The notes under the pieces: generated by a model | Databases searched by the model: none | The model's input: the letters and a program-made list of their open reading frames with translations, nothing else | Told to the model about the DNA's origin: nothing | NCBI RefSeq assembly: GCF_013003915.1 | Contig: NZ_JABAIV010000001.1 | Coordinates: 1 to 64,000, forward strand | From: Telluria aromaticivorans | GTDB taxonomy: Bacteria > Pseudomonadota > Gammaproteobacteria > Burkholderiales > Burkholderiaceae_D | Reading direction: 5' to 3' | DNA: 64,000 nt | Program-made: the position numbers and the translations under genes | Shown here: piece by piece, positions 1 through 64,000 of the stretch | Numbering within the stretch: position 1 is the first letter of the stretch | How the letters are laid out: every line of letters starts with the position of its first letter

Positions 1-76
1 CGTCATGCTCCCGGTTTCGCTCACGCTGGACCCCAAACTTTTCGGAGTCGACAGCATGAACTACATCGCAAAAGCA

Positions 77-118
77 GACATTTCTACTTTGCCCAAACCG
101 GACATTTCTACTTTGCCC
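77..118. repeat. Two 18-bp direct repeats resembling IS21-family ends
   Basis: The 18-mer GACATTTCTACTTTGCCC occurs at 77-94 and again at 101-118, same orientation, 6 bases apart. IS21-family elements carry several short direct repeats of this kind inside their ends, where the transposase binds. No istA/istB reading frame lies inside the window, so the element, if there is one, would extend to the left of base 1 or is only a remnant. The IS21 assignment is from memory of the motif, not from a search. Confidence 0.5.
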
Positions 119-120
119 TT

Positions 121-232
121 ACAGGGTGGGCGGGTTTTCCCGCCCACGCGGTGATAGCTGGCGTGGCTATGCCGCACCGCGTCGGTGCTGCCGCTGGTTG
201 AACGCGTGGGCAAGGAAGTTGCCCACCCTACG
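121..232. repeat. REP pair, copy A (GTAG-type family)
   Basis: Two inverted hairpin units, one at the left (GGTGGGCGGG, loop TTTT, CCCGCCCACGC) and one at the right ending GCCCACCCTACG, separated by about 50 bases. Further pairs lie at 4655-4747, 19038-19144 and 26871-26982. Each full unit starts with GTAG or its relic followed by an imperfect stem-loop, the layout of REP elements mobilised by RAYT (TnpA-REP) transposases. In this copy the left unit begins ACAG instead of GTAG. Confidence 0.75.
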
Positions 233-237
233 ATACC

Positions 238-287
238 CGGCAATTCACCGCGATTCTCGGCAATTCACCGCGATTCTCGGCAATTCA
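238..287. repeat. 20-bp tandem repeat, 2.5 copies
   Basis: The unit CGGCAATTCACCGCGATTCT is present twice exactly (238-257, 258-277) and half a third time (278-287). It lies between the REP pair and the terminator of the transporter gene. No function is apparent. Confidence 0.9.
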
Positions 288-335
288 CAGACACTGGCCA
301 CCGGCCGGTGTTTTTTTTGCGTGCCCCCCCAACGA

Positions 336-374
336 AAAAGGGGAATGCGGCGATCCTGCCCGCATTCCCCTTTT
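336..374 (-). terminator. Rho-independent terminator of the MFS gene
   Basis: A 15-bp perfect stem (336-350 against 360-374) with a 9-base loop and a U run on the minus-strand transcript. It lies 30 bases past the stop codon of the transporter gene. Confidence 0.85.
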
Positions 375-403
375 ACTACTGGACTAATTGACCGCCGCCG
401 ACC

Positions 404-2104
404 TTAGTCGTGGGCGTAGATGTCGTTGTCCTTGGTTTCCCTCACGAACAGACCGCCAATGACGACCGTCGCCAGCGCGATGACGATCGGGTACCACAGG
501 CCATAGTAGATGTCGCCCTTGAAGGCCACCAGGGCGAAGGTGACGGTCGGCAGCATGCCGCCGAACCAGCCGTTGCCGATGTGGTAGGGCAGGGACATCG
601 AGGTGTAGCGGATCCGGGTCGGGAACATCTCGACCAGCATGGCCGCGATCGGGCCGTACACCATGGTCACGTAGAGCACCAGGATGAACAGCAGCAGCAC
701 CAGCATCGGCTTGTTGATCGCAGCCGTATCGGCCTTGTCAGGATAGCCTGCCGTCTTCAGTGCGCCGGTCACGTCTTTCTTGTACGCCGCTTCCTTGGCC
801 TTCGAGTCGGCGTCGAAGTTCAGGTTATCCGGCGTCATGACCGCGTTGAAGGACGGGAAAGTGGTGTCGCCGACCTTGATCGAGGCGACCGTGCCGGCGG
901 GCGCTTCCTGCACGTTATAGCTCACCGAGGCGGCGGTCAGCATGCGGGTAGCGATGTCGCAGGAAGACGCGAATTTCTTGGTGCCGGTCGGGTCGACCTG
1001 GAAGTGGCAGGTTGCCGGGTCGGCCACGACCACGACCGGTGCGGTCTGGATCGCGCGTTCCAGCGCAGGGTTGCCGTAGTGGGTAATGGCCTTGAAGATC
1101 GGGAAGTAGGTCGCCGCGGCGATCAGGCAGCCGCCCAGGATGATCCATTTGCGGCCGATCCGGTCCGACAGCGAGCCGAAGACGATGAAGAAGGGCGTGG
1201 CCAGGGCCAGCGCGATCGCGATCAGGATGTTGGCAAGCGGCTCGTCGATCTTCAGGGTCTTGGTCAGGAAGAACAGCGCATAGAACTGGCCGGTATACCA
1301 CACCACTGCCTGGCCCATGGTCAGGCCGGCCAGCGCCAGGAAGGCGACCTTGGCGTTCTTCGGCTTCAGGAAGGCTTCCGACAGCGGCGCCTTCGAGGTC
1401 TTGCCCTCGGCCTTCATCTTGACGAAGGCCGGCGATTCCGCCATCGACATCCGGATCCACACCGAGATGCCCAGCAGGACGACTGAGACCAGGAAGGGAA
1501 TACGCCAGCCCCAGGACTGGAATTCATCCTCGCCCATCGCGGTGCGCACGCCCAGGATCACCAGCAGCGACAGGAACAGGCCGATGGTGGCGGTGGTCTG
1601 GATGTAGGAGGTGAACAGGCCGCGCTTGCCGTGCGGCGCGTGCTCGGCCACATAGGTGGCCGCGCCGCCGTATTCGCCGCCCAGCGCCAGGCCCTGCAGG
1701 ATGCGCAGGGTGACCAGGATGATCGGCGCCGCGATGCCAATCGTGGCATAGCTTGGCAGCAGGCCGACCAGGAAGGTCGACGCGCCCATGATCAGGATGG
1801 TCACCAGGAAGGTGTACTTGCGGCCGATCATGTCGCCCAGGCGGCCGAACACGAGCGCACCGAACGGACGCACGATGAAGCCGGCCGCGAAGGCCATCAG
1901 GGCGAAAATAAAGGTGGTGGTCGGGTCGCCAATGAAGAACTGCTTGGCGATAATGGTGGCAAGCGAGCCGTACAGGTAGAAGTCGTACCACTCGAATACC
2001 GTGCCGAGCGAGGAAGCGAAAATGACTTTTTTCTCTTCCTTGGTCAGTGCGCCGGAGGAAGGTGCCGCTTTTCCTCCTGCAGTCATACCGGGCGTGATGG
2101 CCAT
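404..2104 (-). CDS. MFS transporter, metabolite:H+ symporter (MHS) type, with a large periplasmic insertion
   Basis: A 566-residue inner-membrane transporter. The start region has VFEWYDFYLYG, typical of the ProP/ShiA/KgtP branch, and the loop between helices 2 and 3 has the MFS signature GRLGDMIGRK (about residues 107-116). The protein is longer than the usual 430-450 residues because about 120 hydrophilic residues with two cysteines (about 335-455) interrupt the helices in the second half; they would sit outside the membrane. The start is fixed by GGAGA 9 bases upstream. It is a single gene with its own terminator. Substrate cannot be read from the sequence; members of this branch carry organic acids, betaines or shikimate with protons. 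Confidence 0.9.
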   Translation of the reverse strand: MAITPGMTAGGKAAPSSGALTKEEKKVIFASSLGTVFEWYDFYLYGSLATIIAKQFFIGDPTTTFIFALMAFAAGFIVRPFGALVFGRLGDMIGRKYTFLVTILIMGASTFLVGLLPSYATIGIAAPIILVTLRILQGLALGGEYGGAATYVAEHAPHGKRGLFTSYIQTTATIGLFLSLLVILGVRTAMGEDEFQSWGWRIPFLVSVVLLGISVWIRMSMAESPAFVKMKAEGKTSKAPLSEAFLKPKNAKVAFLALAGLTMGQAVVWYTGQFYALFFLTKTLKIDEPLANILIAIALALATPFFIVFGSLSDRIGRKWIILGGCLIAAATYFPIFKAITHYGNPALERAIQTAPVVVVADPATCHFQVDPTGTKKFASSCDIATRMLTAASVSYNVQEAPAGTVASIKVGDTTFPSFNAVMTPDNLNFDADSKAKEAAYKKDVTGALKTAGYPDKADTAAINKPMLVLLLFILVLYVTMVYGPIAAMLVEMFPTRIRYTSMSLPYHIGNGWFGGMLPTVTFALVAFKGDIYYGLWYPIVIALATVVIGGLFVRETKDNDIYAHD

Positions 2105-2406
2105 GGTGTCTCCGTATAGATTTTAGTGTCGTCGGAATGCTGATTGTTTGTCAGCTGACGCGGAGTGTGTGCCGGTATCCTTACACGGTGCTGTCTTCAA
2201 ACTTACACGAAGCTTACTGATGAGCAGGCGTGGCGGGCAGTACAGCGGGCTCGCAGCAGTTTTCCCTCTAGGGGAACGCATGGTGCAATGCGCAATATTT
2301 ACCCGATGTTTATTTAAGAACGACCGTACTTAATCATGCTATTCTCGATTCGACCCGGACCCGGCAAGAATGGAAACAGGGCGCATGCCCGCGGACAGGA
2401 GCAGGA

Positions 2407-2709
2407 ATGATCAAGCATATCGTGATGTGGAAGTTGAAGGACGAGGCCGAAGGCGCCGGCCGTGAGGCCAATGCGCGCGAAATGAAGCGCCGGCTGGATG
2501 AATGCGCGAATATCGTACCGGGCATGCTCACTTTCGAAGTGACGATCGCCCAGCCGGGGCTGGAGGCGACCTATGATGTCGTGCTGTACTCGGAGTTCGC
2601 GGATAAGGCGGCGCTCGAGGCGTATGCAGGACACCCCACGCACAAGGCGGTGGCGCCGTTCATCGGGGCGATCCGGGAGGCGCGGCAGTGCATGGATTAC
2701 GAGGTGTAA
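2407..2709 (+). CDS. Dabb-domain (stress-responsive A/B barrel) protein
   Basis: A 100-residue cytoplasmic protein whose whole length fits the Dabb fold: it opens MIKHIVMWKLKD and ends with a HPTHKAVAPF segment followed by a short helix, both characteristic. The ATG has AGGAG 6 bases upstream. Members form dimeric ferredoxin-like barrels; most have no known reaction. The gene stands alone between the transporter and a REP pair. Confidence 0.88.
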   Translation: MIKHIVMWKLKDEAEGAGREANAREMKRRLDECANIVPGMLTFEVTIAQPGLEATYDVVLYSEFADKAALEAYAGHPTHKAVAPFIGAIREARQCMDYEV

Positions 2710-2735
2710 GCAGGTTGTAGTGTTTTGCTTGCAAA

Positions 2736-2849
2736 CTTGGATCCCGGCCTTCGCCGGGATGACGGTTTTCAGTTCATCTGTTCATGCATGCGCTAACGAT
2801 ATCCACCTACATGAGCACGTCGTACCGGCGCAGGCCGGTACCCAGGTTC
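2736..2849. repeat. Inverted pair of a second REP-like family
   Basis: Unit 1 (2736-2765) is CTTGG, a hairpin ATCCCGGC-CTTC-GCCGGGAT, then GACG. Unit 2 (2818-2849) is the same layout in the opposite orientation: CGTCG, a hairpin around TACCGGC/GCCGGTA, then CCCAGGTT. The inner hairpins differ but keep pairing, so the structure is being preserved. This type is widespread between genes of proteobacteria. Confidence 0.7.
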
Positions 2850-2900
2850 CACCCGAAGTACGCAACAGTACTACCCCTAAAAGATAAAACGGAGACCCGT

Positions 2901-3683
2901 ATGCGCACCACGCAGGAACTTTTCTCGTTAAAAAACAAGACCGCCATCGTCACCGGCGGCTCGCGCGGCCTGGGCCTGCAGATGGCGCAAGCGCTGGGGG
3001 AGCAGGGCGCCCGCGTGCTGGTCGCTTCGCGCAAGCAGGAAGAGCTCGACGAAGCCGTCGCGCACCTGCAGGCGCGCGGCATCGACGCCTGCAGCATCGC
3101 CGCCGACCTGTCCGACGAAACCCAGGCCCACGCATTCGCCGAGCAGGCGATTGCAAAGCTCGGCCACGTCGACATCCTCGTCAACAATGCCGGCGCCAGC
3201 TGGGGCGCACCGGCCGAAGACTATCCGCTCGAGGCCTGGGACAAGGTGATGAACCTGAATGTGCGCAGCATTTTCCTGGTCACCCAGGCGGTCGCCAAAC
3301 TGTCCATGATCCCGCGCGGCTACGGGCGTATCATCAGTATCTCGTCGATCGCCGGCCTGGCCGGCAACCCGCCGGGCACGATGCAGACCATTGCCTACAA
3401 CACGTCCAAGGGCGCGGTCGTGAACTTCACGCGCGCGCTGGCCGGCGAATGGGGCCGCTACGGCATCACGGTGAATTCGATCGCGCCGGGCTTCTTCCCG
3501 TCGAAGATGACCAAGGGCGTGCTGGCCGCCTTCGGCGCCGAGAACCTGGCCAAGGATGCGCCGCTGGGCCGCCTGGGCGACGACGAGGACCTGAAGGGCG
3601 CGGTGGTGCTGTTCGCTTCCGACGCCGGCAAGCACATCACCGGCCAGACGCTGGCCGTCGACGGCGGCGTCTCGGCAGTCTGA
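2901..3683 (+). CDS. SDR family oxidoreductase (FabG/gluconate-5-dehydrogenase-like)
   Basis: A 260-residue classical short-chain dehydrogenase. Cofactor motif TGGSRGLG is near residue 18, NNAG near 95, the catalytic serine lies in SISSIAG and the catalytic pair in YNTSKG (about residues 165-169). The C-terminus AVDGGVSAV is typical. GGAGA at 2891-2895 supports the start at 2901; an upstream in-frame extension would read through the REP pair and is rejected. It is followed after 22 bases by another SDR gene, probably one transcript. Substrate unknown. Confidence 0.88.
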   Translation: MRTTQELFSLKNKTAIVTGGSRGLGLQMAQALGEQGARVLVASRKQEELDEAVAHLQARGIDACSIAADLSDETQAHAFAEQAIAKLGHVDILVNNAGASWGAPAEDYPLEAWDKVMNLNVRSIFLVTQAVAKLSMIPRGYGRIISISSIAGLAGNPPGTMQTIAYNTSKGAVVNFTRALAGEWGRYGITVNSIAPGFFPSKMTKGVLAAFGAENLAKDAPLGRLGDDEDLKGAVVLFASDAGKHITGQTLAVDGGVSAV

Positions 3684-3705
3684 CCAAGCAAGAGGGGGAA
3701 CCAGC

Positions 3706-4614
3706 ATGAAGGATTTTCGCGGCAAGGTCGCCGTCATTACCGGCGGCGCGAGCGGCCTGGGACGCGAGTTCGCCAACACGGCCGCCAGCCTGGGCATGAA
3801 GCTGGTGCTGGCCGACGTCCAGGCCAAGGCGCTCGAACACGCCAGTGAAGAACTGATGGCGCAGGGCGTCGAAGTGCTGGCGATGGTGTGCGACGTCAGC
3901 AAGGGCTCGCACGTGCAGGAACTGGCCGATTCGGCCATCGCCCGCTTCGGCGGCGTGCACCTGGTCTTCAACAATGCCGGGGTCGGCGCCGGTGGCCTGG
4001 TGTGGGAGAACTCGATCGAAGACTGGGAATGGGTGCTGGGCGTGAACCTCTGGGGCGTGATCCATGGAGTGCGCGTCTTCACCCGCGTGATGCTGGAATG
4101 CGCGCAGCGCGACGGCGACTACGAAGGGCATATCGTGAATACCGCGTCGATGGCGGGCTTGCTGACGCCGCCGGCGATGGGCGTCTATAACGTCTCCAAG
4201 CATGCCGTGGTCGCGCTCACCGAGACACTGCACCACGACCTGCAGCTGGTCGACGCGCCGATCAGGGCCTCGGTGCTGTGCCCGTATTTCGTACCGACCG
4301 GGATCGCCCGTTCGGAACGCAACCGCCCGGACGAACTGGCAAGCCACGAGCGCACGACGGCCAGCCAGGTTGCCTCGCAGATGGTCACCGAAAAGGCCGT
4401 CGAGTCGGGGAAGGTGACGGCCCACGACGTGGCGCGCATCACCTTCGACGCGATCCGCAACGGGCAGTTTTATATTTATTCGCACCCGCAGGCGCTGGGG
4501 ACGGTGGCCGAGCGTTTCGATGCGATCGTGCATGGGAAGCCGCCGGCGGATCCGTATGCGGCGACGCCGCAGGTGCGGGCGATGTTGAAGGCGGGGATCA
4601 AGGGTCGGCGGTAG
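3706..4614 (+). CDS. SDR family oxidoreductase with C-terminal extension
   Basis: A 302-residue SDR: ITGGASGLG near residue 12, NNAG near 92, serine in NTASMAG, catalytic YNVSK (about residues 163-167). About 50 extra residues follow the usual core and include a basic tail. An RBS AGAGGGGGAA precedes the ATG. Family members of this length act on hydroxysteroid-like or acyl-CoA-derived alcohols, but the sequence does not name the substrate. It is unlike the preceding SDR in its ends, so this is not a recent tandem duplication. Confidence 0.86.
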   Translation: MKDFRGKVAVITGGASGLGREFANTAASLGMKLVLADVQAKALEHASEELMAQGVEVLAMVCDVSKGSHVQELADSAIARFGGVHLVFNNAGVGAGGLVWENSIEDWEWVLGVNLWGVIHGVRVFTRVMLECAQRDGDYEGHIVNTASMAGLLTPPAMGVYNVSKHAVVALTETLHHDLQLVDAPIRASVLCPYFVPTGIARSERNRPDELASHERTTASQVASQMVTEKAVESGKVTAHDVARITFDAIRNGQFYIYSHPQALGTVAERFDAIVHGKPPADPYAATPQVRAMLKAGIKGRR

Positions 4615-4654
4615 TCAGTCCAGGGCGCACGTCGCGGCTGCGCAAGCGTTGTAC

Positions 4655-4747
4655 CGCGTGGGCAGAATCTGCCCACCCTACGAAACCCGTTGCCCCGTAG
4701 GGTGGGCGTAATTCCGGGCATTGCCCGAAATTACCTGCCCACGCGTT
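4655..4747. repeat. REP pair, copy B (opposite order, extended stem)
   Basis: The CGCGTGGGC...GCCCACCCTAC unit comes first (4655-4682) and the GTAGGGTGGGC unit second (4697-4745), the reverse of copies A, C and D. The second unit carries a longer internal palindrome (GTAATT, CGGGCA, TGCCCG, AATTAC). It sits between the converging SDR and NRDE genes. Confidence 0.75.
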
Positions 4748-4794
4748 CAAATCACATCAATGACCATGCGGCCAGTGCAGAACAAGGTCCACCG

Positions 4795-5556
4795 TCAAGC
4801 CACTTCCTGCCCCACCGGACACACCAGGCGCTCGTGCAGCTCCGGCACCCCCTCGCGGTACAGCTTGACCACGGTCGAGGTGCGGGTGCCATACCCCGGC
4901 GATTCGATGCACACCGGCGAGAGCATGCGCTCGACCTCGATCGGCATGCCGGTTTCGGGCAGGCGCAGGTCGGGCGCGCGGGTGGTGTCGGCCAGCATCT
5001 CGAAATAGGCGTCTTCCGGCGCGCCCTGGCACAACAGGCTCGCGAATTGCGCCTTGGTCCGCAGCACCTTGGGCCAGGGGGCGTCCAGCAGGCCGTTCGA
5101 GATGCCGTAGATGCGGCCCTGTTCGAGCGGCTTGCCGTTGCGCGGGTCGCCGCCGCCGCGGTTCGAATACCAGTACAGCGCGTCGCGGTCGCCCAGCACC
5201 AGGTTGTAGCCGTTGTAGACATCGCCGCGCGCGATGACCTGCGCCAGGTAGTCGGCGGCATCGAGCGAGCCGGCGAGGAAGCCGGCCACCAGGTCGCCGC
5301 GCGTCGGCGCGTTCTCGCGGCGTTCGAGCGGCCCGCGGATATTGGTCAGGGCGGCGAACTTCGGGCCGTTCGGACCTTCGGCCGTGATTCCCATCCAGCT
5401 GCCGCCGCCCCGCAAATCGCGGCCGGCAATCACGTGCGGATGCCCGGGCCAGGGCGCGGCCGGGGTGGCGGGGCGGTCGTAGAATTCGTCGCGGTTGGCC
5501 GCCGCGATCACCGGCACGCCGGGCATCACGTGCCAGGCAAAAACGATCAGGCACAT
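4795..5556 (-). CDS. NRDE family protein (TANGO2-like)
   Basis: A 253-residue protein whose start MCLIVFAW and AANRDEFYDRP near residue 20 give the family its name. GGGSWMGI and ALTNIR follow in the usual order. The conserved second-residue cysteine suggests an N-terminal-nucleophile-type fold; the human homologue TANGO2 is linked to heme and lipid handling, but the bacterial reaction is unknown. The start overlaps the end of the DUF4936 gene by 10 bases, so the pair is co-transcribed. Confidence 0.88.
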   Translation of the reverse strand: MCLIVFAWHVMPGVPVIAAANRDEFYDRPATPAAPWPGHPHVIAGRDLRGGGSWMGITAEGPNGPKFAALTNIRGPLERRENAPTRGDLVAGFLAGSLDAADYLAQVIARGDVYNGYNLVLGDRDALYWYSNRGGGDPRNGKPLEQGRIYGISNGLLDAPWPKVLRTKAQFASLLCQGAPEDAYFEMLADTTRAPDLRLPETGMPIEVERMLSPVCIESPGYGTRTSTVVKLYREGVPELHERLVCPVGQEVA

Positions 5557-5834
5557 AGCGGCAGGTCCATGAAAATCTCGGACCGGCGCGGGCCCTGGGT
5601 ATAGGCATCAAGGCCGGCTTCGCGTGCGCAGGCGTCGACCACGCCGTCGAATCCGTCGCCGGCGCCCGGATAGACTTCCATCCAGGTCTGCAGGCCGTCG
5701 CGCGCTTCAGGGCGGTGCTTGAGCTGGACTGCAGCGCCGCTCGCGGCAAGCCGGGCCTGCATGGCGCGCACGCGCGGTTCCAGGTGTGCGGCGTCTTCGG
5801 CCCGCACCTTGTAATAGACGTACAGGTCGATCAT
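5547..5834 (-). CDS. DUF4936 family protein
   Basis: A 95-residue protein beginning MIDLYVYYKVR with a central ARDGLQTWMEVYPG segment, the pattern of a small betaproteobacterial family of unknown function. It has no signal peptide or membrane segment. It lies between ygfZ (3 bases upstream in transcription order) and the NRDE gene, which it overlaps by 10 bases, so the three form one operon. Confidence 0.8.
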   Translation of the reverse strand: MIDLYVYYKVRAEDAAHLEPRVRAMQARLAASGAAVQLKHRPEARDGLQTWMEVYPGAGDGFDGVVDACAREAGLDAYTQGPRRSEIFMDLPLCA

Positions 5835-5836
5835 TG

Positions 5837-6895
5837 CTAGATGTCGAGCGCGTCGAGGTGGTAAGGCATCTGCCCGAAGCGCAGCGCCGGACCGCCGGCG
5901 CTGCCCAGGCGCACGTCTTCGCCCAGCGCGCCCAGCTTCATCTCGACCAGCAGGTCGGCCCCGCCGAGGCCATTGGACGCGGCGTTGACGACCATGCCGC
6001 AGGGCTGGCCGGGGTCTTCCATCGAATAGACTTCGTCACCCGCGCGCGCCGCAGGGTTCTCGACCGTGGCCAGCGCCGTGCGGCGCTTGAGCTTGCCAAG
6101 GTACTGGCTGCGTGCGACGATTTCCTGGCCGGGGTAGCAGCCCTTCTTGAAATTCACGCCGCCCAGCAGCTCGAGATTGACCATCTGCGGCACGAACTGT
6201 TCCTGGGTGGCGGCGGTAATCGAGGGCACGCCGGCGTGGATCGCCGCCAGTTGCCAGGCCTGGTTGCCGCCCAGCGCGAGTTCGTTGGCCAGCACCGGCA
6301 GGGCGCTAGTCGCGGCTTCCTCGCTGGCCAGCCACAGGTAGCGCGGCGCGCCGAAGGCATTCGACAGGCGAATCACCGTCCCGAAGGCGCCGTCGACCTT
6401 GCCGTTGGGTGCTCCCGGCAGCGTACCGGCGAAGCGGCGCAGCGCGGTGTCGGCCCTGGCGCCGCCCAGCCCGAGCACGGCCGCGAACTGTGGTTCAGCA
6501 GTGGCGTCGCGCAGCTTGGCCTTGGCCCGCAGCACGAACATCGACAGGCGTTTTTGAAGCGGCGGCTGGATGGCGCGCGGCAGCTGCAAATACACGGCCT
6601 CGGCGTCGCGCCAGTACAGGAAGGTGGCCTGCAGGCGTCCCTTCGGGGTGCAATAGCCGGCCAGCCGGGCTTCTGCAAGGCCGAGGTGCTCGACGTCGTT
6701 GGTCAGCTGGTTGTGCAGGAAACTGGCGGCATCCTCGCCGGCGACGGCAATGATGCCGAGGTCGGTGACGGGGGCCACGAAGCCCTCCAGCAGCTCGGCT
6801 GCGGCGAGCGGGCGCCCAAAATCGTCAATACTCGAGGCATCGTCGATGTGAAAACGGGCGCCGAGCGAGGCAAGTGTGTCTGTCCAGTTAGGCAT
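5837..6895 (-). CDS. ygfZ: Folate-binding iron-sulfur repair protein YgfZ
   Basis: A 352-residue protein related to the glycine cleavage T-protein. The family signature KGCYPGQE (about residues 222-229) is intact, including the cysteine needed for function. It binds tetrahydrofolate and supports repair or assembly of iron-sulfur clusters, as in MiaB. I use the ATG at 6895 (MPNWTDT); a TTG seven codons upstream is open but less likely. It is divergent from mltG, a common arrangement in this group. Confidence 0.92.
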   Translation of the reverse strand: MPNWTDTLASLGARFHIDDASSIDDFGRPLAAAELLEGFVAPVTDLGIIAVAGEDAASFLHNQLTNDVEHLGLAEARLAGYCTPKGRLQATFLYWRDAEAVYLQLPRAIQPPLQKRLSMFVLRAKAKLRDATAEPQFAAVLGLGGARADTALRRFAGTLPGAPNGKVDGAFGTVIRLSNAFGAPRYLWLASEEAATSALPVLANELALGGNQAWQLAAIHAGVPSITAATQEQFVPQMVNLELLGGVNFKKGCYPGQEIVARSQYLGKLKRRTALATVENPAARAGDEVYSMEDPGQPCGMVVNAASNGLGGADLLVEMKLGALGEDVRLGSAGGPALRFGQMPYHLDALDI

Positions 6896-7008
6896 AAATC
6901 CAGTTAGTATTAGCAATTAGGCTTTATCATTACGGGCTCATTATAAAGATGTCGGCAAAATCGCGCCGGGGGCAACGAAACCCTCGCCAGAAACCCAATC
7001 AAAAACAC

Positions 7009-8007
7009 ATGTCATTCATTAAGAAACTCCTGGTTACCGGCATCATCGTCCTGGTGGCCGCGGTCGCCGGCTTCTCCTGGTGGGCCAAGAGCCCACTGAC
7101 CACGGGCGAGCCGGTCATCGAATTCTCGATTGCCCCCGGCAGCGGCGTGGGCGCGGCTGCGCAGCAGATGGCCAGCGCGGGCGTGCCGGTCAACCGCCAC
7201 CTGTTCAACATCCTGGCGCGGGTCACCGGCCAGGCCGGCAAGATCAAGGCCGGCAGCTACGAGCTCAAACCGGATACGTCGCCGCGCCGCCTGCTGGCCC
7301 AGCTGGTGCGCGGCGAGTTCGCCCAGGAAGCGGTGACCATCATCGAAGGCTGGACCTTCCGCCAGATGCGCGCCGCCCTGGCTGCGCACGACCGCCTGAA
7401 GCACGACACCGTGAAGCTGAGCGACAAGGAGCTGATGGCGAAGATCTCGAAGGAATACACTTCACCCGAGGGCATGTTCTTCCCTGACACCTACCTGTTC
7501 GCCAAGGGCTCGTCGGAACTCGACATCTATAAAAAGGCGCACGGGGCTATGCTGAACCACCTGAAGGCCGCGTGGGAAAGCCGCGACCAGAGCCTGCCGT
7601 ACAAGACGCCATACGAAGCGCTGATCATGGCCTCGATCATCGAGAAGGAAACCGGGCAGAAGAGCGAGCGCACCATGATCGCCGGCGTGTTCGTGAACCG
7701 CCTGCGCACCGGTATGCTGCTGCAGACCGATCCGACCGTGGTCTACGGCATGGGCGAGCGCTTCGCCGGCGATATCCGCAAGAAAGACCTGGAAACCGAC
7801 ACGCCGTACAACACTTACACGCGCGCCGGCCTGCCACCGACCCCGATTTCGCTGCCGGGCGTGCAGTCCCTTAGCGCGGCGCTGTCGCCGGCCAAGACCC
7901 AGGCCCTGTATTTCGTTTCGCGCGGCGATGGCACCAGCCAGTTCTCGAACAACCTGAACGACCATAACCGGGCGGTGAACCAGTACCAGCGGCGGAACAA
8001 CCAATGA
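7009..8007 (+). CDS. mltG: Endolytic murein transglycosylase MltG
   Basis: A 332-residue inner-membrane enzyme that cuts nascent glycan strands and so ends peptidoglycan polymerisation. A single membrane anchor at residues 5-25 is followed by a LysM-like part and the YceG domain. The catalytic glutamate lies in ASIIEKETG (about residue 210) and VYGMGERF and YNTY..GLPPTPI follow as usual. The start at 7009 (MSFIKK) gives the usual short cytoplasmic tail; an ATG 20 codons upstream (6949) is also open. The stop overlaps the start of tmk (ATGA). Confidence 0.93.
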
Positions 8008-8630
8008 CGCAAGGCAGTACTGTGAAAGGCAAGTTCATTACCTTTGAAGGAATCGATGGGGCCGGCAAGTCGACCCATATCGGCTTCGTCAACGATTTTT
8101 TGGCTTCGCGCGGCAAGACGGTCGTGTCTTCGCGCGAGCCGGGCGGCACGCCGCTGGGCGAAAAGCTGCGCGAGCTGCTGCTGCACGAGAAGATGCACCT
8201 GGAAACCGAGGCGCTGCTGATGTTCGCCAGCCGCCGCGAGCATGTGGCGCAAGTCATCGAGCCGAACCTGGCCCAGGGCAACTGGGTGCTGTCGGACCGC
8301 TTCACAGATGCCAGCTTCGCCTACCAGAGCGGCGGCCGCGGCCTGGACCGCGCCAAGATGGAAGCGCTGGAAGCCTGGGTGCACCCGCACCTGCAGCCCG
8401 ACCTGACCCTGCTGTTCGACGTGCCCCTGGAAGTGGCGCGCGAACGGCTGGATGCCACCCGCACCCTGGACAAATTCGAGCGCGAGCAGGCCGACTTCTT
8501 CCAGAAATGCCGCAATGAGTACCTACGCCGCGCCGCCCAGTTCCCGGACCGCATCGTGGTGGTCGATTCGACCCGCACGATCGGCGAGATCCAGCTGCGG
8601 CTGGCTGGGGTGCTGGAGAAGCTGCTGTGA
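8004..8630 (+). CDS. tmk: Thymidylate kinase
   Basis: A 208-residue cytoplasmic enzyme that converts dTMP to dTDP with ATP. The P-loop GIDGAGKST lies at about residues 16-24, the DRF-type motif in LSDRFTDAS, and SGGRGLD follows. The lid stretch [11 protein letters not shown] is near residue 152. It overlaps mltG by 4 bases and holB by 4 bases, so the three are translationally coupled, the same order as in E. coli. Confidence 0.96.
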
Positions 8631-9652
8631 CGCTTTATCCTTGGCAGGGCGCCGCCTGGACCCAGCTGCAGGCGATGCGCGCGCGCCTGCCGCATGCGAT
8701 CCTGTTTCACGGCCCGGCCGGCGTCGGCAAGGCCGATTTCCTGGAAACCTTTGCGCAATCGCTGCTGTGCGAGAACGTCCGCCCGGACGGCCACGCCTGC
8801 GAAGCCTGCGCTTCGTGCGGCTGGTTCGTCCAGAACAACCATCCGGATTACCGCCGCGTGCGGCCGGAAGCGCTGGAAGACGAGCCGACGGGCGATGCCG
8901 AGGAAGGCGCCGAACCTGCCGGCAAATCCAAATCGGCCAAGGCGCCCTCGAAAGAGATCAAGATCGAGCAGATCCGGGCTCTCAGCGATTTCATGAACAT
9001 TTCGACCCACCGCCAGGGCCTGCGCGTGGTCGTCTTGTATCCGGCCGAGGCGCTGAACATGCCGGCCTCGAACGCGCTGCTCAAGACGCTGGAAGAGCCG
9101 CCGCCGGGCACCGTATTTTTGCTGGCATCGAACAGCCTGGACCGCCTGCTGCCGACCATCCTGTCGCGCTGCCGCAAATTCGCGCTGCCGATGCCCTCCC
9201 ACCCCGAAGCGCTGGCCTGGCTGTCGGCCCAGGGCGTGCTTGATGCCGACAGCTGGCTGCGCGAGCAGGGCGGGGCGCCGCTGGCGGCACTCAGGGAGTC
9301 CGAAGGCGGCAGCCGCGACGACCTGGAAGCGCTGCTGGGTTTCCTGGCGAATCCGGCTGTGGACGGGGCACTGCGGGTGGCCGAGAAGCTGTCGAAGTCG
9401 CCTTTGTCGTCGCTGGTCGCGTGGCAGCAGCGCTGGCTGTACGACCTGATGTCGGTCAAGCTCGCCGGCAAGATCCGCTATTATCCGCGCTACGAGAAGC
9501 AACTTGCGAGCCTGGCTGGGCGGGTGCACACTGCCAGCTTGAACCGGGCGATCAAGTCGGCCAACGAGCGCCGCGCCGTGGCCGACCATCCCCTGTCGGC
9601 GAAATTGTTTGTCGAAGATATGTTGCTTGAGTACACTTCGTGCTGCGCATGA
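8627..9652 (+). CDS. holB: DNA polymerase III subunit delta'
   Basis: A 341-residue clamp-loader subunit. The degenerate P-loop GPAGVGKA near residue 25 lacks the final S/T, as expected for the non-hydrolysing delta' subunit. A zinc module with four cysteines (around residues 45-64, ending CEACASCGW) and the ILSRCRKF motif (SRC, about residue 182) are present. An acidic and lysine-rich insert lies at about residues 85-105. The start codon is GTG inside the end of tmk. Confidence 0.94.
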
Positions 9653-9662
9653 AAGGACATCG

Positions 9663-10040
9663 ATGACCGCCACGCCCCCAGAGCCGAGCGCCCCGCAAGC
9701 GCCGCGGCCGTCCGTGCTGTCGCTGGCGATCAAGGAAAAGGCGGCGCTTTACGCTGCCTACATGCCCTTCCTGAAGCATGGCGGCATGTTCGTGCCGACC
9801 AACAAGCCCTACAAGATCGGCGACGAGATCTACCTGATCCTGGCGCTGATGGACGACCCGAACAAATACCCGATCGCCGGCAAGGTAGCCTGGATCACCC
9901 CGGCGGGCGCGAACAACAACAAGGCGCAGGGCATCGGCGTGCATTTCCCGGACGACGAAGCCGGCCAGCGCGCCAAGCTTCGCATCGAAGAGATCCTCGG
10001 CGCTGCGCTGCGCTCGGCGCGCGCCACCCATACCCTGTAA
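9663..10040 (+). CDS. pilZ: PilZ domain protein (type IV pilus type)
   Basis: A 125-residue cytoplasmic protein. After a proline-rich head, LSLAIKEKAALYAAYMPF and the GGMFVPT segment match the PilZ protein needed for type IV pilus assembly. The c-di-GMP-binding RxxxR motif is absent, as is usual in this non-binding branch. AAAGGA 8 bases before the ATG supports the start. It directly follows holB, as in pseudomonads and burkholderias. Confidence 0.88.
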   Translation: MTATPPEPSAPQAPRPSVLSLAIKEKAALYAAYMPFLKHGGMFVPTNKPYKIGDEIYLILALMDDPNKYPIAGKVAWITPAGANNNKAQGIGVHFPDDEAGQRAKLRIEEILGAALRSARATHTL

Positions 10041-10099
10041 TCAATTTGCGCTAATCTATTGCTCAGTTAGATTAGCTGCGCTTAACTCATCTGCCTTCT

Positions 10100-10618
10100 A
10101 TGCCGTCCTACGTCCACCGCCTGGCCACCCGCGCCGACCTGCCGCTCATCGTCGACATCTACAACTCGACCGTCGCCTCGCGCGAAGTCACTGCCGACAC
10201 CGAGCCGGTGACCGTGCAATCGCGCGAGGGGTGGTTCGCCGACCATACGCCGGAACGGCGGCCGCTGTGGGTGATCCATGCGGCCGACGACGGGCGCGAG
10301 CAGCCGGAAGTGCTGGGCTGGCTGTCCTATTCGAATTTCTACGGCCGCCCGGCCTATTCGGGCACCGCCGAGCTGTCGATCTATATCGCGGAGAGCGCAC
10401 GCGGCAAGGGGATCGGGCGCTACTGCCTGGAACAGGCGATCGCGTTCGCGCCAAACGTGAACGTGCACACGCTGCTGGGCTTCATCTTCGGCCACAACGC
10501 CGCCAGCCTGGCCCTGTTCGACAAGTACGGCTTCGAGAAGTGGGCGCACTTCCCGCGCGTGGCGAATCTGGACGGGATCGAGCGTGACCTGATTATCCTG
10601 GGCAAGCGCGTCGCCTGA
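10100..10618 (+). CDS. GNAT N-acetyltransferase (phosphinothricin acetyltransferase-like)
   Basis: A 172-residue protein with the GNAT acetyl-CoA loop RGKGIGRYCLE (about residues 101-111) and a C-terminal GHNAASLALFDKYGFE segment typical of the Pat/Bar branch, which N-acetylates amino-group-bearing small molecules. Upstream lies a 59-base gap with an imperfect palindrome (10048-10081). Substrate unknown. Confidence 0.87.
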   Translation: MPSYVHRLATRADLPLIVDIYNSTVASREVTADTEPVTVQSREGWFADHTPERRPLWVIHAADDGREQPEVLGWLSYSNFYGRPAYSGTAELSIYIAESARGKGIGRYCLEQAIAFAPNVNVHTLLGFIFGHNAASLALFDKYGFEKWAHFPRVANLDGIERDLIILGKRVA

Positions 10619-10667
10619 GGCTTGGGGGAGGCACCGGGCCCCTTCAAGCCTCGGGTACAATATTGGC

Positions 10668-11450
10668 ATGTTTATCGATTCCCACTGCCACATCAATTTC
10701 CCGGAGCTTGCCGTCCGGATGCCCGAAATCCTGGCCAAGATGGCCGAGAACCAGGTGACGCATGCGCTGTGCGTGTCCGTCGACCTGCCGGACTTCCCCC
10801 AGGTGCTCGCGTTGGCCGAACAATACCCGCATATTTACGCCTCGGTCGGCGTCCATCCCGACTACGAAGACACGCCCGAACCGACCGTGCAGCAATTGGT
10901 CGAGCTGTCGAACCACCCGAAGATCATCGCCATCGGCGAGACCGGCCTCGATTACTACCGCCTCGAAGGCGACCTGGAATGGCAGCGCGAGCGCTTCCGC
11001 ACCCATATCCGCGCCTCGCGCGAGACAGGCAAACCGCTGATCATCCACACCCGCGCCGCAAGCAGCGATACCATCCGCATCATGAAGGAAGAGGGCGCCG
11101 GCCTTGATGCGGGCGGTGTCGCCGGCGTCATGCACTGCTTCACCGAGTCGCTCGAGGTGGCGCAGGCGGCGATGGAGCAGGGCTTCTATATTTCGTTCTC
11201 GGGCATCGTCACCTTCAAGAGCGCCAAAGAGCTGCAGGAAGTGGCGAAGGCCGTGCCGCTCGAGCGCATGCTGATCGAGACGGATTCGCCCTACCTGGCG
11301 CCGGTGCCCTTCCGCGGCCGCATGAATGAGCCGGGCTATGTCGCCCACGTCGGCGAATACATCGCCACCCTCAAGGGCGTGTCGCTGCGCGACGTGGCGG
11401 CCCAGACCAGCGAGAATTTCTTCAAGCTGTTCAGCACGGCAAAGGCCTGA
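10668..11450 (+). CDS. TatD family metal-dependent hydrolase (YcfH-like)
   Basis: A 260-residue TIM-barrel hydrolase. Metal ligands are visible in DSHCHI at residues 4-9, [19 protein letters not shown] and ETDSPYLAP. The family are 3'-5' nucleases or esterases; YcfH is encoded close to holB in many bacteria, as here. It ends 3 bases before the ankyrin gene. Confidence 0.92.
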
Positions 11451-11453
11451 ACC

Positions 11454-12119
11454 ATGCCCATGGCCCGCTACCCGTTTCTGCGCAACTGCCTGGTCGCCGC
11501 TTCCCTGTGGAGCACGATGGCGGTGGCGGCCACGCCGGCCCAGGTGGCCGCCTTCTTTCGCGCAGTCCAGCTCGACGACGTGAAGAAGGTTGAACAGCTG
11601 GTCGGGCGCGAGGTCAATGCCAATGAGATCAACCCGGTCGGCGGCGAGCCGGCCCTGGTGATCGCGGTGCGCGAAGACGCGATGCGGGTGCTGAATGTAT
11701 TGCTGGCCCATCCGGGGACCGACCTGGAGGCGAAGGCGATGAACGGTAATACCGCCTTGATGATGGCCGCATTCAAGGGCAACAAGCCGGCGGCCGTTGC
11801 GCTGCTGGCCAAGGGCGCGCAGGTGAACCGCAGCGGCTGGACTGCACTGCACTATGCGGCCGCCAGCGGCGACGGCGACATTGCGCGCATGCTCATCGAG
11901 CGCAAGGCCAGGCTGGACGCCCTGTCACCACGGGAAAGCGGCGCCTATACGCCGCTGATGATGGCCGCGCGCGAAGGCAAGGCGGAAGCGGCGATGCTGC
12001 TGCTCGGGCAGGGCGCCAATCCCCGCCTGGAGAACACCGAGGGGCTCACCGCAGCCCGGATCGCCGAACGGGCCGGCCACACCGACCTCGCCGCCGCCAT
12101 CAGCGCCTTCAAACGGTAG
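11454..12119 (+). CDS. Exported ankyrin-repeat protein
   Basis: A 221-residue protein with a signal peptide (residues 1-25, cut after VAVAA) and five ankyrin-type repeats from about residue 45 onward, for example [24 protein letters not shown] and [11 protein letters not shown]. It would act in the periplasm as a binding scaffold. It is almost fused to the TatD gene (3-base gap). No enzymatic domain is visible. Confidence 0.88.
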
Positions 12120-12253
12120 TCGTTTAGCATTGCCGCGCGGAACTAAGCGGTAAACACCCCGCAGCTCGGCCAATCGACGCCGTGCTTCCTTGTCCATAAT
12201 GGCTTCACCGTACAAGCCGTACATCGAAGAAGTACAAGGGCAAAGGAACCACC

Positions 12254-13168
12254 ATGCTGAACGAACGCGAAATCGAAAGCTGCTACCTGGGGCAGTTCAT
12301 TCCAGTCCATTACCATCACAATATGCTGATGGACCAGAACCGGATGCACAGTTTCAAGTCCGCGATCCACTATGCCGTCAAACCGGGCGCGAAAGTGCTG
12401 GAACTGGGCGGCGGCACGGGCGTGCTGTCCTTCTTCGCGGCCCAGGCGGCGAGCAAGGTTTATTGCGTCGAGTTCAATCCCGACATGGTGAAGGAAGCCC
12501 GTAAATTCCTGGCGATCAACCAGAATGGCCACAAGGTCGAGGTCATTCACGCCGACGCCTTCGACTACCTGCCGCCGGAGCCGGTCGACGTTGTGATCTG
12601 CGAGATGATCCATGTCGCCATGCTGCGCGAAAAGCAGGTCGAGGTCATCGAATCGTTCAAGCGCCGCTACCTGGCCAAGTTCGGCGGGCCGCTGCCGGTG
12701 TTCCTGCCGGAAGCCGTGATCATGGCGGCCCAGCCGGTCGAGCAGGAATACGATTTCGAAGGCTTCCATGCGCCCATCGTGCAATTCCAGGAAACCAATG
12801 TGATCTATCCGGGCACGGTCGAACTGGCCCAGCCGGCGGTCTACAGCCTGATCGACTTCAGCCAGCCGGTCGACAGCGTGTTCGCCTGGGAAGGCGCAGT
12901 GGTGGTGGAAAAGAGCGGCACCTTCAATGCGATGCGCTTCATCACCAAGAACGTGCTGGCGATCGTGCCGGAAGAATCGAACACAATCGACTGGCTCAAC
13001 CACTACATGACGCTGCCGCTGGGCCAGCCGGTGAAGGTCGCTGCGGGCGACATGCTGCACATCGCCTTCCAGTACCGCGCCGGCGGGTCGATCCCGTCGC
13101 TGCAGGCGTCGCTGCGCGCCCAGGTGATCAACCAGCGCATCACGGAACAGGTTCCGGCCTTCGCCTGA
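12254..13168 (+). CDS. SAM-dependent methyltransferase resembling protein arginine methyltransferases
   Basis: A 304-residue class I methyltransferase. Motif I is VLELGGGTGVLSFFAA (about residues 50-65) and post-I is VYCVEFNP. Unlike common small-molecule methyltransferases it continues with a glutamate-bearing CEMIHVAML segment, a beta-rich C-terminal half, and NTIDWLNHYMTLPLGQP followed by VKVAAGDML, which recall the double-E loop and THW loop of PRMTs. The start has a weak RBS (AAAGGAACCACC). It stands alone, so its protein substrate, if any, is unknown. Confidence 0.8.
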   Translation: MLNEREIESCYLGQFIPVHYHHNMLMDQNRMHSFKSAIHYAVKPGAKVLELGGGTGVLSFFAAQAASKVYCVEFNPDMVKEARKFLAINQNGHKVEVIHADAFDYLPPEPVDVVICEMIHVAMLREKQVEVIESFKRRYLAKFGGPLPVFLPEAVIMAAQPVEQEYDFEGFHAPIVQFQETNVIYPGTVELAQPAVYSLIDFSQPVDSVFAWEGAVVVEKSGTFNAMRFITKNVLAIVPEESNTIDWLNHYMTLPLGQPVKVAAGDMLHIAFQYRAGGSIPSLQASLRAQVINQRITEQVPAFA

Positions 13169-13372
13169 CCGTTCGCCTGAGTTGTTGCATGTCCGCCCCC
13201 GGCCGCGGGGGCGGCCCGCACGAGGGGCCGGCCGGCGGGGGCGCCGCCCCGCCCAACTGCCGTTTTCCTCCATCTGCCCCGCCATTTGCCCCGTCCGTCG
13301 CAGATCGTTTGTCCCGCCCAGCCCGACCACCTAGAGTTCTCCTGCGCCGTCAACTTCAAAGGAGCGAGAAGA

Positions 13373-13573
13373 ATGCTGGGTTTCCTGCTATGGTTGGTCC
13401 TGCTGTTCCTGTGCTGGCCCATTGCGCTGCTGGCCCTGGTGCTGTACCCGCTGGTCTGGCTGCTGTTGCTGCCGTTCCGGCTGCTTGGCGTGGGTGTCGA
13501 GGCGGTGTTCGAACTGCTGCGCGCCATCGTCATGCTGCCGGCACGCATCCTCGGCGCGTCGCCCGGGCGCTGA
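13373..13573 (+). CDS. Small membrane protein of unknown function
   Basis: A 66-residue, strongly hydrophobic protein: MLGFLLWLVLLFLCWPIAL and a second helix LYPLVWLLLLPFRLL, then a short amphipathic tail. AAAGGAGCGA upstream of the ATG at 13373 supports this start rather than the longer frame. It would lie in the inner membrane. I recognise no named family. Confidence 0.7.
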   Translation: MLGFLLWLVLLFLCWPIALLALVLYPLVWLLLLPFRLLGVGVEAVFELLRAIVMLPARILGASPGR

Positions 13574-13679
13574 CACCGGCTGAGTGTGGGTCAATTAACA
13601 GACGACAGCGTTTCAACCTTCTACTGTGGTTCTGCCTGCTTTCATCGGGAAAGCGGGCTTTGACTTTGAGGAAACGACT

Positions 13680-13907
13680 ATGCGCCTGGATATTTACCGT
13701 AGAGCAGAAACTGACGGCAAGCTGTCCTATCTGGCAGTACCGGAAGCACGCAACATCCCTGAGGAAGCGACCAACACGGACTGGGAAATCGAAGTCCGGG
13801 CCATCGAGGTCGACGACGGCGCCGAGCAGCTGCCGGACTACGACATCGAGAACGTCACCGGCCAGATCGACGAAAAGGGGTATGCGATCACCTCGGTCCA
13901 GCACTGA
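13680..13907 (+). CDS. Short conserved protein, DUF6139-like
   Basis: A 75-residue acidic protein starting MRLDIYRRAETDGKLSYLAV and containing EATNTDWE. This is the pattern of a short burkholderial family (I believe DUF6139) with no known role. GAGGAA precedes the ATG at 13680; the longer frame from 13626 is probably not translated. No signal peptide or membrane segment. Confidence 0.72.
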   Translation: MRLDIYRRAETDGKLSYLAVPEARNIPEEATNTDWEIEVRAIEVDDGAEQLPDYDIENVTGQIDEKGYAITSVQH

Positions 13908-14107
13908 GTTTCCCCGGCCCGGTTCCAGACCGGGCTCCGCGCCGGCGCCCTGCACGCAGTTCCGGGGATTCAGCTCGCATTGCTGCTCACGTTGCCGGCG
14001 CAACATAGCCCCATGTCTAACGCCCACCTCCGGCGGCTGACTGTCGGTTATGGTATCCTGCGTCCCTTTGAAGCTGCCAGCCACCGTGCGCTGGGACGGA
14101 GGACGCA

Positions 14108-15007
14108 ATGAAATGGGTAGTGGTTGGCTTTTATTTCCTATCGATCCTGCATATCCATTTCCGCGGGCGGGTGCGCCTGCCTTTCCGTCGCCAGTTGTTC
14201 GACCATTCGTCGTTCATGGCGCCGATCAACATCTTCATGCACAAGTTTTCGCGGGTGCCGAGCACGCCTTACATCCCGGTGAGCGCCTTCCCGGAATTGG
14301 CAAAGCTGCAGGAAAACTGGCTGGTCATCCGCGCCGAAGCCGAGCACCTGCTGGCGCTCAAGAAGATCAAGGCTGCCGAGCAAAATGACGACGCCGGCTT
14401 CAATTCCTTTTTCAAGAACGGCTGGAAGCGCTTCTACCTGAAGTGGTACGACGCCAGCCACCCCTCGGCCGAACGCCTGTGCCCGCAGACTTATGCGCTG
14501 CTGCAGTCGATCCCGACCGTGAAAGCCGCGATGTTCGCCGAGCTGCCACCGGGCGGCAAGCTGAACCCGCACCGCGATCCGTTCGCCGGCTCGATGCGCT
14601 ACCACCTGGGCCTGGCCACGCCGAACGACGACCGCTGCTTCATCGAAGTCGACGGCGAGCGTTATAGCTGGCGCGACGGCCAGGGCGTGATCTTCGACGA
14701 AACCTATATCCACTGGGCCATCAACGGCAGCGACAGCGACCGTATCATCCTGTTCTGCGACATCGAGCGCCCGATGCGCTTCAAGTGGATGGGCTCGATC
14801 AACCGCTGGTTCGGCCGCACCGTGATGACGGCCGCCGCCTCGCCCAACGAGCTAGGTGACCAGGTCGGCCTGGTCAGCAAGCTGTTCCGCATTTCCTTCT
14901 ACATGGGCCAGTACCGCCGCCGCCTGAAGGCCTGGAACAAGACCGTCTATAACCTCACCCGCATCGCACTGGTCGTCGCGCTCGGCGCCCTGATCTACTG
15001 GATCTGA
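14108..15007 (+). CDS. lpxO: Aspartyl/asparaginyl beta-hydroxylase family protein, LpxO-like
   Basis: A 299-residue Fe(II)/2-oxoglutarate dioxygenase with a membrane segment at each end (residues 2-18 and about 280-298), the topology of lipid A 2-hydroxylase LpxO. Iron ligands are seen in NPHRDPF (HxD) and in YIHWAIN; SMRYHLGL lies between. The length matches LpxO of enterics. It would hydroxylate acyl chains of lipid A at the inner membrane. A different membrane substrate cannot be excluded. It is followed by a terminator. Confidence 0.82.
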   Translation: MKWVVVGFYFLSILHIHFRGRVRLPFRRQLFDHSSFMAPINIFMHKFSRVPSTPYIPVSAFPELAKLQENWLVIRAEAEHLLALKKIKAAEQNDDAGFNSFFKNGWKRFYLKWYDASHPSAERLCPQTYALLQSIPTVKAAMFAELPPGGKLNPHRDPFAGSMRYHLGLATPNDDRCFIEVDGERYSWRDGQGVIFDETYIHWAINGSDSDRIILFCDIERPMRFKWMGSINRWFGRTVMTAAASPNELGDQVGLVSKLFRISFYMGQYRRRLKAWNKTVYNLTRIALVVALGALIYWI

Positions 15008-15025
15008 TGCCGGGTTGCAGGCAGG

Positions 15026-15054
15026 GGAAGGGGCCGCGCGAGCGGTCCTTTTTA
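15026..15054 (+). terminator. Terminator after the LpxO-like gene
   Basis: An imperfect GC-rich stem (AAGGGGCCGC against GCGGTCCTT, loop GCGA) followed by TTTTTA, 20 bases past the stop codon. Confidence 0.7.
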
Positions 15055-15150
15055 CGTCCGGGCCAGCCGCCCGTCACGAAATCCCGATTCCGACCACAAT
15101 GCCAGTTCGCGGTATTTGAACGAGGTTCATCCAACTGAGGGAGGAAGGCA

Positions 15151-15750
15151 ATGTCGAAAGTTCTGGTGCTGTACTACTCGACCTATGGTCACATCGAAAC
15201 CATGGCCAAGGCGGTCGCCGAAGGCGCACGCGCCACCGGCGCCACGGTGGACCTGAAGCGGGTGCCGGAAACGGTGCCGGAAGAGGTCGCCAAGAACGCG
15301 CATTTCAAGCTGCAGCAGGATGCGCCGGTCGCCACCCCCAACGAACTGGCCGACTACGACGCCATCATCATCGGCGCGCCGACCCGCTATGGCCGCATGC
15401 CGGGCCAGATGGCGGCCTTCCTAGACCAGACCGGCGGCCTCTGGGCGCGCGGCGCGCTCAACGGCAAGGTCGGCGGCGCCTTTACCTCCACCGCGACCCA
15501 GCACGGCGGCCAGGAAACCACGCTGTTTTCCATCATCACGAATTTGCTGCACTTCGGGATGACGGTGGTGGGGCTGCCCTACAGCTACCAGGCCCAGATG
15601 ACGCTCGACGAAATCGTCGGGGGCAGCCCTTACGGCGCCTCGACCATTGCCGGCGGCAAGGGCGAACGCCAGCCGAGCGAGCTGGAACTGGGCGGCGCAC
15701 GCCACCAGGGCGAGCTGATCGCGCGCACGGCGAACAAGCTGTTCGGCTGA
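15151..15750 (+). CDS. wrbA: NAD(P)H:quinone oxidoreductase WrbA
   Basis: A 199-residue flavodoxin-like protein. The FMN phosphate loop is [12 protein letters not shown] (residues 8-19), followed by GAPTRYGRM and [12 protein letters not shown], all diagnostic. WrbA reduces quinones by two electrons as a tetramer in the cytosol. GAGGGAGGAA precedes the ATG. The gap upstream holds a terminator, so it has its own promoter. Confidence 0.95.
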
Positions 15751-15836
15751 AGCCGGCCAGCTGAACCGGGTGGCCTCCGGCGGGCCGGCGGGAAGTTTGC
15801 TATCGTTGGCGGTCCACTATCAACCCGACAAGCGCC

Positions 15837-16535
15837 ATGACCGATCTCTCTGCATTTCCCGTCAGCACCAAGTGGCGCGCCCAGCATCCGGACCGCCTCC
15901 AGCTGTATTCGCTGCCGACGCCGAACGGCGTCAAGGTCTCGATCATGCTGGAGGAAACCGGCTTGCCCTACGAGCCGCACAAGGTGAGCTTCGAGACCAA
16001 CGACCAGACCTCGCCGGCTTACCTGTCGCTCAACCCGAACAACAAGATCCCGTCCATCATCGATCCCAACGGGCCGGGAGGCAAGCCGCTCGCGCTGTTC
16101 GAGTCCGGCGCGATCCTGATCTACCTGGCCGAGAAGACCGGCAAGTTCCTGCCAGCCGATCCGGCGCTGCGCTATCAGGCGATCCAGTGGGTGATGTTCC
16201 AGATGGGCGGCATCGGCCCGATGTTCGGCCAGCTCGGCTTCTTCCACAAGTTCGCGGGCAAGGATTACGACGACAAGCGCCCGCGCGACCGCTACGTGGC
16301 CGAAACCAAGCGCCTGCTCGCCGTGCTCGAAGGGCAGCTGGCGAAGCACCGGTGGGTGGCAGGGGACGAGTACACGATCGCCGATATCGCGATCTTCCCC
16401 TGGGTGAACAACCTGGTGGGCTTCTACGACGCCGGCGAGATCGTCGGCATCAAGGATTTCCCGCAGGTGCTGGCCGCGCTGGAGGCCTTCCGCCAGCGTC
16501 CCGCCGTCATCGCCGGGCTGGCGATCCCGGCGTAA
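15837..16535 (+). CDS. Glutathione S-transferase, YfcG/Ure2p-like (Nu class)
   Basis: A 232-residue GST with an N-terminal thioredoxin fold: LYSLPTPNGVKVSIMLEE near residues 22-39 and NPNNKIPSI and ESGAILIYLAE for glutathione binding. The helical C-terminal half has ADIAIFPWV. Members of this class reduce disulfides with bound GSSG. It converges on the PEP-CTERM gene with only 13 bases between the stops and no clear hairpin. Confidence 0.9.
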   Translation: MTDLSAFPVSTKWRAQHPDRLQLYSLPTPNGVKVSIMLEETGLPYEPHKVSFETNDQTSPAYLSLNPNNKIPSIIDPNGPGGKPLALFESGAILIYLAEKTGKFLPADPALRYQAIQWVMFQMGGIGPMFGQLGFFHKFAGKDYDDKRPRDRYVAETKRLLAVLEGQLAKHRWVAGDEYTIADIAIFPWVNNLVGFYDAGEIVGIKDFPQVLAALEAFRQRPAVIAGLAIPA

Positions 16536-16548
16536 GCGGGTCTGCCGT

Positions 16549-17790
16549 TCAGCGTCGACGGCGGCGCAGCAGCGCCATGCCCGCCAGCGCCGCGCCGATC
16601 AGCCAGACAGAGGCTGGCTCCGGCACCTCTGCGGTGTCCGGCTTTTCCTCGCCGGTGCCGGCAGGCGGTGCGGGTGGCAGCAGGGTCGGCTCGGGGATGA
16701 AAGGGCCGGGCTTCGGTCCGGCTTCCCCGGGAAGGGGCGCCAAGGGCCTGCCTTCGGTCCCGCCACCAGCCGGGGGCTGATTGGCCGTGACCGGCGGCGT
16801 GGCAGGCACCGGCAGCGTGTTGCCCTTGCCGCCGTCCGTCGTGCCCGTGCTCGGGTCGGTGGCTACGGGAAGCGGTGTTACGCCCGGCAGGGCGCCGGTC
16901 ACATCGGCAGGCTTGGTGTCCTTAGGCGTCTCCGGCGACACTTCCAGCGTCGGCGGGGGCGACCCCGGCTTGACGGGCGCCGTCGCGCCGGAACGCGGGA
17001 TCGATTCCAGGCTGCTCGACGAACCGAACTGCGACAGGGCCGTGTTCTCCATGCCGGCCCTGCTTGCCACGGATGACGGCATTGCGGAAGCTTCGGCGAT
17101 CCGTCCGCCGCCACCGTAGCTGGACAACGGCGCCTGCATGCCGCGCCCGGTATGGCGCGGGATGGCGCCGTTGACCAGCTCGAATGCCGCATCGTCCTTG
17201 TCGCCTGCCAGGCCATAGGCTTCTTCGTCGACCACCGAATCGAGCACCTCGGCGCTCGGCTCCTGCGCTTCGACCGGAAATTGGGCGACGTCAGAGATCC
17301 GGTTGGCGCAGCGCGCGCGCATTTCATTGCTGCCGTCGGATAGCAGCGTTTCGCCTTCCGCCAGCATGACTTTCTTTGCCGTCCAGTACACCTTGTCGCC
17401 CTTGCGGTAGGACACGTGCACCGCGCGTGGCTTGCTGACGGTGACGGGGTGCGCCTTGTCGACATTGAAGGTGGCGTAGTGTTCGGCGACCACCTTGTCG
17501 GTACGGATGATGCGCTTCAATTCGGCCTGGCCGGCCACGCCGCCCGGCACGATCGAATAGGGATAAATGCGCCGCGGCGCCTGGCCGGCCATGCGCTCCA
17601 ATACCGCGGGCGAGGCGAGGGCCAGCAAGGCCGGGCTGCCGGGCAGGGCAGCGGCCACCGGGTCGGGCGACCACGTCAATGCAATCCCAAGCGTACATCC
17701 GGCCAGGCCGAGCATTACCGCTGCCGCGGCGCGCTTTTGCAAGCGAGCGCGTTTCACGAGGCGGCGGGTGTACGGGTAGCAGCGATTCAT
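16549..17790 (-). CDS. PEP-CTERM sorted surface or exopolysaccharide-associated protein
   Basis: A 413-residue exported protein. A basic head and a hydrophobic segment (residues 20-45) form a signal peptide. Residues 75-190 make a folded part of no family I know. Residues 250-385 are proline, threonine and glycine rich. The last 23 residues are VPEPASVWLIGAALAG then MALL and five arginines: a complete PEP-CTERM sorting signal, processed by exosortase EpsH/XrtA. No exosortase gene is in the window. Confidence 0.85.
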   Translation of the reverse strand: MNRCYPYTRRLVKRARLQKRAAAAVMLGLAGCTLGIALTWSPDPVAAALPGSPALLALASPAVLERMAGQAPRRIYPYSIVPGGVAGQAELKRIIRTDKVVAEHYATFNVDKAHPVTVSKPRAVHVSYRKGDKVYWTAKKVMLAEGETLLSDGSNEMRARCANRISDVAQFPVEAQEPSAEVLDSVVDEEAYGLAGDKDDAAFELVNGAIPRHTGRGMQAPLSSYGGGGRIAEASAMPSSVASRAGMENTALSQFGSSSSLESIPRSGATAPVKPGSPPPTLEVSPETPKDTKPADVTGALPGVTPLPVATDPSTGTTDGGKGNTLPVPATPPVTANQPPAGGGTEGRPLAPLPGEAGPKPGPFIPEPTLLPPAPPAGTGEEKPDTAEVPEPASVWLIGAALAGMALLRRRRR

Positions 17791-17999
17791 GGGGAAGCAG
17801 AAGTAGGATACGTCCTACAGAGTAAACTATTTCTGATAGCAAATCTATATTCCTTTGTTGAATTCATCAGTTTCTGTTGTAAATACCATCAGGCTGTCCT
17901 TAGGCTCCTGCCGAGCACTGCGCAAGAGCCCGTGTTACTGCGCCGTGAATGCGCTACACTAGCTGCTCATGCCAATTCATCAATAGAAGGATGGGGACT

Positions 18000-18980
18000 A
18001 TGCGTTTATTTTTCGGCACCGGTAAGAAACTCGCGTTCGCTGTGACGGCGTCGGTCATTTCATTGGGCGCACTGGCGCAAAACTGGCCGGATGCGACGGT
18101 GACGGTGGTAGTCCCGTGGCCGCCAGGCGGCCCTTCGGACATCGCTGCCCGTCCGATGGCCAAGGGCCTGACCCAGGCGCTGGGCCAGACCTTCGTGATC
18201 GACAACCGCGCCGGTGGCGGCGGTAATATCGGTACGGCCGCAGTCACGCGTGCCCAGGGCGACGGCAAGACCCTCCTGATCACCTCGAGCGCGCCGATCG
18301 TGATCAACCCGAGCCTGTACAAGAACATGAACTTCGATCCGCTCAAGGACCTGGCGCCGGTGACCAACTTGCTGCGCGTACCACTCGTGCTGGTCGCCCA
18401 CCCGGGCGTGCCGGCCAAGAACCTGAAGGAGCTGATGGCCCACATCCAGTCGAAGAAAGGCCAGTTCTCGTTCGGCTCCTCCGGCAACGGTACTCCGCAG
18501 CACCTCACCAGCGAACTGTTCGCGAGCGTGGCCAAACTGCAGATGACCCACGTGCCGTACAAGGGCTCGGCGCCGGCGATTTCAGACCTGCTGGGCGGCC
18601 ATATCCCGATCATGTTCGACAGCACCATCGCGATCATGCCGCACATTAAGAGCGGCAAGGTCAAGGCGATCGCGATCTCGGGCGCCAAGCGCTCGCCGCT
18701 GCTGCCGGACGTGCCGACCTTCGCCGAAGCTGGCCTGGCGGGGATCGAATCCTACGCCTGGTACGGCATGTTCGCCCCGGCCAAGACGCCGAAGGCCGTG
18801 GTCGCCAAGATCAATGCCGAAGCCATCAAGGTCATGAAGGGCCCCGAGTTCCAGAAGGTGCTGGCCGATACCGGTTCCGACTTCGTCGGCGAATCGCCCG
18901 AGAACTTCGGCAAGTTCGTGCAGGCCGAATCGGTGCGCTGGTCGAAAGTCGTGAAGGACAGCGGCGCGACCGTCGACTAA
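18000..18980 (+). CDS. Bug family (TctC-like) tripartite tricarboxylate transporter receptor
   Basis: A 326-residue periplasmic solute-binding protein. Signal peptide at residues 1-22 (cut after ALA-Q). VVPWPPGGPSDIAAR and VIDNRAGGGGNIGT are the ligand-loop hallmarks of the family; SSGNGTPQHL and HVPYKG follow. AAGGA precedes the ATG at 18000. No TctA/TctB membrane genes are near, the usual orphan state of Bug receptors in this order. The ligand is probably a small carboxylate. Confidence 0.92.
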   Translation: MRLFFGTGKKLAFAVTASVISLGALAQNWPDATVTVVVPWPPGGPSDIAARPMAKGLTQALGQTFVIDNRAGGGGNIGTAAVTRAQGDGKTLLITSSAPIVINPSLYKNMNFDPLKDLAPVTNLLRVPLVLVAHPGVPAKNLKELMAHIQSKKGQFSFGSSGNGTPQHLTSELFASVAKLQMTHVPYKGSAPAISDLLGGHIPIMFDSTIAIMPHIKSGKVKAIAISGAKRSPLLPDVPTFAEAGLAGIESYAWYGMFAPAKTPKAVVAKINAEAIKVMKGPEFQKVLADTGSDFVGESPENFGKFVQAESVRWSKVVKDSGATVD

Positions 18981-19002
18981 GCGATTTACGAGTCAGAAAT
19001 GC

Positions 19003-19036
19003 AAACGCCGCCGGGGAAACCCGGCGGCGTTTTTTT
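19003..19036 (+). terminator. Terminator of the Bug gene
   Basis: A perfect 12-bp stem AACGCCGCCGGG / CCCGGCGGCGTT with a GAAA-type loop, followed by seven T residues. A REP unit begins directly at its end. Confidence 0.95.
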
Positions 19037-19037
19037 C

Positions 19038-19144
19038 GTAGGGTGGGCGGGTCTCCCGCCCGCGCGTTCAACCGGTGTTTGAATGGACGCTGGACCTGTT
19101 CATATTCGGATTGAACGCGCGGTCGGCACAGCCGACCACCCTAC
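19038..19144. repeat. REP pair, copy C
   Basis: GTAGGGTGGGCGGG, CCCGCCCGCGCG at 19038-19066 and the inverted unit CGCGCGGTCGGC...GCCGACCACCCTAC at 19116-19144. The right unit has compensating changes in both arms (GTCGGC/GCCGAC), so pairing is kept. It fills the gap between the converging Bug and rlhA genes. Confidence 0.78.
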
Positions 19145-19148
19145 AAAA

Positions 19149-21119
19149 TCAGGCCCGTGGACGCTGCCGATGAAAGGTCAGCGGACTATACGGCACGGCC
19201 GAAGGCGGCGGCGACTGCAAGATGTTCTGCTTCATGGCCCCGACCACATGCATCTCGCAGGGCTTGCAGTCGAAGCGCAGCGTGTAGCGCTCGTTGCCGT
19301 TCACCAGGGTCATTGGCTCCGCGCGGACCTGGCCCTGCACGCCTGTCACGCCCTTGGCCTGCTTCGGGCAGAGGTTGAACGAGAAACGCAGGCAGTGCTT
19401 CGTGATCATCAGCGACACTTCGCCCGGCTCTTCGTGCGACTCGTAGGCCGCATCGATCAGCTGTACGCCGTGCTTGTGGTAGAAGGCGCGCGCCTTTTCG
19501 TTGTAGACGTTGGCCAGGTAGCTCAGCTGCTGGTCCGGGTAAATCGCCGGCGGCTCAGCCTTGGGCTTGCGCTGCGGCCGCTCCCAACTGGCCAGGCGCG
19601 CGGCTTCGTGCGCGGCGATCGCGTCGCGGCGCAGGGCGTTGATCGCGCTCGCTGCCACGAACCAGGGCTGCGACAGTTCCAGGTCGACCGTGCCTGCTTC
19701 GAACATCGTGTTGCCCAGCTTCGCCAGGTTGGTGCGCAGCGCCGCCTCGGCCTGGGCCGCCTGCTGGGCCGGCTGCAGCGCGACCGGCGCGTCCAGCACT
19801 GTTTCGATGCCGTCTTCGTCGCGCACCGCCAGGCGCAGGCCGCCCGGCTGCTCGCTCAGCGTCAGGTCGACGCGCACCTTGCGCTCGGACGATTTCTTGT
19901 TGAGCGCCGATTCCCAGTGGTGGTCGCGGTTGCGGTGGATGCTGGTCCCGACCTTCAGGCCAGCCAGGCTGTCCAGGACCTCGTTCGGGTACACGCGCCA
20001 GCGCTGGCCATTCTCGTCTTCACCCAGCTTCTCGGCCTTGTTGGCCTGGATGCCGACCGTCTCGCGCTTGTGCATGTAGTTCAGGCCGTCGCCGTTGGCC
20101 ATCGGTGCATTGGTGGCCAGGTCGATGAAGTCCGGGCCGATGCGCGTGACCGTGCCGAGTTCGACCCCGATGTATTTCGGCGAATCGAAGGCGCCGATGT
20201 CGTCTTGCCGGCCCAGCGCAAAGTAATCGGTATGGCCGCGGTGAAAATTCTTGTCGACGTCGGGTGTGAACAGCACGCGCGTCGTGCCGCTGGCGGCGCG
20301 TACAAATTCCGGGCGGCGCTCGAGCAGTTCGTCGAGCAGCAGGCGGTAATGGGCCGTGATGTTCTTGACATAGCCCATGTCCTTGTAGCGGCCCTCGATC
20401 TTGAACGAGCGGATGCCGGCGTCGACCAGGGCTTCCAGGTTGCGGCTCTGGTCGTTGTCCTTCATGGACAGCAGGTGCTTTTCGTAGGCCACCACGCGGC
20501 CTGCGCCGTCGCTCAGGGTATAGGGCAGGCGGCAGGCCTGCGAGCAGTCGCCGCGGTTGGCGCTGCGGCCGGTGTCGGCATGCGAAATGAAGCACTGGCC
20601 CGAGAATGCCACGCAGAGGGCGCCGTGCACGAAGTATTCGAGCGGCGTGTCGACCTCTGCCGCAATTTTACGGATCTGCTCGACGGTGAGTTCGCGCGCC
20701 AGTACCAGCTGCGAAAAACCGACGTCGCCGAGGAACTTGGCTTTTTCGACGGTGCGGATGTCGCACTGGGTGCTGGCATGCAGCTGGATCGGCGGCAGAT
20801 CGAGTTCGAGCAGGCCCATGTCCTGGACGATCAGCGCATCGACGCCGGCGCTGTACAAGTCCCAGATCTGCTTGCGCGCCAGCTCGAGTTCGCTGTCATG
20901 CATGATCGTGTTCATGGTAACGAAGATGCGCGAGCGGTAGCGGTGGGCAAACTCGACGAGGCCCGCAATGTCTGCCAAAGGATTGCTCGCATTGTGGCGC
21001 GCACCGAAGGCGGGGCCGCCAATGTACACGGCGTCGGCGCCGTGGAGAATGGCCTCGCGGCCGATCTCGGCGGTCTTGGCGGGGGACAGGAGTTCAAGCT
21101 GGTGCGCTAACAAAGACAT
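19149..21119 (-). CDS. rlhA: 23S rRNA C2501 hydroxylation protein RlhA (peptidase U32 family)
   Basis: A 656-residue protein, close to the 653 of E. coli RlhA (YdcP). Near-identical stretches include LHGADAVYIGG, DALIVQDMG, STQCDIRTVEKAKFL, HGALCVAFSGQC and RSANRGDCSQACRLPY. Cysteines in CSQAC, CPKQAKG and CKPCEMH probably hold an iron-sulfur cluster. With prephenate-derived co-substrate it hydroxylates C2501 of 23S rRNA. The start at 21119 (MSLLAHQLELLSPAK) aligns with the family; the open frame upstream is not part of the gene. Confidence 0.94.
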   Translation of the reverse strand: MSLLAHQLELLSPAKTAEIGREAILHGADAVYIGGPAFGARHNASNPLADIAGLVEFAHRYRSRIFVTMNTIMHDSELELARKQIWDLYSAGVDALIVQDMGLLELDLPPIQLHASTQCDIRTVEKAKFLGDVGFSQLVLARELTVEQIRKIAAEVDTPLEYFVHGALCVAFSGQCFISHADTGRSANRGDCSQACRLPYTLSDGAGRVVAYEKHLLSMKDNDQSRNLEALVDAGIRSFKIEGRYKDMGYVKNITAHYRLLLDELLERRPEFVRAASGTTRVLFTPDVDKNFHRGHTDYFALGRQDDIGAFDSPKYIGVELGTVTRIGPDFIDLATNAPMANGDGLNYMHKRETVGIQANKAEKLGEDENGQRWRVYPNEVLDSLAGLKVGTSIHRNRDHHWESALNKKSSERKVRVDLTLSEQPGGLRLAVRDEDGIETVLDAPVALQPAQQAAQAEAALRTNLAKLGNTMFEAGTVDLELSQPWFVAASAINALRRDAIAAHEAARLASWERPQRKPKAEPPAIYPDQQLSYLANVYNEKARAFYHKHGVQLIDAAYESHEEPGEVSLMITKHCLRFSFNLCPKQAKGVTGVQGQVRAEPMTLVNGNERYTLRFDCKPCEMHVVGAMKQNILQSPPPSAVPYSPLTFHRQRPRA

Positions 21120-21204
21120 GGCGGGATCCTCGGTGCGAAGACCGAAATTATAGCCATTCCGGCACGCCAAGTCATTCCCTGCAGGTGGCCCCGCGCAGGA
21201 AAGC

Positions 21205-21762
21205 CTAGCGGCAGGGCAGGCGCCTGAACAGTGCCGGGTAATGCACCACCAGCCCATCGGGATCGACTTCGAGCTCGGCCTGGAAGCTGCCGATCGGCCC
21301 TTCATACAGGTAGCGGTGGTCGGCCAGCCGGGTATACGCCTGCTCGGCACGCGCCAGGTCGAGGGTCGGCACGGGAATATAGACGACCGCAAGGCCGGTG
21401 CGCTGGTGCAGGTGTTCGCCGAGGCGGCGGATGGGGAGGGTATTGGTGAAGGGCGTGGCGGAGATGTCGACGTCGATGCAGCCGGAAAGCTCAGGCATGG
21501 CCGCGCCGTCGCCGTCGCGCCAGACGCCGCTGCCGTCGGTGGTGAGCACGCAGGACTCGCCGCCGGCGGCATGCACCTCGACCGCGCGTACACGCCAGCG
21601 CCCGTCGCAGCAGATGCGGTAGCTGCAGCCGAAGGGCCCGCTATCATCGGTGCCGATGACGATGCCCTCCGCGACGATGATGTCGTCACGGTGCTGCAAG
21701 CTCAGGTGCTCGAGCCCGACGCCGTCGTCGGACTGCCAACGGTAAACGCGCTGCATGGCCAA
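21205..21762 (-). CDS. Putative glycolipid-binding protein (PF06475-like)
   Basis: A 185-residue protein with RVYRWQSDDGVGLEHLSL near the start, DDSGPFGCSYRI, a GCIDVDISATPFTNTLPIRRL core and YLYEG near the end. This order matches a family named putative glycolipid-binding after a structure resembling lipoprotein-type barrels. No signal peptide is seen, so it is cytoplasmic. Biological role unknown. It precedes rlhA on the same strand with an 85-base gap. Confidence 0.8.
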   Translation of the reverse strand: MAMQRVYRWQSDDGVGLEHLSLQHRDDIIVAEGIVIGTDDSGPFGCSYRICCDGRWRVRAVEVHAAGGESCVLTTDGSGVWRDGDGAAMPELSGCIDVDISATPFTNTLPIRRLGEHLHQRTGLAVVYIPVPTLDLARAEQAYTRLADHRYLYEGPIGSFQAELEVDPDGLVVHYPALFRRLPCR

Positions 21763-21863
21763 CTCCCCATCACGCGCAAATTAACACACCGCGCGCCGCG
21801 GTGGCGCGCCTTACTGGGGAATGTGGAAATGGCTCGGCAGCACGCAGCGCCGTCGATGGCGGA

Positions 21864-22067
21864 TCAGTCGTTGCGCGGATTGCGGCGCCGCTCCATGCGG
21901 CGGCGCTGGGTGGGTTCTTCGATGGCGCGGATGAGGATGTCGCGAGGGATGTGGCAGTTGTCCAGGTAATCGAGCGCAAAGCGAAGCCCCCGGGTTTCCG
22001 CCAGAAAAAAGGCGTACTCGGCAGTTACAGCAGTATGTTCATCTCTTCGTCGTTGCGGCATAGGCAT
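21864..22067 (-). CDS. Small conserved hypothetical protein
   Basis: A 67-residue basic protein with a regular helical core (EYAFFLAETRGLRFALDYL, then CHIPRDILIRAI) and an arginine-rich tail. Codon use looks like that of its neighbours and the frame has the right third-base bias. The start is uncertain: GTG at 22106, ATG at 22067 or ATG at 22061. The fold could be a small regulator or toxin-antitoxin-like protein, but no partner is present; I assign no function. Confidence 0.5.
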   Translation of the reverse strand: MPMPQRRRDEHTAVTAEYAFFLAETRGLRFALDYLDNCHIPRDILIRAIEEPTQRRRMERRRNPRND

Positions 22068-22336
22068 ACTCTCGGCAAGGCGAGTTTCGTCGCGTAAGGC
22101 ACGCACATCCTGCGTAATCAGGTCGGCAGAGGGGATGCCTCTGCCTGGCCGGCACCCCGATTACATACCGGCTTGTTGCCTATAGTACAACCACACACGC
22201 GGCGCACGGGACGATTCTGTTAGCGTTTGTTACAACACAACGTATGTGCGGCTTATGCAGTTGACATAAGGGCGACGCGCATTTTCGTGCGGGCCGCCCT
22301 TGAATTAAGGTGGAACAAAAACCAGGACTTGGGCAA

Positions 22337-23296
22337 TTACTGGCGCAGCAGGCGGCGCAGGGTAGTCGCCAGCTCTTCCGCCGAGAACTTGGCGACATAG
22401 GCGTCGGCCTGGACGTTCTTGACGTGCTCTTCGTTGGTGGTGCCCGACAGCGAGGAGTGGATCACCACCGGGATGCCGCCGAAACGGCCGGTCTTCTTGA
22501 TGTTGCGGGTCAGGGTGAAGCCATCCATTTCAGGCATCTCCAGGTCGGTCAGCACCAGCGCAACCTTGTCGTGCACGGTCTTGCCTTCGGCCTCGGCGGC
22601 CGTGGCGATGGCGTTGAGCTGGTCCCAGGCTTCCTTGCCGCTCTTGGTCATGATGTAGGGCAGGCCCATGGCCTTCAGGCCCTCTTCGATCAGGGCGCGC
22701 GCCACCACGGAATCGTCTGCCGCCAGCACCACCGAACCCGGCTTGATCTGGATTTTCGCGCCGACGGTCTGCTGGGTGATTTCCGGACCGGAGTCGGGGT
22801 TCATGTCGCGCAGGATGGTCTCGACGTCGAGCACCTGGGCCAGGCGGCCTTCCTGGCCGTCCTCGACCGGGAGGCGGGCGATGCTGGTCACCATCCCGCT
22901 ACCCGAGCAGCGCTCGGCCGACATCACCTGGCTCCAGTCGAGGCGGACGATTTCTTCGACACTCTCGACCGCGAAGGCCTGGGTTGTGCGCGCGAATTCC
23001 GTGACCAGCATGATGTTCAGGCCGGTCTTCGGCTTGACACCGGCAATCGCCGGCAGGTCCAGCACCTGGATGATCTGGCCGCGCAGGTTGACCACGCCCA
23101 GCACGTGCGGCATCGCGCCGGCGACGGCGGTGATGGCCGGCATGGCGACGATCTCGCGGATCTTGAATACGTTAATGCCGAACAGCTCGCTGCGCTCGCC
23201 CTGTTCGTCGCCGCCGAGGCGGAACAGCAGGAGCTCGAATTTGTTGGTGCCAGTGAGGTTGCTGCGCTCGTCGACTTCTTGTTGTACCGATTTCAT
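22337..23296 (-). CDS. cheV: Chemotaxis protein CheV (CheW-REC)
   Basis: A 319-residue coupling protein. Residues 15-165 are a CheW domain (FGINVFKIREIV, GVVNLRGQIIQVLDL). Residues 190-319 are a receiver domain: AADDS near 194, the phosphorylated aspartate in LVLTDLEMPEMDGF (about residue 250), and the conserved lysine in AYVAKF. It links chemoreceptors to CheA and adapts signalling by phosphorylation. Flagellin lies 6 kb away; no other che gene is in the window. Confidence 0.93.
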   Translation of the reverse strand: MKSVQQEVDERSNLTGTNKFELLLFRLGGDEQGERSELFGINVFKIREIVAMPAITAVAGAMPHVLGVVNLRGQIIQVLDLPAIAGVKPKTGLNIMLVTEFARTTQAFAVESVEEIVRLDWSQVMSAERCSGSGMVTSIARLPVEDGQEGRLAQVLDVETILRDMNPDSGPEITQQTVGAKIQIKPGSVVLAADDSVVARALIEEGLKAMGLPYIMTKSGKEAWDQLNAIATAAEAEGKTVHDKVALVLTDLEMPEMDGFTLTRNIKKTGRFGGIPVVIHSSLSGTTNEEHVKNVQADAYVAKFSAEELATTLRRLLRQ

Positions 23297-23458
23297 ATTC
23301 CGCCATGAGAAATGTTAATGCCACTGGGAAAGCATTTTACGTGCGAAATTCTGGAAATCGTCAATACCGGCTCAAACTAGGCCGACTTTTTGGTTGGCTT
23401 GCGCTGGAAAAACAACGAAACCGGGGGGCAAACCCGGGGCAAGGTCTGTCTAGCCCCC

Positions 23459-25366
23459 TTATGCGGCGCGCATGCGCGCCGGGGCGCCGTTCGCCTGCGC
23501 GGCGCGGTCCGGCGCCACGAAGGCCAGGCCTTCCTCGAAGGAGCGCAGGATCATGTCGACGTGCTCCTCCACCAGGGCGCGTTTCGGCAGCTGCTCGTCA
23601 TAGGGGAGCAGCACCGTCACCATCAGCGCTTCCGGCAGGTCCGCACGCAGCTCGGCGACGGCAAGTAGCCATTCCTCGATATTGTCCTGGCGCGGATAGG
23701 TGATGAAGACAGTCGACACCAGTCCCGGGTGCGCGGGTTCGGGCCGCTCCTGAGGGGCGCCAGCCACGATGCTGCGGGCGTCGACTTCGGCCTCGCGCAG
23801 GGCGCGCACCAGCAGTTCGGTCAGGAATTCGTCGCGTTCGGACGGCAGCCCGGCGCACAGCACGATCGAACCGCTCGGCACGTCGAGCGAGCCCTGCCAG
23901 CGCCCGAAACGGGCTTCGCGCATCTGGCGCAGGTGGGCGCCGATGTTCGCGTCCAGCAGGGGGACGGCCTTGCGGCGCGTGCGCGAGCCGGATTCCGAGG
24001 CCGAGGCCACGGTTTCGGCGATATTCGCGATCACCGCGCGCATGCGGTCCTGCTGGAGCTTGTCGATGGTGCCGGCGCCGAGGTCCGACACCGCCATGCG
24101 CAGGCCAGGCAGCAGCACGTGGTCGCAATAGCGCGCAAAGCTGAAGCGCCGCACATAGGCTTGCGCGTCCTTGGTCAGCTCGTCGGCTTCGCCGGCCAGC
24201 ACGCGCTGGTGGAAACGTTCGGCGTCCGACATGTTGGGCGCGTCGCCCAGCAGGATGGTGATTGGCGCCAGCGCCCGCACGTGGCGCCCGGCCACCACCA
24301 GGCACAGGGTCAGCGGGGTCGACAGCAGCAAGCCGACCGGGCCCCACAGCGCGCCCCAGAACAGCGCCGAGACGATTACCGCCAGCGGCGACAGGCCCGA
24401 ACTGTGGCCATACACCTTGGGCTCGATGAAATTGGCCAGCACCACCTCGAAGGCCAGGAACATCGCCATGCAGGTCACCGCCAGCGACCAGCCGGGGTCG
24501 ATCGCGGCCACGAACACGGCGATGATGGCGCCGGCCAGCAGCACGCCAAGGTAGGGCACGAAGCGCAGCACGCCGCTCAGGACGCCCCACAGCACGGCGT
24601 GGGGCACGCCGACGAGCCACAGCGACAGGCCGATGGCAGCGCCGAAGGTGGCGTTCACGATGAACTGCGAAAAGAAGAAGCGCGACACGCCCTGGGCGGC
24701 GTCGCCGAGGGTGCGGATGGTGCGGCTGACTTCGGCCTGGCCGGCCAGGCGCACCAGGCGGTCGCGCAGCGAACCCTGTTCAAGCAGGATGAACACCAGC
24801 AGGATCAGCACCACGCCGGCCTCGCCGATCGGGCCCCAGACCAGGCCGACGATGCGGCCCAGCGTATCCTTCATGGTGCGCGGGGTGCGCACTTCGACCG
24901 GCACCGGGGCGCTGGTGGCGGTGTTGGCTGCCGTCACCGCCAGGTTGACGCCACCCCGGCGCGGCCTGACGGGCTCGACCGTCCCACTGGGGGCCACGGC
25001 GCTCAGTTCGGCTTCGATGCGCGAGATCGGGCGCTCCACGACCTCGCGCACCTTGGCGACCTTGGTGCGGATCGCGCTGCGGTATTGGGGCAGGTCGCGC
25101 GTGATGGTCACCAGCTGGGTCGCCAGCACCGCGCCGACGCCGGTGAGGAAGGTCGACACCAGCGCGACCGACAGCAGCACCGCCGGCATGCGCGCCAGCC
25201 CGATCCGGGTCACGCTGCGCACCAGCGGCGCCAGCACCAGGCTCAGGATCAGCGCGAGGGCCAGTGGTTCCAGGACTTCGCGGCCGAAATGGAGCAGGGC
25301 GATGATGCAGGTGGCGCTGACGACGGTGTTCGCGCCGAGGCGCAGGGAAGGAGGCTGGAAATTCAT
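23459..25366 (-). CDS. AI-2E family (PerM-like) permease with a long C-terminal cytoplasmic domain
   Basis: A 635-residue membrane protein. Eight helices typical of the family span residues 10-370; the signature LSGVLRFVPYLGVLLAGAI and NFIEPKVYG are present. A hydrophilic insert with PRRGG lies at about 125-170 between helices 3 and 4. After residue 385 come about 250 soluble residues that the core family (about 350-370 residues) lacks; they include LCAGLPSERDEFLTELLVRAL and STVFITYPRQDN, reminiscent of a B12-binding-like Rossmann part in regulators. I chose the ATG at 25366; the frame is open to 25450. Confidence 0.8.
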   Translation of the reverse strand: MNFQPPSLRLGANTVVSATCIIALLHFGREVLEPLALALILSLVLAPLVRSVTRIGLARMPAVLLSVALVSTFLTGVGAVLATQLVTITRDLPQYRSAIRTKVAKVREVVERPISRIEAELSAVAPSGTVEPVRPRRGGVNLAVTAANTATSAPVPVEVRTPRTMKDTLGRIVGLVWGPIGEAGVVLILLVFILLEQGSLRDRLVRLAGQAEVSRTIRTLGDAAQGVSRFFFSQFIVNATFGAAIGLSLWLVGVPHAVLWGVLSGVLRFVPYLGVLLAGAIIAVFVAAIDPGWSLAVTCMAMFLAFEVVLANFIEPKVYGHSSGLSPLAVIVSALFWGALWGPVGLLLSTPLTLCLVVAGRHVRALAPITILLGDAPNMSDAERFHQRVLAGEADELTKDAQAYVRRFSFARYCDHVLLPGLRMAVSDLGAGTIDKLQQDRMRAVIANIAETVASASESGSRTRRKAVPLLDANIGAHLRQMREARFGRWQGSLDVPSGSIVLCAGLPSERDEFLTELLVRALREAEVDARSIVAGAPQERPEPAHPGLVSTVFITYPRQDNIEEWLLAVAELRADLPEALMVTVLLPYDEQLPKRALVEEHVDMILRSFEEGLAFVAPDRAAQANGAPARMRAA

Positions 25367-25583
25367 GCGGTGCGTCGACGGCGTGGTTAACGATTTATTG
25401 GAACGAAACCGGCTATGTATAAAGGAAAATGGCATTTTCGCCAAGCGCAACCGGCAGGCTGCATGCGAGAATATTCCTATAGCCTGAATAATGAGGAAAT
25501 TTAACGATTTTCCGCGCGTTTGGCTTACTATACTTGCAACAAATCAGCGGTGAGGGTGAGTACATGGGCACAGGGCGTCCGGC

Positions 25584-26141
25584 ATGATCGCAAGCGAAGG
25601 TTTTGACTACGATGGGGCGCTGGCAGCCTGCGCGCGCGGCGACCAGGGCGCGCTGCGCCGTATCTATGACCGCGACAGCCGCAGCCTGCTCGGCGTCGCC
25701 CTGCGCATCGTGCGCCACCGCCAGATTGCCGAAGACGTGCTGCACGACGCCTTCCTGAATATCTGGACCAGGGCGGGCAGCTTCGACCCGGCGCGCGGGG
25801 CCGGGCGCGGATGGATCTACAGCGTGGTGCGTAACCAGGCCCTGAGCCTGGTGCGCAGCGGCGAGCGCGAGATCGGCGTCGACGAAGAACTGCTCGACGA
25901 CCTCGGTGCGGCCGCGGCTGCCGACGCCGGCATGGCGGACGCGTTCGAGTTGCACCAGGACCTTGGCCGCCTGCACGATTGCCTGGTCGGGCTCGACGTC
26001 GTCAAACGTAACAGCATCCTGTACGCCTATGTCGACGGCTGCTCGCACAGCGAGATCGCGGAACGCCTGAATTCGCCGCTCGGCACGGTCAAGACCTGGA
26101 TCAGGCGCGGTTTGACTGCCTTACGGGAGTGCATGGGATGA
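25584..26141 (+). CDS. ECF RNA polymerase sigma factor (SigK-like)
   Basis: A 185-residue sigma factor with region 2 at about residues 25-90 (IAEDVLHDAFLNIW) and region 4 at about 125-183 (YVDGCSHSEIAERL, GTVKTWIRRGL). There is no region 3, so it belongs to the ECF group. A TACTATACTT -10-like stretch lies at 25526-25535. The stop overlaps the anti-sigma start (ATGA), the usual way to keep the two in balance. Confidence 0.93.
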   Translation: MIASEGFDYDGALAACARGDQGALRRIYDRDSRSLLGVALRIVRHRQIAEDVLHDAFLNIWTRAGSFDPARGAGRGWIYSVVRNQALSLVRSGEREIGVDEELLDDLGAAAAADAGMADAFELHQDLGRLHDCLVGLDVVKRNSILYAYVDGCSHSEIAERLNSPLGTVKTWIRRGLTALRECMG

Positions 26142-26839
26142 GGGCCGACCACAAAGATCCGCACGACCTGGCCGGGGAATATGTGCTCGGCACCCTGCCG
26201 GTGGCCGCCCGGCGCGAACTCGAAGCGGCGCTGCCGGCGGACCCGGCACTGCGCACCGCCGTGGCGCAATGGGAAGCCCGGCTGCTGCCCCTGACCCGCC
26301 TGGCCGAACCGGTCGAACCTTCGCCCCAGCTGTGGGGCCGCATCGCCGGGTCGATCGGCGCGCGCAGCCAGTCCGTGGCCGTGCGTGGAGGTGCCAGCTG
26401 GTGGGACAGGCTGGGACTGTGGCGCGGGTTGGCTGCCGCCGGTTTCGCGGCCGCTGCCGCCATGGCGGTGATCACCGTGCAGGAACCTGGCGCCCCGGCG
26501 CCGCGCTACATGGTGGTGCTCGCCGCGCCGGACAACCTGTCGCCCGGCTGGGTGCTGCAATCGAGCGACGCCGGCAAGCTGCGCCTGGTGCCGCTGCGTT
26601 CCACCGCGGTGCCGCCCGCGCGCTCGCTGCAGCTGTGGACCAAGGCGGACGGCTGGACCAAGCCGGTATCGCTCGGATTGGTCCAGCCGGGCAAGGCGGT
26701 CGAGGTGCAGCTGGGCGATTTGCCGCCGCTGCAGCCGAACCAGTTGTTCGAGATCACGCTCGAACCCGAAGCCGGCTCGCCGATCGGGCGCCCGACCGGG
26801 CCGATCCTGTTCATCGGCCGCGCGGTGAAGATGATTTGA
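26138..26839 (+). CDS. Anti-sigma factor (RskA C-terminal type)
   Basis: A 233-residue membrane protein. The N-terminal DPHDLAGEYVLGTLP and WEARLLPLTRL stretch is the sigma-binding part; one membrane helix (LAAAGFAAAAAMAVITV) lies at about residues 95-112; the periplasmic part has the RskA fold ending in a TGPILFIGRA strand. It would hold the ECF sigma at the membrane and release it on a signal. ACGGGAG inside the sigma gene is its RBS. Confidence 0.9.
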   Translation: MRADHKDPHDLAGEYVLGTLPVAARRELEAALPADPALRTAVAQWEARLLPLTRLAEPVEPSPQLWGRIAGSIGARSQSVAVRGGASWWDRLGLWRGLAAAGFAAAAAMAVITVQEPGAPAPRYMVVLAAPDNLSPGWVLQSSDAGKLRLVPLRSTAVPPARSLQLWTKADGWTKPVSLGLVQPGKAVEVQLGDLPPLQPNQLFEITLEPEAGSPIGRPTGPILFIGRAVKMI

Positions 26840-26870
26840 CCGTGCGCTGAAGCGTCACTCAATGGCTTTC

Positions 26871-26982
26871 GTAGGGTGGGCGGCTTGGCCGCCCACGCGG
26901 TGGTAGTTAGCGGCAAGATCACCGAGCGCGTGATCGGCGCCATCAACTATCACCGCGTGGGCGGGAGACCCGCCCACCCTAC
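26871..26982. repeat. REP pair, copy D
   Basis: GTAGGGTGGGCGGC/GCCGCCCACGCG at 26871-26899 and the inverted CGCGTGGGCGGG/CCCGCCCACCCTAC at 26954-26982. The best preserved copy; same length (112 bases) as copy A. It lies between the converging anti-sigma and DUF4394 genes. Confidence 0.85.
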
Positions 26983-27007
26983 GAATTACCGGCTTCAGGC
27001 CAGCCGA

Positions 27008-28651
27008 TCACCGCAGCGAAATCGCGATATCGCGCAGGCCCAGGCTGCTACCCACTACCGACATCGCCGGATTGGCGGCGCCCGCCGCCAGCGTCGCCGC
27101 GCCGGTGGCCAGGTCGACGCGATACAGCGACGAGGGTCCGGTCGCACTGGTACGCAGCGCGGCCAGTGCAATCCCGTTCGCGCCGCCCGCTATGTCGAAG
27201 CCCGCGTCCCCCACCACCGCCACGCCCAGCAGCCCCACATTGGCCAGCACCCCGTCGTTCGGCGGATTCTGCAGCGCCAGGCTGTCGCTGTCGGTATCGA
27301 TGTCGAACAACTGGGTGGCGGTCGCGCCGGGGATGCTATTGGTATAGGCAGCGGCCGTCACCATGGGCATCGCACCGGCGCGGTTGATGGCGCCGTCGGT
27401 GGTAGTCGCGCCGGTGTCGACGTTGATGCGCAGGCTTTGCCCGGTATTGCCGATCACGCGCAGGCGGTCGGCCACCGGGTTGAAGTCCACCGCAAACGCC
27501 GTACCTGCGATGCCGGCGTAGGGATTGGTCGCGTCCGCAGCGTCGGCAGCCAGGGTGGCCTTGACCGTGGCCACGCCGGTGGCGGCGTCGATCGTCACGA
27601 TGCGCGCGGCGGACGTGATCCCGTACAGCAGCCCGTCCTTCGGACGGAAATCGATACCGAGAAGGCTTTCGTTCGCGTTCAGTCCGGCCACCCCGATATC
27701 GAGGGTGAGGATATTCGGCGTGGCCGGACGGAAGGCCACCATGCGGCCGGTATCGGTCAGGCCCAGCACGACCGGGCCCAGGACAGGACGGGCGGCCAGG
27801 CCGCGGATATCTTCGGTCACGGCAAGCGCGCCGACTGCCGTCGCGGCATTCGCGGTGGCGGCCAGGTTGATCGAATACAAGGTCCGGGCGCCACCCACGT
27901 TCAGGATGGCAAAGCCCATGTTGGTGCGGCCATCGATGTCGAAGCCATTGACCGCGCCGCCGTCGACACCGAGGGCGACCGGGGTGGCCAGGGTCCCGTT
28001 GTTGGGAGGATTCTGGATGTAGAGGGTGTCGGTGGCGCTGTCGATGGCATACAGGGTGGTCGCAGCCGTGCCGGCGAACGAATTCGTATAGGCGGATGCG
28101 GTCACCGCGGTGTTGGCTGCGCCGCCATTGATGTTGCCGTCGGTGGTGGTGGCGCCGGTATCGACATTGATGCGCAGGCTCTGGCCTGTATTGCTCACGA
28201 TCCGCAGGCGGTCGGCGGCCGGGTTGAAGTCGACGCCGAAATCGGTGCCGGCCAGGGCGGTGAAGGGCGCCGTGGTATCGGTCGCATCGACGGCCAGGGT
28301 CGATTTCAGCGTGGCCGCGCCGGTCGCCGGGTCGATCGTATACAGGCGCCCGCTGCTGCCGACGCCGTACAGGAGGCCGTCGGCCGGACGGTAATCGATG
28401 CCGACCAGGTTCTCGCCCGACTGCAGGCCGGTCACGGCCATCGTGGTGCGGATGGTCGCGGGCGTGGCGCGGTCGAACGACACCAGCCGGTTGCTGGCCG
28501 TGAGGGCGACCACGTCACCCACGGAGACCGCCGGCGGCGGCGTCGTTGCAGGCGGGGTCGCGCTATCGTCATCGTCGCTGCTGCCGCAGCCGGCCAGGGC
28601 GGCTGTTATCGCGGACGCGATGATGAGTTTGCTAAAGAGCTGGTCGTTCAT
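27008..28651 (-). CDS. Lipoprotein with two tandem DUF4394 domains
   Basis: A 547-residue exported protein. The signal peptide ends in a lipobox LAGC at residues 19-22. Residues 45-300 and 301-547 are two copies of the same domain: both have GIDYRP/GIDFRP..DGLLYG, FAVDFNP or FGVDFNP, RLRIVSNTGQSLRINVDTG-type and GATTTDG motifs. The DNA copies are also similar, suggesting duplication within the gene. DUF4394 is predicted to form a beta-propeller. The ECF sigma/anti-sigma pair converges on it, and the pairing may be functional. Confidence 0.87.
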   Translation of the reverse strand: MNDQLFSKLIIASAITAALAGCGSSDDDDSATPPATTPPPAVSVGDVVALTASNRLVSFDRATPATIRTTMAVTGLQSGENLVGIDYRPADGLLYGVGSSGRLYTIDPATGAATLKSTLAVDATDTTAPFTALAGTDFGVDFNPAADRLRIVSNTGQSLRINVDTGATTTDGNINGGAANTAVTASAYTNSFAGTAATTLYAIDSATDTLYIQNPPNNGTLATPVALGVDGGAVNGFDIDGRTNMGFAILNVGGARTLYSINLAATANAATAVGALAVTEDIRGLAARPVLGPVVLGLTDTGRMVAFRPATPNILTLDIGVAGLNANESLLGIDFRPKDGLLYGITSAARIVTIDAATGVATVKATLAADAADATNPYAGIAGTAFAVDFNPVADRLRVIGNTGQSLRINVDTGATTTDGAINRAGAMPMVTAAAYTNSIPGATATQLFDIDTDSDSLALQNPPNDGVLANVGLLGVAVVGDAGFDIAGGANGIALAALRTSATGPSSLYRVDLATGAATLAAGAANPAMSVVGSSLGLRDIAISLR

Positions 28652-28784
28652 GGTCGAAATCCTTTCGTAGGGGTGGAAGTCACAGGGCTAACCAGCTCTA
28701 CGCCCCGGGAACGCATTTGGATGCACTTTTGCCAAATATATTCTTATATTAAGGCTGAGCTACTGAATGCGGCGCCCGAAACGA

Positions 28785-28811
28785 CAAAAGCCAGCCCCGG
28801 GAGGCTGGCTT
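28785..28811 (-). terminator. Terminator of the flagellin gene
   Basis: Perfect 8-bp stem AGCCAGCC/GGCTGGCT around CCGGGA-like loop with TTTTG on the minus strand, 39 bases past the flagellin stop. Confidence 0.85.
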
Positions 28812-28849
28812 GTTCACGTCCCGCCCGGCGAACCGGGCAGAGGCGGGGA

Positions 28850-29701
28850 TTACTGCAGGAGCGACATGACCATCGACGACATGCTGTTCGACTGCTTCAG
28901 CATGGCGGTGCCGGCTTGCAGCAGCATCTGGCTCGAGGTCATGTTGGCGCTTTCGGTAGCGAAGTCGACGTCCATGATCAGGCCGGCAGCGGCCTTGCTG
29001 TTGGTGCTGATGTTCGACAGGTTGTTGTACACGTGTTCCAGGCGGTTGGCGGCAGCGCCCAGGCCCGAACGGACCTTGTTGACCGAAGCCAGCGCGGTTT
29101 CCAGGGTGCCGATGGTGGCGTTGGCCGAGCCGGTCAGTTCGCCGCCGGTGGTGGCTGTCGAGTAGTTGGCGGTGGCGGCGCTGACGTCGGTAACGACTTG
29201 TGCCACGTCGGTCGTCAAGTCGACGGCCATGGTTTCGCTCGACGATGCGCCGATCTGGAAGGTCATCGACGAAGCGATGGTGCCGCCCACCAGCAGCTTG
29301 GTGCCGCCGAAGGTGGTGTTCTTGAGCACGTTACCCAGTTCGGTGCCCAGTGCGTCGTATTCCGACTGCATGGCATCCTTGTCGTCGGCGGTCGACGAAG
29401 CATCGGCTGCCTGGGTGGCCAGGTCTTTCATGCGGACCAGCATGTTGCTGACTTCGTCCAGCGCGCCTTCGGCGGTCTGCAGCATCGAGGTCGAGTTCTG
29501 GGTGTTGCGCATGGCAACGGTCATGCCCGAGGTCTGGGCTTTCAGGCGCGATGCGATCTGCAGGCCGGCAGCGTCGTCCATTGCCGAGTTGATGCGGTAG
29601 CCGGTCGACAGGCGGGTCATCGAGGTCGACAGCGAGCTCTGGGTGCGGCTGATCGAATTTTGTGCGGACAGTGCAGCGTTGTTGGTGTGAAGGCTCAGCA
29701 T
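28850..29701 (-). CDS. fliC: Flagellin
   Basis: A 283-residue flagellin. The N-terminal D0/D1 part starts MLSLHTNNAALSAQNSISRT and includes LSTGYRINSAMDDAAGLQIA; the C-terminal part ends in QMLLQAGTAMLKQSN and SSMVMSLLQ. The variable middle is short (about 60 residues), so the filament has almost no surface domain. AGGAG lies before the ATG at 29701. Secreted by the flagellar export system. No hook or cap genes follow, so this may be an extra flagellin locus. Confidence 0.95.
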   Translation of the reverse strand: MLSLHTNNAALSAQNSISRTQSSLSTSMTRLSTGYRINSAMDDAAGLQIASRLKAQTSGMTVAMRNTQNSTSMLQTAEGALDEVSNMLVRMKDLATQAADASSTADDKDAMQSEYDALGTELGNVLKNTTFGGTKLLVGGTIASSMTFQIGASSSETMAVDLTTDVAQVVTDVSAATANYSTATTGGELTGSANATIGTLETALASVNKVRSGLGAAANRLEHVYNNLSNISTNSKAAAGLIMDVDFATESANMTSSQMLLQAGTAMLKQSNSMSSMVMSLLQ

Positions 29702-29862
29702 GGTAGCTCCTGGTATCGTGAATTCGGTTTCGAGTGCGTCACTCGCTCTCACAAGTACAAGGCGACAGGTTTCCTTGCGGCATTAAGTTCCATGCAGAAA
29801 TAAATTGAAAATAGTTCGGCCTCCCGTATTTGAGGGCGAATCCCTTATCGATGTGCTCACTT

Positions 29863-30343
29863 TCAGCGGTCTTTATATCCAGACTGGACGATGTTGATGG
29901 TGTCCTTCAGGCGCAGGATCTCTCCGCGCACCCCGACCGTGATCTTGCGCGACAGCTTGCCCTGGGCGACGGCGGTGGTCACTTCGGCAATGTTGCGCAC
30001 CCGTCGGTCAGGTTGCCCGCCATCGGGTTGACGTTGTCGGTCAGGTCTTTCCAGACCCCGGCCACGCCTGCCACCTCGGCCTGGCCACCGAGCGTGTTTT
30101 CGGTCCCGACTTCGCGCGCTACCTGTCGACGATGTCGTTGACGGCATCGGCCACCTTGCCGTCCAGCCCCGGCCAGTGGCGCGGCAGGCGCGCGTCGAAC
30201 CGGCCGGCGCGCACCGCCAGCAGGGTTTCGAGCAGCAAGGCCTTGTCGCCGGATGCTTCGCAGGGCAGGGCGTCCTGCGCGCGCCGCGGCCCGATGCGGC
30301 GCACATCGGCGCGGCGCTCGGGAAAAGCCTGCTCTTGCGTCAT
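29863..30343 (-). pseudogene. Relic of a multi-HAMP hybrid histidine kinase
   Basis: The reading starts at 30343 ([11 protein letters not shown]...[13 protein letters not shown]) and stops at 30119. A second frame then gives [20 protein letters not shown] and WKDLTDNVN, and a third gives [20 protein letters not shown] and [13 protein letters not shown]. These are consecutive pieces of the tandem HAMP region of large hybrid kinases, with an internal deletion after NDIV, two frameshifts and loss of everything downstream. The start overlaps the stop of the GGDEF-EAL gene (ATGA), so it was once translated in the same operon. Confidence 0.8.
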
Positions 30344-32583
30344 GACGGCCTCCTCGGCGGCGCACCCGGGACGGTATAGGGACCGCGTCCCAGCAAGGCG
30401 AGCGCGTCGACATTCGACACTGCATCGCTAAAGTAAAAGCCCTGCAGCTCTTCGCAGCCGTGGGCAACGAGGAAGGCCGACTGCTCGGCCGTCTCGACCC
30501 CCTCCGCGATCACGGTCATGTTCAGCACATGGGCCAGGCCGATGATGGCGCGCACGATCGCCGCGCCGTTCGGATCGGTCACCATGTCGCGCACGAACGA
30601 AGCGTCGATCTTCAGCTTGTCGATCGGGAAGCGCTTGAGGTAGGCCAGCGACGAATAGCCGGTGCCGAAATCGTCGATCGCGATCGTCATGCCAAGCGAA
30701 TGGATTTCGTGCAGGGTGGCGATCGCCTGGGAGGGGTTGCTCATCACGCCCGATTCGGTCAGCTCGACTTCGAGCAGGGAAGGGGGCACGCCCACCTCTT
30801 CGACGGCATCGGCCAGGCTGCGCGCCACGTTTTCGCGCTGGAACTGCAGCGCCGAGACATTGACTGCGATCGGGATATTGTCGATGCCCAGTTCGCGCCA
30901 GCGGTGCAGCTGGGCGGATACCTGGCGGATCGCCCATGCGCCGATCGGCTCGATGCGCCCGGTCTGTTCGGCCACCGGGATGAACTGGCTCGGCGGGATC
31001 CAGCTGCCGTCGGCCTGCGGCCAGCGGATCAGCGACTCGAAGCCGCAGATGCTGCCGCTGGCGGTGCAGATCTTGGGCTGGTAATACATCAGGAATTCGT
31101 CGGCGCGGATGGCGCGCTGCAAGGCGGTGCCAAGCGCCAGCCGCCGGCTGGCGGCTTCCTGCATTTCGGCGGCGAAGAAGGCATAGCGCCCGCCGCCGTC
31201 GTGCTTGGCGTGGTACATCGCCACATCGGCATTGCGCAGCAGCGTGTCGGGGTCGGCGCCGTCGGAAGGAAAGATGGCCAGGCCGATGCTCGGCGTGACA
31301 TGCAGCTCGCTGCCCTCGATCTGGCAGCTTGCAGAGACGGCGGCGATGATCTTGTTCGCCACCACGGCGGCGTCGGCCAGCTCGCGCAGGTCGACCAGCA
31401 GCACCACGAACTCGTCGCCGCCGACCCGGGCCACGGTGTCGGCTTCGCGCACGCATGACGAGACGCGCTCGGCGACGTCCTGCAGCAGGCGGTCGCCCGC
31501 GGCATGGCCGAGCGTGTCGTTGACCTCCTTGAAGTGGTCGAGGTCCATGAACAGCACCGCCAGCGGCGTGTCGGGACGCTCCCGGTGCGCGGTGGCCTGG
31601 GTCAGGCGATCCATCAGCAGCAGGCGGTTGGGCAGGCCCGTCAGGCTGTCGTGGAAGGATTGCTGCACGACATGGGCCTCCATTTGCTTGCGCTCGGTGA
31701 CGTCGCGCGAGACGATCACCAGCTGGCCGACCTCGCCCGAGGCGGTCCGTACGGCGTTGGCGTCCGTCTCCAGGTAGCGCTCGGTCGGTCCCGTGATCCG
31801 GTATTGCAGGCGCACATGGGCATCGTCGCTCGGCGCGTGGGTGAGCGCCTCGGCCACGCGGCGGCGGTCGTCGGGATGAACGATGTCGAAATAGCTGGCG
31901 CCCGGCATGATGTCGGCGCCGAAGGCACGCTGGTAGCTGGGACTGGCATACAGCCAGGCTCCTCTGCCCGACAGCAGTGCGACATAGTCGCCGGCATGCT
32001 CGAGCACCAGGCGCGCCGCGTCCGGATGGTCCAGGCCGGGAATGCAGGGCGTCGGGCTGGCGGCGCCGGTACTGAACGCGTCTTCCAGGCTGGTGTCCCG
32101 GCCCGACGGCCACAGCTCGCCCCCGGACTCCTGCACGGGCCCGCGCGGGCGCAGGCCCTGCCGGCTGCGGGCCTTGTGGGTGAACGATAGCACCTTGGCG
32201 CGGATCACCTCGGGCGCGACCGGCATGAACAGGTAGTCGGCGGCGCCGACGGCACAACCCTCGGAACGGTCCAGGTCGGTCGCTCGGTGCGAGGTAAGGA
32301 AGATGATTGGCGTTTCGCACGAGCGCGGCCGGGAGCGGACCAGGCGCGCGGTTTCGAAACCGTCCAGCCCGGTCATCTTCACATCCATGAGGATCAGGCT
32401 GAAATCCTGTCGCAGCAGGCGCAGCAGGGCTTGTTCGCCGGAGGCGGCGGTGACGATCTCGACGCCGAGGTCGGCCAGCACGGTACGCAGCGCGAACAGG
32501 GCGCCCGGATCGTCATTGACGAGCAGGATGGGTATGTCGTCGGCCGCTGTGGCTGGGCCGGGATTGTCGGGGGGGTCGCTCAT
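30340..32583 (-). CDS. Response regulator with PAS, GGDEF and EAL domains
   Basis: A 747-residue cytoplasmic c-di-GMP protein. REC at residues 17-135 (phosphorylated Asp in LILMDVKM), PAS at about 200-315, GGDEF at about 325-490 with an intact RVGGDEF, EAL at about 505-745. The EAL signature reads ESL in GFESLIRW but the glutamate and the [10 protein letters not shown] loop remain, so phosphodiesterase activity is possible. It may receive a phosphate from the hybrid kinase whose broken gene overlaps its 3' end. GGGAG precedes the start at 32583. Confidence 0.92.
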
Positions 32584-32931
32584 GTCGCAGCGCTCCCGGT
32601 GATGCCGGCCAGAGGAGGCGGGGGCCGACCCGCTGGCAGCCGCATGCTTCGGTACACGCACGAGGCCGCACGGAAAACGGGGCAAACCACGCCACTGTCC
32701 GGCCGCAAGGCCGGAGCGCGACGATGGTTGACTTGGGCGGTATGCATCGGGCACCTGTGCGGCATCGGCTTGAGCGTGCGCACATGCCGCCACGCTCGCT
32801 TGTCCTGCGCCCGGCTTGCCGGTGGGCGGGATCGAGATACCTGCCCTGGAATTCTATACCTGATTCCTCGGTTTGGCACTCGCCGCGCATCGGATTCCCG
32901 GTGTGCTGCTGCAGGAGAATATGGCAGCCGC
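32584..32931. other. 348 bases without a supported gene
   Basis: Upstream of the REC-PAS-GGDEF-EAL gene and downstream of the acyltransferase. Open frames cross it on both strands but read as arginine- and proline-rich shadows. No hairpin, repeat or clear promoter was seen. Confidence 0.6.
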
Positions 32932-34071
32932 TCAGCCACTCACCTGGCGCTTTGCCGTTATTACATTCGTCGCTACTGCGGCCACGCGGGTAACGAAGGC
33001 AGCCGTGACAATGCAGGCGCCGACCAGGCAGGCAAAACGGGCATAGGTGGCCAGTGTCGGCTGTTGCATCAGTGCCTGGCCGAGCAGCTCCGTTCCCATT
33101 GCGACAAGCAGCATAATCACTGGGAAATGGAAGAAAAACGTAAAGGAAGCTGTCTGTGCGGACCAGCTGTCCGCACTCTCGTTTGCTATAAACGCCCGGT
33201 TCGCCAGCCCGTCCTGTGCTTTCCTTGGATACAGCGCCCACGCGATGGCGGCAAAGCCAAGCCCGACCAGCGCGAAACCGCACTGGATGATGAGGTCGCC
33301 AAATGGCTGGGGCAGCAGGCTCGACTTGCTGCCCATCAGCCTCGACAGTACCAGGCTACCGGCAAAGAAGGGCACCGCTACCAGCAGGTGCGGCCTGTAG
33401 CCAAGTGATTCGCTGAGGAAGACGACGCCGACGCCAGCCAGCCAGATCGCGGCCCAGACCAGGAACGGGTAGGGCATCACGAACACCACCGCCACCAGCA
33501 GCGCGAGCTGCAGATAGCGCCCACCTGGCTTGCTCAGGCCGGCACGGATGAACACCCCCAGCAGGATGAGCGACCAGAACAGGTAGGAGGGCAGGTAGAG
33601 CATGCTGTTGCTGCCGAAGCTGGGGACGATGAACGGTTGCAGCATGAAGGCGTTCCCGAGCAGCGCGGAAAAGCTCAGCGTCAGCGCGCTCAGTTCCGGG
33701 AAGTCAGTGTACACGCCGCTACCCAGAAAAAAATGCGCGCCCGTGAGATCCAGGGTGGCGCCGACGATCAGGCCAGGCAGGAGAAGCTTGTAGAGCGAGC
33801 CCGCGTGCCGGCCAACGGCTGCGCGTTCGGTCAGGGCCCCGGAGCGATGACGGTGCATCAGGAGTCCGGCGAGGATGCCGTCGAGGATGAAGAAAACGGC
33901 ATACGACTCGTGCCCAAGTCCTGTGACGAAATAGAACCCCTTTGTGTAAATGGTTTTCGAGTGCACGGCGTCGTAATGCACGAACACCAGGAAGCGGAGG
34001 TGGTACATGGTCGCCACGATTGCTGCGGCCCAGCGCGAAATCAGCAGGAAGCTTACAAATCGATCGCTCAC
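32932..34071 (-). CDS. Acyltransferase family 3 membrane protein
   Basis: A 379-residue protein with about ten membrane helices. Near the start it has ISRWAAAIVATMYHLRF, with the histidine expected for acyltransferase-3 (OafA/YrhL) proteins, and GHESYAVFFILDGILAG, which matches their second conserved region. Such proteins move acetyl or succinyl groups onto surface sugars. No soluble SGNH domain is attached and no polysaccharide genes flank it. The GC content of its upstream region is lower than that of neighbouring genes. Confidence 0.75.
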   Translation of the reverse strand: MSDRFVSFLLISRWAAAIVATMYHLRFLVFVHYDAVHSKTIYTKGFYFVTGLGHESYAVFFILDGILAGLLMHRHRSGALTERAAVGRHAGSLYKLLLPGLIVGATLDLTGAHFFLGSGVYTDFPELSALTLSFSALLGNAFMLQPFIVPSFGSNSMLYLPSYLFWSLILLGVFIRAGLSKPGGRYLQLALLVAVVFVMPYPFLVWAAIWLAGVGVVFLSESLGYRPHLLVAVPFFAGSLVLSRLMGSKSSLLPQPFGDLIIQCGFALVGLGFAAIAWALYPRKAQDGLANRAFIANESADSWSAQTASFTFFFHFPVIMLLVAMGTELLGQALMQQPTLATYARFACLVGACIVTAAFVTRVAAVATNVITAKRQVSG

Positions 34072-34642
34072 GTGGGCCTCGTCGGTGAACTGGAAGCAAA
34101 TGCATTTGCTGGCAAATGAATATTTCTCATCAGCATGACCGTTGAACTACCTCAAGCATTTGAGTCGCAAATTTTGATGAGCTGCACGAGGCGGGATAGC
34201 GATCTATTCTAAAGAGCGATAAGCCAGCGGGATTGAGTTCGCGCAGGCCATGGGGGCGAACGACTGGGCGCAGGCGCCGCTCTATCCCGGAGGTTGTCGG
34301 GCAAATCATTCGAATCGCCCTCAAAGCGCTGGGTTCGGTGATCGGGATCGTCCCGGTCGGGAACACCGGCGGCACGAATATCGTCATGTTCAAGCGCTTG
34401 CCGGTCGATCCGGCAATCCGCAAGTTAATGGAATAAGTGTCGCTCCAGTCCAGCGGCTGGATGCTGGAAGATTGAGATTCAAGGAAGCGAAAGTGTTACT
34501 GCCAAACGCCGTAAGCGCGAGAACCTAAAGTTCAACATGGCGAGTTCTCGCTGTTTATGATTTAACTGCATTGTGATGGGGCATCAGGTCGGCAACGCTC
34601 CACCATTCTCATTTCCACCAGTAGTACTCCATGAATCCTGGG
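34072..34642. other. Gap with one short unrecognised open frame
   Basis: 571 bases of lower GC between the acyltransferase and the cus operon. A plus-strand frame at 34233-34436 ends in VVGQIIRIALKALGSVIG, IVPVGNTGGTNIVMFKRLPV and DPAIRKLME; this tail looks coding, as if it were the C-terminus of a lost larger gene, but I do not recognise it. Nothing else was seen. Confidence 0.4.
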
Positions 34643-37600
34643 CTATTGTTGTGTAGCGACAGGCGTTACTGGTTGGTGTACTTTCGGCTCAGTGCGACGG
34701 GTCTCCCGGCGGCGCATCAGCAGATAGACTGCTGGGACAACAAACATCGACAGCAGTGGCGCGGTGATCATTCCGCCAACCATTGGGGCGGCGATTCGCT
34801 GCATGATTTCCGACCCGGTGCCGCTGGCGATGATGATCGGTATGAGCCCTGCGATAATCACGGCAACGGTCATTGCTTTTGGCCTTACTCGCAGTACCGC
34901 GCCTTCGCGGATTGCATCGAAGAGGTCTGCTTCCGACGACTTGCCGGCAGCGAGGCGGTCTTCCCAAGCATGTTTCAGGTAAAGGAGCATGATCACCCCG
35001 AACTCTGCAGCAACCCCAGCGAGGGCGATGAACCCGACAGCGCTTGCAACGGACAGATGGTGTCCGAGCGCCCACAACAGCCATATGCCCCCAGCCAGTG
35101 CGAACGGCAGCGTGGCCATGATTAGCGCCGCCTCATCAAAACGTTTGAAGGTCAGGTAGAGAAGAACAAAAATGATCAGCAAGGTTGCTGGCACGACTAC
35201 TTTAAGCTTCGCACTAGCACGCTCCATGTACTCGAACTGACCGGACCAGGACACCGAATATCCCGCCGGCAGCTTGATCTTCGCGTTCACCGCACGCTGC
35301 ATGTCTCGTACGACCGAATTCATGTCCCGGCCACGGATGTCGACATAAATCCATCCCGACAAGCGCGCGTTCTCGCTTCGAAGCATCGGCGGACCATCGT
35401 TGATACGAATGGCTGCTACGTCCCCCAAACGGATTTGCGCGCCCTGTGCGGTAAGCACTGGAAGCTGACGCAGCTTTTCCACGGAGTCCCGATACTCACG
35501 TGGGTAACGCAGGTTGATAGGGAATCGCTGCAGTCCTTCGATGGTTTCGCCAATGTTGTCACCCCCGACTGCTGCAGACACGACACTCTGGACGTCGCTG
35601 ATGTTCAGTCCGTAACGTGCGGCAGCATCCCGGTCGATGTCGACATCAATGTAGCGCCCACCACTGAGCCGTTCAGCAAGCGCGGATGACACGCCCGGCA
35701 CTCCCTTTACGATCATCTCGATCTCTCCTGCCAGGCGATCGATGATCTTGAGGTCAGTTCCTGCCACCTTGACGCCAACGGGACTTTTAATGCCTGTAGC
35801 AAGCATGTCGATGCGATTGCGGATAGGCGGAACCCAGATGTTGGACAGACCAGGGACCTTGACGATGCGATCGAGTTCTTCAACGAGCTTGTCGGTGGTC
35901 ATGCCGGGCCGCCACTGATCGCGCGGTTTGAACTGGATTGTGGTCTCGAACATCTCAAGCGGAGCTGGATCGGTCGCAGTTTCCGCCCGTCCCGCTTTAC
36001 CGAACACGCTTTGGACTTCCGGCACCGTCTTGATAAGGCGATCCGTTTGCTGCAACAACTGGCTGACCTTGCCCGCGGATAGGCCAGGCAGTGCAGACGG
36101 CATATAGAGCAAGTCCCCTTCGTCAAGCGGTGGCATGAATTCGCCGCCAAGACGGGTCATGGGCACGACCGTGATGGCGACCACGACGCCGGCTGCGACC
36201 AATGTTGCTTTCGGATGCTTCAAGACCGCTTCGAGTAGCGGGCGGTAGACAGCGATGAGCGCTCTGTTAAGCGGGTTTTCCTGCTCATCCGGGATGCGCC
36301 CACGGATCAGGTAGCCCATAAGGACAGGGATCAGCGTCACGGCAAGTCCCGCGGCGGCAGCCATGGCATAGGTCTTCGTGAAGGCGAGCGGCGAGAACAG
36401 CCTGCCTTCCTGGGCTTCCAGGGTGAACACCGGGATAAAGGACAAGACGATGATCAAGAGGGAGAAGAACAGGGCTGGCCCGACTTCCGCAGACGCGTCG
36501 CCGATGACCTTCCACCGTTCTTCGCCTCGCAAGGTTTCTCCTGGGTGCTTGTGCTTCCAGGCTTCCAGGTGCTTGTGAGCATTCTCGATCATCACCACTG
36601 CGGCGTCGACCATCGCGCCCACGGCAATCGCAATACCGCCGAGCGACATGATGTTCGCGTTGACACCTTGATAGTGCATCACGATGAACGAAATGAGGAT
36701 GCCGATGGGTAGCGTAACAATTGCTACCAGTGCCGAACGAATATGGAAAAGGAAGATCGCGCAAACAACAGCCACGACGACGAACTCTTCAATGAGCTTT
36801 TCCTGCAGGTTTGCTACCGCTCGCGTGATCAGACTGGACCGGTCATACGTCGGCACGATCTCGACGCCGGCCGGCAAACTCGCCTTCAATGCTTGAAGCT
36901 TTGCCTTCACAGCCTCGATCGTCTCCAGGGCGTTTTTCCCTGAGCGCATCACGATGACACCGCCAGCGACTTCGCCTTCACCGTTGAGCTCGGCGATACC
37001 TCGCCGCATCTCGGGTCCAACCTGGATCCTCGCAACGTCTCCCAGGCGAACCGGCACGCCGCCAGCCGCTGTCATGAGCGGAATTTTTCGGAAGTCATCG
37101 AGCGACTGCAGATATCCTGTTGCCCTGACCATATACTCGGCCTCGCCGAGCTCGAGGACGGACCCTCCGGCCTCCTGGTTCGCGTTCTGGACAGCTTCAA
37201 TGGCCATCGCGTGAGGAATGTTATAGGCCCGCATTTTTTCCGGGTCGAGCACGATCTGGTATTGCCGGACCATGCCACCCAGGCTCGCCACTTCGGAGAC
37301 GTTCGCGACAGTCTTTAGCTCATACTTGAGGAACCAGTCCTGCAAGGCACGAAGCTGTGAAAGGTCCATCTTGCCACTGCGGTCAACCAGCGCGTACTCA
37401 TAGACCCAGCCCACGCCGCTTGCATCCGGCCCGAGGGAAGGCTTTGCCTGGGTCGGAAGGCGAGACTGCACCTGGTTGAGGTACTCAAGGACACGGGAGC
37501 GGGCCCAATAGGGGTCGGTGCCATCCTCAAAGAGAATGTAGACGAAGGAGTCGCCAAAGAATGAGTAGCCACGTACGGTCTTCGCCCCCGGCACGGACAG

Positions 37601-37819
37601 CATTGTGGTCGTCAGCGGATACGTCACTTGATTCTCGACAATCTGCGGCGCCTGTCCGGGGTAGCTCGTCCGGATAATCACCTGGACGTCTGATAAATCC
37701 GGTAGGGCGTCGAGTGGCGTTTGTTGAACTGCGTAGATCCCCCAGCCTGTGATCGCCAAAGTGGCGAGCAAAACAAGGAACCGATTAACAATAGACCAGC
37801 GAATCAGCGCGGCGATCAT
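34643..37819 (-). CDS. cusA: Cu(I)/Ag(I) efflux RND pump CusA
   Basis: A 1058-residue inner-membrane RND transporter. It opens [20 protein letters not shown], and the proton-relay region [20 protein letters not shown] is intact. Methionines matching the copper-binding set of E. coli CusA (M573, M623, M672) are seen in [18 protein letters not shown] and [10 protein letters not shown], which favours Cu/Ag over Co/Zn/Cd. The start overlaps the cusB stop (ATGA). It works with cusB and cusC as a periplasm-to-outside pump. The C-terminus is a short basic tail. Confidence 0.94.
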
Positions 37820-39378
37820 TTCTTGTCTTCCTTCATCCCGGCCATGCTGGAGTGATCTCCTTTTACGATGTCTACGATCTCGAAGACGCCTTCCTTCGTT
37901 TGCTTGAATCGGAAGTTGACGTTGTCGCCAACAGCTACCGGGTACGATGAAGTACCAGGGGGCACTTTGAATCCCATTGTCATTGCGGGCCACTGCACAC
38001 TTTGGATCGGGCCATGGGAAATCGTTATTTCTTCCTTCCCGACACTTTCGATCTTGCCTTGGCCACGATGGGTCGCATCCACGGGCTTCGCCTCCGTAGT
38101 AGAAGGACCGGCATCGCCCATTCGCGTCTCGGTCGCCCGCAAACTGGACTCCGAATCGATGAGGAATTGTCCAGAGACGACCACCTGCTGGCCGGCTTCC
38201 AGACCTTTAACGATTTCAGTCCGCCCGTTGCTTTCAATCCCGACCTCAACCTCGGCAGGTTTAAACTTTCCCTCTCCGAGTAAAACCATCACAACGCTGC
38301 GCTTGCCAGTCTGGATCACGGATTCGGACGGGACCGTCAAAGCTGCACTACGCACGGTAGGTGTGAAGTTCACGGTTGCGAACATGCCCGGAACTAAGTT
38401 GTTGCCGGGGTTGGCAATCTCGACTCGAGCATTGAGCGTGCGTGTGGTCTCGTCCACTTGAGGCAGGATTGCGCTGACCTTTCCTTTCAGGACCGTTCCA
38501 GGCAGTGCGGTCGTCCTTGCTTCGACCATATTGCCAAGGCGCACATGCGCTGCGAGTGATTCCGGTACGTTTGCGTTGACCCAAACGGTCGTGACGCCAT
38601 TGAGCTTGAAGAGCGGGGCGCCCGACTCGACCGTCATACCTTCACGCGCTGTCAACTCCGATACCACTCCGCTGATCGGTGCCGTGATGGTGACACGCGG
38701 CTGTGTGCGCCCACTGGCTGCAACAAGCCGGATTTGCTCGTCGGTCATCCCAGCCAAACGCATCCTTTGACGGGATGCATCGACCAGTCCTTCGGGAGCC
38801 GTGCCCCTCATTCTTTTCGCCGCCAGGTACTCCTCCTGTGCAGCAATCCAGTCCGGCACATAGAGTGCCGCAAGCGCCTGTCCCTTCTTTACCGGATCAA
38901 GGGGCGCGCGGACGAAAAGCTTCTCGAGATAGCCGGCCGCGCGGGCCTGCACAAGCGCTACGTCGCGCTCGTTGTATGCAATACTTCCAACTGCCTCAAC
39001 CTTTGGAGCGAGACTTTCGGAGGTAACCTCCGCAACACGGATGCCCAGATTTTGCTGGACACGCGGGCTGATCGATACAGAGCCGTCGTCGCTAACCTCA
39101 TCGGCATACACCGGAACCAGCTGCATGTCCATGAATGGCGACTTGCCCGGCTTGTCAAATTTTTGTCCTGGCACCATCGGGTCGTGCCAATACAGTACCT
39201 TACTTCCTGTCGCAGGATCGACATTGCCACCTGGCTGAGCCTTGGCAGCTGATGGCGGGCCGCCAGCCGGCCCGGCCATGTTCATACCGTTTTTCATGCC
39301 AAGGTGGTACAAACCGTATCCTCCAGCTGCCGTCACGACCAGAAGGATGACGCCGATAACGCTCGGTTTAAGTTTCAT
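37816..39378 (-). CDS. cusB: CusB membrane fusion protein with fused CusF domain
   Basis: A 520-residue periplasmic adaptor. A membrane anchor (residues 6-26) precedes a heavy-metal-binding motif [16 protein letters not shown] then SPFMDMQL (residues 63-86). The hairpin, lipoyl and barrel parts span about 100-420. Residues 445-510 match the copper chaperone Cus[17 protein letters not shown] and WPAMTMGF hold the W/M/M site. In E. coli CusF is a separate protein; here it is tethered to the adaptor. It overlaps both neighbours by 4 bases. Confidence 0.92.
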
Positions 39379-40679
39379 TTGTAGTCCTGATTATTGGGTG
39401 CAGAAGGGTGGGGCGACTGTGATGATTGAGGGATCAGGAAATTGATTTGCGCCCACAGCCGCGCAGTCTCCATTTCTAGCTCAAGGGCTTGCAACCGAAC
39501 CTCTGTTTCCTCGCGCCGCGCCATCAATACATTCGTCTGTGTTGTCTTGCCCCCGCGGTACGAAGCCATCTCTGCCTCAACTCGCGACTTGGCAAAGGGA
39601 ATCAGTTCGCGTGTGTACCTGGTGTAGCGCTCCCGATTTGACGTCCATTCATTGACCATGCCTTGGAGCTCTGCTACATGTCGGCGCAGGGTTTCATCGC
39701 GTATTGCCTTTGCTTCTTCTACCTGAGCCAGCCGGGCGGTAAGTTCGCGGTCCTGCCGGTTTTTTCGATTCCACTGCAAAGGGACCGAAACACCGACCGA
39801 AACCATGTTGGAATACGACGAACCGCGCTGCTGGTAAGCGACCTCGACGCTCCAATCGGCTTTTCGGTCCGCGCGAGCCAAGCTCGCCTCCGTAACCGCA
39901 ATCTGTTCCTGTTTCGTGGCAACGGCCAGCTCGGGATGATGGTTGAGTTCGCGTTCGAGGTTGGTTAGGTCAAGGCGAACTTCATCGATGCTCGGCTCCC
40001 CCGCGATCGGCAACTGTGCCGCATCGCCAACCCAGCGTGCCAGGCCGATTCTGGCGTCGCGCACACGGCGCTCGATGTCACTTTGCCGATCGTGGAGCCG
40101 TGACAGGCTGGCATGGGCAGCAAGAACTTCCGCCTGCCTTGCCTGGCCGGACCGGTACTGAGCCTCTACAGCGTGTATCTCCAGTTTTGTCCGTACAACC
40201 TGCTCTGACAGTACGCTTGCCATTCGCTGCGTATAGTAGAGATTGAGCCACGCCAAGGCGGTGTCACGCTCCACGGTGGCACTCAATGCAGATTTCTCGG
40301 CAAGTGACCTTTCAGCTTCGCGTTCGAACCGTTCTGACCGCAACCGGCGCTTTTCAGCGCGCGGTAGCTCTTGCATCACGCCGACTCTACGCATCGTCAT
40401 CGAATCGCGATTCAAGGAAAGTCGATCAGGTCCTTCTACAGGAAGGTTTTCCACACCGACCCGCAACACAGGGTCAGGCAGCTGGCCTGCCGCTGCGGCC
40501 ATTTCTCGCTGCGCTGTCGCTGCATAATCCTTTGACGCGAGGAGGCGGGACCGATCGACAGCAACTTTCTGCGCGGCGTATAGCGTTAGCGGCGTGTCGC
40601 CTGCATAAGCGGGCGTGTAAGCGCCGGCCAATAACAAACTTACGACCAGAGGGAATGCTGCAAACTGGGAAGATTTCAT
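39375..40679 (-). CDS. cusC: CusC/CzcC-like outer-membrane efflux channel
   Basis: A 434-residue TolC-family protein. The signal peptide (residues 1-26) ends in TPAYA. Two TolC repeats follow, with long coiled-coil helices and the family stretch SVGVSVPLQWNRKNRQ (about residue 290). First gene of cusC-cusB-cusA, stop and next start overlapping by ATGA. There is no lipobox, unlike enteric CusC. Confidence 0.88.
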   Translation of the reverse strand: MKSSQFAAFPLVVSLLLAGAYTPAYAGDTPLTLYAAQKVAVDRSRLLASKDYAATAQREMAAAAGQLPDPVLRVGVENLPVEGPDRLSLNRDSMTMRRVGVMQELPRAEKRRLRSERFEREAERSLAEKSALSATVERDTALAWLNLYYTQRMASVLSEQVVRTKLEIHAVEAQYRSGQARQAEVLAAHASLSRLHDRQSDIERRVRDARIGLARWVGDAAQLPIAGEPSIDEVRLDLTNLERELNHHPELAVATKQEQIAVTEASLARADRKADWSVEVAYQQRGSSYSNMVSVGVSVPLQWNRKNRQDRELTARLAQVEEAKAIRDETLRRHVAELQGMVNEWTSNRERYTRYTRELIPFAKSRVEAEMASYRGGKTTQTNVLMARREETEVRLQALELEMETARLWAQINFLIPQSSQSPHPSAPNNQDYK

Positions 40680-41999
40680 ATGGGCTTATCGGTTAACGTT
40701 AGCGCGCGAATGGCGAGATCGCTTACAACATACAGCCGGCGCGAACTGAGCAATTATCGGCCTAACGATGCGATGATCTTAGGCCGTTCGAGCTATCAAC
40801 AACCTTACCGCCACATTACTATTCTGTAATGTTAATGTAATTCCAATAGCTGAGGAACTTCAACTATAGGGAAGCGCTACGCCTGTGCCGGTCAGGATGT
40901 AACTGGCTCGGCGTAAAGGATGGCCGCGACTGGTCAGTGTCGTCCCGACCTTGTCGAACAGGGGCAATCGCACGGTTTCAGTGAACTACGCGAGGATGGC
41001 CTGCTTCCCTCCGCAACGACAGGGACAGAGCGACTGCGCTGCGTATCGTTTGAGTGTGTTCAACCCGCCACTTAGAACCTCCGCGCACGCGCACCGTTGT
41101 CGGCGCCGAATGCCGTTGCCCTGCGCGGCTGCGGCTCGAAATCCTCGGCCTTCACCGGATGTGACTGGCGGCGCATCACGACATTTCCAACCTTGCAAGT
41201 TCAGCCACTGAAACCTCCAGCGCCGGGCTGGCGGTCTCACGCGGGTTACTCCTTTGTCTTCGCGACCCATATTTCCCCCAGGCACTGCCCGAGGTGACGC
41301 GGAGTACCGATCCAGATTTCAGCAATCGTGCGTCTGCGCGGAACCCTTACCTCATGGTTTGCCTTCTGCCGGTCGCAACGGACTCAGTCAAGATGTGGCG
41401 CAGTGCTCGCCACCACCATGTTTTAGATTGGAACCGCCGTGATCTGTGGCGAAGGACTGATGATGCTGGCGCCCGTTGCCGATATGCAGCCGCGCTGGAC
41501 CAAAGCGAAGAACAGGTAGCGCAGCCGCACATGCCTGGCATGGCGTTGGTGTGCGAGAAGCCATGCACTGCGGTGTGCTATCGCTCCACCACAATATCTG
41601 CCGACGCTGAATTCGCCTTGACCGAGGCATACGCGGATGGCCGCAAGGCCGAGCCCTCCAAACCGCCGACCTTGGAACCAAGCCGTTTGAACGGCGCTGG
41701 GTGTGTGATCGGCTCGGTCCAAGGTCCCGCCTGCCTGCACTCCTGCTTCGCCGCATGAACGACAGCGCACGCGGCGACAGCACGCGTGACGATGCCCCCC
41801 TAGACTACACCAGCACCTGCCACAGCTCGGTGGTCGCGGAGGGGCGTCGAGCAGGGCTATTCAGGATGCGCTGGCGCCTACGGCTGCCACGGCCCTCGGG
41901 CCTCCTTTGTCGCGGAACCCTTCTTCGCCGCCGAGTTCGGCGCCTCGGCGTCCGTAGCCAGCCGCATTGAGGCGGGCAGGTACCACGGACGCCGAGGGC
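40680..41999. other. 1.3-kb gene-poor region
   Basis: Apart from the cus operator, no frame shows a start with RBS, a recognisable motif or sensible composition. All open frames of 70-150 codons overlap one another on both strands and are rich in R, P, H and C. GC is lower at 40700-40870 and normal after that. It may be an old relic of a lost gene. Confidence 0.6.
40813..40832. promoter_or_regulatory. Palindromic operator candidate of the cus operon
   Basis: ACATTAC, 6 bases (TATTCT), GTAATGT: a perfect 7+7 inverted repeat 134 bases upstream of the cusC start, in an AT-rich stretch. A further TTAATGTAAT follows at once. OmpR-type metal regulators (CusR, CopR, CzcR) bind TTAC/GTAA-type repeats with this spacing. 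Regulator identity is inferred; no cusRS pair is in the window. Confidence 0.6.
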
Positions 42000-42656
42000 C
42001 TACGCCGCCTTGGCGCGGGCGTACTTCTCCATCGCCTCGCGCAGGCGCATGTCCAGCAATTGCGCATGAGCGTAGCCGGGGCTGACCTCGACGATGCCTT
42101 TTCCGGTGTCGAGCAGCAGGCTCGGGAAGCTGCTCACGCCGAGCTTGCGGGCACGCACGAAGTCGGCGCGGGTCTCGGTAATTGCCGCTTCCGAGCGCCA
42201 TTCTTCATGGAAGCGCTCAGGGTCTACCTCATAGCCGACGACCTTCAGTGCGGCCACGGCCGCTGCCGACAGCACCCGGCCGTCGGTCGTGTCCAGCCCC
42301 TCGACATAGAAGGCTTGCTGCAGGGAGCGGAACACGGCCAGCAGGTTTGAGTCCGGAGCGATCCGGCGCGCGGTGACGACGGCACGACAGACCGGCTCGG
42401 TGTCGTACACGAAGTTCTCGCGCGCCAGGAAGGCTTCGCGGTTGAACGGCAAACCGCTGTTGGCCTGCACCCTCTCCCAGTGATCAAGGCGGAAGCGCTT
42501 GCCTGCGTCGTCCAGGATGTCGGTGGCGCCGGCGCGTACGCCGCCGACCACGATCTCCAACTCCAGGCCGGGATGGTGTTCCAGCAGCGTGGTCATTTCC
42601 TTGCCGAATCCGTAGCACCAGGAACACATCGGATCGCCAATATAGATGAGTTTCAT
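42000..42656 (-). CDS. DsbA-family thiol oxidoreductase-like protein
   Basis: A 218-residue cytoplasmic protein (no signal peptide) of the FrnE/DsbA-like group. The active site is CSWC in GDPMCSWCYGF (residues 10-13), and FPSLLLD near residue 175 carries the cis-proline. GGGAGA precedes the ATG at 42656. It follows an SDR gene after 31 bases on the same strand, divergent from a LysR gene, so both are candidates for LysR control. Confidence 0.88.
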   Translation of the reverse strand: MKLIYIGDPMCSWCYGFGKEMTTLLEHHPGLELEIVVGGVRAGATDILDDAGKRFRLDHWERVQANSGLPFNREAFLARENFVYDTEPVCRAVVTARRIAPDSNLLAVFRSLQQAFYVEGLDTTDGRVLSAAAVAALKVVGYEVDPERFHEEWRSEAAITETRADFVRARKLGVSSFPSLLLDTGKGIVEVSPGYAHAQLLDMRLREAMEKYARAKAA

Positions 42657-42687
42657 GTCGTTCTCCCGTCGGGTTGTCGAATCAGCC

Positions 42688-43431
42688 TTAGAAGACGCCG
42701 GCGGTACCGCCACCGTCGACGGCCAGCACGGTGCCGCTGGTGAAGCTGGAGTTGGTCATGTACATCACTGCATCGACGATGTCCTGCACCACGCCGGTGG
42801 TGCCGCTCGGCGCCAGGGTGTTGTAGAACGGGCGCACGCTTTCGTAGTCGCCGTGCAGCGGGGTCTCGATGATGCCGGGGGCTACTGCGTTGACCTTCAC
42901 GTTCATTGGGGCGAGCTCGAGGGCGAGGGCGCGCGTCGCCTGGTTCAGGCCGCCCTTGATCAGGACCGGCAGCAAAGCCGGAACCTTGGCGTTCGGCTGG
43001 ATCCCGATGCTCGCGGTGATGTTGACGATATGACCTTGCTTGCGACCGGTCATGTGCACGGCCGCCTGCTGCGACGGGTAGAAAAAGCCCTTCAGGTTGG
43101 TGGCCACGATCGCATCCACGTCCTCGACGGTGTAGTCGGCGGTTGGCTTGGCAATGAAGATGCCGGCATTGTTGATCAGGATGTCGACCTGGCCGAAGGC
43201 GTCGATCGCGCGGGAGAACATGTCCTGGGCTGTCTGCGGGTCGGCGATGTCGCCGGCCACGGTCAGGAAGTTGTCCGGGTTGCCGAGCTTGGCTGCAGCT
43301 TGGTTCAGGCGTTCCTGGCTGCGGGCGTTGCCGACCACGTTGTAGCCGCGTGCGACGTAGGCTTCTGCGATGGCGAAGCCGATGCCGCTGGATGCGCCGG
43401 TGACGATGACGGTTTTTTGAGTCGTGTTCAT
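42688..43431 (-). CDS. SDR family oxidoreductase
   Basis: A 247-residue SDR. TGASSGIG at residues 11-18, NNAG near 88 and the serine in ITASIGIQ are present, and the C-terminus VLAVDGGG is standard. The usual YxxxK catalytic tyrosine appears to be replaced: after the serine the sequence reads PALLPVLIKGG, so leucine stands where tyrosine is expected. AAGGAG precedes the ATG at 43431. The missing tyrosine suggests altered or lost dehydrogenase activity. Confidence 0.85.
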   Translation of the reverse strand: MNTTQKTVIVTGASSGIGFAIAEAYVARGYNVVGNARSQERLNQAAAKLGNPDNFLTVAGDIADPQTAQDMFSRAIDAFGQVDILINNAGIFIAKPTADYTVEDVDAIVATNLKGFFYPSQQAAVHMTGRKQGHIVNITASIGIQPNAKVPALLPVLIKGGLNQATRALALELAPMNVKVNAVAPGIIETPLHGDYESVRPFYNTLAPSGTTGVVQDIVDAVMYMTNSSFTSGTVLAVDGGGTAGVF

Positions 43432-43665
43432 GTAAATCTCCTTGGGTGTGTCGGTGGGCGCAGCGTTCTTGCTGCGATGGGTCAACTGTACGTTTGCGCG
43501 GCACGGGGATAAATGGGGTTTGACTCAAAGGAATTGATACACGATGTAATGAGTCAGGACCCAAGCACGCGGATCCTCATAGCGGAGCAAGGAGCGGCGG
43601 GATGCTGCGGCAGGCGGGTAAATCCAGTATGATTGCTGCTTGCCCTACCACGAAGCCATGCATCC

Positions 43666-44577
43666 GTGAGCCGCCAATTCGACGACATCCTGCTGGGCAG
43701 CATCGAGCTGTTCTGTTCCGCCGCCGAGCTGGGCAGCTTCACGGCGGCGGCAACGGCGGCGGCCGTGACGCCGGCGGCGGTGAGCCGCGCCGTGTCGCGC
43801 CTCGAAGCGCGCCTCGGCGTGCGCCTGTTCGTGCGCACCACCCGCACCCTGAACCTGACCGAGGCCGGGCGCGATTACTTCATGCATTGCCGTGAGGCGC
43901 TGAACCAGCTGGTCGAGGCCGAACGCCTGGTCACGGGACGCCAAAGCGCTCCTTCCGGCCTCCTGCGCATCAGCATGCCGACGCCTTATGGCCACTATCG
44001 GGTTCTGCCGATCCTTCCCAAGTTCTCGACCTTGTATCCCGACGTCAAAATCGAGTTCCACCTCAGTAACCGCAACGTGGATTTCGTCGAGGAAGGCTTC
44101 GATATGGCCATCCGTGGGCGGGCGCCGCTCGACTCCACGATGATTTCGCGTCCGCTCGAGGACGCCGAGCTGGTTGTCGTGGCCACACCCGGCTACCTGG
44201 CGCGGGCCGGTACGCCGCGCCGGCTGGAAGATCTGGGGGCCCACGACTGCATCCAGTTTGCCCTGCCCAGCACCGGGCGCAATATTCCCTGGTTGTTTCG
44301 CGAGGGGAAAGAGGAGATCGAGCTGGCGACTACCGGCACCTATGGGTGCGCGGAAGACATCCTGGGTGCGGTCACGCTGGCGCGTGCCGGCGCCGGTTTG
44401 TTCCAGACCTACCGCTTCGTCGTCGCGGCCGACCTGCAGCGCGGCCAGCTGGTCGAGGTGCTGGCCGACCATGGGGGGCGGGCGCGCCCCTTCTGCCTCA
44501 TCTACCCGCACGCCCGGCACGTGTCGGCGCGGGTAAGGGCATTCGTCGATTTTCTGGTCGAGTACCTGCGCGCCTGA
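43666..44577 (+). CDS. LysR family transcriptional regulator
   Basis: A 303-residue regulator. The winged helix at residues 8-65 includes SFTAAATAAAVTPAAVSRAVS, and the substrate domain (about 92-300) has RISMPTPYGHYRVLP. The start is taken as GTG at 43666 (VSRQFDDILLG); a TTG 11 codons upstream is open. Divergent from the SDR/DsbA-like pair with 234 bases between, the usual position for a LysR activator of its neighbours. Confidence 0.9.
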   Translation: MSRQFDDILLGSIELFCSAAELGSFTAAATAAAVTPAAVSRAVSRLEARLGVRLFVRTTRTLNLTEAGRDYFMHCREALNQLVEAERLVTGRQSAPSGLLRISMPTPYGHYRVLPILPKFSTLYPDVKIEFHLSNRNVDFVEEGFDMAIRGRAPLDSTMISRPLEDAELVVVATPGYLARAGTPRRLEDLGAHDCIQFALPSTGRNIPWLFREGKEEIELATTGTYGCAEDILGAVTLARAGAGLFQTYRFVVAADLQRGQLVEVLADHGGRARPFCLIYPHARHVSARVRAFVDFLVEYLRA

Positions 44578-44796
44578 ACCGGCGCCCGTCTTCATGAGGC
44601 CGGCAGCGCAAGGCGACGTGCTGGCTATTCATTACACCATGTATCGATTGATGTTCTCCACGCCATCTTTTTCCGGCTGGCGATGCTGCCTATAGTGATG
44701 TTCATGGACGACGCGCTGCGGATGCATCCACAGGCGAAGTCCAACCGGTAAACGCTTACTGGGATCATTCAACCCAAGCATTCCAAGGAGTTCATC

Positions 44797-45009
44797 ATGC
44801 CCTACATTCTCGTACAAGTAACCGACGAAGGCGTCACCCGCGAACAGAAGGCCCGCATCATCGCCGGCGCCACCGACCTCATGGTCGACGTGCTCGGCAA
44901 GGACCCGGCCTCGACCTTCGTGGTCATCGACGAAGTCAATACCGACAACTGGGGGCACGGCGGCGAACTGGTGACGGTGCGGCGCCAGCGCGAGCGCAGC
45001 AAGGGCTGA
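44797..45009 (+). CDS. 4-oxalocrotonate tautomerase family protein
   Basis: A 70-residue small tautomerase. Proline at position 2 (MPYILVQV) becomes the catalytic N-terminal base after methionine removal. TREQKARIIAGATDLMVDVL and TFVVIDEV fit the family. It forms a hexamer or dimer and isomerises enol/keto acids. CAAGGAGTTCATC gives the RBS. Confidence 0.9.
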   Translation: MPYILVQVTDEGVTREQKARIIAGATDLMVDVLGKDPASTFVVIDEVNTDNWGHGGELVTVRRQRERSKG

Positions 45010-45051
45010 ACACGCCGGAAACGCGAAGGGCCTACGAAAAAAGCGCCTGAC

Positions 45052-45502
45052 ATGTTTGCGTACACTCACATGAAGCGCTTCATGACTAGCGCAGACCAAC
45101 TCGATTCCTGCAACTGTTTTGATTCGCGCAAAGCGGCCCGCCTGAACACCAAGCTGTACGAGGATCACCTGGCGGCCGTCGGCGTGACCAGCAAACAATT
45201 CGCGCTGCTGGCCCACCTCGACGAGGCGGGCGCGGCCTCGGTCCGCGACCTGGTCGGGGCACTCGCGATGGAGCGCACAAGCGTCGTGCGCGCCCTCCAA
45301 GCACTCGGGCGGGACGGCCTGGCACGCCAGGCGCCGGACGGGCAGGATGCGCGCCGCAACCTGGTGAGCTTGAGCGCAGCCGGGGGTGCCCTGCTGCAGC
45401 AGGCCATCCCCTGTGGCAGGCTGCGCAATCCGAGCTCGAACGCAAGTCGGCAGCGGACTTGCGCAGCAGGTGCGTGAGACGGTCCGCAGCCTCGAACCCT
45501 GA
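45052..45502 (+). pseudogene. MarR family regulator with frameshifted C-terminus
   Basis: The winged-helix part is intact (LYEDHLAAVGVTSKQFALLAHL, MERTSVVRALQALGRDGL). After about residue 119 the frame goes wrong at 45409-45411: the next frame reads PLWQAAQSELERKSAADLR, and after a second shift at about 45464 a third reads QVRETVRSLEP and stops at 45502. Both are explained by single missing C residues. As given, translation ends at 45477 with a wrong tail of about 23 residues, and the dimerisation helix is lost. Sequencing error is possible. Start may be 45052, 45070 or 45082. Confidence 0.75.
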
Positions 45503-45612
45503 AAATTTTTTGACGGTATGTCTGTATATGCACGCACCGATGCAGTAACTGTCTTGCCGCGATAGTGCATACGCACGCAAGCGGGCAGACCACCAAACAC
45601 AAGGAGAGCAAC

Positions 45613-46422
45613 ATGAACCAATCCATCCCCGGCACAGCCGTCATCACCGGCGCCTCGACCGGCATCGGCGCGTTGTACGCAGAACGCCTGGCCGCACGCG
45701 GCTACGACCTGGTCCTGGTCGCGCGTAACGGGGCGCGCCTGCTGGCACTGTCGGCGCGCCTGCAGGCCGAGACCGGCCGCACCGTGCGCGCCATCAGCGC
45801 CGACCTGACCAGCCCGGACGACCTGCGCCGCATCGAAACCCTGCTGCGCGAGGACAGCAGCATCAGCATGCTGGTGAATAACGCCGGGGTCGGCGCCACC
45901 GCGCCGCTGCTGGCATCCGACGTCGACAAGATGGAAGAGATGATCGGCCTGAACGTCACCGCGCTGACCCGCCTGACCTATGCAGCCGCGCCCGGCTTTG
46001 CCGCGCGCGGCCAGGGCACCATTGTCAACATCGCGTCGATCGTCGCGATCGCCCCCGAGATCCTGAACGGCGTCTACGGCGCCAGCAAGGCCTACGTGCT
46101 GGCGCTGAGCCAGTCGCTCCAGCACGAGCTGGGAGACAAGGGCGTGCGCGTGCAAGCGGTGCTGCCAGGCGCGACCGCGACCGACTTCTGGAGCCTGGCC
46201 GGCACCCCGGTCGAGCACCTGCCGCAGGAAATCGTCATGCGCGCGGATGCCATGGTCGACGCGGCGCTGGCAGGGCTCGACCAAGGCGAACTGGTGACCA
46301 TTCCCGGCCTCGAGGACGGCGCCAAGTACCGGGCCTATGAGGCGGCGCGCCGCGCCATGCACTCCGAGCTGTCGACCTCGACCCCGGCCAGCCGCTACCG
46401 CGGCTGGGCAGCGGCGGCCTGA
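45613..46422 (+). CDS. SDR family oxidoreductase (DltE/YqjQ-like)
   Basis: A 269-residue SDR with TGASTGIG at residues 12-19, NNAG near 89, serine in NIASIVA and catalytic YGASK (about residues 155-159). The C-terminal helix YRAYEAARRAM is longer than usual. AAGGAGAG precedes the ATG. It follows the MarR gene and may be its target; a 110-base gap holds an AT-rich stretch (AAAATTTTTTGACGG, then TATATG) that could be the promoter. Confidence 0.88.
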   Translation: MNQSIPGTAVITGASTGIGALYAERLAARGYDLVLVARNGARLLALSARLQAETGRTVRAISADLTSPDDLRRIETLLREDSSISMLVNNAGVGATAPLLASDVDKMEEMIGLNVTALTRLTYAAAPGFAARGQGTIVNIASIVAIAPEILNGVYGASKAYVLALSQSLQHELGDKGVRVQAVLPGATATDFWSLAGTPVEHLPQEIVMRADAMVDAALAGLDQGELVTIPGLEDGAKYRAYEAARRAMHSELSTSTPASRYRGWAAAA

Positions 46423-46444
46423 ACGCCGGGTCCGCAGGCAGGGC

Positions 46445-46906
46445 TCAATGGCCGGCCGCCTTCGGGTGGCTGCTGTCCGGCACCGTCACCTCGACGGTGT
46501 CGGCCCCCAGGATCCGGTGGGTCGGGTCGGCCAGTTCCAGCTTGATCCTGTGCGGGCCGGGAGCCAGGCCGACGATGATGATCGGGTCGAGGCTGGTATG
46601 GGCCCAGGTCGCGGGTCCCTTGTCGACCGTCACGTGCAGGTGCCCGATGCGCGGCGATACTTCCGCGGCCTTCGGCCCGAAGACGGGCATGATGCGCAAG
46701 TGCTCGGTACGGTATTGGAGGATGATGACCCCGCGCGCCAGTGCTTCGGGGACCGGTGCATGGACGCTCAGCCTGGCGCCAGGCTCGCCGGTGAGCGGCA
46801 GGATGGGCGGCGCCGGCACGCCCTGGGCCACGGCGGCGCCATGGCAGGCGGCGGCGAGCAGCCCTGCGATGCATACGCGTGCATCGACGCGCAGAATGTT
46901 TGGCAT
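46445..46906 (-). CDS. Small exported protein, DUF6130/DUF4399-like
   Basis: A 153-residue protein with a signal peptide (residues 1-27, cut after AAVAQ). The core GHLHVTVDKGPATWAH, VGLAPGPHRIKLELAD and PTHRILG is the pattern of small exported families of unknown role with an immunoglobulin-like fold. GGAGGAG upstream of the ATG at 46906. It converges on the SDR gene. Which of the two DUF numbers is right would need a profile search. Confidence 0.75.
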   Translation of the reverse strand: MPNILRVDARVCIAGLLAAACHGAAVAQGVPAPPILPLTGEPGARLSVHAPVPEALARGVIILQYRTEHLRIMPVFGPKAAEVSPRIGHLHVTVDKGPATWAHTSLDPIIIVGLAPGPHRIKLELADPTHRILGADTVEVTVPDSSHPKAAGH

Positions 46907-47045
46907 GACGCTCCTCCCGGGAAGCCGAAGACCTTCAATCAATATCGTGCGCCGCCGGCCCGCTGTCAAGCAGTTCCGGAATAGCGGCCCAGCTTGCCGC
47001 TAACGGGTCCATACTTTGTAAAGTCGCTCATGTCGGAGAGCCGGA

Positions 47046-48927
47046 ATGCCTGAACCGCCGCTCAAGGATGCCGCCGCCGGCGATGGTGTTTGGCTCGCGC
47101 GCGCCCTGCGTGCGCACCGGACCATCAGCGCCAGCAACCGCACGCTGCTGCGCGTCACCGACGAGCGCCAGCTGCTGCACGATAGGTGCGCCGTGGCGGT
47201 GGAGCAGGGCGGCTACGTGCGCACCGGCGTCATCTACGCCGACCATGGCCCGGCCAGGCGCCTGCAATGGATGGCATGGATGGGCCGCGAGGACGGCAGG
47301 GGCGTGGCGATCGACATCGATGAGCTCAACGCGGCAGGCTATACCTGGGCCGACACGCCGCTGGGGCAGGATGCGACCGCCATCGCGATCCGCACCGGCA
47401 AGCCGTTTACGCGCCGCGACGTCACGGCCGGTCCGGTGTTCCAGGATCCGGCCTACGATGCCTTGCGAAGGCGTGCAGAACAAGGCGGCTACCGCTCGCT
47501 GACCGCCATTCCGCTTGCCTGTGGTGACGAGATGATCGGCGCGCTATTCATGGCGGCGGCCGAGCCGGACGCCTTCGACGAACAGGAAATCAGCCTGCTG
47601 GGCGAGCTCGCCGACGACCTGGCATTCGGCATCCACACGCTGCGCCTTCGACGCGAGCACGAGCAGGCGCAGGAAACCATCCGCCGCCTGACGCTGTTCG
47701 ATACCCTGACCGGCCTGCCCAACCGGGCCGGCATGTTTCAGCTGCTGCGCGAGCGCATCGAGGCCGCGCGCGCCGCCGGGCGTCCGCTCGCCATCGTGCA
47801 CATCGGGGTCGGAAGATTCCACGAGATCGGCAATGCGCTGGGTTTTGGCGCCATCGAGGGCCTGATGAAAGTCCTGGCCGCCCGCCTGGTGGCGTCCGTT
47901 CCGGAAGGCACGCCGGTCGTGATGCCGGGCGAAGGAGAGTTTGCAATCTTCCTCGACGACGCCGGCCTGGAGGGCGCCGTGAGCTGTGCACGCACGGCCC
48001 TGGACCTGCGTTCCGAACCGGTGGAAGTCTCGTCCGCACTGATCGCCCCGCGCCTGGCGGTCGGGATCTCCCTGTTTCCGGAGCATGCCAGCACGGCCGA
48101 GAGCCTTGCGCGCCGCGCCAGCGCCGCCATGCGCCTGGCGCAGCGCTCGGCGGTCGGTATCGCCGTGTATCCTGCCGGTCACGAGCAGGAGATTGCCGAG
48201 CGCCTGGCGATGATGGGCAGGCTGCCGCGTGCGACCGAGCATGGCGAACTCGAGATGTATTGCCAACCCAAGGTCGACATGCGGACCCACCGGACGTCAG
48301 GCGCCGAAGCCCTGATCCGGTGGCGCGATCCCGAGCGGGGCCTGATCAGTCCCGCCACCTTCATTCCCGTGGCCGAACAGGCCGGGATGATTTCCGTGAT
48401 CACCGAGTGGATGGTCCAGACCGCGTTCCGCCAGGTCCATGCGTGGAACGCGGCCGGTTGTCCTTCATCGCTGTCGGTCAACCTGTCCGCGCACGATATC
48501 CAGGACCCGGCCTTCATCGAGCACGTCCGGCATCTGGCCCTGAGCCTGGCGATCCCTGACAATTCGATACAATTCGCAATCGCTGGCGCACCTGAAGGAC
48601 ATGGCCTTCGAGATCTGGATCGACGATTTCGGCACCGGCTATTCCAGCCTCAGCTACCTGCAGCGCTTCCCGATCCATGCGATCAAGATCGACCAGTCCT
48701 TCGTGCGCCCGATGAGCGTGAATCCCGGCTCGAGCGCCATCGTGCACGCCACCATCGATCTGGGACACCACCTGGGGCTGCTTGTCGTTGCCGAGGGCGT
48801 CGAGGACCAGGCGGCCTGGCTGTGCCTGGAGGCGCAAGGCTGCGATGTGGCGCAGGGCTATTTCGTGGCCAAGCCAATGCCGGTCATGCAGTTCGCCGAC
48901 TGGAAATCTTCGTGGCAGACCAGCTAG
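47046..48927 (+). pseudogene. GAF-GGDEF-EAL protein broken in the EAL domain
   Basis: GAF at residues 20-195, GGDEF at 215-370 with the active motif lost (PGEGEF instead of GGDEF), then the start of EAL with AEALIRW and SLSVNLSAHD intact. At about 48560-48580 the frame shifts; the other frame continues SLAHLKDMAFEIWIDDFGTG to 48927. About 20 codons, including the conserved glutamate of the E(V/L)TES motif, are missing at the junction, where ACAATTCG occurs twice 10 bases apart. Both catalytic activities are thus lost. It once was a sensor of c-di-GMP turnover. Confidence 0.85.
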
Positions 48928-49353
48928 GCGCGAGGCCGCCGCTTAGACCGCGGGAACCAGGTGAAAGTCGATGGAGATGCGGTTCCACACGTTGATGCAG
49001 CCGCTCCTGCGGCTGTGCGGCGAGCGAAGGTCGGCCTGTATGCAACCGCGCCGTTCCACTATCGGCGATCGACCGACCGGCGCAGTTCTTCGTCTTCGGC
49101 GCCATCGACACGCCCGACATCGACGAAGCCCTGGACCAGCCGCGCCAGCTGTTCCAGCAGCTGTCCTGAGGCGCAAGGTGGCGGTGCGATTGTTGCTGAT
49201 TGTTTCAAGCGTGCGCCGTGACACATGGCCAGCGAATCTGGACACATTCCGGACAAGCTGCCGACACCGGCGTACGATGTAATGGGTCTTCCGCCGAACG
49301 TCCGCGAAGCCATCCCGGCGCGGCGCGGCGGCACTGACCCAAGGGGAATACTC
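48928..49353. other. Gap with two short gene relics
   Basis: On the minus strand the last codons before a stop at 48943 read GCINVWNRISIDFHLVPAV, the C-terminal tail of carboxymuconolactone decarboxylase/AhpD-like proteins (INVWNR). On the plus strand 49083-49169 reads QFFVFGAIDTPDIDEALDQP and ends LFQQLS, a coding-looking tail I cannot name. Neither has a beginning. The rest is empty. Confidence 0.5.
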
Positions 49354-49764
49354 ATGAAAGCAGTTCAATTCGGCGGCGCGCTGGCGCTGGCACTGGCGGC
49401 GGCATGGCCGCTCTCGGCAATGGCACAGAAGCTCGACGCCAATGGCATCGGGCGCACCGAAGTCGTGCGCCACGACTTCGATGGCGGTCGCGAAGCGATC
49501 CAGGTGAAGGTGGACTTCGGGCCGCACGTGGCCTTCCCGGCGCACTCCCATCCGGGCGTGGAAATCGCCTACGTGCTCGAGGGCACGATCGAATACGAGA
49601 TGAACGGCAAGAAAATCGCCCTGAAGGCCGGCGAATCCCTGTACATCCCGGCCGGTGCGGTCCACTCGGCCCGCAACCTCGGCGGCGGCATCGCGTCGGA
49701 ACTGGCGACCTACCTGGTCGACAAGGGCAAGCCGGTGCTGGTCCTCGACAAGCCGGCGAAGTAA
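49354..49764 (+). CDS. Exported cupin-domain protein
   Basis: A 136-residue protein with a signal peptide (residues 1-24, cut after SAMA). The cupin core has HSHPGVEIAYVLEG (two metal-binding histidines and a glutamate) and PAGAVHSARN (third histidine). AAGGGGAA precedes the ATG at 49354. A single cupin barrel in the periplasm; ligand unknown. It is followed directly by the thioredoxin-like gene. Confidence 0.9.
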   Translation: MKAVQFGGALALALAAAWPLSAMAQKLDANGIGRTEVVRHDFDGGREAIQVKVDFGPHVAFPAHSHPGVEIAYVLEGTIEYEMNGKKIALKAGESLYIPAGAVHSARNLGGGIASELATYLVDKGKPVLVLDKPAK

Positions 49765-49782
49765 GTGTCCCATGAGCCCGCC

Positions 49783-50859
49783 ATGAAACGACACATCCCG
49801 GCGATTGCCGGATCGATCGCCGCCTGCGCGCTGGCGGCGCTGGCGGTTGGCGCCAGCCTCGATGCCAGCACCGCGGCCGGCCGCAGCGTCCTGCAGGTGG
49901 AAGGCAAGGCGCCCGGCTTCGACGGCGCCACTACCTGGCTCAACTCCGCCCCCTTGGGCGTCGCGCAGCTGCGTGGCAAGGTGGTGCTGGTCAACTTCTG
50001 GACCTATTCATGCATCAACTGCATCCGCGCCATGCCGTATTCGCGCGCCTGGGCGAACAAGTATCGCGACCAGGGCCTGGCCGTGGTCGGCGTGCATACG
50101 CCCGAGTTCCGCTTCGAGCAGGACCTGACCAACGTGAACGCGGCGGTCGGGCGATTCGGCATCGATTTCCCGGTGGCGGTCGACAGCAGCCACCAGATCT
50201 GGCGCGCCTGGGGCAACCGCTACTGGCCGGCCTATTACCTGGTCGACGGCGCCGGGCGGATCCGTTACCACCAGTTCGGCGAAGGCGACTACGACAAGAT
50301 GGAGCGCGCGATCCAGTCGCTGCTGGCTGAACAGCGCGGCGCGGCGCTCGCGGACACCAGCCTGGTCGATCCGAAGGCCGGCGCCGAACATATGGCGCCC
50401 GATGCCGAGCAGATCGCATCCGAGGAAACCTATGTCGGCTACCGCAAGGCCCTCAATTTCCGCTCGCCGGAGCGGGTGCGCCCGGATGCGCCGCAGGCTT
50501 ACACGGTCGGCCGCCTCGGCCTGAACGGGTGGGGACTGCTTGGTCGCTGGACGGTGGGTCCCGAAAGCGCCCAGGCGCTGGAGGCGGGCGCCGGCATCGC
50601 TTACCAGTTCAGCGCGCGCGACCTGCACCTGGTGCTCGGGCCGGGCGCGGCCGGCACCAAGCTGCGCATCCGGGTTACGCTGGACGGCAAGCCGCCCGGC
50701 GCTGACCACGGCAGCGATATCAATGCCGCCGGCGACGGCGTGATCGACGCCACCCGCCTGTACCAACTGGTGCGCCAGGCCGGACCGGCACGCGAGCGCC
50801 GCTTCGAAATCCGTTTCCTCGACCGCGGGGCCGAGGCCTACGCCTTCACCTTCGGCTGA
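49783..50859 (+). CDS. DipZ-like periplasmic thioredoxin with C-terminal sugar-binding-like domain
   Basis: A 358-residue exported protein. The signal segment lies at residues 3-24; the thioredoxin fold (about 45-180) has NFWTYSCINCIRAMPY with CINC as redox pair. Residues 210-358 match the C-terminal beta domain of DipZ (YVGYRKALNFRSPE, LNGWGLLGRWTV). The membrane CcdA part of true DipZ is absent. The ATG at 49783 is preferred; a GTG at 49765 directly after the cupin stop would add six residues. Confidence 0.85.
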   Translation: MKRHIPAIAGSIAACALAALAVGASLDASTAAGRSVLQVEGKAPGFDGATTWLNSAPLGVAQLRGKVVLVNFWTYSCINCIRAMPYSRAWANKYRDQGLAVVGVHTPEFRFEQDLTNVNAAVGRFGIDFPVAVDSSHQIWRAWGNRYWPAYYLVDGAGRIRYHQFGEGDYDKMERAIQSLLAEQRGAALADTSLVDPKAGAEHMAPDAEQIASEETYVGYRKALNFRSPERVRPDAPQAYTVGRLGLNGWGLLGRWTVGPESAQALEAGAGIAYQFSARDLHLVLGPGAAGTKLRIRVTLDGKPPGADHGSDINAAGDGVIDATRLYQLVRQAGPARERRFEIRFLDRGAEAYAFTFG

Positions 50860-50876
50860 ACCGCCAAGGGCCGCCC

Positions 50877-51247
50877 TCACGCCATGAAGTCGAACGCGGA
50901 GGGCGGCCGCGCCAGGCCGAACAGGCCGAACAGTGCATTGCCACCGTTCCGGCGGCGCACACTGTTGTGCCAGGATGCTGGCCTGGGCTTGCACCACGTC
51001 GGTGCCTCGGGCCGTCTGTACGTCCAGCTCGTCCATGAGAGTCTTCACGCTGACAGCCTGCCGGGCCGGCCCCCCCCCTTGCTTGGACGGCGCGGTCACG
51101 CGCGTCGCGCAGCGCTCGGAGAATCCTCCCCGCTTGCCGGAGGGTAAACCGGGCTTGTCCGGATGACCGGTCCTGGCCGCTCTCAGTTTCGCCTCGTCCA
51201 GCACCAGGGCGCCGCCCTTGCGCTTGTCGCGGCCAGGAGCCGCTGGC
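50877..51247 (-). pseudogene. Unrecognised gene relic
   Basis: Minus strand, reading from about 51240: VKTLMDELDVQTARGTDVVQ and AQASILAQ appears coding; after a one-base shift near 50985 another frame reads RRRNGGNALFGLFGLARPPS and ends AFDFMA at 50877. A run of nine C residues lies at 51070-51078. No domain is recognised and no start is visible. Confidence 0.35.
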
Positions 51248-51490
51248 TCAGGCCGCACCCCTCGGTCGGCCGTTCAGGCTGAGGATGTGGTCGAGCCGGA
51301 CCACGCTGCCATCGCTGACACGCATGTATTCGGCGCGGGCGCTGGAATAGACGTCTTCGATGATCCCTGTCAGTTCGGCCACCTGTCCGTTCGGGCGCCG
51401 GATGGTGCAGCGCATCGGGCGGCGCAGTGAGGCAAGCGCGAGGAGGACGTCATGCTCGTCGCAGTCGATGGGGACGTAGGGCTGGTCCAC
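51248..51490 (-). CDS. rof: Rho-binding antiterminator (Rof/YaeO family)
   Basis: An 80-residue protein: YVPIDCDEHDVLLALASLR, a GIIEDVYSSARAEYMRV centre and VRLDHILSLNG end, matching Rof, an Sm-like-fold protein that binds Rho hexamers and blocks RNA loading. The start is a GTG at 51490 with GGAGAA upstream. It is a lone gene, so it probably tunes termination genome-wide. Confidence 0.82.
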   Translation of the reverse strand: MDQPYVPIDCDEHDVLLALASLRRPMRCTIRRPNGQVAELTGIIEDVYSSARAEYMRVSDGSVVRLDHILSLNGRPRGAA

Positions 51491-51564
51491 GGTGTTTCTC
51501 CAGTAGGTCGTTTGCCGGTTTCGGTGCCCGCGCCGGCCGTACAGGAAAAGCCGGTGGCATGGGC

Positions 51565-51683
51565 GGTGACCAGTCCGCATGGAGCAGCTTGGAAGCGCAG
51601 GGATGCGAATTCGCTCATGGCTTCTACCTGGCCGGGCCCACCTCGGTGCGCAGTTCGTGAACTGGAACGCACCTTGGGCTTAG
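51565..51683 (+). pseudogene. Relic of an EAL-domain C-terminus
   Basis: Reads GDQSAWSSLEAQGCEFAHGF then YLAGP, closely matching EDQAAWLCLEAQGCDVAQGY in the broken EAL gene 2.7 kb to the left. After a one-base shift near 51645 it continues AQFVNWNAPWA to a stop at 51683. Nothing upstream of it is left. Confidence 0.7.
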
Positions 51684-51708
51684 CACGACGTTTCCGTTTG
51701 GGGGAGGT

Positions 51709-52668
51709 CTACTTGGCCGGCTGGTTGACTTGGCCCGTATATTTGTCGAGGTGGGTCTCGACATCGGGATTCTTCTGCAGCCCGAGTTCCATTAGCCGCT
51801 TGATGTTGCGCTGGGCGGCCGGGCGCTGCACCGAGCTGATGAAGGCGGGCCATTCGGCGCCAACGTCCTTGTCCGGCGGGAGGCTGGCGACATTCACCAG
51901 GTTCTTGATCTCGCCCAGCGACTGTTTATCGTAGCTCGCGATCCGGCGTGCCAGGTCGTCCACGAACCTGTCGAGCTCGACATCCGGTAGCGAGCGGTTG
52001 ACATAGCCGTAGCGCTCGGCCAGTTCGCCATTGATATCCTTGCCGCTCAACAGAATCTCGAGCGCCCGCCCGCGTCCCATCAAACGCGGCAGTCGCGCCA
52101 TCGGGCCACCGCCCGGTACGAAGCCGGCACCGATCTCGAACTGCGACAGGACCGCTTTTTCGCGGCTAGCGAAGCGCATGTCGGCAGCCAGCGCCAGTTC
52201 GCTGCCGACCCCGGTCGCGCGGCCGCGGATCTTGACGATTGACACCACTGGAGACTTGCTCAGGCGCACCAGCATGTCAGGCAGCGGCGGCAGGCCGGTC
52301 GGGCCATTCGGCATGCTGGTAGTGAGCTCGAGGGGCGGTACGAAATCGTAGTGGGTCAGGAAGAAACCGGGCACGGCGCTTTCGAACACAACGACCTTCA
52401 ACTGCGGATCCCTCTCGATCTGCGTGATGACGTTATTCAGCATCGGCATCGATTCCGGGCCGAAGATATTGAACGGCGGATGCTCGATGACCACACGCCA
52501 GTAGGACGGCGTGACGCGATTGATCTTGAACTGGTCTTTGGCACTGGCCGTAGGCGCCGGTGCGGCTTGGACGGCGCGGCTGCCTGCTTGTTCGTCGCTG
52601 GCACTGGCGGCTGCATGGAGCGTGAATCCTGCTGCCAGCAACGTAGCGATTCCGATTGCGAATTTCAT
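51709..52668 (-). CDS. Enoyl-CoA hydratase/isomerase (crotonase) family protein with signal peptide
   Basis: A 319-residue protein. Residues 1-23 (MKFAIGIATLLAAGFTLHAA, then ASA) form a clear Sec signal peptide, followed by a 20-residue linker rich in A, P and T. The crotonase fold starts near residue 50: VVIEHPPFNIFGPE, VKIRGRATGVGSELALAADM and FEIGAGFVPGGGPMARLPRL. The second oxyanion-hole glycine region is present; of the two usual glutamates one remains. Crotonases normally act in the cytosol on CoA esters, which do not occur outside, so export is unexpected. It follows a DJ-1-like gene on the same strand. Confidence 0.87.
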   Translation of the reverse strand: MKFAIGIATLLAAGFTLHAAASASDEQAGSRAVQAAPAPTASAKDQFKINRVTPSYWRVVIEHPPFNIFGPESMPMLNNVITQIERDPQLKVVVFESAVPGFFLTHYDFVPPLELTTSMPNGPTGLPPLPDMLVRLSKSPVVSIVKIRGRATGVGSELALAADMRFASREKAVLSQFEIGAGFVPGGGPMARLPRLMGRGRALEILLSGKDINGELAERYGYVNRSLPDVELDRFVDDLARRIASYDKQSLGEIKNLVNVASLPPDKDVGAEWPAFISSVQRPAAQRNIKRLMELGLQKNPDVETHLDKYTGQVNQPAK

Positions 52669-52756
52669 ATGTTCCTCCCTCGTCGTTTGGTGAACCCGGC
52701 GCGGGCAGGTGTCAGCCGGCCCGTGGACTTGCCTTTACAGCACCGGTTTATGCCCG

Positions 52757-53434
52757 CTAATCCAGTGCCTGCAACAGAAGTTCCGCGGCCGCCGCGGACG
52801 AGGCAGGGTTCTGGCCGGTGATCAGCAAGCCATCCCGGCTTACAAAGGACGACCAGTCTGGCCCCTTCAGATACCGCCCACCCAGGCGCTTCAGTTCGTC
52901 CTCCACCAGGAATGGCACGACGCCGGTCAGGCCGACCGCTTCTTCCTCGCCGTTGGTAAAGCCGGTTACTTTCTTGCCCTCGACCAGCGGCTTGCCGTCG
53001 GGGCCGTGCACGTGGCAAAGTGCACCCGGTGCGTGGCAGACCAAGGCCACCGGCTTGCCGGCAGCCACAAACGACTCGATCAGCCGGATCGAGTTGCGGT
53101 CTTCGGCGAGGTCCCACATCGGTCCGTGTCCGCCCGGGTAGAACACGGTATCGAAGTCATCTTGCCTGACGCTATCCAAGCGCACGGTATTGGCCAGCTG
53201 CGCCATGGCTTCGGCATCCGTTTCGAACCGCTTCGTCATCTGGGTCTGGAATGCGGGTTCGTTGCTTTTGGGATCGAGCGGCGGCCGTCCGCCCTTGGGC
53301 GATGCGAGTGTAATCCTATGGCCCGCATCCTTGAACGCGAAGTAGGGCGCAGCTAGCTCTTCGAGCCAGAAGCCGGTCTTCTGGCCGGTAGTGCCGAGTT
53401 GATCGTGAGAGGTTAATACCATCAAGATATTCAT
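52757..53434 (-). CDS. DJ-1/PfpI family protein (Hsp31-like, class I glutamine amidotransferase fold)
   Basis: A 225-residue protein. The nucleophile cysteine lies in ALVCHAPGAL (about residue 132) and the acid in FYPGGHGPMWDL. TGFWLEELAAPYFAF and GGRPPLDP match the glyoxalase III/deglycase-type subgroup, which detoxifies methylglyoxal. GGAGAG lies before the ATG at 53434. Probably co-transcribed with the exported crotonase gene (88-base gap). Confidence 0.9.
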   Translation of the reverse strand: MNILMVLTSHDQLGTTGQKTGFWLEELAAPYFAFKDAGHRITLASPKGGRPPLDPKSNEPAFQTQMTKRFETDAEAMAQLANTVRLDSVRQDDFDTVFYPGGHGPMWDLAEDRNSIRLIESFVAAGKPVALVCHAPGALCHVHGPDGKPLVEGKKVTGFTNGEEEAVGLTGVVPFLVEDELKRLGGRYLKGPDWSSFVSRDGLLITGQNPASSAAAAELLLQALD

Positions 53435-53735
53435 GCTGCTCTCCTGCAGGAACCGCAATCGCTCCGAACTGCCAGCGGCAAGCCGGATCAACAACATGCT
53501 AAACCGAGCATCTCGAGCCCCTCATTTATCCTAGGACGTACGACGCTTTAGTCAAGGGTATGTCGCTATATTGCCGGTATGTTTTGCGGCTAGGCAGTGC
53601 AAAACCTAGTTATATTCCGTTACCGCGACTGCTTCCATCGGCAATGCATGTTAATCGCGAAATGCGAAGGTAATCCCCCCGCAAAAAGAGCGCGTTTAGA
53701 AGTAGAATTTTTTACTTAAGAACAGGAAGCTCTAC
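53435..53735. other. Upstream region of the DJ-1 gene and of the IS3 remnant
   Basis: 301 bases, AT-richer than the left side of the window. No gene. The stretch GTAATCCCCCCGC at 53671-53683 with GAAGTAGAATTTTTTACTTA after it resembles the leader of IS3-family elements, so the left end of the element is probably near 53670. Confidence 0.4.
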
Positions 53736-54002
53736 ATGAAGACGTCCCGCTTTACCGACAACCAGATCATCGCCATCCTCAAGCAGGCCGAAGCCGGCAG
53801 CCCTGTACCGGAGCTGTACCGCGAGCACGGCATCAGCAATGCCACGTTCTACAAGTGGCGCGCCAAGTACGGCGGCATGGATGCCTCGCTGATGGCACGC
53901 ATGAAGGAGCTGGAGGAGGAAAACCGGCGCCTGAAGAAAATGCATGCCGAGGAGCGCCTCAAGGCCGAGATCGTCGCGGAGGCGTTTGCAAAAAAGTGGT
54001 AG
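53736..54002 (+). CDS. IS3-family transposase OrfA
   Basis: An 88-residue protein with helix-turn-helix KTSRFTDNQIIAILKQAEAG and ELYREHGISNATFYKWRAKY, then the leucine-zipper ELEEENRRLKKM. This is the DNA-binding half of the transposase. Intact, but without OrfB it cannot transpose by itself. Confidence 0.92.
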   Translation: MKTSRFTDNQIIAILKQAEAGSPVPELYREHGISNATFYKWRAKYGGMDASLMARMKELEEENRRLKKMHAEERLKAEIVAEAFAKKW

Positions 54003-54163
54003 CGCCATCTCAGCGGCGGGAGATGGCGCAATGGGCCGTAGCGCAGCGATCAGCCACGATTGGACTGGCATGCCAGGCATTGCACATCAGTCAAACCTGC
54101 TATCGCTACAAGGCCAAGCTGGACGCGGAGAACGGCGTCATCGCGGAGCGCTTCAAAGCTTAA
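53997..54163 (+). pseudogene. IS3-family transposase OrfB, N-terminal fragment
   Basis: Reads PSQRREMAQWAVAQRSATIG then LACQALHISQTCYRYKAKLD and stops at 54163 after IAERFKA. The DDE catalytic domain is entirely missing. Confidence 0.85.
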
Positions 54164-54358
54164 AGTCACAGAAAGCGCAGTTACCTAGATGGTGGGACTT
54201 AGCAAACATGCTTGGGGTCCTGTACCTAACTAAGGTGACACGCCCTTGGAAATGGCCTATTTGGGCAATGGGCCCGTGTTTAGGTTCACCAAGACCCAAG
54301 TTTTAGGTATGAGCGCTCGTACAAACAGGATTTTCGATGCCGATTCAAGAAAGGCTGA

Positions 54359-54386
54359 AGTACGCATAATCTATATTATGTTAAAT
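54359..54386. other. dif: dif-like XerC/XerD recombination site
   Basis: XerC arm AGTACGCATAA (54359-54369), central TCTATA (54370-54375), XerD arm TTATGTTAAAT (54376-54386). The XerD arm is identical to E. coli dif, and the whole site matches at 25 of 28 positions (differences at 1, 4 and 13). Arm length and 6-base spacing are those of chromosomal dif sites. It is either the chromosome dimer resolution site, marking the replication terminus, or a copy carried by a Xer-exploiting mobile element. Confidence 0.8.
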
Positions 54387-54387
54387 A

Positions 54388-54729
54388 CGAAGTGATTCTG
54401 TCGAGTGACCGGCCCCCGCCGTGCTTGGAAGACCATCAGTGCAGTCGACCGACAGAATATACCCGTCCATAGCGACAGAATGCTGTGAGTTCTTGCACAA
54501 TTGGCAACGAACGCGACTTACTCACACTATTCTGTCATGGTTCCAAGGGCGTCTCCCGAATATTCACACTATTCTGTCGCTTCCCGCGCCCGGGTTTTGG
54601 CTCCCAGTGATCCATTTTCCGACATATTCACAGAATTCTGTCGCGCCACTCTGCGCACCCGAGGCTGTAGACGGACCACACACTCACATCTTTTTGTCCT
54701 CGACGGAGCACCCACATTATTCTGTCGGC
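54388..54729. repeat. Cluster of 15-bp repeats TCACA-NN-ATTCTGTC
   Basis: Direct copies at 54522-54536, 54564-54578, 54628-54642, 54684-54698 (TTTTTGTC end) and 54712-54726; inverted copies at 54451-54465 (partial) and 54474-54488; a half copy ATTCTGTC at 54395-54402. Start-to-start distances of the direct copies are 42, 64, 56 and 28 bases. The best conserved flanks extend the motif to TATTCACACTATTCTGTCGC. Such clusters are binding sites of DDE transposases of the TnsB/TniA/IS21 kind or iterons of replication proteins. No such gene is present here. Confidence 0.75.
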
Positions 54730-55395
54730 GCCGGCCGGCGCATCTTCGCCAGCAACAACGGGATTCTGAAAGCTGTACGGTAGCGGCCAGGCTTGCTACA
54801 TCGTAGGTTTTAAACGAAACAAGACCCTCTCAGGATGCGGCAGCATATTCCTTCCGCTACAGGAAACGGCAATAGGCGCTGCGGCTAACCTTCGATCGCA
54901 CATCGACGGCATGGACCGACATGCTTTCAGGAATCCAGGACGAATGACGCACGAGAGCTAGCGGTAACTAGAGGGCTTACAGGTCGAGCTTTGCGTCGTT
55001 ACTTCGTAAGAGTCCTACGGACGGCCAATGGATTTGGATTACTAGAACCGGCGCCGATGGTAGTCAAGTACGCATCTGACCTTTGTGTTGTCGGATTAGC
55101 CGATGGGGTTGCGCGTGCACTCAATGCCCGTTGCGCGGCTTGTGACGCTTTTGCTATGTACAGGCAGGTTTCGAAGAGTGATCCCGGTATGCCGGATAAA
55201 AACTAACTCGACATTACAGGAAATAATCTCGATTTAAAGAAAGAAGCACAAAGTAACGTGATGAATCGTCGATTTTTCACCTTTCTCGGCCTGCGTCATC
55301 AGCTCTAAATCAAGCGATTTCTCTGTTCGATCACGGGCATTGAGGCATCGACCATTTTATCTAAAAGTCCAGAAAAGGCGGGAAAGTTGACCTAT
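54730..55395. other. 666 bases without a supported gene
   Basis: Lower GC than the rest. A frame at 54991-55206 (+) has 71 codons but no RBS and no motif. CGCCGGCCGGCG at 54728-54739 is a palindrome. I see nothing else. Confidence 0.5.
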
Positions 55396-55640
55396 TTACC
55401 CGTCGCTTCCGATGACTCCTTTGTCACGCCGTTTGCTTCCTACACTACGCCGTGCGGATGGCTCTTGACGAGTACCAGCTTTGGCTCGACTCTTCTCCAG
55501 CTCGTCCCGCAGATGGTTTGCTCGTGCACTGTGCGTAGCTGCTTGACGTATAGCTGCGTCTAGCTGCTCCCGCACTGACTGTAGCTCTGCCCTCTCGCGG
55601 TCACGCTCATTTGCTGATTCACACCCAGCGGCGTGCGACG
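55396..55640 (-). pseudogene. Coiled-coil C-terminal fragment, KfrA-like
   Basis: Reads NERDRERAELQSVREQLDAA, then IRQAATHSARANHLRDELEK and a basic tail to a stop at 55396. The heptad pattern and charge distribution resemble the C-terminal coil of KfrA-type DNA-binding proteins of plasmids and phage-like islands. No N-terminal DNA-binding half is present; upstream the frame runs into the acyl-CoA-dehydrogenase relic, so this is a fusion of two relics. Confidence 0.5.
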
Positions 55641-56020
55641 GCGGCGCCTTGCAGTGGTGAATACGCCCTGTTCCAGCTGCACGGCCGCTGTGGCAAGCTC
55701 CACCATCTGGAGCCGCAGTCCGGGCAGGTTCGCCGGGTCGCGCTGCAGGCGGCCGCGATCGGCACCGTCGGACAGCCCGAGCCAATACGTGTGAAGCGTG
55801 CGTTCCAGTTGTTCAATCTCGGGCAACAGAATCGACGGCGCCGCACCGCCGGCGCGGCGGGCAAAGCGCAGGCTTGCCCGTGCAAGCCCTAAGCCCCAGC
55901 CACACTTGAAGGCGAGGAAAGCCGCCGTAGCATTGGCAGGAAAGTCCTCGCGTCTTTGCCCACGACACCGGCGTGGTCGTCCAGCAAGGCAGCAAGGCGT
56001 TTGCTCAACAGGCTATTCAT
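55640..56020 (-). pseudogene. Acyl-CoA dehydrogenase-like relic, copy A
   Basis: From ATG 56020: MNSLLSKRLAALLDDHAGVV and TFLPMLRRL, matching the start of the intact gene at 61925-63025. At about 55920 the frame changes and jumps to CGWGLGLARASLRFARRAGG, which matches CGLGLGLARASLVAARRHTP about 200 residues further on in the intact copy. It continues LRLQMVELATAAVQLEQ and then loses homology at about 55650. The flavin and substrate core is deleted. Confidence 0.75.
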
Positions 56021-56238
56021 GTTATTCGTGTCGTACCGGTGGCATCGCGCTACAGCGAACCGCACGGCCAGCATCAAGGCGCCGATGAAAACGGCCACTG
56101 CCAGCGCTGAGGCGATGAAGACATAAAGCGGATTGATGTGCCTTCCGCATCGACGTCGAAATCCTTCTTCCGGCGCAGGCCGACGAAGGACCAGGCGATT
56201 GCGGCGAGGGGCTCAAGAAATAAACGTTTCTGTGCCAT
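56021..56238 (-). pseudogene. DUF2970 protein, copy A, frameshifted
   Basis: Starts MAQKRLFLEPLAAIAWSFVG then LRRKKDFDVDAEG, as in the intact copy at 63060-63254. After GAAGGC the frame is shifted by one base: the correct continuation HINPLYVFIASALAVAVFIG is in the next frame and runs without a stop into the relic dehydrogenase. The single membrane helix is therefore not made from the annotated start. Confidence 0.8.
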
Positions 56239-56290
56239 GGCAAACTTCCTGTTATTGCATCACTGGATCTCGGCCGACTATTCTTTGCCA

Positions 56291-56536
56291 TCATGGGAAG
56301 GTCAAGTCCAAACCTAACTTCCTGGCAAGGGCGAAGGTGGCGAGCCCCAGGACAGCGAGCGACAGCACGAAGACTGCGCTCACCTTGCCGGCCGTGAGTA
56401 GCACCGCGTACCTCTCTTTCCCCCCGCCCTTCTCCTTCTTTCCCTGATCGTAATGCCACTTTATAGCGAAGAACATGCCCACGCCTAACACGAGAAACTT
56501 AAAGGTATAAAAGACTGTAGGGAACCATTCCGTCAT
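56291..56536 (-). CDS. Small two-helix membrane protein, copy A (intact)
   Basis: An 81-residue protein: MTEWFPTVFYTFKFLVLGVG with the first helix and FFAIKWHYDQGKK, a basic loop, a second helix KVSAVFVLSLAVLGLATFAL and a RKLGLDLTFP end. A frameshifted paralogue is at 63308-63551. Next to DUF2970, a protein usually encoded in cytochrome oxidase operons of betaproteobacteria, it is probably an oxidase assembly or accessory subunit. Function unknown. Confidence 0.75.
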   Translation of the reverse strand: MTEWFPTVFYTFKFLVLGVGMFFAIKWHYDQGKKEKGGGKERYAVLLTAGKVSAVFVLSLAVLGLATFALARKLGLDLTFP

Positions 56537-56709
56537 TTGGGGTATTCCAGGTTATTACTCAACACTGTCGATCGTAAGGAGCGACACCACAAAACGCTGC
56601 TTTAGCGGCTCCATTCTTGTTCAAACAATCGGAAACGTCAGCGGGCCATGCAACGATTGCCGCGCTGCACGTTCTAAGGCATTCTACTTAAAAGCAATTT
56701 CCATACATT

Positions 56710-56724
56710 GGGACAAAATGTCCC
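56710..56724. promoter_or_regulatory. Palindromic operator over a MocR start codon, copy A
   Basis: GGGACA-AAA-TGTCCC, a perfect inverted repeat in which the ATG of the regulator is included. The 56 bases to 56726 (GTTCT...CATTCTACTTAAAAGC, AATTTCCATACAT and the palindrome) recur at 63691-63746. Confidence 0.7.
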
Positions 56725-56889
56725 AGTCAAAATCCACTCAAGATGATGATTTGACAATCTGGTTGCCGCAGTTGGCAGAGCACTATGGGCCGAGTTTCCT
56801 TCAGGTTGTGGATGCCCTGCAGGCGGCAGTAGCGGACGAAGCGCGGATAGCGGGCGAGCGCTCGCCTCCGCCAGAGACTCAGGTGCGTT
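56718..56889 (+). pseudogene. MocR-type regulator relic, copy A
   Basis: MSQSKSTQDDDLTIWLPQLA and GPSFLQVVDALQAAVADEAR match the N-terminus of the intact regulator at 56890-58290 (MSQLKTMQDY, GPRFLQIADALQQAVSDG). The GntR helix-turn-helix is cut at about residue 55 where the sequence meets the 3' end of the intact gene from the other strand. Only about 57 codons remain. Confidence 0.8.
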
Positions 56890-58290
56890 TCACACAACAG
56901 CACCGTTATATGCGTCAGGCCGCCGGGCCAGCAACTCGGATAGACGCTGCAGGCCCGCCCGTAAGCGTGCACGGTCCCTAATGCTGCCCAGCGAGATCCG
57001 AATCGCGTTCGCAGATTCGCCGTCGGTTGCAAATGCTTCCGCCGGTGCGACCGCTAGCCCCACCCTCTCTGCGGCTTGTGCGAGCTGGTACGACCGCCAG
57101 TATGTCGGCAGCTCGACCCATATATGCAGCCCATCGCCAGATCCGGCATATCGTCCTGCCAGAACGTCGCGAGCCATCTTGTGACGCGCGCGTGCCTCGT
57201 CTCGCACGCCCAGCATCAACGTGTTTGCCGAGCCGTCGAGGATCCACTGGGTAGCCAGCGCAGCGGTCAGGGGGGCAACCATCAATGCGAAAGACCGCAG
57301 GGCCACTAGGAAGCGCTCACGTTCGACCCGGTCACGCACGAGCACGAAAGCAATGCGCAACCCCGGCGTAAGGCATTTCGACAAGGTAGAAATGTAGTAC
57401 ACGTGTTCCGGCGCGTAGGTGGCAATGGGCGGAGGTGGCGACTCGGCGAGCAGCCAGTAAGGGTCGTCCTCGATGATCCGTGCGTTGCAGCGTTTTGCCG
57501 TGGCGGCCAATTCCTGACGCCGCTTTTCTGGCATCGTGACTGTTGTCGGATTCTGTAGTGTCGGGTTGAGGTAGACAAGCTTGGAGTTATGCTGCTGGCA
57601 AGCCTGTTCAAGAGCCTGAGGTAGCATTCCATGCTTGTCCGTTCCGACCGGAATGACACGGCGCCCGAACTGGGTCGCGGCTGCACGCAGCCCGGGATAA
57701 CTCGTCGGTTCCACAAGAACGGCATCGCCGGGCTCGGTCAGCACCAGGATCAGTGCTGCAATCCCTGCTTGTGCGCCAGGACAGACGACTACCTGGTCCG
57801 GATGCATACTTCCAAGCATCGGCCCAATCCACTTGGTCCCGGCTTGGCGGTCGGAGGCGCTGCCTCCTCCTAGATGGTAAGTCATCAGCAGTTCGTTATC
57901 CGCCCGCATCAGCACTTGGGCGAGACCTTGTTTCAGTAGATCGTCGAAATCGACGCCATCCGGCGGGGGCGGTGTGTTCATGCTCAGGTCAAGGGCCGAC
58001 GTCAGCTCTACCTTCGGCGCTGCAACATAGGTACCGCGAGCGCCACGCCCTTCCAGCAGATTCCTGCGCCGGGCTTCATCGTATCCCCGGGTGATCGTCG
58101 TTAGGTCCACATTCAGCTGCGCAGCCAACGCGCGCTGAGGAGGAAGACGATTGCCCGGCTTGAGCAAACCATCGGACACAGCCTGCTGCAATGCATCTGC
58201 TATTTGGAGAAAACGCGGACCGGCGCCCGGTCGTAGCTGCGGCGGCCATGATGGTACGGAATAATCTTGCATGGTTTTCAACTGGGACAT
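56890..58290 (-). CDS. MocR-type transcriptional regulator (GntR HTH plus aminotransferase domain)
   Basis: A 466-residue regulator. Residues 20-90 are the GntR winged helix (LLKPGNRLPPQRALAAQL, LTTITRGYDEARRR). Residues 115-455 have the fold type I aminotransferase shape; the PLP lysine lies in YISTLSKCLTPGLRIAF. It would sense PLP or an amino compound. It is divergent from a cyoA relic, and the start codon lies within a palindrome. Paralogous pieces are at 56718 and 63738. Confidence 0.9.
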   Translation of the reverse strand: MSQLKTMQDYSVPSWPPQLRPGAGPRFLQIADALQQAVSDGLLKPGNRLPPQRALAAQLNVDLTTITRGYDEARRRNLLEGRGARGTYVAAPKVELTSALDLSMNTPPPPDGVDFDDLLKQGLAQVLMRADNELLMTYHLGGGSASDRQAGTKWIGPMLGSMHPDQVVVCPGAQAGIAALILVLTEPGDAVLVEPTSYPGLRAAATQFGRRVIPVGTDKHGMLPQALEQACQQHNSKLVYLNPTLQNPTTVTMPEKRRQELAATAKRCNARIIEDDPYWLLAESPPPPIATYAPEHVYYISTLSKCLTPGLRIAFVLVRDRVERERFLVALRSFALMVAPLTAALATQWILDGSANTLMLGVRDEARARHKMARDVLAGRYAGSGDGLHIWVELPTYWRSYQLAQAAERVGLAVAPAEAFATDGESANAIRISLGSIRDRARLRAGLQRLSELLARRPDAYNGAVV

Positions 58291-58298
58291 TTTGCCCC
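58284..58298. promoter_or_regulatory. Palindromic operator over a MocR start codon, copy B
   Basis: On the minus strand GGGGCA-AAA-TGTCCC with one mismatch, again covering the ATG (58290). CCATACAT and CAATTTCC lie upstream of it, as in the other two copies. Confidence 0.7.
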
Positions 58299-58520
58299 AA
58301 TGTATGGAAATTGTTTCGAGGTAGTATGCCGCAGGAGGCGTGGAAGAACCAGTGGTCTACGACTCCGGAAATGTTTTCTCCCTCCTCATATGTAAGTATG
58401 TGGCGAAACTCGACAGGTTCGCCATGGTTATCCTAGGTAGACCTAATGAAAAACATAAACACTTTGCAGGGCATGACACGCGTTCCTGCTCATGCGGAAC
58501 GGGCAAGTACACTCAACCAC

Positions 58521-58910
58521 ATGAAATCGGTTAAGCGTGTCTGCGCATATGCTATGTTAGCCATGCTGGGCGGTTACGCCATACAACTGATGAATTCGGT
58601 AGGAGATATTAGTGTTCAGGAAAAGACTGTAATCTTCTTCGTGTCCGCCGTAACGCTGCTCCTGGCAATCCCGATCATCGCCCTGAACATATATTTCGTC
58701 TCGCGCCACCATGCCTCCAGCACGACCGCCGAGTACTCTTCAGCGCGTTCGCACTCGATCAAGCAGGAGGCTGTGGCATGGGTCACTCCAATCGTTGTCG
58801 TCGTCATGCTCGCCTTGCTGGGCTGGGGCATAACCCACTCGCTCGACGTATACAAGCCAGTCGATTCGAAGGCGGCGCCTGAGCACGTCGCAACCGTAGC
58901 ACGCGTCTGA
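58521..58910 (+). pseudogene. cyoA: cyoA relic (cytochrome bo3 ubiquinol oxidase subunit II, N-terminal part)
   Basis: 130 codons: MKSVKRVCAYAMLAMLGGYA, a first helix VIFFVSAVTLLLAIPIIALN, then SARSHSIKQEAVAWVTPIVV and HSLDVYKPVDSKA, matching the two-helix anchor of CyoA (SHSNKVEAVVW, HALEPSKPL in E. coli). The cysteine of the lipobox expected after LGG is tyrosine. Translation stops at 58910 where the periplasmic cupredoxin-like domain should begin. A non-functional fragment divergent from the MocR gene. Confidence 0.8.
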
Positions 58911-59159
58911 AGCGGTGCGGCTGGGCGTGGGCCGCGCGGCGAGCAGGAACAATATGCAGCATGCGCTCAGACAGATCGAGCGCGCGCTACGGAGCACGTC
59001 CATGGGCGCGGCTGCCGCGGTATAGCGCGCTATAAATAACGCTGAATGGAGTGCGCTCGCTTTATGACGGTACAGCCGCCAGGTCGCTTGAGTTGCAGTA
59101 TAGTTTGCATCGCTACCGCAGGAAATGCTGACTCACGCATGCGCGGGCCGAAGCTGCTG

Positions 59160-59430
59160 TTATTCGAGCGCAGAATCGGCCCTGCCATGTGCCTGCAGCT
59201 CCAGTTGCATTGTGCTGGACGCCAGTTCGACCATGCTGCGCGTCAAAGCCAGCAAATTACGCGGCCGCTCGCGCGCAGTGCCGCCATCATCGATTCCTGG
59301 TGACAATTCATACCTGAATGCCTCGATCGACGTCTCGAACGATGTGAGATCCGCACGCATGTTAGATGGGGCGGCCTTTAAGCGCCTACCTCGCCGCAGC
59401 CACGCTGGCGCGGGCCAATCCTCGCCTAAA
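59160..59430 (-). pseudogene. Acyl-CoA dehydrogenase-like relic, copy B (C-terminal part)
   Basis: Reads LRRGRRLKAAPSNMRADLTS then FETSIEAFRYELSPGIDDGG and LTRSMVELASSTMQLELQAH, to a stop at 59160. The order matches AARRHTPGQSVLAFEIGALE and LRLNMVGLATSAVQLELQAL of the intact copy. No start and no upstream domain remain. Confidence 0.75.
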
Positions 59431-59706
59431 CAGTGCAGCAGACAATATTTCCATAATGTCAAATATCTACGGGCTGCCGTAGCAGTACGATTGTGCTCGA
59501 GTGAAGAAGACGGATTGTCGTGTTATCCATACTCCTTGGTCAGGTCACTTCTTACAAGATCAGTCTCTTCGGTAGGGCTTCTGGCCTTCACAACAGCGGC
59601 CCGTGATACGGGGTTTTCCCTTAGAGCTGCGTCTGTTTTCCCCACCGTTTCTCGCCGACGCTTGCATAGTCATTCCGCCTCTCGCGGGAGTCATCTGAGG
59701 ACTACC

Positions 59707-59862
59707 ATGTTTGGCGTTACCCCTCTAGAACTAGCGCGCATCCAGTTCGGCTTCACCTTCACCTTCCACATCGTCTTCCCAGCTATCACCGTCGGTTTGG
59801 CCAGTTTTTTGATGGTGCTTGAAGCTTGCTGGCTTCGCACCCGGAAGGCTGTCTACCGCGAT
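59707..59862 (+). pseudogene. cydA: cydA relic (cytochrome bd oxidase subunit I, first 52 codons)
   Basis: MFGVTPLELARIQFGFTFTF then HIVFPAITVGLASFLMVLEA and KAVYRD: the start of CydA with the heme-ligand histidine region HIVFPA. GAGGACTACC gives an RBS. At about 59862 it is cut and joined to a minus-strand cytochrome fragment. Confidence 0.85.
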
Positions 59863-60012
59863 GGCGGCGGCATCCGCATCCGCTATCGGCACGGACGGCT
59901 GGTTACGGCCGGGCTCGACAACGAATTCAACCAACACGGGGATCAGGGAAACCAGCAGCGCCAGGAGTAGCACCCCGGCGCCCGCGCGCTTGACGTAGAA
60001 AGTTGCTTTCAA
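59863..60012 (-). pseudogene. Membrane-anchored cytochrome c fragment
   Basis: From a TTG that overlaps the stop of the preceding cytochrome gene (TTGA): KATFYVKRAGAGVLLLALLV then SLIPVLVEFVVEPGRNQPSV and PIADADAAAIA. An N-terminal membrane anchor followed by the lead-in typical of c-type cytochromes (before a CxxCH). It is cut at the cydA relic before any heme motif, so its identity is inferred. Confidence 0.5.
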
Positions 60013-60689
60013 TGTGGGGCACTCCCGCACGGCACCGGCAGTTTGACGGCGCCGGCGGGAACCGCCGTCATATCCTGTGGCGGTGGCTGTGCGGCAAGCC
60101 ACGATGTGACGGCCTCGATGTCAGCTGGCGTGAGACGGCGGCTGATGTCACCCATGCAGTCAGGTTGTGCGGCCCGGCGCGTACCGGCTTTCCAGGAACC
60201 GAACTGGGCATTCATGTAGTCGTGCGGCAGCCCGACCAGGCTGGAAATCGCGGGCAACATGCCGGTCAGCCTTTCGCCGTGGCATAAAGCGCAGGCTGGA
60301 AGTTGCCGGGCACGGTCTCCGTCGAAGACGAGCGCCCGCCCCAGGGCCGGGCGCGCTCCCTGCGCGGTGCTTTGCGGCGCGGATACGGAAGGCGCACCGC
60401 AGCAAAGTAAGTCGCCAGTTCCATGAGATAGGCCTCGGACAGGTTGGACACCATGTGAGACATGGCGGGATGCTGCCGGCGGCCATCGCGAAAGTTGAGC
60501 AGCTGGTTGTACAGGTATCCCGCCGGCTTCCCTGCGATCCTTGGAAAGTAGCCGTCGCGCGTTGCCCTGCCCTCTTTGCCGTGGCAGGCGGCGCACGCCA
60601 GGGCGCGCTGTGCGGTCGTATCCGGGACCGCGCGCGTTCTGCGCCAACGAGAATGGCGACGTGCAAAGCACGATGCTGGCCACTAACAC
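60009..60689 (-). pseudogene. Diheme cytochrome c with two frameshifts
   Basis: A signal-like start (VASIVLCTSPFSLAQ) in one frame; then CAACHGKEGRATRDGYFPRI through QHPAMSHMVSNLSEAYLMEL in the next frame; then RALVFDGDRARQLPACALCH through LTPADIEAVTSWLAAQPP in the first frame again. The two shifts are at about 60600 and 60385 and cancel each other. Both heme motifs (CAACH, CALCH) survive but are in different frames. A periplasmic electron carrier of the c4/c5 kind in its intact state. Confidence 0.8.
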
Positions 60690-60797
60690 CGCACCCCACG
60701 ACAGCTGGAGCCGTGAGGGCGGGAACAGCGCGATTCCGCCTGAGTTCTAACCTCCGGTCCCTGTACCCCCCCAGTGCCGGAATCGGGACGCAGAAGC

Positions 60798-61268
60798 TTA
60801 CTTCGGCAGTCCGCCCGAGGCGGCTGGTATCGCCTCCGAATTCAAGGCACGGACTGGCGCCCGGATCTCGACCGTTTCCCTGCGCTGATCAGGGCCCTCA
60901 AACACCAATTTCAGCGGTACGCTGTGTCCTACCCTTATCTGCTGGCGCAAGTTAAGAAGCATCACGTGGTAGCTGCCCGGCTTGAGCTCAACCGTCCTCC
61001 CGGCTGGCAGGCGGATAGCCGGCACTTGTCGCATCCGCATGATGTCGTCCTGCATTGTCATCTCGTGGATCTCGACATCGGGCGTCACGGGCGACTCCAC
61101 CTGGATCAGTGCGCTGCCATTTGCGGACTGCAGCTGCATGAAGGCACCCGTTGCCTTCTGATGCGGCACGGTTGCGCGCACCCATGCATTCGCGACAGTG
61201 GTCTGGCCTTGCGCACTCCCAGCCAGGAGCAAGACGGCGGCGAGTGCCAGGCAAACTATGTATTTCAT
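60798..61268 (-). CDS. Copper chaperone PCu(A)C
   Basis: A 156-residue periplasmic protein with a signal peptide (residues 1-22). The copper motif is seen in EIHEMTMQDDIMRM and KPGSYHVML (two His and several Met). It delivers Cu(I) to the CuA site or, with SCO, to CuB of heme-copper oxidases. It follows the SCO gene after 23 bases, an arrangement seen in oxidase-assembly clusters. Confidence 0.92.
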   Translation of the reverse strand: MKYIVCLALAAVLLLAGSAQGQTTVANAWVRATVPHQKATGAFMQLQSANGSALIQVESPVTPDVEIHEMTMQDDIMRMRQVPAIRLPAGRTVELKPGSYHVMLLNLRQQIRVGHSVPLKLVFEGPDQRRETVEIRAPVRALNSEAIPAASGGLPK

Positions 61269-61291
61269 GGTGATTTTCCTCTGTTATGCCT

Positions 61292-61894
61292 TCAGGCAGA
61301 GCGCAAAATATTACGCAGGTCTGCTGCGCACGCGTCCGCGCTCTGTGAGTGAAGAAACTTGAGCCGTAGCTTGCCCCGCGGGTCGTACACATAGCTCACC
61401 GAAGTGTGGTCCATGCTGTAGGACGCACCTGTAGGGACTTTCTTGTAGATGAGATTGAACTCCTGGGCCATCTGCGCCAGGCCGGCAAGGTCGCTATACA
61501 AGGCCAGGAAGCTGGGATCGAAGGCTGCTGTATAGGCTTTCAGGACCTCGGGCGTATCGCGCTCCGGATCGACAGTGACGAACAGGACCTGGAGTTGCCC
61601 CCCGTCCTCACCGAGCAAGCGTTTGATGTCGACCGCGCGGGCCAGCGCGGTCGGGCACACGTCGGGGCATTGGGTGTAGCCGAAGAACAGCAGGATTGCC
61701 TGGCCTTTGAAAGCCGCCAGTGTTCGCTTTCTCCCGTCCGGGTCGGTCAGCCGAAAATCGCGCCCATATGTGGCGCCGGTGACGTTGGTTCCGTGAAACC
61801 GCACCATTCCGTCCTTTGTACATCCAGCAAGGCCCAGCAAGCCCAGAGCAGCGCTGGCCCGAAGGAAGGTACGGCGTGACAACAAACTCGTCAT
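61292..61894 (-). CDS. SCO1/SenC family copper chaperone
   Basis: A 200-residue exported protein with a lipobox (LAGC, about residues 22-25). The thioredoxin fold has FFGYTQCPDVCPTALA with the CxxxC copper site, VDPERDTPEVL, and the third ligand histidine in MDHTSVSYVYD. It loads copper into cytochrome oxidase subunit II. Upstream on the same strand is the acyl-CoA-dehydrogenase-like gene, 30 bases away. Confidence 0.93.
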   Translation of the reverse strand: MTSLLSRRTFLRASAALGLLGLAGCTKDGMVRFHGTNVTGATYGRDFRLTDPDGRKRTLAAFKGQAILLFFGYTQCPDVCPTALARAVDIKRLLGEDGGQLQVLFVTVDPERDTPEVLKAYTAAFDPSFLALYSDLAGLAQMAQEFNLIYKKVPTGASYSMDHTSVSYVYDPRGKLRLKFLHSQSADACAADLRNILRSA

Positions 61895-61924
61895 TTCGAA
61901 AACTCCTCGATAACATGTAGGTGA

Positions 61925-63025
61925 TTAGATAGGCAAGTTGTCAGGCGAAGGCGAAACTGAGGCCGGCCCCAACTTGGCCAGCTCGGTCTTCAACTGCACG
62001 AGGCTGGGGGTGAGGATCGGCAGGAAGGCGGCCTCACGCATGCGACGCGCGAAACCACTGCCCGCGCTGCGGTCGTAGGCCCGGGCGCCCAGCGCCTGGA
62101 GCTCAAGCTGCACCGCCGATGTCGCAAGCCCGACCATGTTGAGGCGCAGGTCGAACAGCGCCGTAGGATTCGCCTCTAGCCAGCCCCCGTCCAGCGCCAC
62201 TGACAGGGTGCGCCAGAATTCTTCCGCAGTATCCTCGAGCGCACCAATTTCGAAAGCGAGAACCGACTGGCCGGGGGTGTGCCGACGTGCGGCCACCAGG
62301 CTGGCCCGCGCAAGACCGAGCCCGAGTCCGCACTGGATTGCCAGCATCATCGGGCGCAATGCGGGTAAAAAGACTTTCGCGTGCGGATGTAACAGCCAAT
62401 GCTCCGTCAACGGGACATTCTCGAAGCGCAACGATGCGGTATTGGTTGCGCGCAATCCCAGCAAGTCCTGGTCGTCTCCCCGCCACACGCCTGCGGCATC
62501 GTTTGGTACGGCGAAGATCGCCGGGCTCCCGCTGGCGGGATTAATGGCGGCGATTGCCGCCACGAACCCACCCCTGCAAAGGTTCGTTGCCCATGGAACG
62601 GTCCCGTTCAGAACGCTGCCTTCGGCAGTCGACGTGCACTGCGCATGAAGCTGGTCGAGCCCGCTCAATGAGCGAATCGCATTCGACAACCCCGGGGCGC
62701 CGGCTGTGGCCCCATTCAACAGCGACGGCAACAGCTTCCGGACTAGGTCATGGTTCGGGCTGCGCAGCAGGCATTCGATCGTTGCGCGCTGGGCCCAGAA
62801 CACGAATCCGGCTGCCAGCGAATGTTCGGCGAGCGCCGCTGCAAGCGCAACGGCAGTGCTGGCCGCGCCGCCTGCTCCACCCTGCGCGACGGGGACCGCA
62901 GCCCCGAACACCCCGCTTGCCGCGAGCGTCGCGAGTAACTGGTCCGCTTGGGTATGGTCGCTGTCGAGTGCATCCGCTTGTGAGTCCAGCCAAGCGGCCA
63001 GCGTATCGTCGACTTGGTTCAGCAT
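61925..63025 (-). CDS. Acyl-CoA dehydrogenase-like protein (intact copy)
   Basis: A 366-residue protein with the domain order of acyl-CoA dehydrogenases: an N-terminal helical part (TLAAWLDSQADAL), VPVAQGGAGG, a middle beta part (GTVPWATNLCRG, LGLRATNTASLRFENVPL) and C-terminal helices (CGLGLGLARASLVAARR). I do not see the usual catalytic glutamate context, so substrate and activity are unclear. The start at 63025 is chosen; TTG at 63073 would overlap DUF2970. It lies between DUF2970 and SCO, odd company for a beta-oxidation enzyme; broken copies are at 55640 and 59160. Confidence 0.82.
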   Translation of the reverse strand: MLNQVDDTLAAWLDSQADALDSDHTQADQLLATLAASGVFGAAVPVAQGGAGGAASTAVALAAALAEHSLAAGFVFWAQRATIECLLRSPNHDLVRKLLPSLLNGATAGAPGLSNAIRSLSGLDQLHAQCTSTAEGSVLNGTVPWATNLCRGGFVAAIAAINPASGSPAIFAVPNDAAGVWRGDDQDLLGLRATNTASLRFENVPLTEHWLLHPHAKVFLPALRPMMLAIQCGLGLGLARASLVAARRHTPGQSVLAFEIGALEDTAEEFWRTLSVALDGGWLEANPTALFDLRLNMVGLATSAVQLELQALGARAYDRSAGSGFARRMREAAFLPILTPSLVQLKTELAKLGPASVSPSPDNLPI

Positions 63026-63059
63026 AGTGATCCGGACAAGGTCCGAGCCTCCGCGTGGC

Positions 63060-63254
63060 TCATGAGATCGCAATCTGCACGGCGAACATCAGGATGCCGA
63101 TAAAGATTGCGAGTCCGATGAAGGCTGCGAGCAAGACGTACAAGGGATTGAACGCCCCTTCGGCATCGACGTCGAAGTCCTTCTTGCGCCGCAGGCCGAC
63201 GAAGCCCCAGCCAATCGCTTTCAGAGTTGCGGGAAAAGACCGTTTATTCTTCAC
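63060..63254 (-). CDS. DUF2970 domain membrane protein (intact copy)
   Basis: A 64-residue protein: KAIGWGFVGLRRKKDFDVDA, then EGAFNPLYVLLAAFIGLAIF and a membrane helix. DUF2970 genes are usually found in the ctaC-ctaD-ctaG-ctaE region of betaproteobacteria, so a role in cytochrome oxidase assembly is likely but unproven. The paralogue at 56021-56238 is frameshifted. Confidence 0.85.
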   Translation of the reverse strand: MKNKRSFPATLKAIGWGFVGLRRKKDFDVDAEGAFNPLYVLLAAFIGLAIFIGILMFAVQIAIS

Positions 63255-63307
63255 TTTAATGCTCCTTGCCTATCGGGGCGCCACTCGAATCCAGCGGTAA
63301 TTTGCCA

Positions 63308-63551
63308 TCATGGTAAGGTCAAGTCCAAACCGAGCTTCCTTGCAAGGACGAAGGTGACGAGCACCAGGCCCAGCAGCGTAGGCACGAAGACTGCGTCCAC
63401 CTTGCCAGCCGCGATGAGCACCGCGCGCTTCTCCTGCTCTTCGCCTTGATTTTCTGCCTTGATCGTAATGCCACTTGATGGCGAAGAACATGCCGATTCC
63501 TAACGCGACAACCTTGAACGTACCAGCGACTATAGGGAACCAATCGATCAT
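63308..63551 (-). pseudogene. Small two-helix membrane protein, copy C (frameshifted)
   Basis: MIDWFPIVAGTFKVVALGIG then MFFAIKWHYDQGRK in the first frame; a two-base deletion near 63450 puts the rest, EEQEKRAVLIAAGKVDAVFV then LVTFVLARKLGLDLTLP, in another frame ending at 63308. The total is 244 bases against 246 in the intact copy A (56291-56536). Confidence 0.8.
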
Positions 63552-63729
63552 TTTGCGGATTTCCAGGCGATTACTTGACACTATTCATTGAGCAGAGTAC
63601 TGCCTCAAAACGCTGCTTCCGCCGCTTCATTTTTTGTTGAAAGCATCGGAAATTGCAGCGGAATGCTATGCAAGTTTAGTCTTGCTTTACGTTCTGACGC
63701 ATTCTACTTAAAAGCAATTTCCATACATC

Positions 63730-63744
63730 GAGACAAAATGTCCC
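63730..63744. promoter_or_regulatory. Palindromic operator over a MocR start codon, copy C
   Basis: GAGACA-AAA-TGTCCC with one mismatch, covering the ATG at 63738, in the same sequence context as copy A. Confidence 0.7.
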
Positions 63745-64000
63745 AGTTGAAATCCATGCAAGATAATCATGATTTGCCAATCTGGTTGCCGCGGTTGTCG
63801 GTGCATGGGGGACCGCGTTTTCTGCAGATTGCGGATGCCCTGCAGGCCGCGCTTGCGGATGAATCACTGAATCCAGCGGCCGCCTGCCTACGCAGCGTCA
63901 GGTCGCTGCACGGCTCGATGTAGACTTAACGACCGTTATCCGTGCCTATGACGAAGCGCGGCGCCGCCATTTGCTGGAAGGACGCGGGCCCGCGGTACCT
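63738..64000 (+). pseudogene. MocR-type regulator, copy C, frameshifted and cut by the window edge
   Basis: MSQLKSMQDNHDLPIWLPRL then GPRFLQIADALQAALADESL, then a frameshift at about 63880: the true continuation RLPTQRQVAARLDVDLTTVI and RAYDEARRRHLLEGRG is in another frame and runs to the end of the window. Whether the rest of the gene exists cannot be seen. Confidence 0.75.

Follow-up and report, generated by a model that had tools for sequence, protein, structure and literature searches.

The window analysed here, a 64,000-nucleotide stretch of Telluria aromaticivorans DNA, contains toward its right end one intact MocR-type regulator gene (56890..58290, minus strand; 466 aa) and two broken ones. 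The intact product is placed among the MocR-like regulators by its N-terminal GntR winged helix (PF00392, 46.5 bits; cut-off 27) and its C-terminal aminotransferase-like domain (PF00155, Aminotran_1_2, 68.2 bits; cut-off 19.7); its sequence shows an SxSK-like lysine motif and an EDD motif, PLP and DNA binding being putative, and its score of 367.8 bits is below the NCBIfam cut-off of 480 bits for EhuR, the ectoine MocR. Its dN/dS against two relatives is 0.14-0.15 (all dN/dS values here are plain Nei-Gojobori pairs), and it is the single MocR match at E<=1e-120 in its own genome. On the plus strand, tblastn located a 5' fragment covering residues 1-51 (56718..56870; 51%, E 5e-9), an arrangement that recurs in genome G544, and an upper start (63738..64000) whose gene extends beyond the window to about C1:64953 with frame changes, one stop and about 50 missing residues. 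The three MocR starts, at 58290 (minus), 63738 (plus) and 56718 (plus), do have operator DNA in common, as the initial annotation had noticed. The sites lie at 58288..58313 (minus; 1 mismatch to the pattern, with a conserved upstream alignment), overlapping the MocR start codon and facing a CyoA-hairpin gene, at 56695..56720 (plus; 0 mismatches) for the lower two-helix gene, and at 63715..63740 (plus; 0 mismatches) for the upper block. A fourth site at C1:166.5 kb adjoins another intact two-helix gene, giving the genome four operator sites, three of them in the window, for one intact MocR.

The two-helix genes encode small membrane proteins of 77-82 aa in the window's family. The lower copy (56291..56536, minus) is intact, with 81 aa, 140 bits to the family model and the invariant motif KWHYDQG; the upper copy (63311..63551, minus) is frameshifted near 63450 and lies as two pieces in two frames. 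We opened the MocR loci of all 42 genus matches besides the window's and of 20 of the 37 family matches; such loci span about 1.5 kb per side, so that partners farther off may escape, and their genes were called by a simple codon-model script. The two-helix gene is divergent from MocR in 48 of the 59 loci opened and lies downstream on the same strand in three more, and the pairing is also found in Diaphorobacter and Comamonas antarctica. The operator, with at most 4 mismatches, is present in 54 of 59 upstream regions (56 loci plus the three window copies), and by pattern search in 48/62 genomes of the genus (reversed-pattern control, 0/62); all 14 further operator sites opened are divergent from a two-helix gene. 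MocR, the operator overlapping its start codon and the two-helix protein constitute a conserved core; two distant MocR loci (62% in G123, 55% in G142) carry none of the parts. The two-helix gene is retained in 10 of the 12 genus genomes that have neither MocR nor operator, and it is therefore not dependent on them. Assignment to a known family was rejected: NCBIfam gave 0 matches for the window protein, and Pfam gave, over 17 members, scattered weak matches to 30 families, the best being DUF5671 (E 3.7e-5, in 8/17). A literature search did not find the motif KWHYDQ, a weak absence given its thin coverage of subscription papers.

Facing the intact MocR is a gene of 154 codons (58446..58910, plus) for the CyoA membrane hairpin, which matches positions 4-121 of 226 in TIGR01433 (E 9e-26; 90.6 bits vs a cut-off of 266.2) and lacks the C-terminal half of CyoA; it is thus not a full-length subunit II with the C-terminal periplasmic domain. 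The gene had been regarded as a cyoA relic, and we rejected this view because it is open and conserved in three genomes, with homologues in G544 (71%) and G537 (50%) of 154 and 153 codons sharing one end point. Constraint on it is weak (dN/dS 0.57-0.72), and a rough, substitution-only neutral simulation on a star tree with assumed branch lengths gave 0.014 for its staying open in three lineages.

Over residues 3-107, the MocR-linked CyoA of Paraburkholderia is 45% identical to the hairpin. Each of the five Paraburkholderia/Cupriavidus loci opened, those of P. largidicola and C. metallidurans CH34 among them, has a homologous MocR (49-55%) that divergently faces a complete cyoABCD operon, and these loci have in common with the window's family the operator core CATRCTA-N14-CCATACA, exact in 4/5 and with one mismatch in CH34. 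The core, which was defined post hoc with the sequences already in view, occurs with at most one mismatch in 55/59 family upstream regions against 0 in 1.21 million strand-bases of background. Among 20 listed plasmid matches, 11 are Cupriavidus/Paraburkholderia records; 10 of these were judged from coordinates and opened loci, and all 10 have CyoA beside MocR. The respiratory history suspected for this block is thereby upheld. Where these loci have the whole oxidase operon, the window retains no more than the CyoA hairpin, and most of the family has a two-helix gene instead. Single cyo parts adjoin a minority of MocR loci, namely the window, G544, G537, a fragment in G024, a second locus of G544, G557 and G080; apart from the two-helix gene, the cargo facing MocR in the family is the CyoA hairpin, CyoC/CyoD, CyoD, or DUF2970 with an acyl-CoA-dehydrogenase (ACAD)-like gene. 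Literature searches for MocR with cyoA or cyoABCD, and for MocR with Oxalobacteraceae, returned nothing relevant, again a weak absence under thin subscription coverage; a single line of PMC5320631 already names cytochromes and cytochrome oxidases as targets of regulation by MocR factors.

Direct repeats of 75-81% DNA identity, spaced by about 7.02 kb and spanning the leader, two-helix and DUF2970 regions, confirm that the block is repeated. The upper DUF2970 protein is intact (63060..63254, minus; 64 aa; PF11174, 39.4 bits, gathering cut-off 27; dN/dS 0.20-0.26), and the lower gene (56048..56229, minus) is split by a frameshift, its two pieces lying in different frames (E 1e-14). DUF2970 of the same Pfam family accompanies aa3 oxidase operons, as in the Bordetella cta operon (PMC11257404) and the cox operon of the present genome (C3:64103), to whose copy the window protein is 43% identical; the window type is a separate, weaker-scoring one (38-50 vs 75-89 bits), found in 5/62 genomes and in four of them beside MocR and/or ACAD. 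Next to it, at 61925..63025 (minus), lies the intact ACAD-like gene (366 aa; full length over 61928-63034 in the comparison of the three pieces), and relics of such genes are located at 55671..55916 (minus; residues 231-311; 54%, E 1e-14) and at 59087..59411 (minus; two pieces, E 6e-8), the latter of another type and closest to the ACAD of G575 (45%). The three pieces are thus homologous on alignment, in agreement with the initial annotation. Its picture of an intact upper and a broken lower block has to be redrawn: in the lower block DUF2970 and ACAD are indeed broken and the two-helix gene is intact, as is the MocR at 56890-58290, and in the upper block it is the two-helix and MocR genes that are broken. 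Copying of whole blocks was rejected as a recent event: the lower relics share 80% identity with the G533 copies and only 54% (ACAD) and 62% (DUF2970) with the upper copy.

The identity of the ACAD-like protein is secured in its N-terminal domain (32.8 bits; cut-off 22.9) and in its predicted fold (model pLDDT 87.9; TM 0.81-0.84 to isovaleryl-CoA dehydrogenase), and not in its middle domain (21.7 bits, below the cut-off of 33.3) or at the catalytic base. For the latter we mapped the two positions that we take to be the known catalytic Glu positions of acyl-CoA dehydrogenases: that of isovaleryl-CoA dehydrogenase is M in the window protein and an acid in 0/50 homologues, and the second, C-terminal one, mapped by eye alignment, is T/S-P in 49/50 homologues with one gap. 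The best NCBIfam model is SfnB, and DszC is among the top folds; against the SfnB model, TIGR04022, the protein scores 50.4 bits, below the cut-off of 430.9. An ACAD9-like role in complex I was rejected, ACAD9 being merely one of 30 generic ACAD matches. The respiratory role proposed for the ACAD gained no independent support: relatives at 43-50% belong to a cluster of AraC, CMD, ACAD and ABC transporter genes, and of the 12 genus loci that carry a relative at 53-58%, nine share no neighbour with the window.

Downstream in the upper block follow an SCO1/SenC protein with a TAT-type start (61292..61894, minus; PF02630, E 3e-41, 140.8 bits; dN/dS 0.21 vs G535) and a PCuAC copper chaperone (60798..61268, minus; PF04314, E 2e-34, 118 bits), both above the gathering score; the SCO, PCuAC and DUF2970 assignments can therefore be retained. 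Beyond them lie a cytochrome c gene (60015..60628, minus), broken as described by a frameshift and in two frames 51-52% identical to the cytochrome c encoded beside MocR in G113, and a 44-residue N-terminal CydA fragment (59731..59862, plus; PF01654, E 1e-11; 45.2 bits), a cydA start that the initial annotation had overlooked. A MocR-cydA pairing was rejected: of 67 cydA matches, 30 intact loci were opened, and no window genes occurred in their flanks of about 1.5 kb. Broken genes and a transposase fragment are found nearby, and the GC content is 0.55-0.62 at 52-64 kb vs 0.63 for the whole window.

The initial annotation had joined MocR, the two-helix protein, DUF2970, ACAD, SCO and PCuAC into one conserved oxidase-assembly system. 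The upper block is tightly spaced and operon-like, with gaps of 23-56 bp in the DUF2970-ACAD-SCO-PCuAC run, DUF2970-ACAD adjacency occurs, as a rarity, in two of the 61 other genus genomes (G557 and G533), and SCO-PCuAC has a ctaB paralogue as its neighbour in five genomes and lies near cyoABCD in G578. However, within the flanks examined, SCO or PCuAC was found at 0/59 MocR loci and MocR beside 0/12 window-type SCO loci, which largely refutes this system, makes it highly improbable, and led us to reject SCO-PCuAC as MocR cargo elsewhere; what recurs is the MocR-two-helix block and, separately, the DUF2970-ACAD pair. Alternatively, the upper block might now be a copper/oxidase-maturation operon that a local fusion brought under MocR, and the ACAD-like flavoprotein would be a passenger of unrelated origin, derived from a cluster for nutrient scavenging. 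SCO and PCuAC form a pair by themselves in 11/12 SCO loci, with DUF2946 confirmed beside it in G535, and the pair is shared with DUF2946-SCO-PCuAC copper operons (PMC9426467), unlike which it stands here behind DUF2970-ACAD and a MocR operator; ACAD relatives in Cupriavidus plantarum sit with AraC, CMD and an NMT1-type ABC transporter. We regard this alternative as quite unlikely: DUF2970-ACAD adjacency recurs without SCO, and the ACAD can therefore not be a passenger peculiar to this locus.

The region is, in our judgement, probably what remodelling has left of a cytochrome-o (cyo) regulon under MocR control, its cargo dismantled and swapped. The intact MocR would bind the four operators, autoregulate, and switch the CyoA-hairpin and two-helix genes; from the 63.7 kb site it would also govern the DUF2970-ACAD-SCO-PCuAC run, to which SCO and PCuAC would have been joined locally. 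In this reading, the small membrane proteins would adapt a terminal oxidase as its accessory or assembly subunits. In Pseudomonas aeruginosa, the MocR-type regulator MpaR, encoded next to CcoN4, an orphan subunit of a terminal oxidase, drives that subunit under cyanide (PMC10790758); by this analogy, the signal would likely be PLP-linked or a respiratory-inhibition cue. The subunit there is of cbb3 type and the palindromic motif another one, ATCTGAT.

A more tentative proposal, possible rather than probable, makes the KWHYDQG protein a so far unrecognised subunit of haem-copper oxidases, with an accessory or assembly role. The former cyo MocR would then have been re-purposed across the family for switching this protein together with left-over oxidase parts, in a stripped-down, MpaR-like respiratory stress response. 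A less likely alternative to the favoured regulon is that the two-helix protein is an ancient partner unrelated to respiration, beside which a mobile MocR-operator cassette landed, the cyo, cyd and SCO pieces being debris of a degraded hotspot. Its gene is in 60/62 genus genomes by family model search vs 42/62 for MocR (absent at E<=1e-120 in 20/62), short one-helix forms without MocR exist on alphaproteobacterial plasmids, and the broken genes, transposase fragment and GC content would suit a hotspot. As precedent, PMC4944035 describes YczR MocRs divergent from uncharacterised YczE membrane proteins; YczE carries DUF161, which is not among the 25 listed of the 30 families weakly matched by the 17 two-helix proteins. 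Against this, in Burkholderiaceae it is complete cyoABCD operons that this MocR family and its operator core face, and several independent cyo parts adjoin MocR in the window's family.

Under the remodelled cyo regulon that we favour, a regulator and its operator would have outlived the enzyme operon that their homologues still face and taken on new cargo, and the control of terminal oxidases by a MocR, of which MpaR is the known case, would reach to the cyo operons of Burkholderiaceae. The analysis also flags a small membrane protein that is close to universal in one genus and has no annotation. As the two-helix and MocR genes of the upper block are broken, the operon there may be dying.

The 55640–64000 region of the window is a real, remodelled and partly decaying putative regulon, and probably a new form of oxidase locus under MocR control. 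The upper block begins at 63.7 kb and carries on the minus strand the frameshifted gene of a small two-helix membrane protein, DUF2970 (63060–63254), an acyl-CoA-dehydrogenase-like (ACAD-like) gene starting at 63025, SCO, PCuAC and a frameshifted cytochrome c gene, with intergenic gaps of 23–56 bp as far as PCuAC. Its operator, the conserved DNA overlapping the MocR start codon, lies at 63715–63740, and its MocR gene is broken and extends beyond the window end. The lower block consists of an operator (56695–56720), an intact two-helix gene, a frameshifted DUF2970 gene and an ACAD fragment. Between the blocks are found an intact MocR gene (56890–58290), a MocR fragment of 51 residues and a CyoA-like gene of 154 codons divergent from the intact MocR; a third ACAD fragment and a CydA start of 44 residues occupy 59.1–59.9 kb. 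A transposase fragment (HTH_Tnp_1, 53736–54002) is present near the decayed region, and GC content in 2-kb steps over 52000–64000 is 0.55–0.62, under the window mean of 0.63.

The comparison covered 59 MocR loci from 58 other genomes; 42 of the loci belong to the genus and 17 to the wider family. At 48 of them MocR has a divergent two-helix gene 67–550 bp off its start, and at three this gene lies downstream on the same strand; it was not found at the remaining eight, including that of G548, where the assembly breaks and the two-helix gene ends another contig. This small membrane protein, which the literature and family searches of this analysis did not name, is widespread: it is present in 60 of 62 genus genomes, its core around KWHYDQG is invariant among 17 aligned members, and matches, some weak and partial, occur in 21 of 399 genomes drawn from the order. 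Diaphorobacter sp. HDW4B and Comamonas antarctica have the gene with a divergent MocR, the arrangement in Comamonas endophytica fits on coordinates only, and Azospirillum sp. B510 has a 46-codon form downstream of a MocR. Alphaproteobacterial plasmids (L400, L402, L405) encode short forms that have one helix and share the FAIKWHYDQ-type motif; in the two records from Azospirillum brasilense, such a form has a DUF983 gene directly upstream.

Sequence conservation begins about 35 bp before the MocR start and extends into it, at ≤4 mismatches in 54 of 59 upstream regions, which comprise 56 loci and the three window copies. A 26-base operator pattern taken from this stretch gives 55 sites in 48 of 62 genomes, and the reversed pattern, used as a control, gives none in the 62. 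Fourteen further operator regions were opened and all have a divergent two-helix gene, eight of them in genomes without MocR at E ≤ 1e-120. Twelve of the 62 genomes have neither this MocR nor the operator, and the persistence of the two-helix gene in ten of them counts against a strict link. The present genome has one intact MocR versus four operator sites; outside the window, at C1:166485–166863 (L329:6486–6864), another two-helix gene, also intact, is accompanied by a MocR fragment and an operator of its own.

A respiratory origin of the regulon is probable: at all five Paraburkholderia and Cupriavidus loci opened (L410–L414), a homologous MocR (49–55%) faces complete cyoABCD. The operator core CATRCTA-N14-CCATACA, which was defined after the sequences were seen, is exact in four of these five, with one mismatch in C. 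metallidurans CH34, is exact in 31 and within one mismatch in 55 of the 59 upstream regions of the window's family, and has no exact occurrence in 1.21 million strand-bases of other loci. At MocR loci of the window's family, cyo is represented by single parts: a CyoA hairpin in the window, G544 and G537, a 37-residue fragment of it in G024, CyoC and CyoD pieces at a second G544 locus, and a CyoD-like protein in G557 and G080, that of G557 being assigned from BLAST (E 3e-10) without a Pfam match. The window hairpin aligns to CyoA positions 4–121 of 226, is 45% identical to residues 3–107 of Paraburkholderia CyoA, and ends before the periplasmic domain. The initial annotation regarded this piece as a relic; its reading frame is open in three genomes with an identical end point, and a dN/dS of 0.57–0.72 indicates that constraint is weak. 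The MocR of G113 has two cytochrome c genes downstream of it, one being 51–52% identical to the window's broken cytochrome c.

That whole blocks had been copied was also proposed, and a recent duplication is rejected: the relics of ACAD and DUF2970 in the lower block share 80% identity with the corresponding G533 pair versus 54% (ACAD) and 62% (DUF2970) with the upper copy, so conserved function or old paralogy accounts for the shared DNA. Among ACAD types, that of G575 is closest to the third fragment. Twelve other genomes of the genus have a relative of the ACAD-like gene at 53–58%; its neighbours are MocR and DUF2970 in G557 and DUF2970 in G533, and nine of the 12 have none of the window's neighbours, two being on contigs <5 kb. 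The G575 relative sits immediately upstream of MocR. Distant relatives (40–50%) cluster with an AraC regulator, a CMD protein, an ABC ATPase, an NMT1-type binding protein and a permease in eight full gene lists, Pfam labels having been checked for one, Cupriavidus plantarum. The structure model is confident (pLDDT 87.9, pTM 0.89), and its fold matches are acyl-CoA dehydrogenases and DszC. Among 50 homologues, the middle-domain tryptophan is conserved in 49 and the asparagine in all, none has an acid where the alignment places the catalytic base of isovaleryl-CoA dehydrogenase, and the C-terminal site is T/S-P in 49 with one gap; we take both mapped positions to be catalytic-base positions. We infer that the protein is a flavoprotein other than a classical acyl-CoA dehydrogenase.

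DUF2970 of the second type (38–50 bits) is present in five of 62 genomes, adjoining MocR in the window, G557 and G581, adjoining ACAD in the window, G557 and G533, and solitary in G583. The whole set had been viewed as one oxidase-assembly system; at the window-type SCO loci opened in 12 genomes, PCuAC is nearby in 11, a ctaB paralogue in five and cyoABCD in one, and MocR in none. In L244 (G578), SCO, PCuAC, a TonB-type receptor and cyoABCD form a single run.

MpaR is described in PMC10790758 as a MocR-type regulator driving the orphan oxidase subunit CcoN4 upon cyanide, and it provides an analogy for the window MocR. On the basis of this analogy, the window MocR may sense a PLP-linked or respiratory cue and would switch small oxidase-accessory membrane proteins and the DUF2970-ACAD pair, with SCO and PCuAC possibly placed under the switch in this genome only.

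Beyond the window, two near-identical 124-aa genes lie about 3.6 kb apart (C1:72072–72446 and C1:75719–76093), which by eye are presumably DsrE-like.
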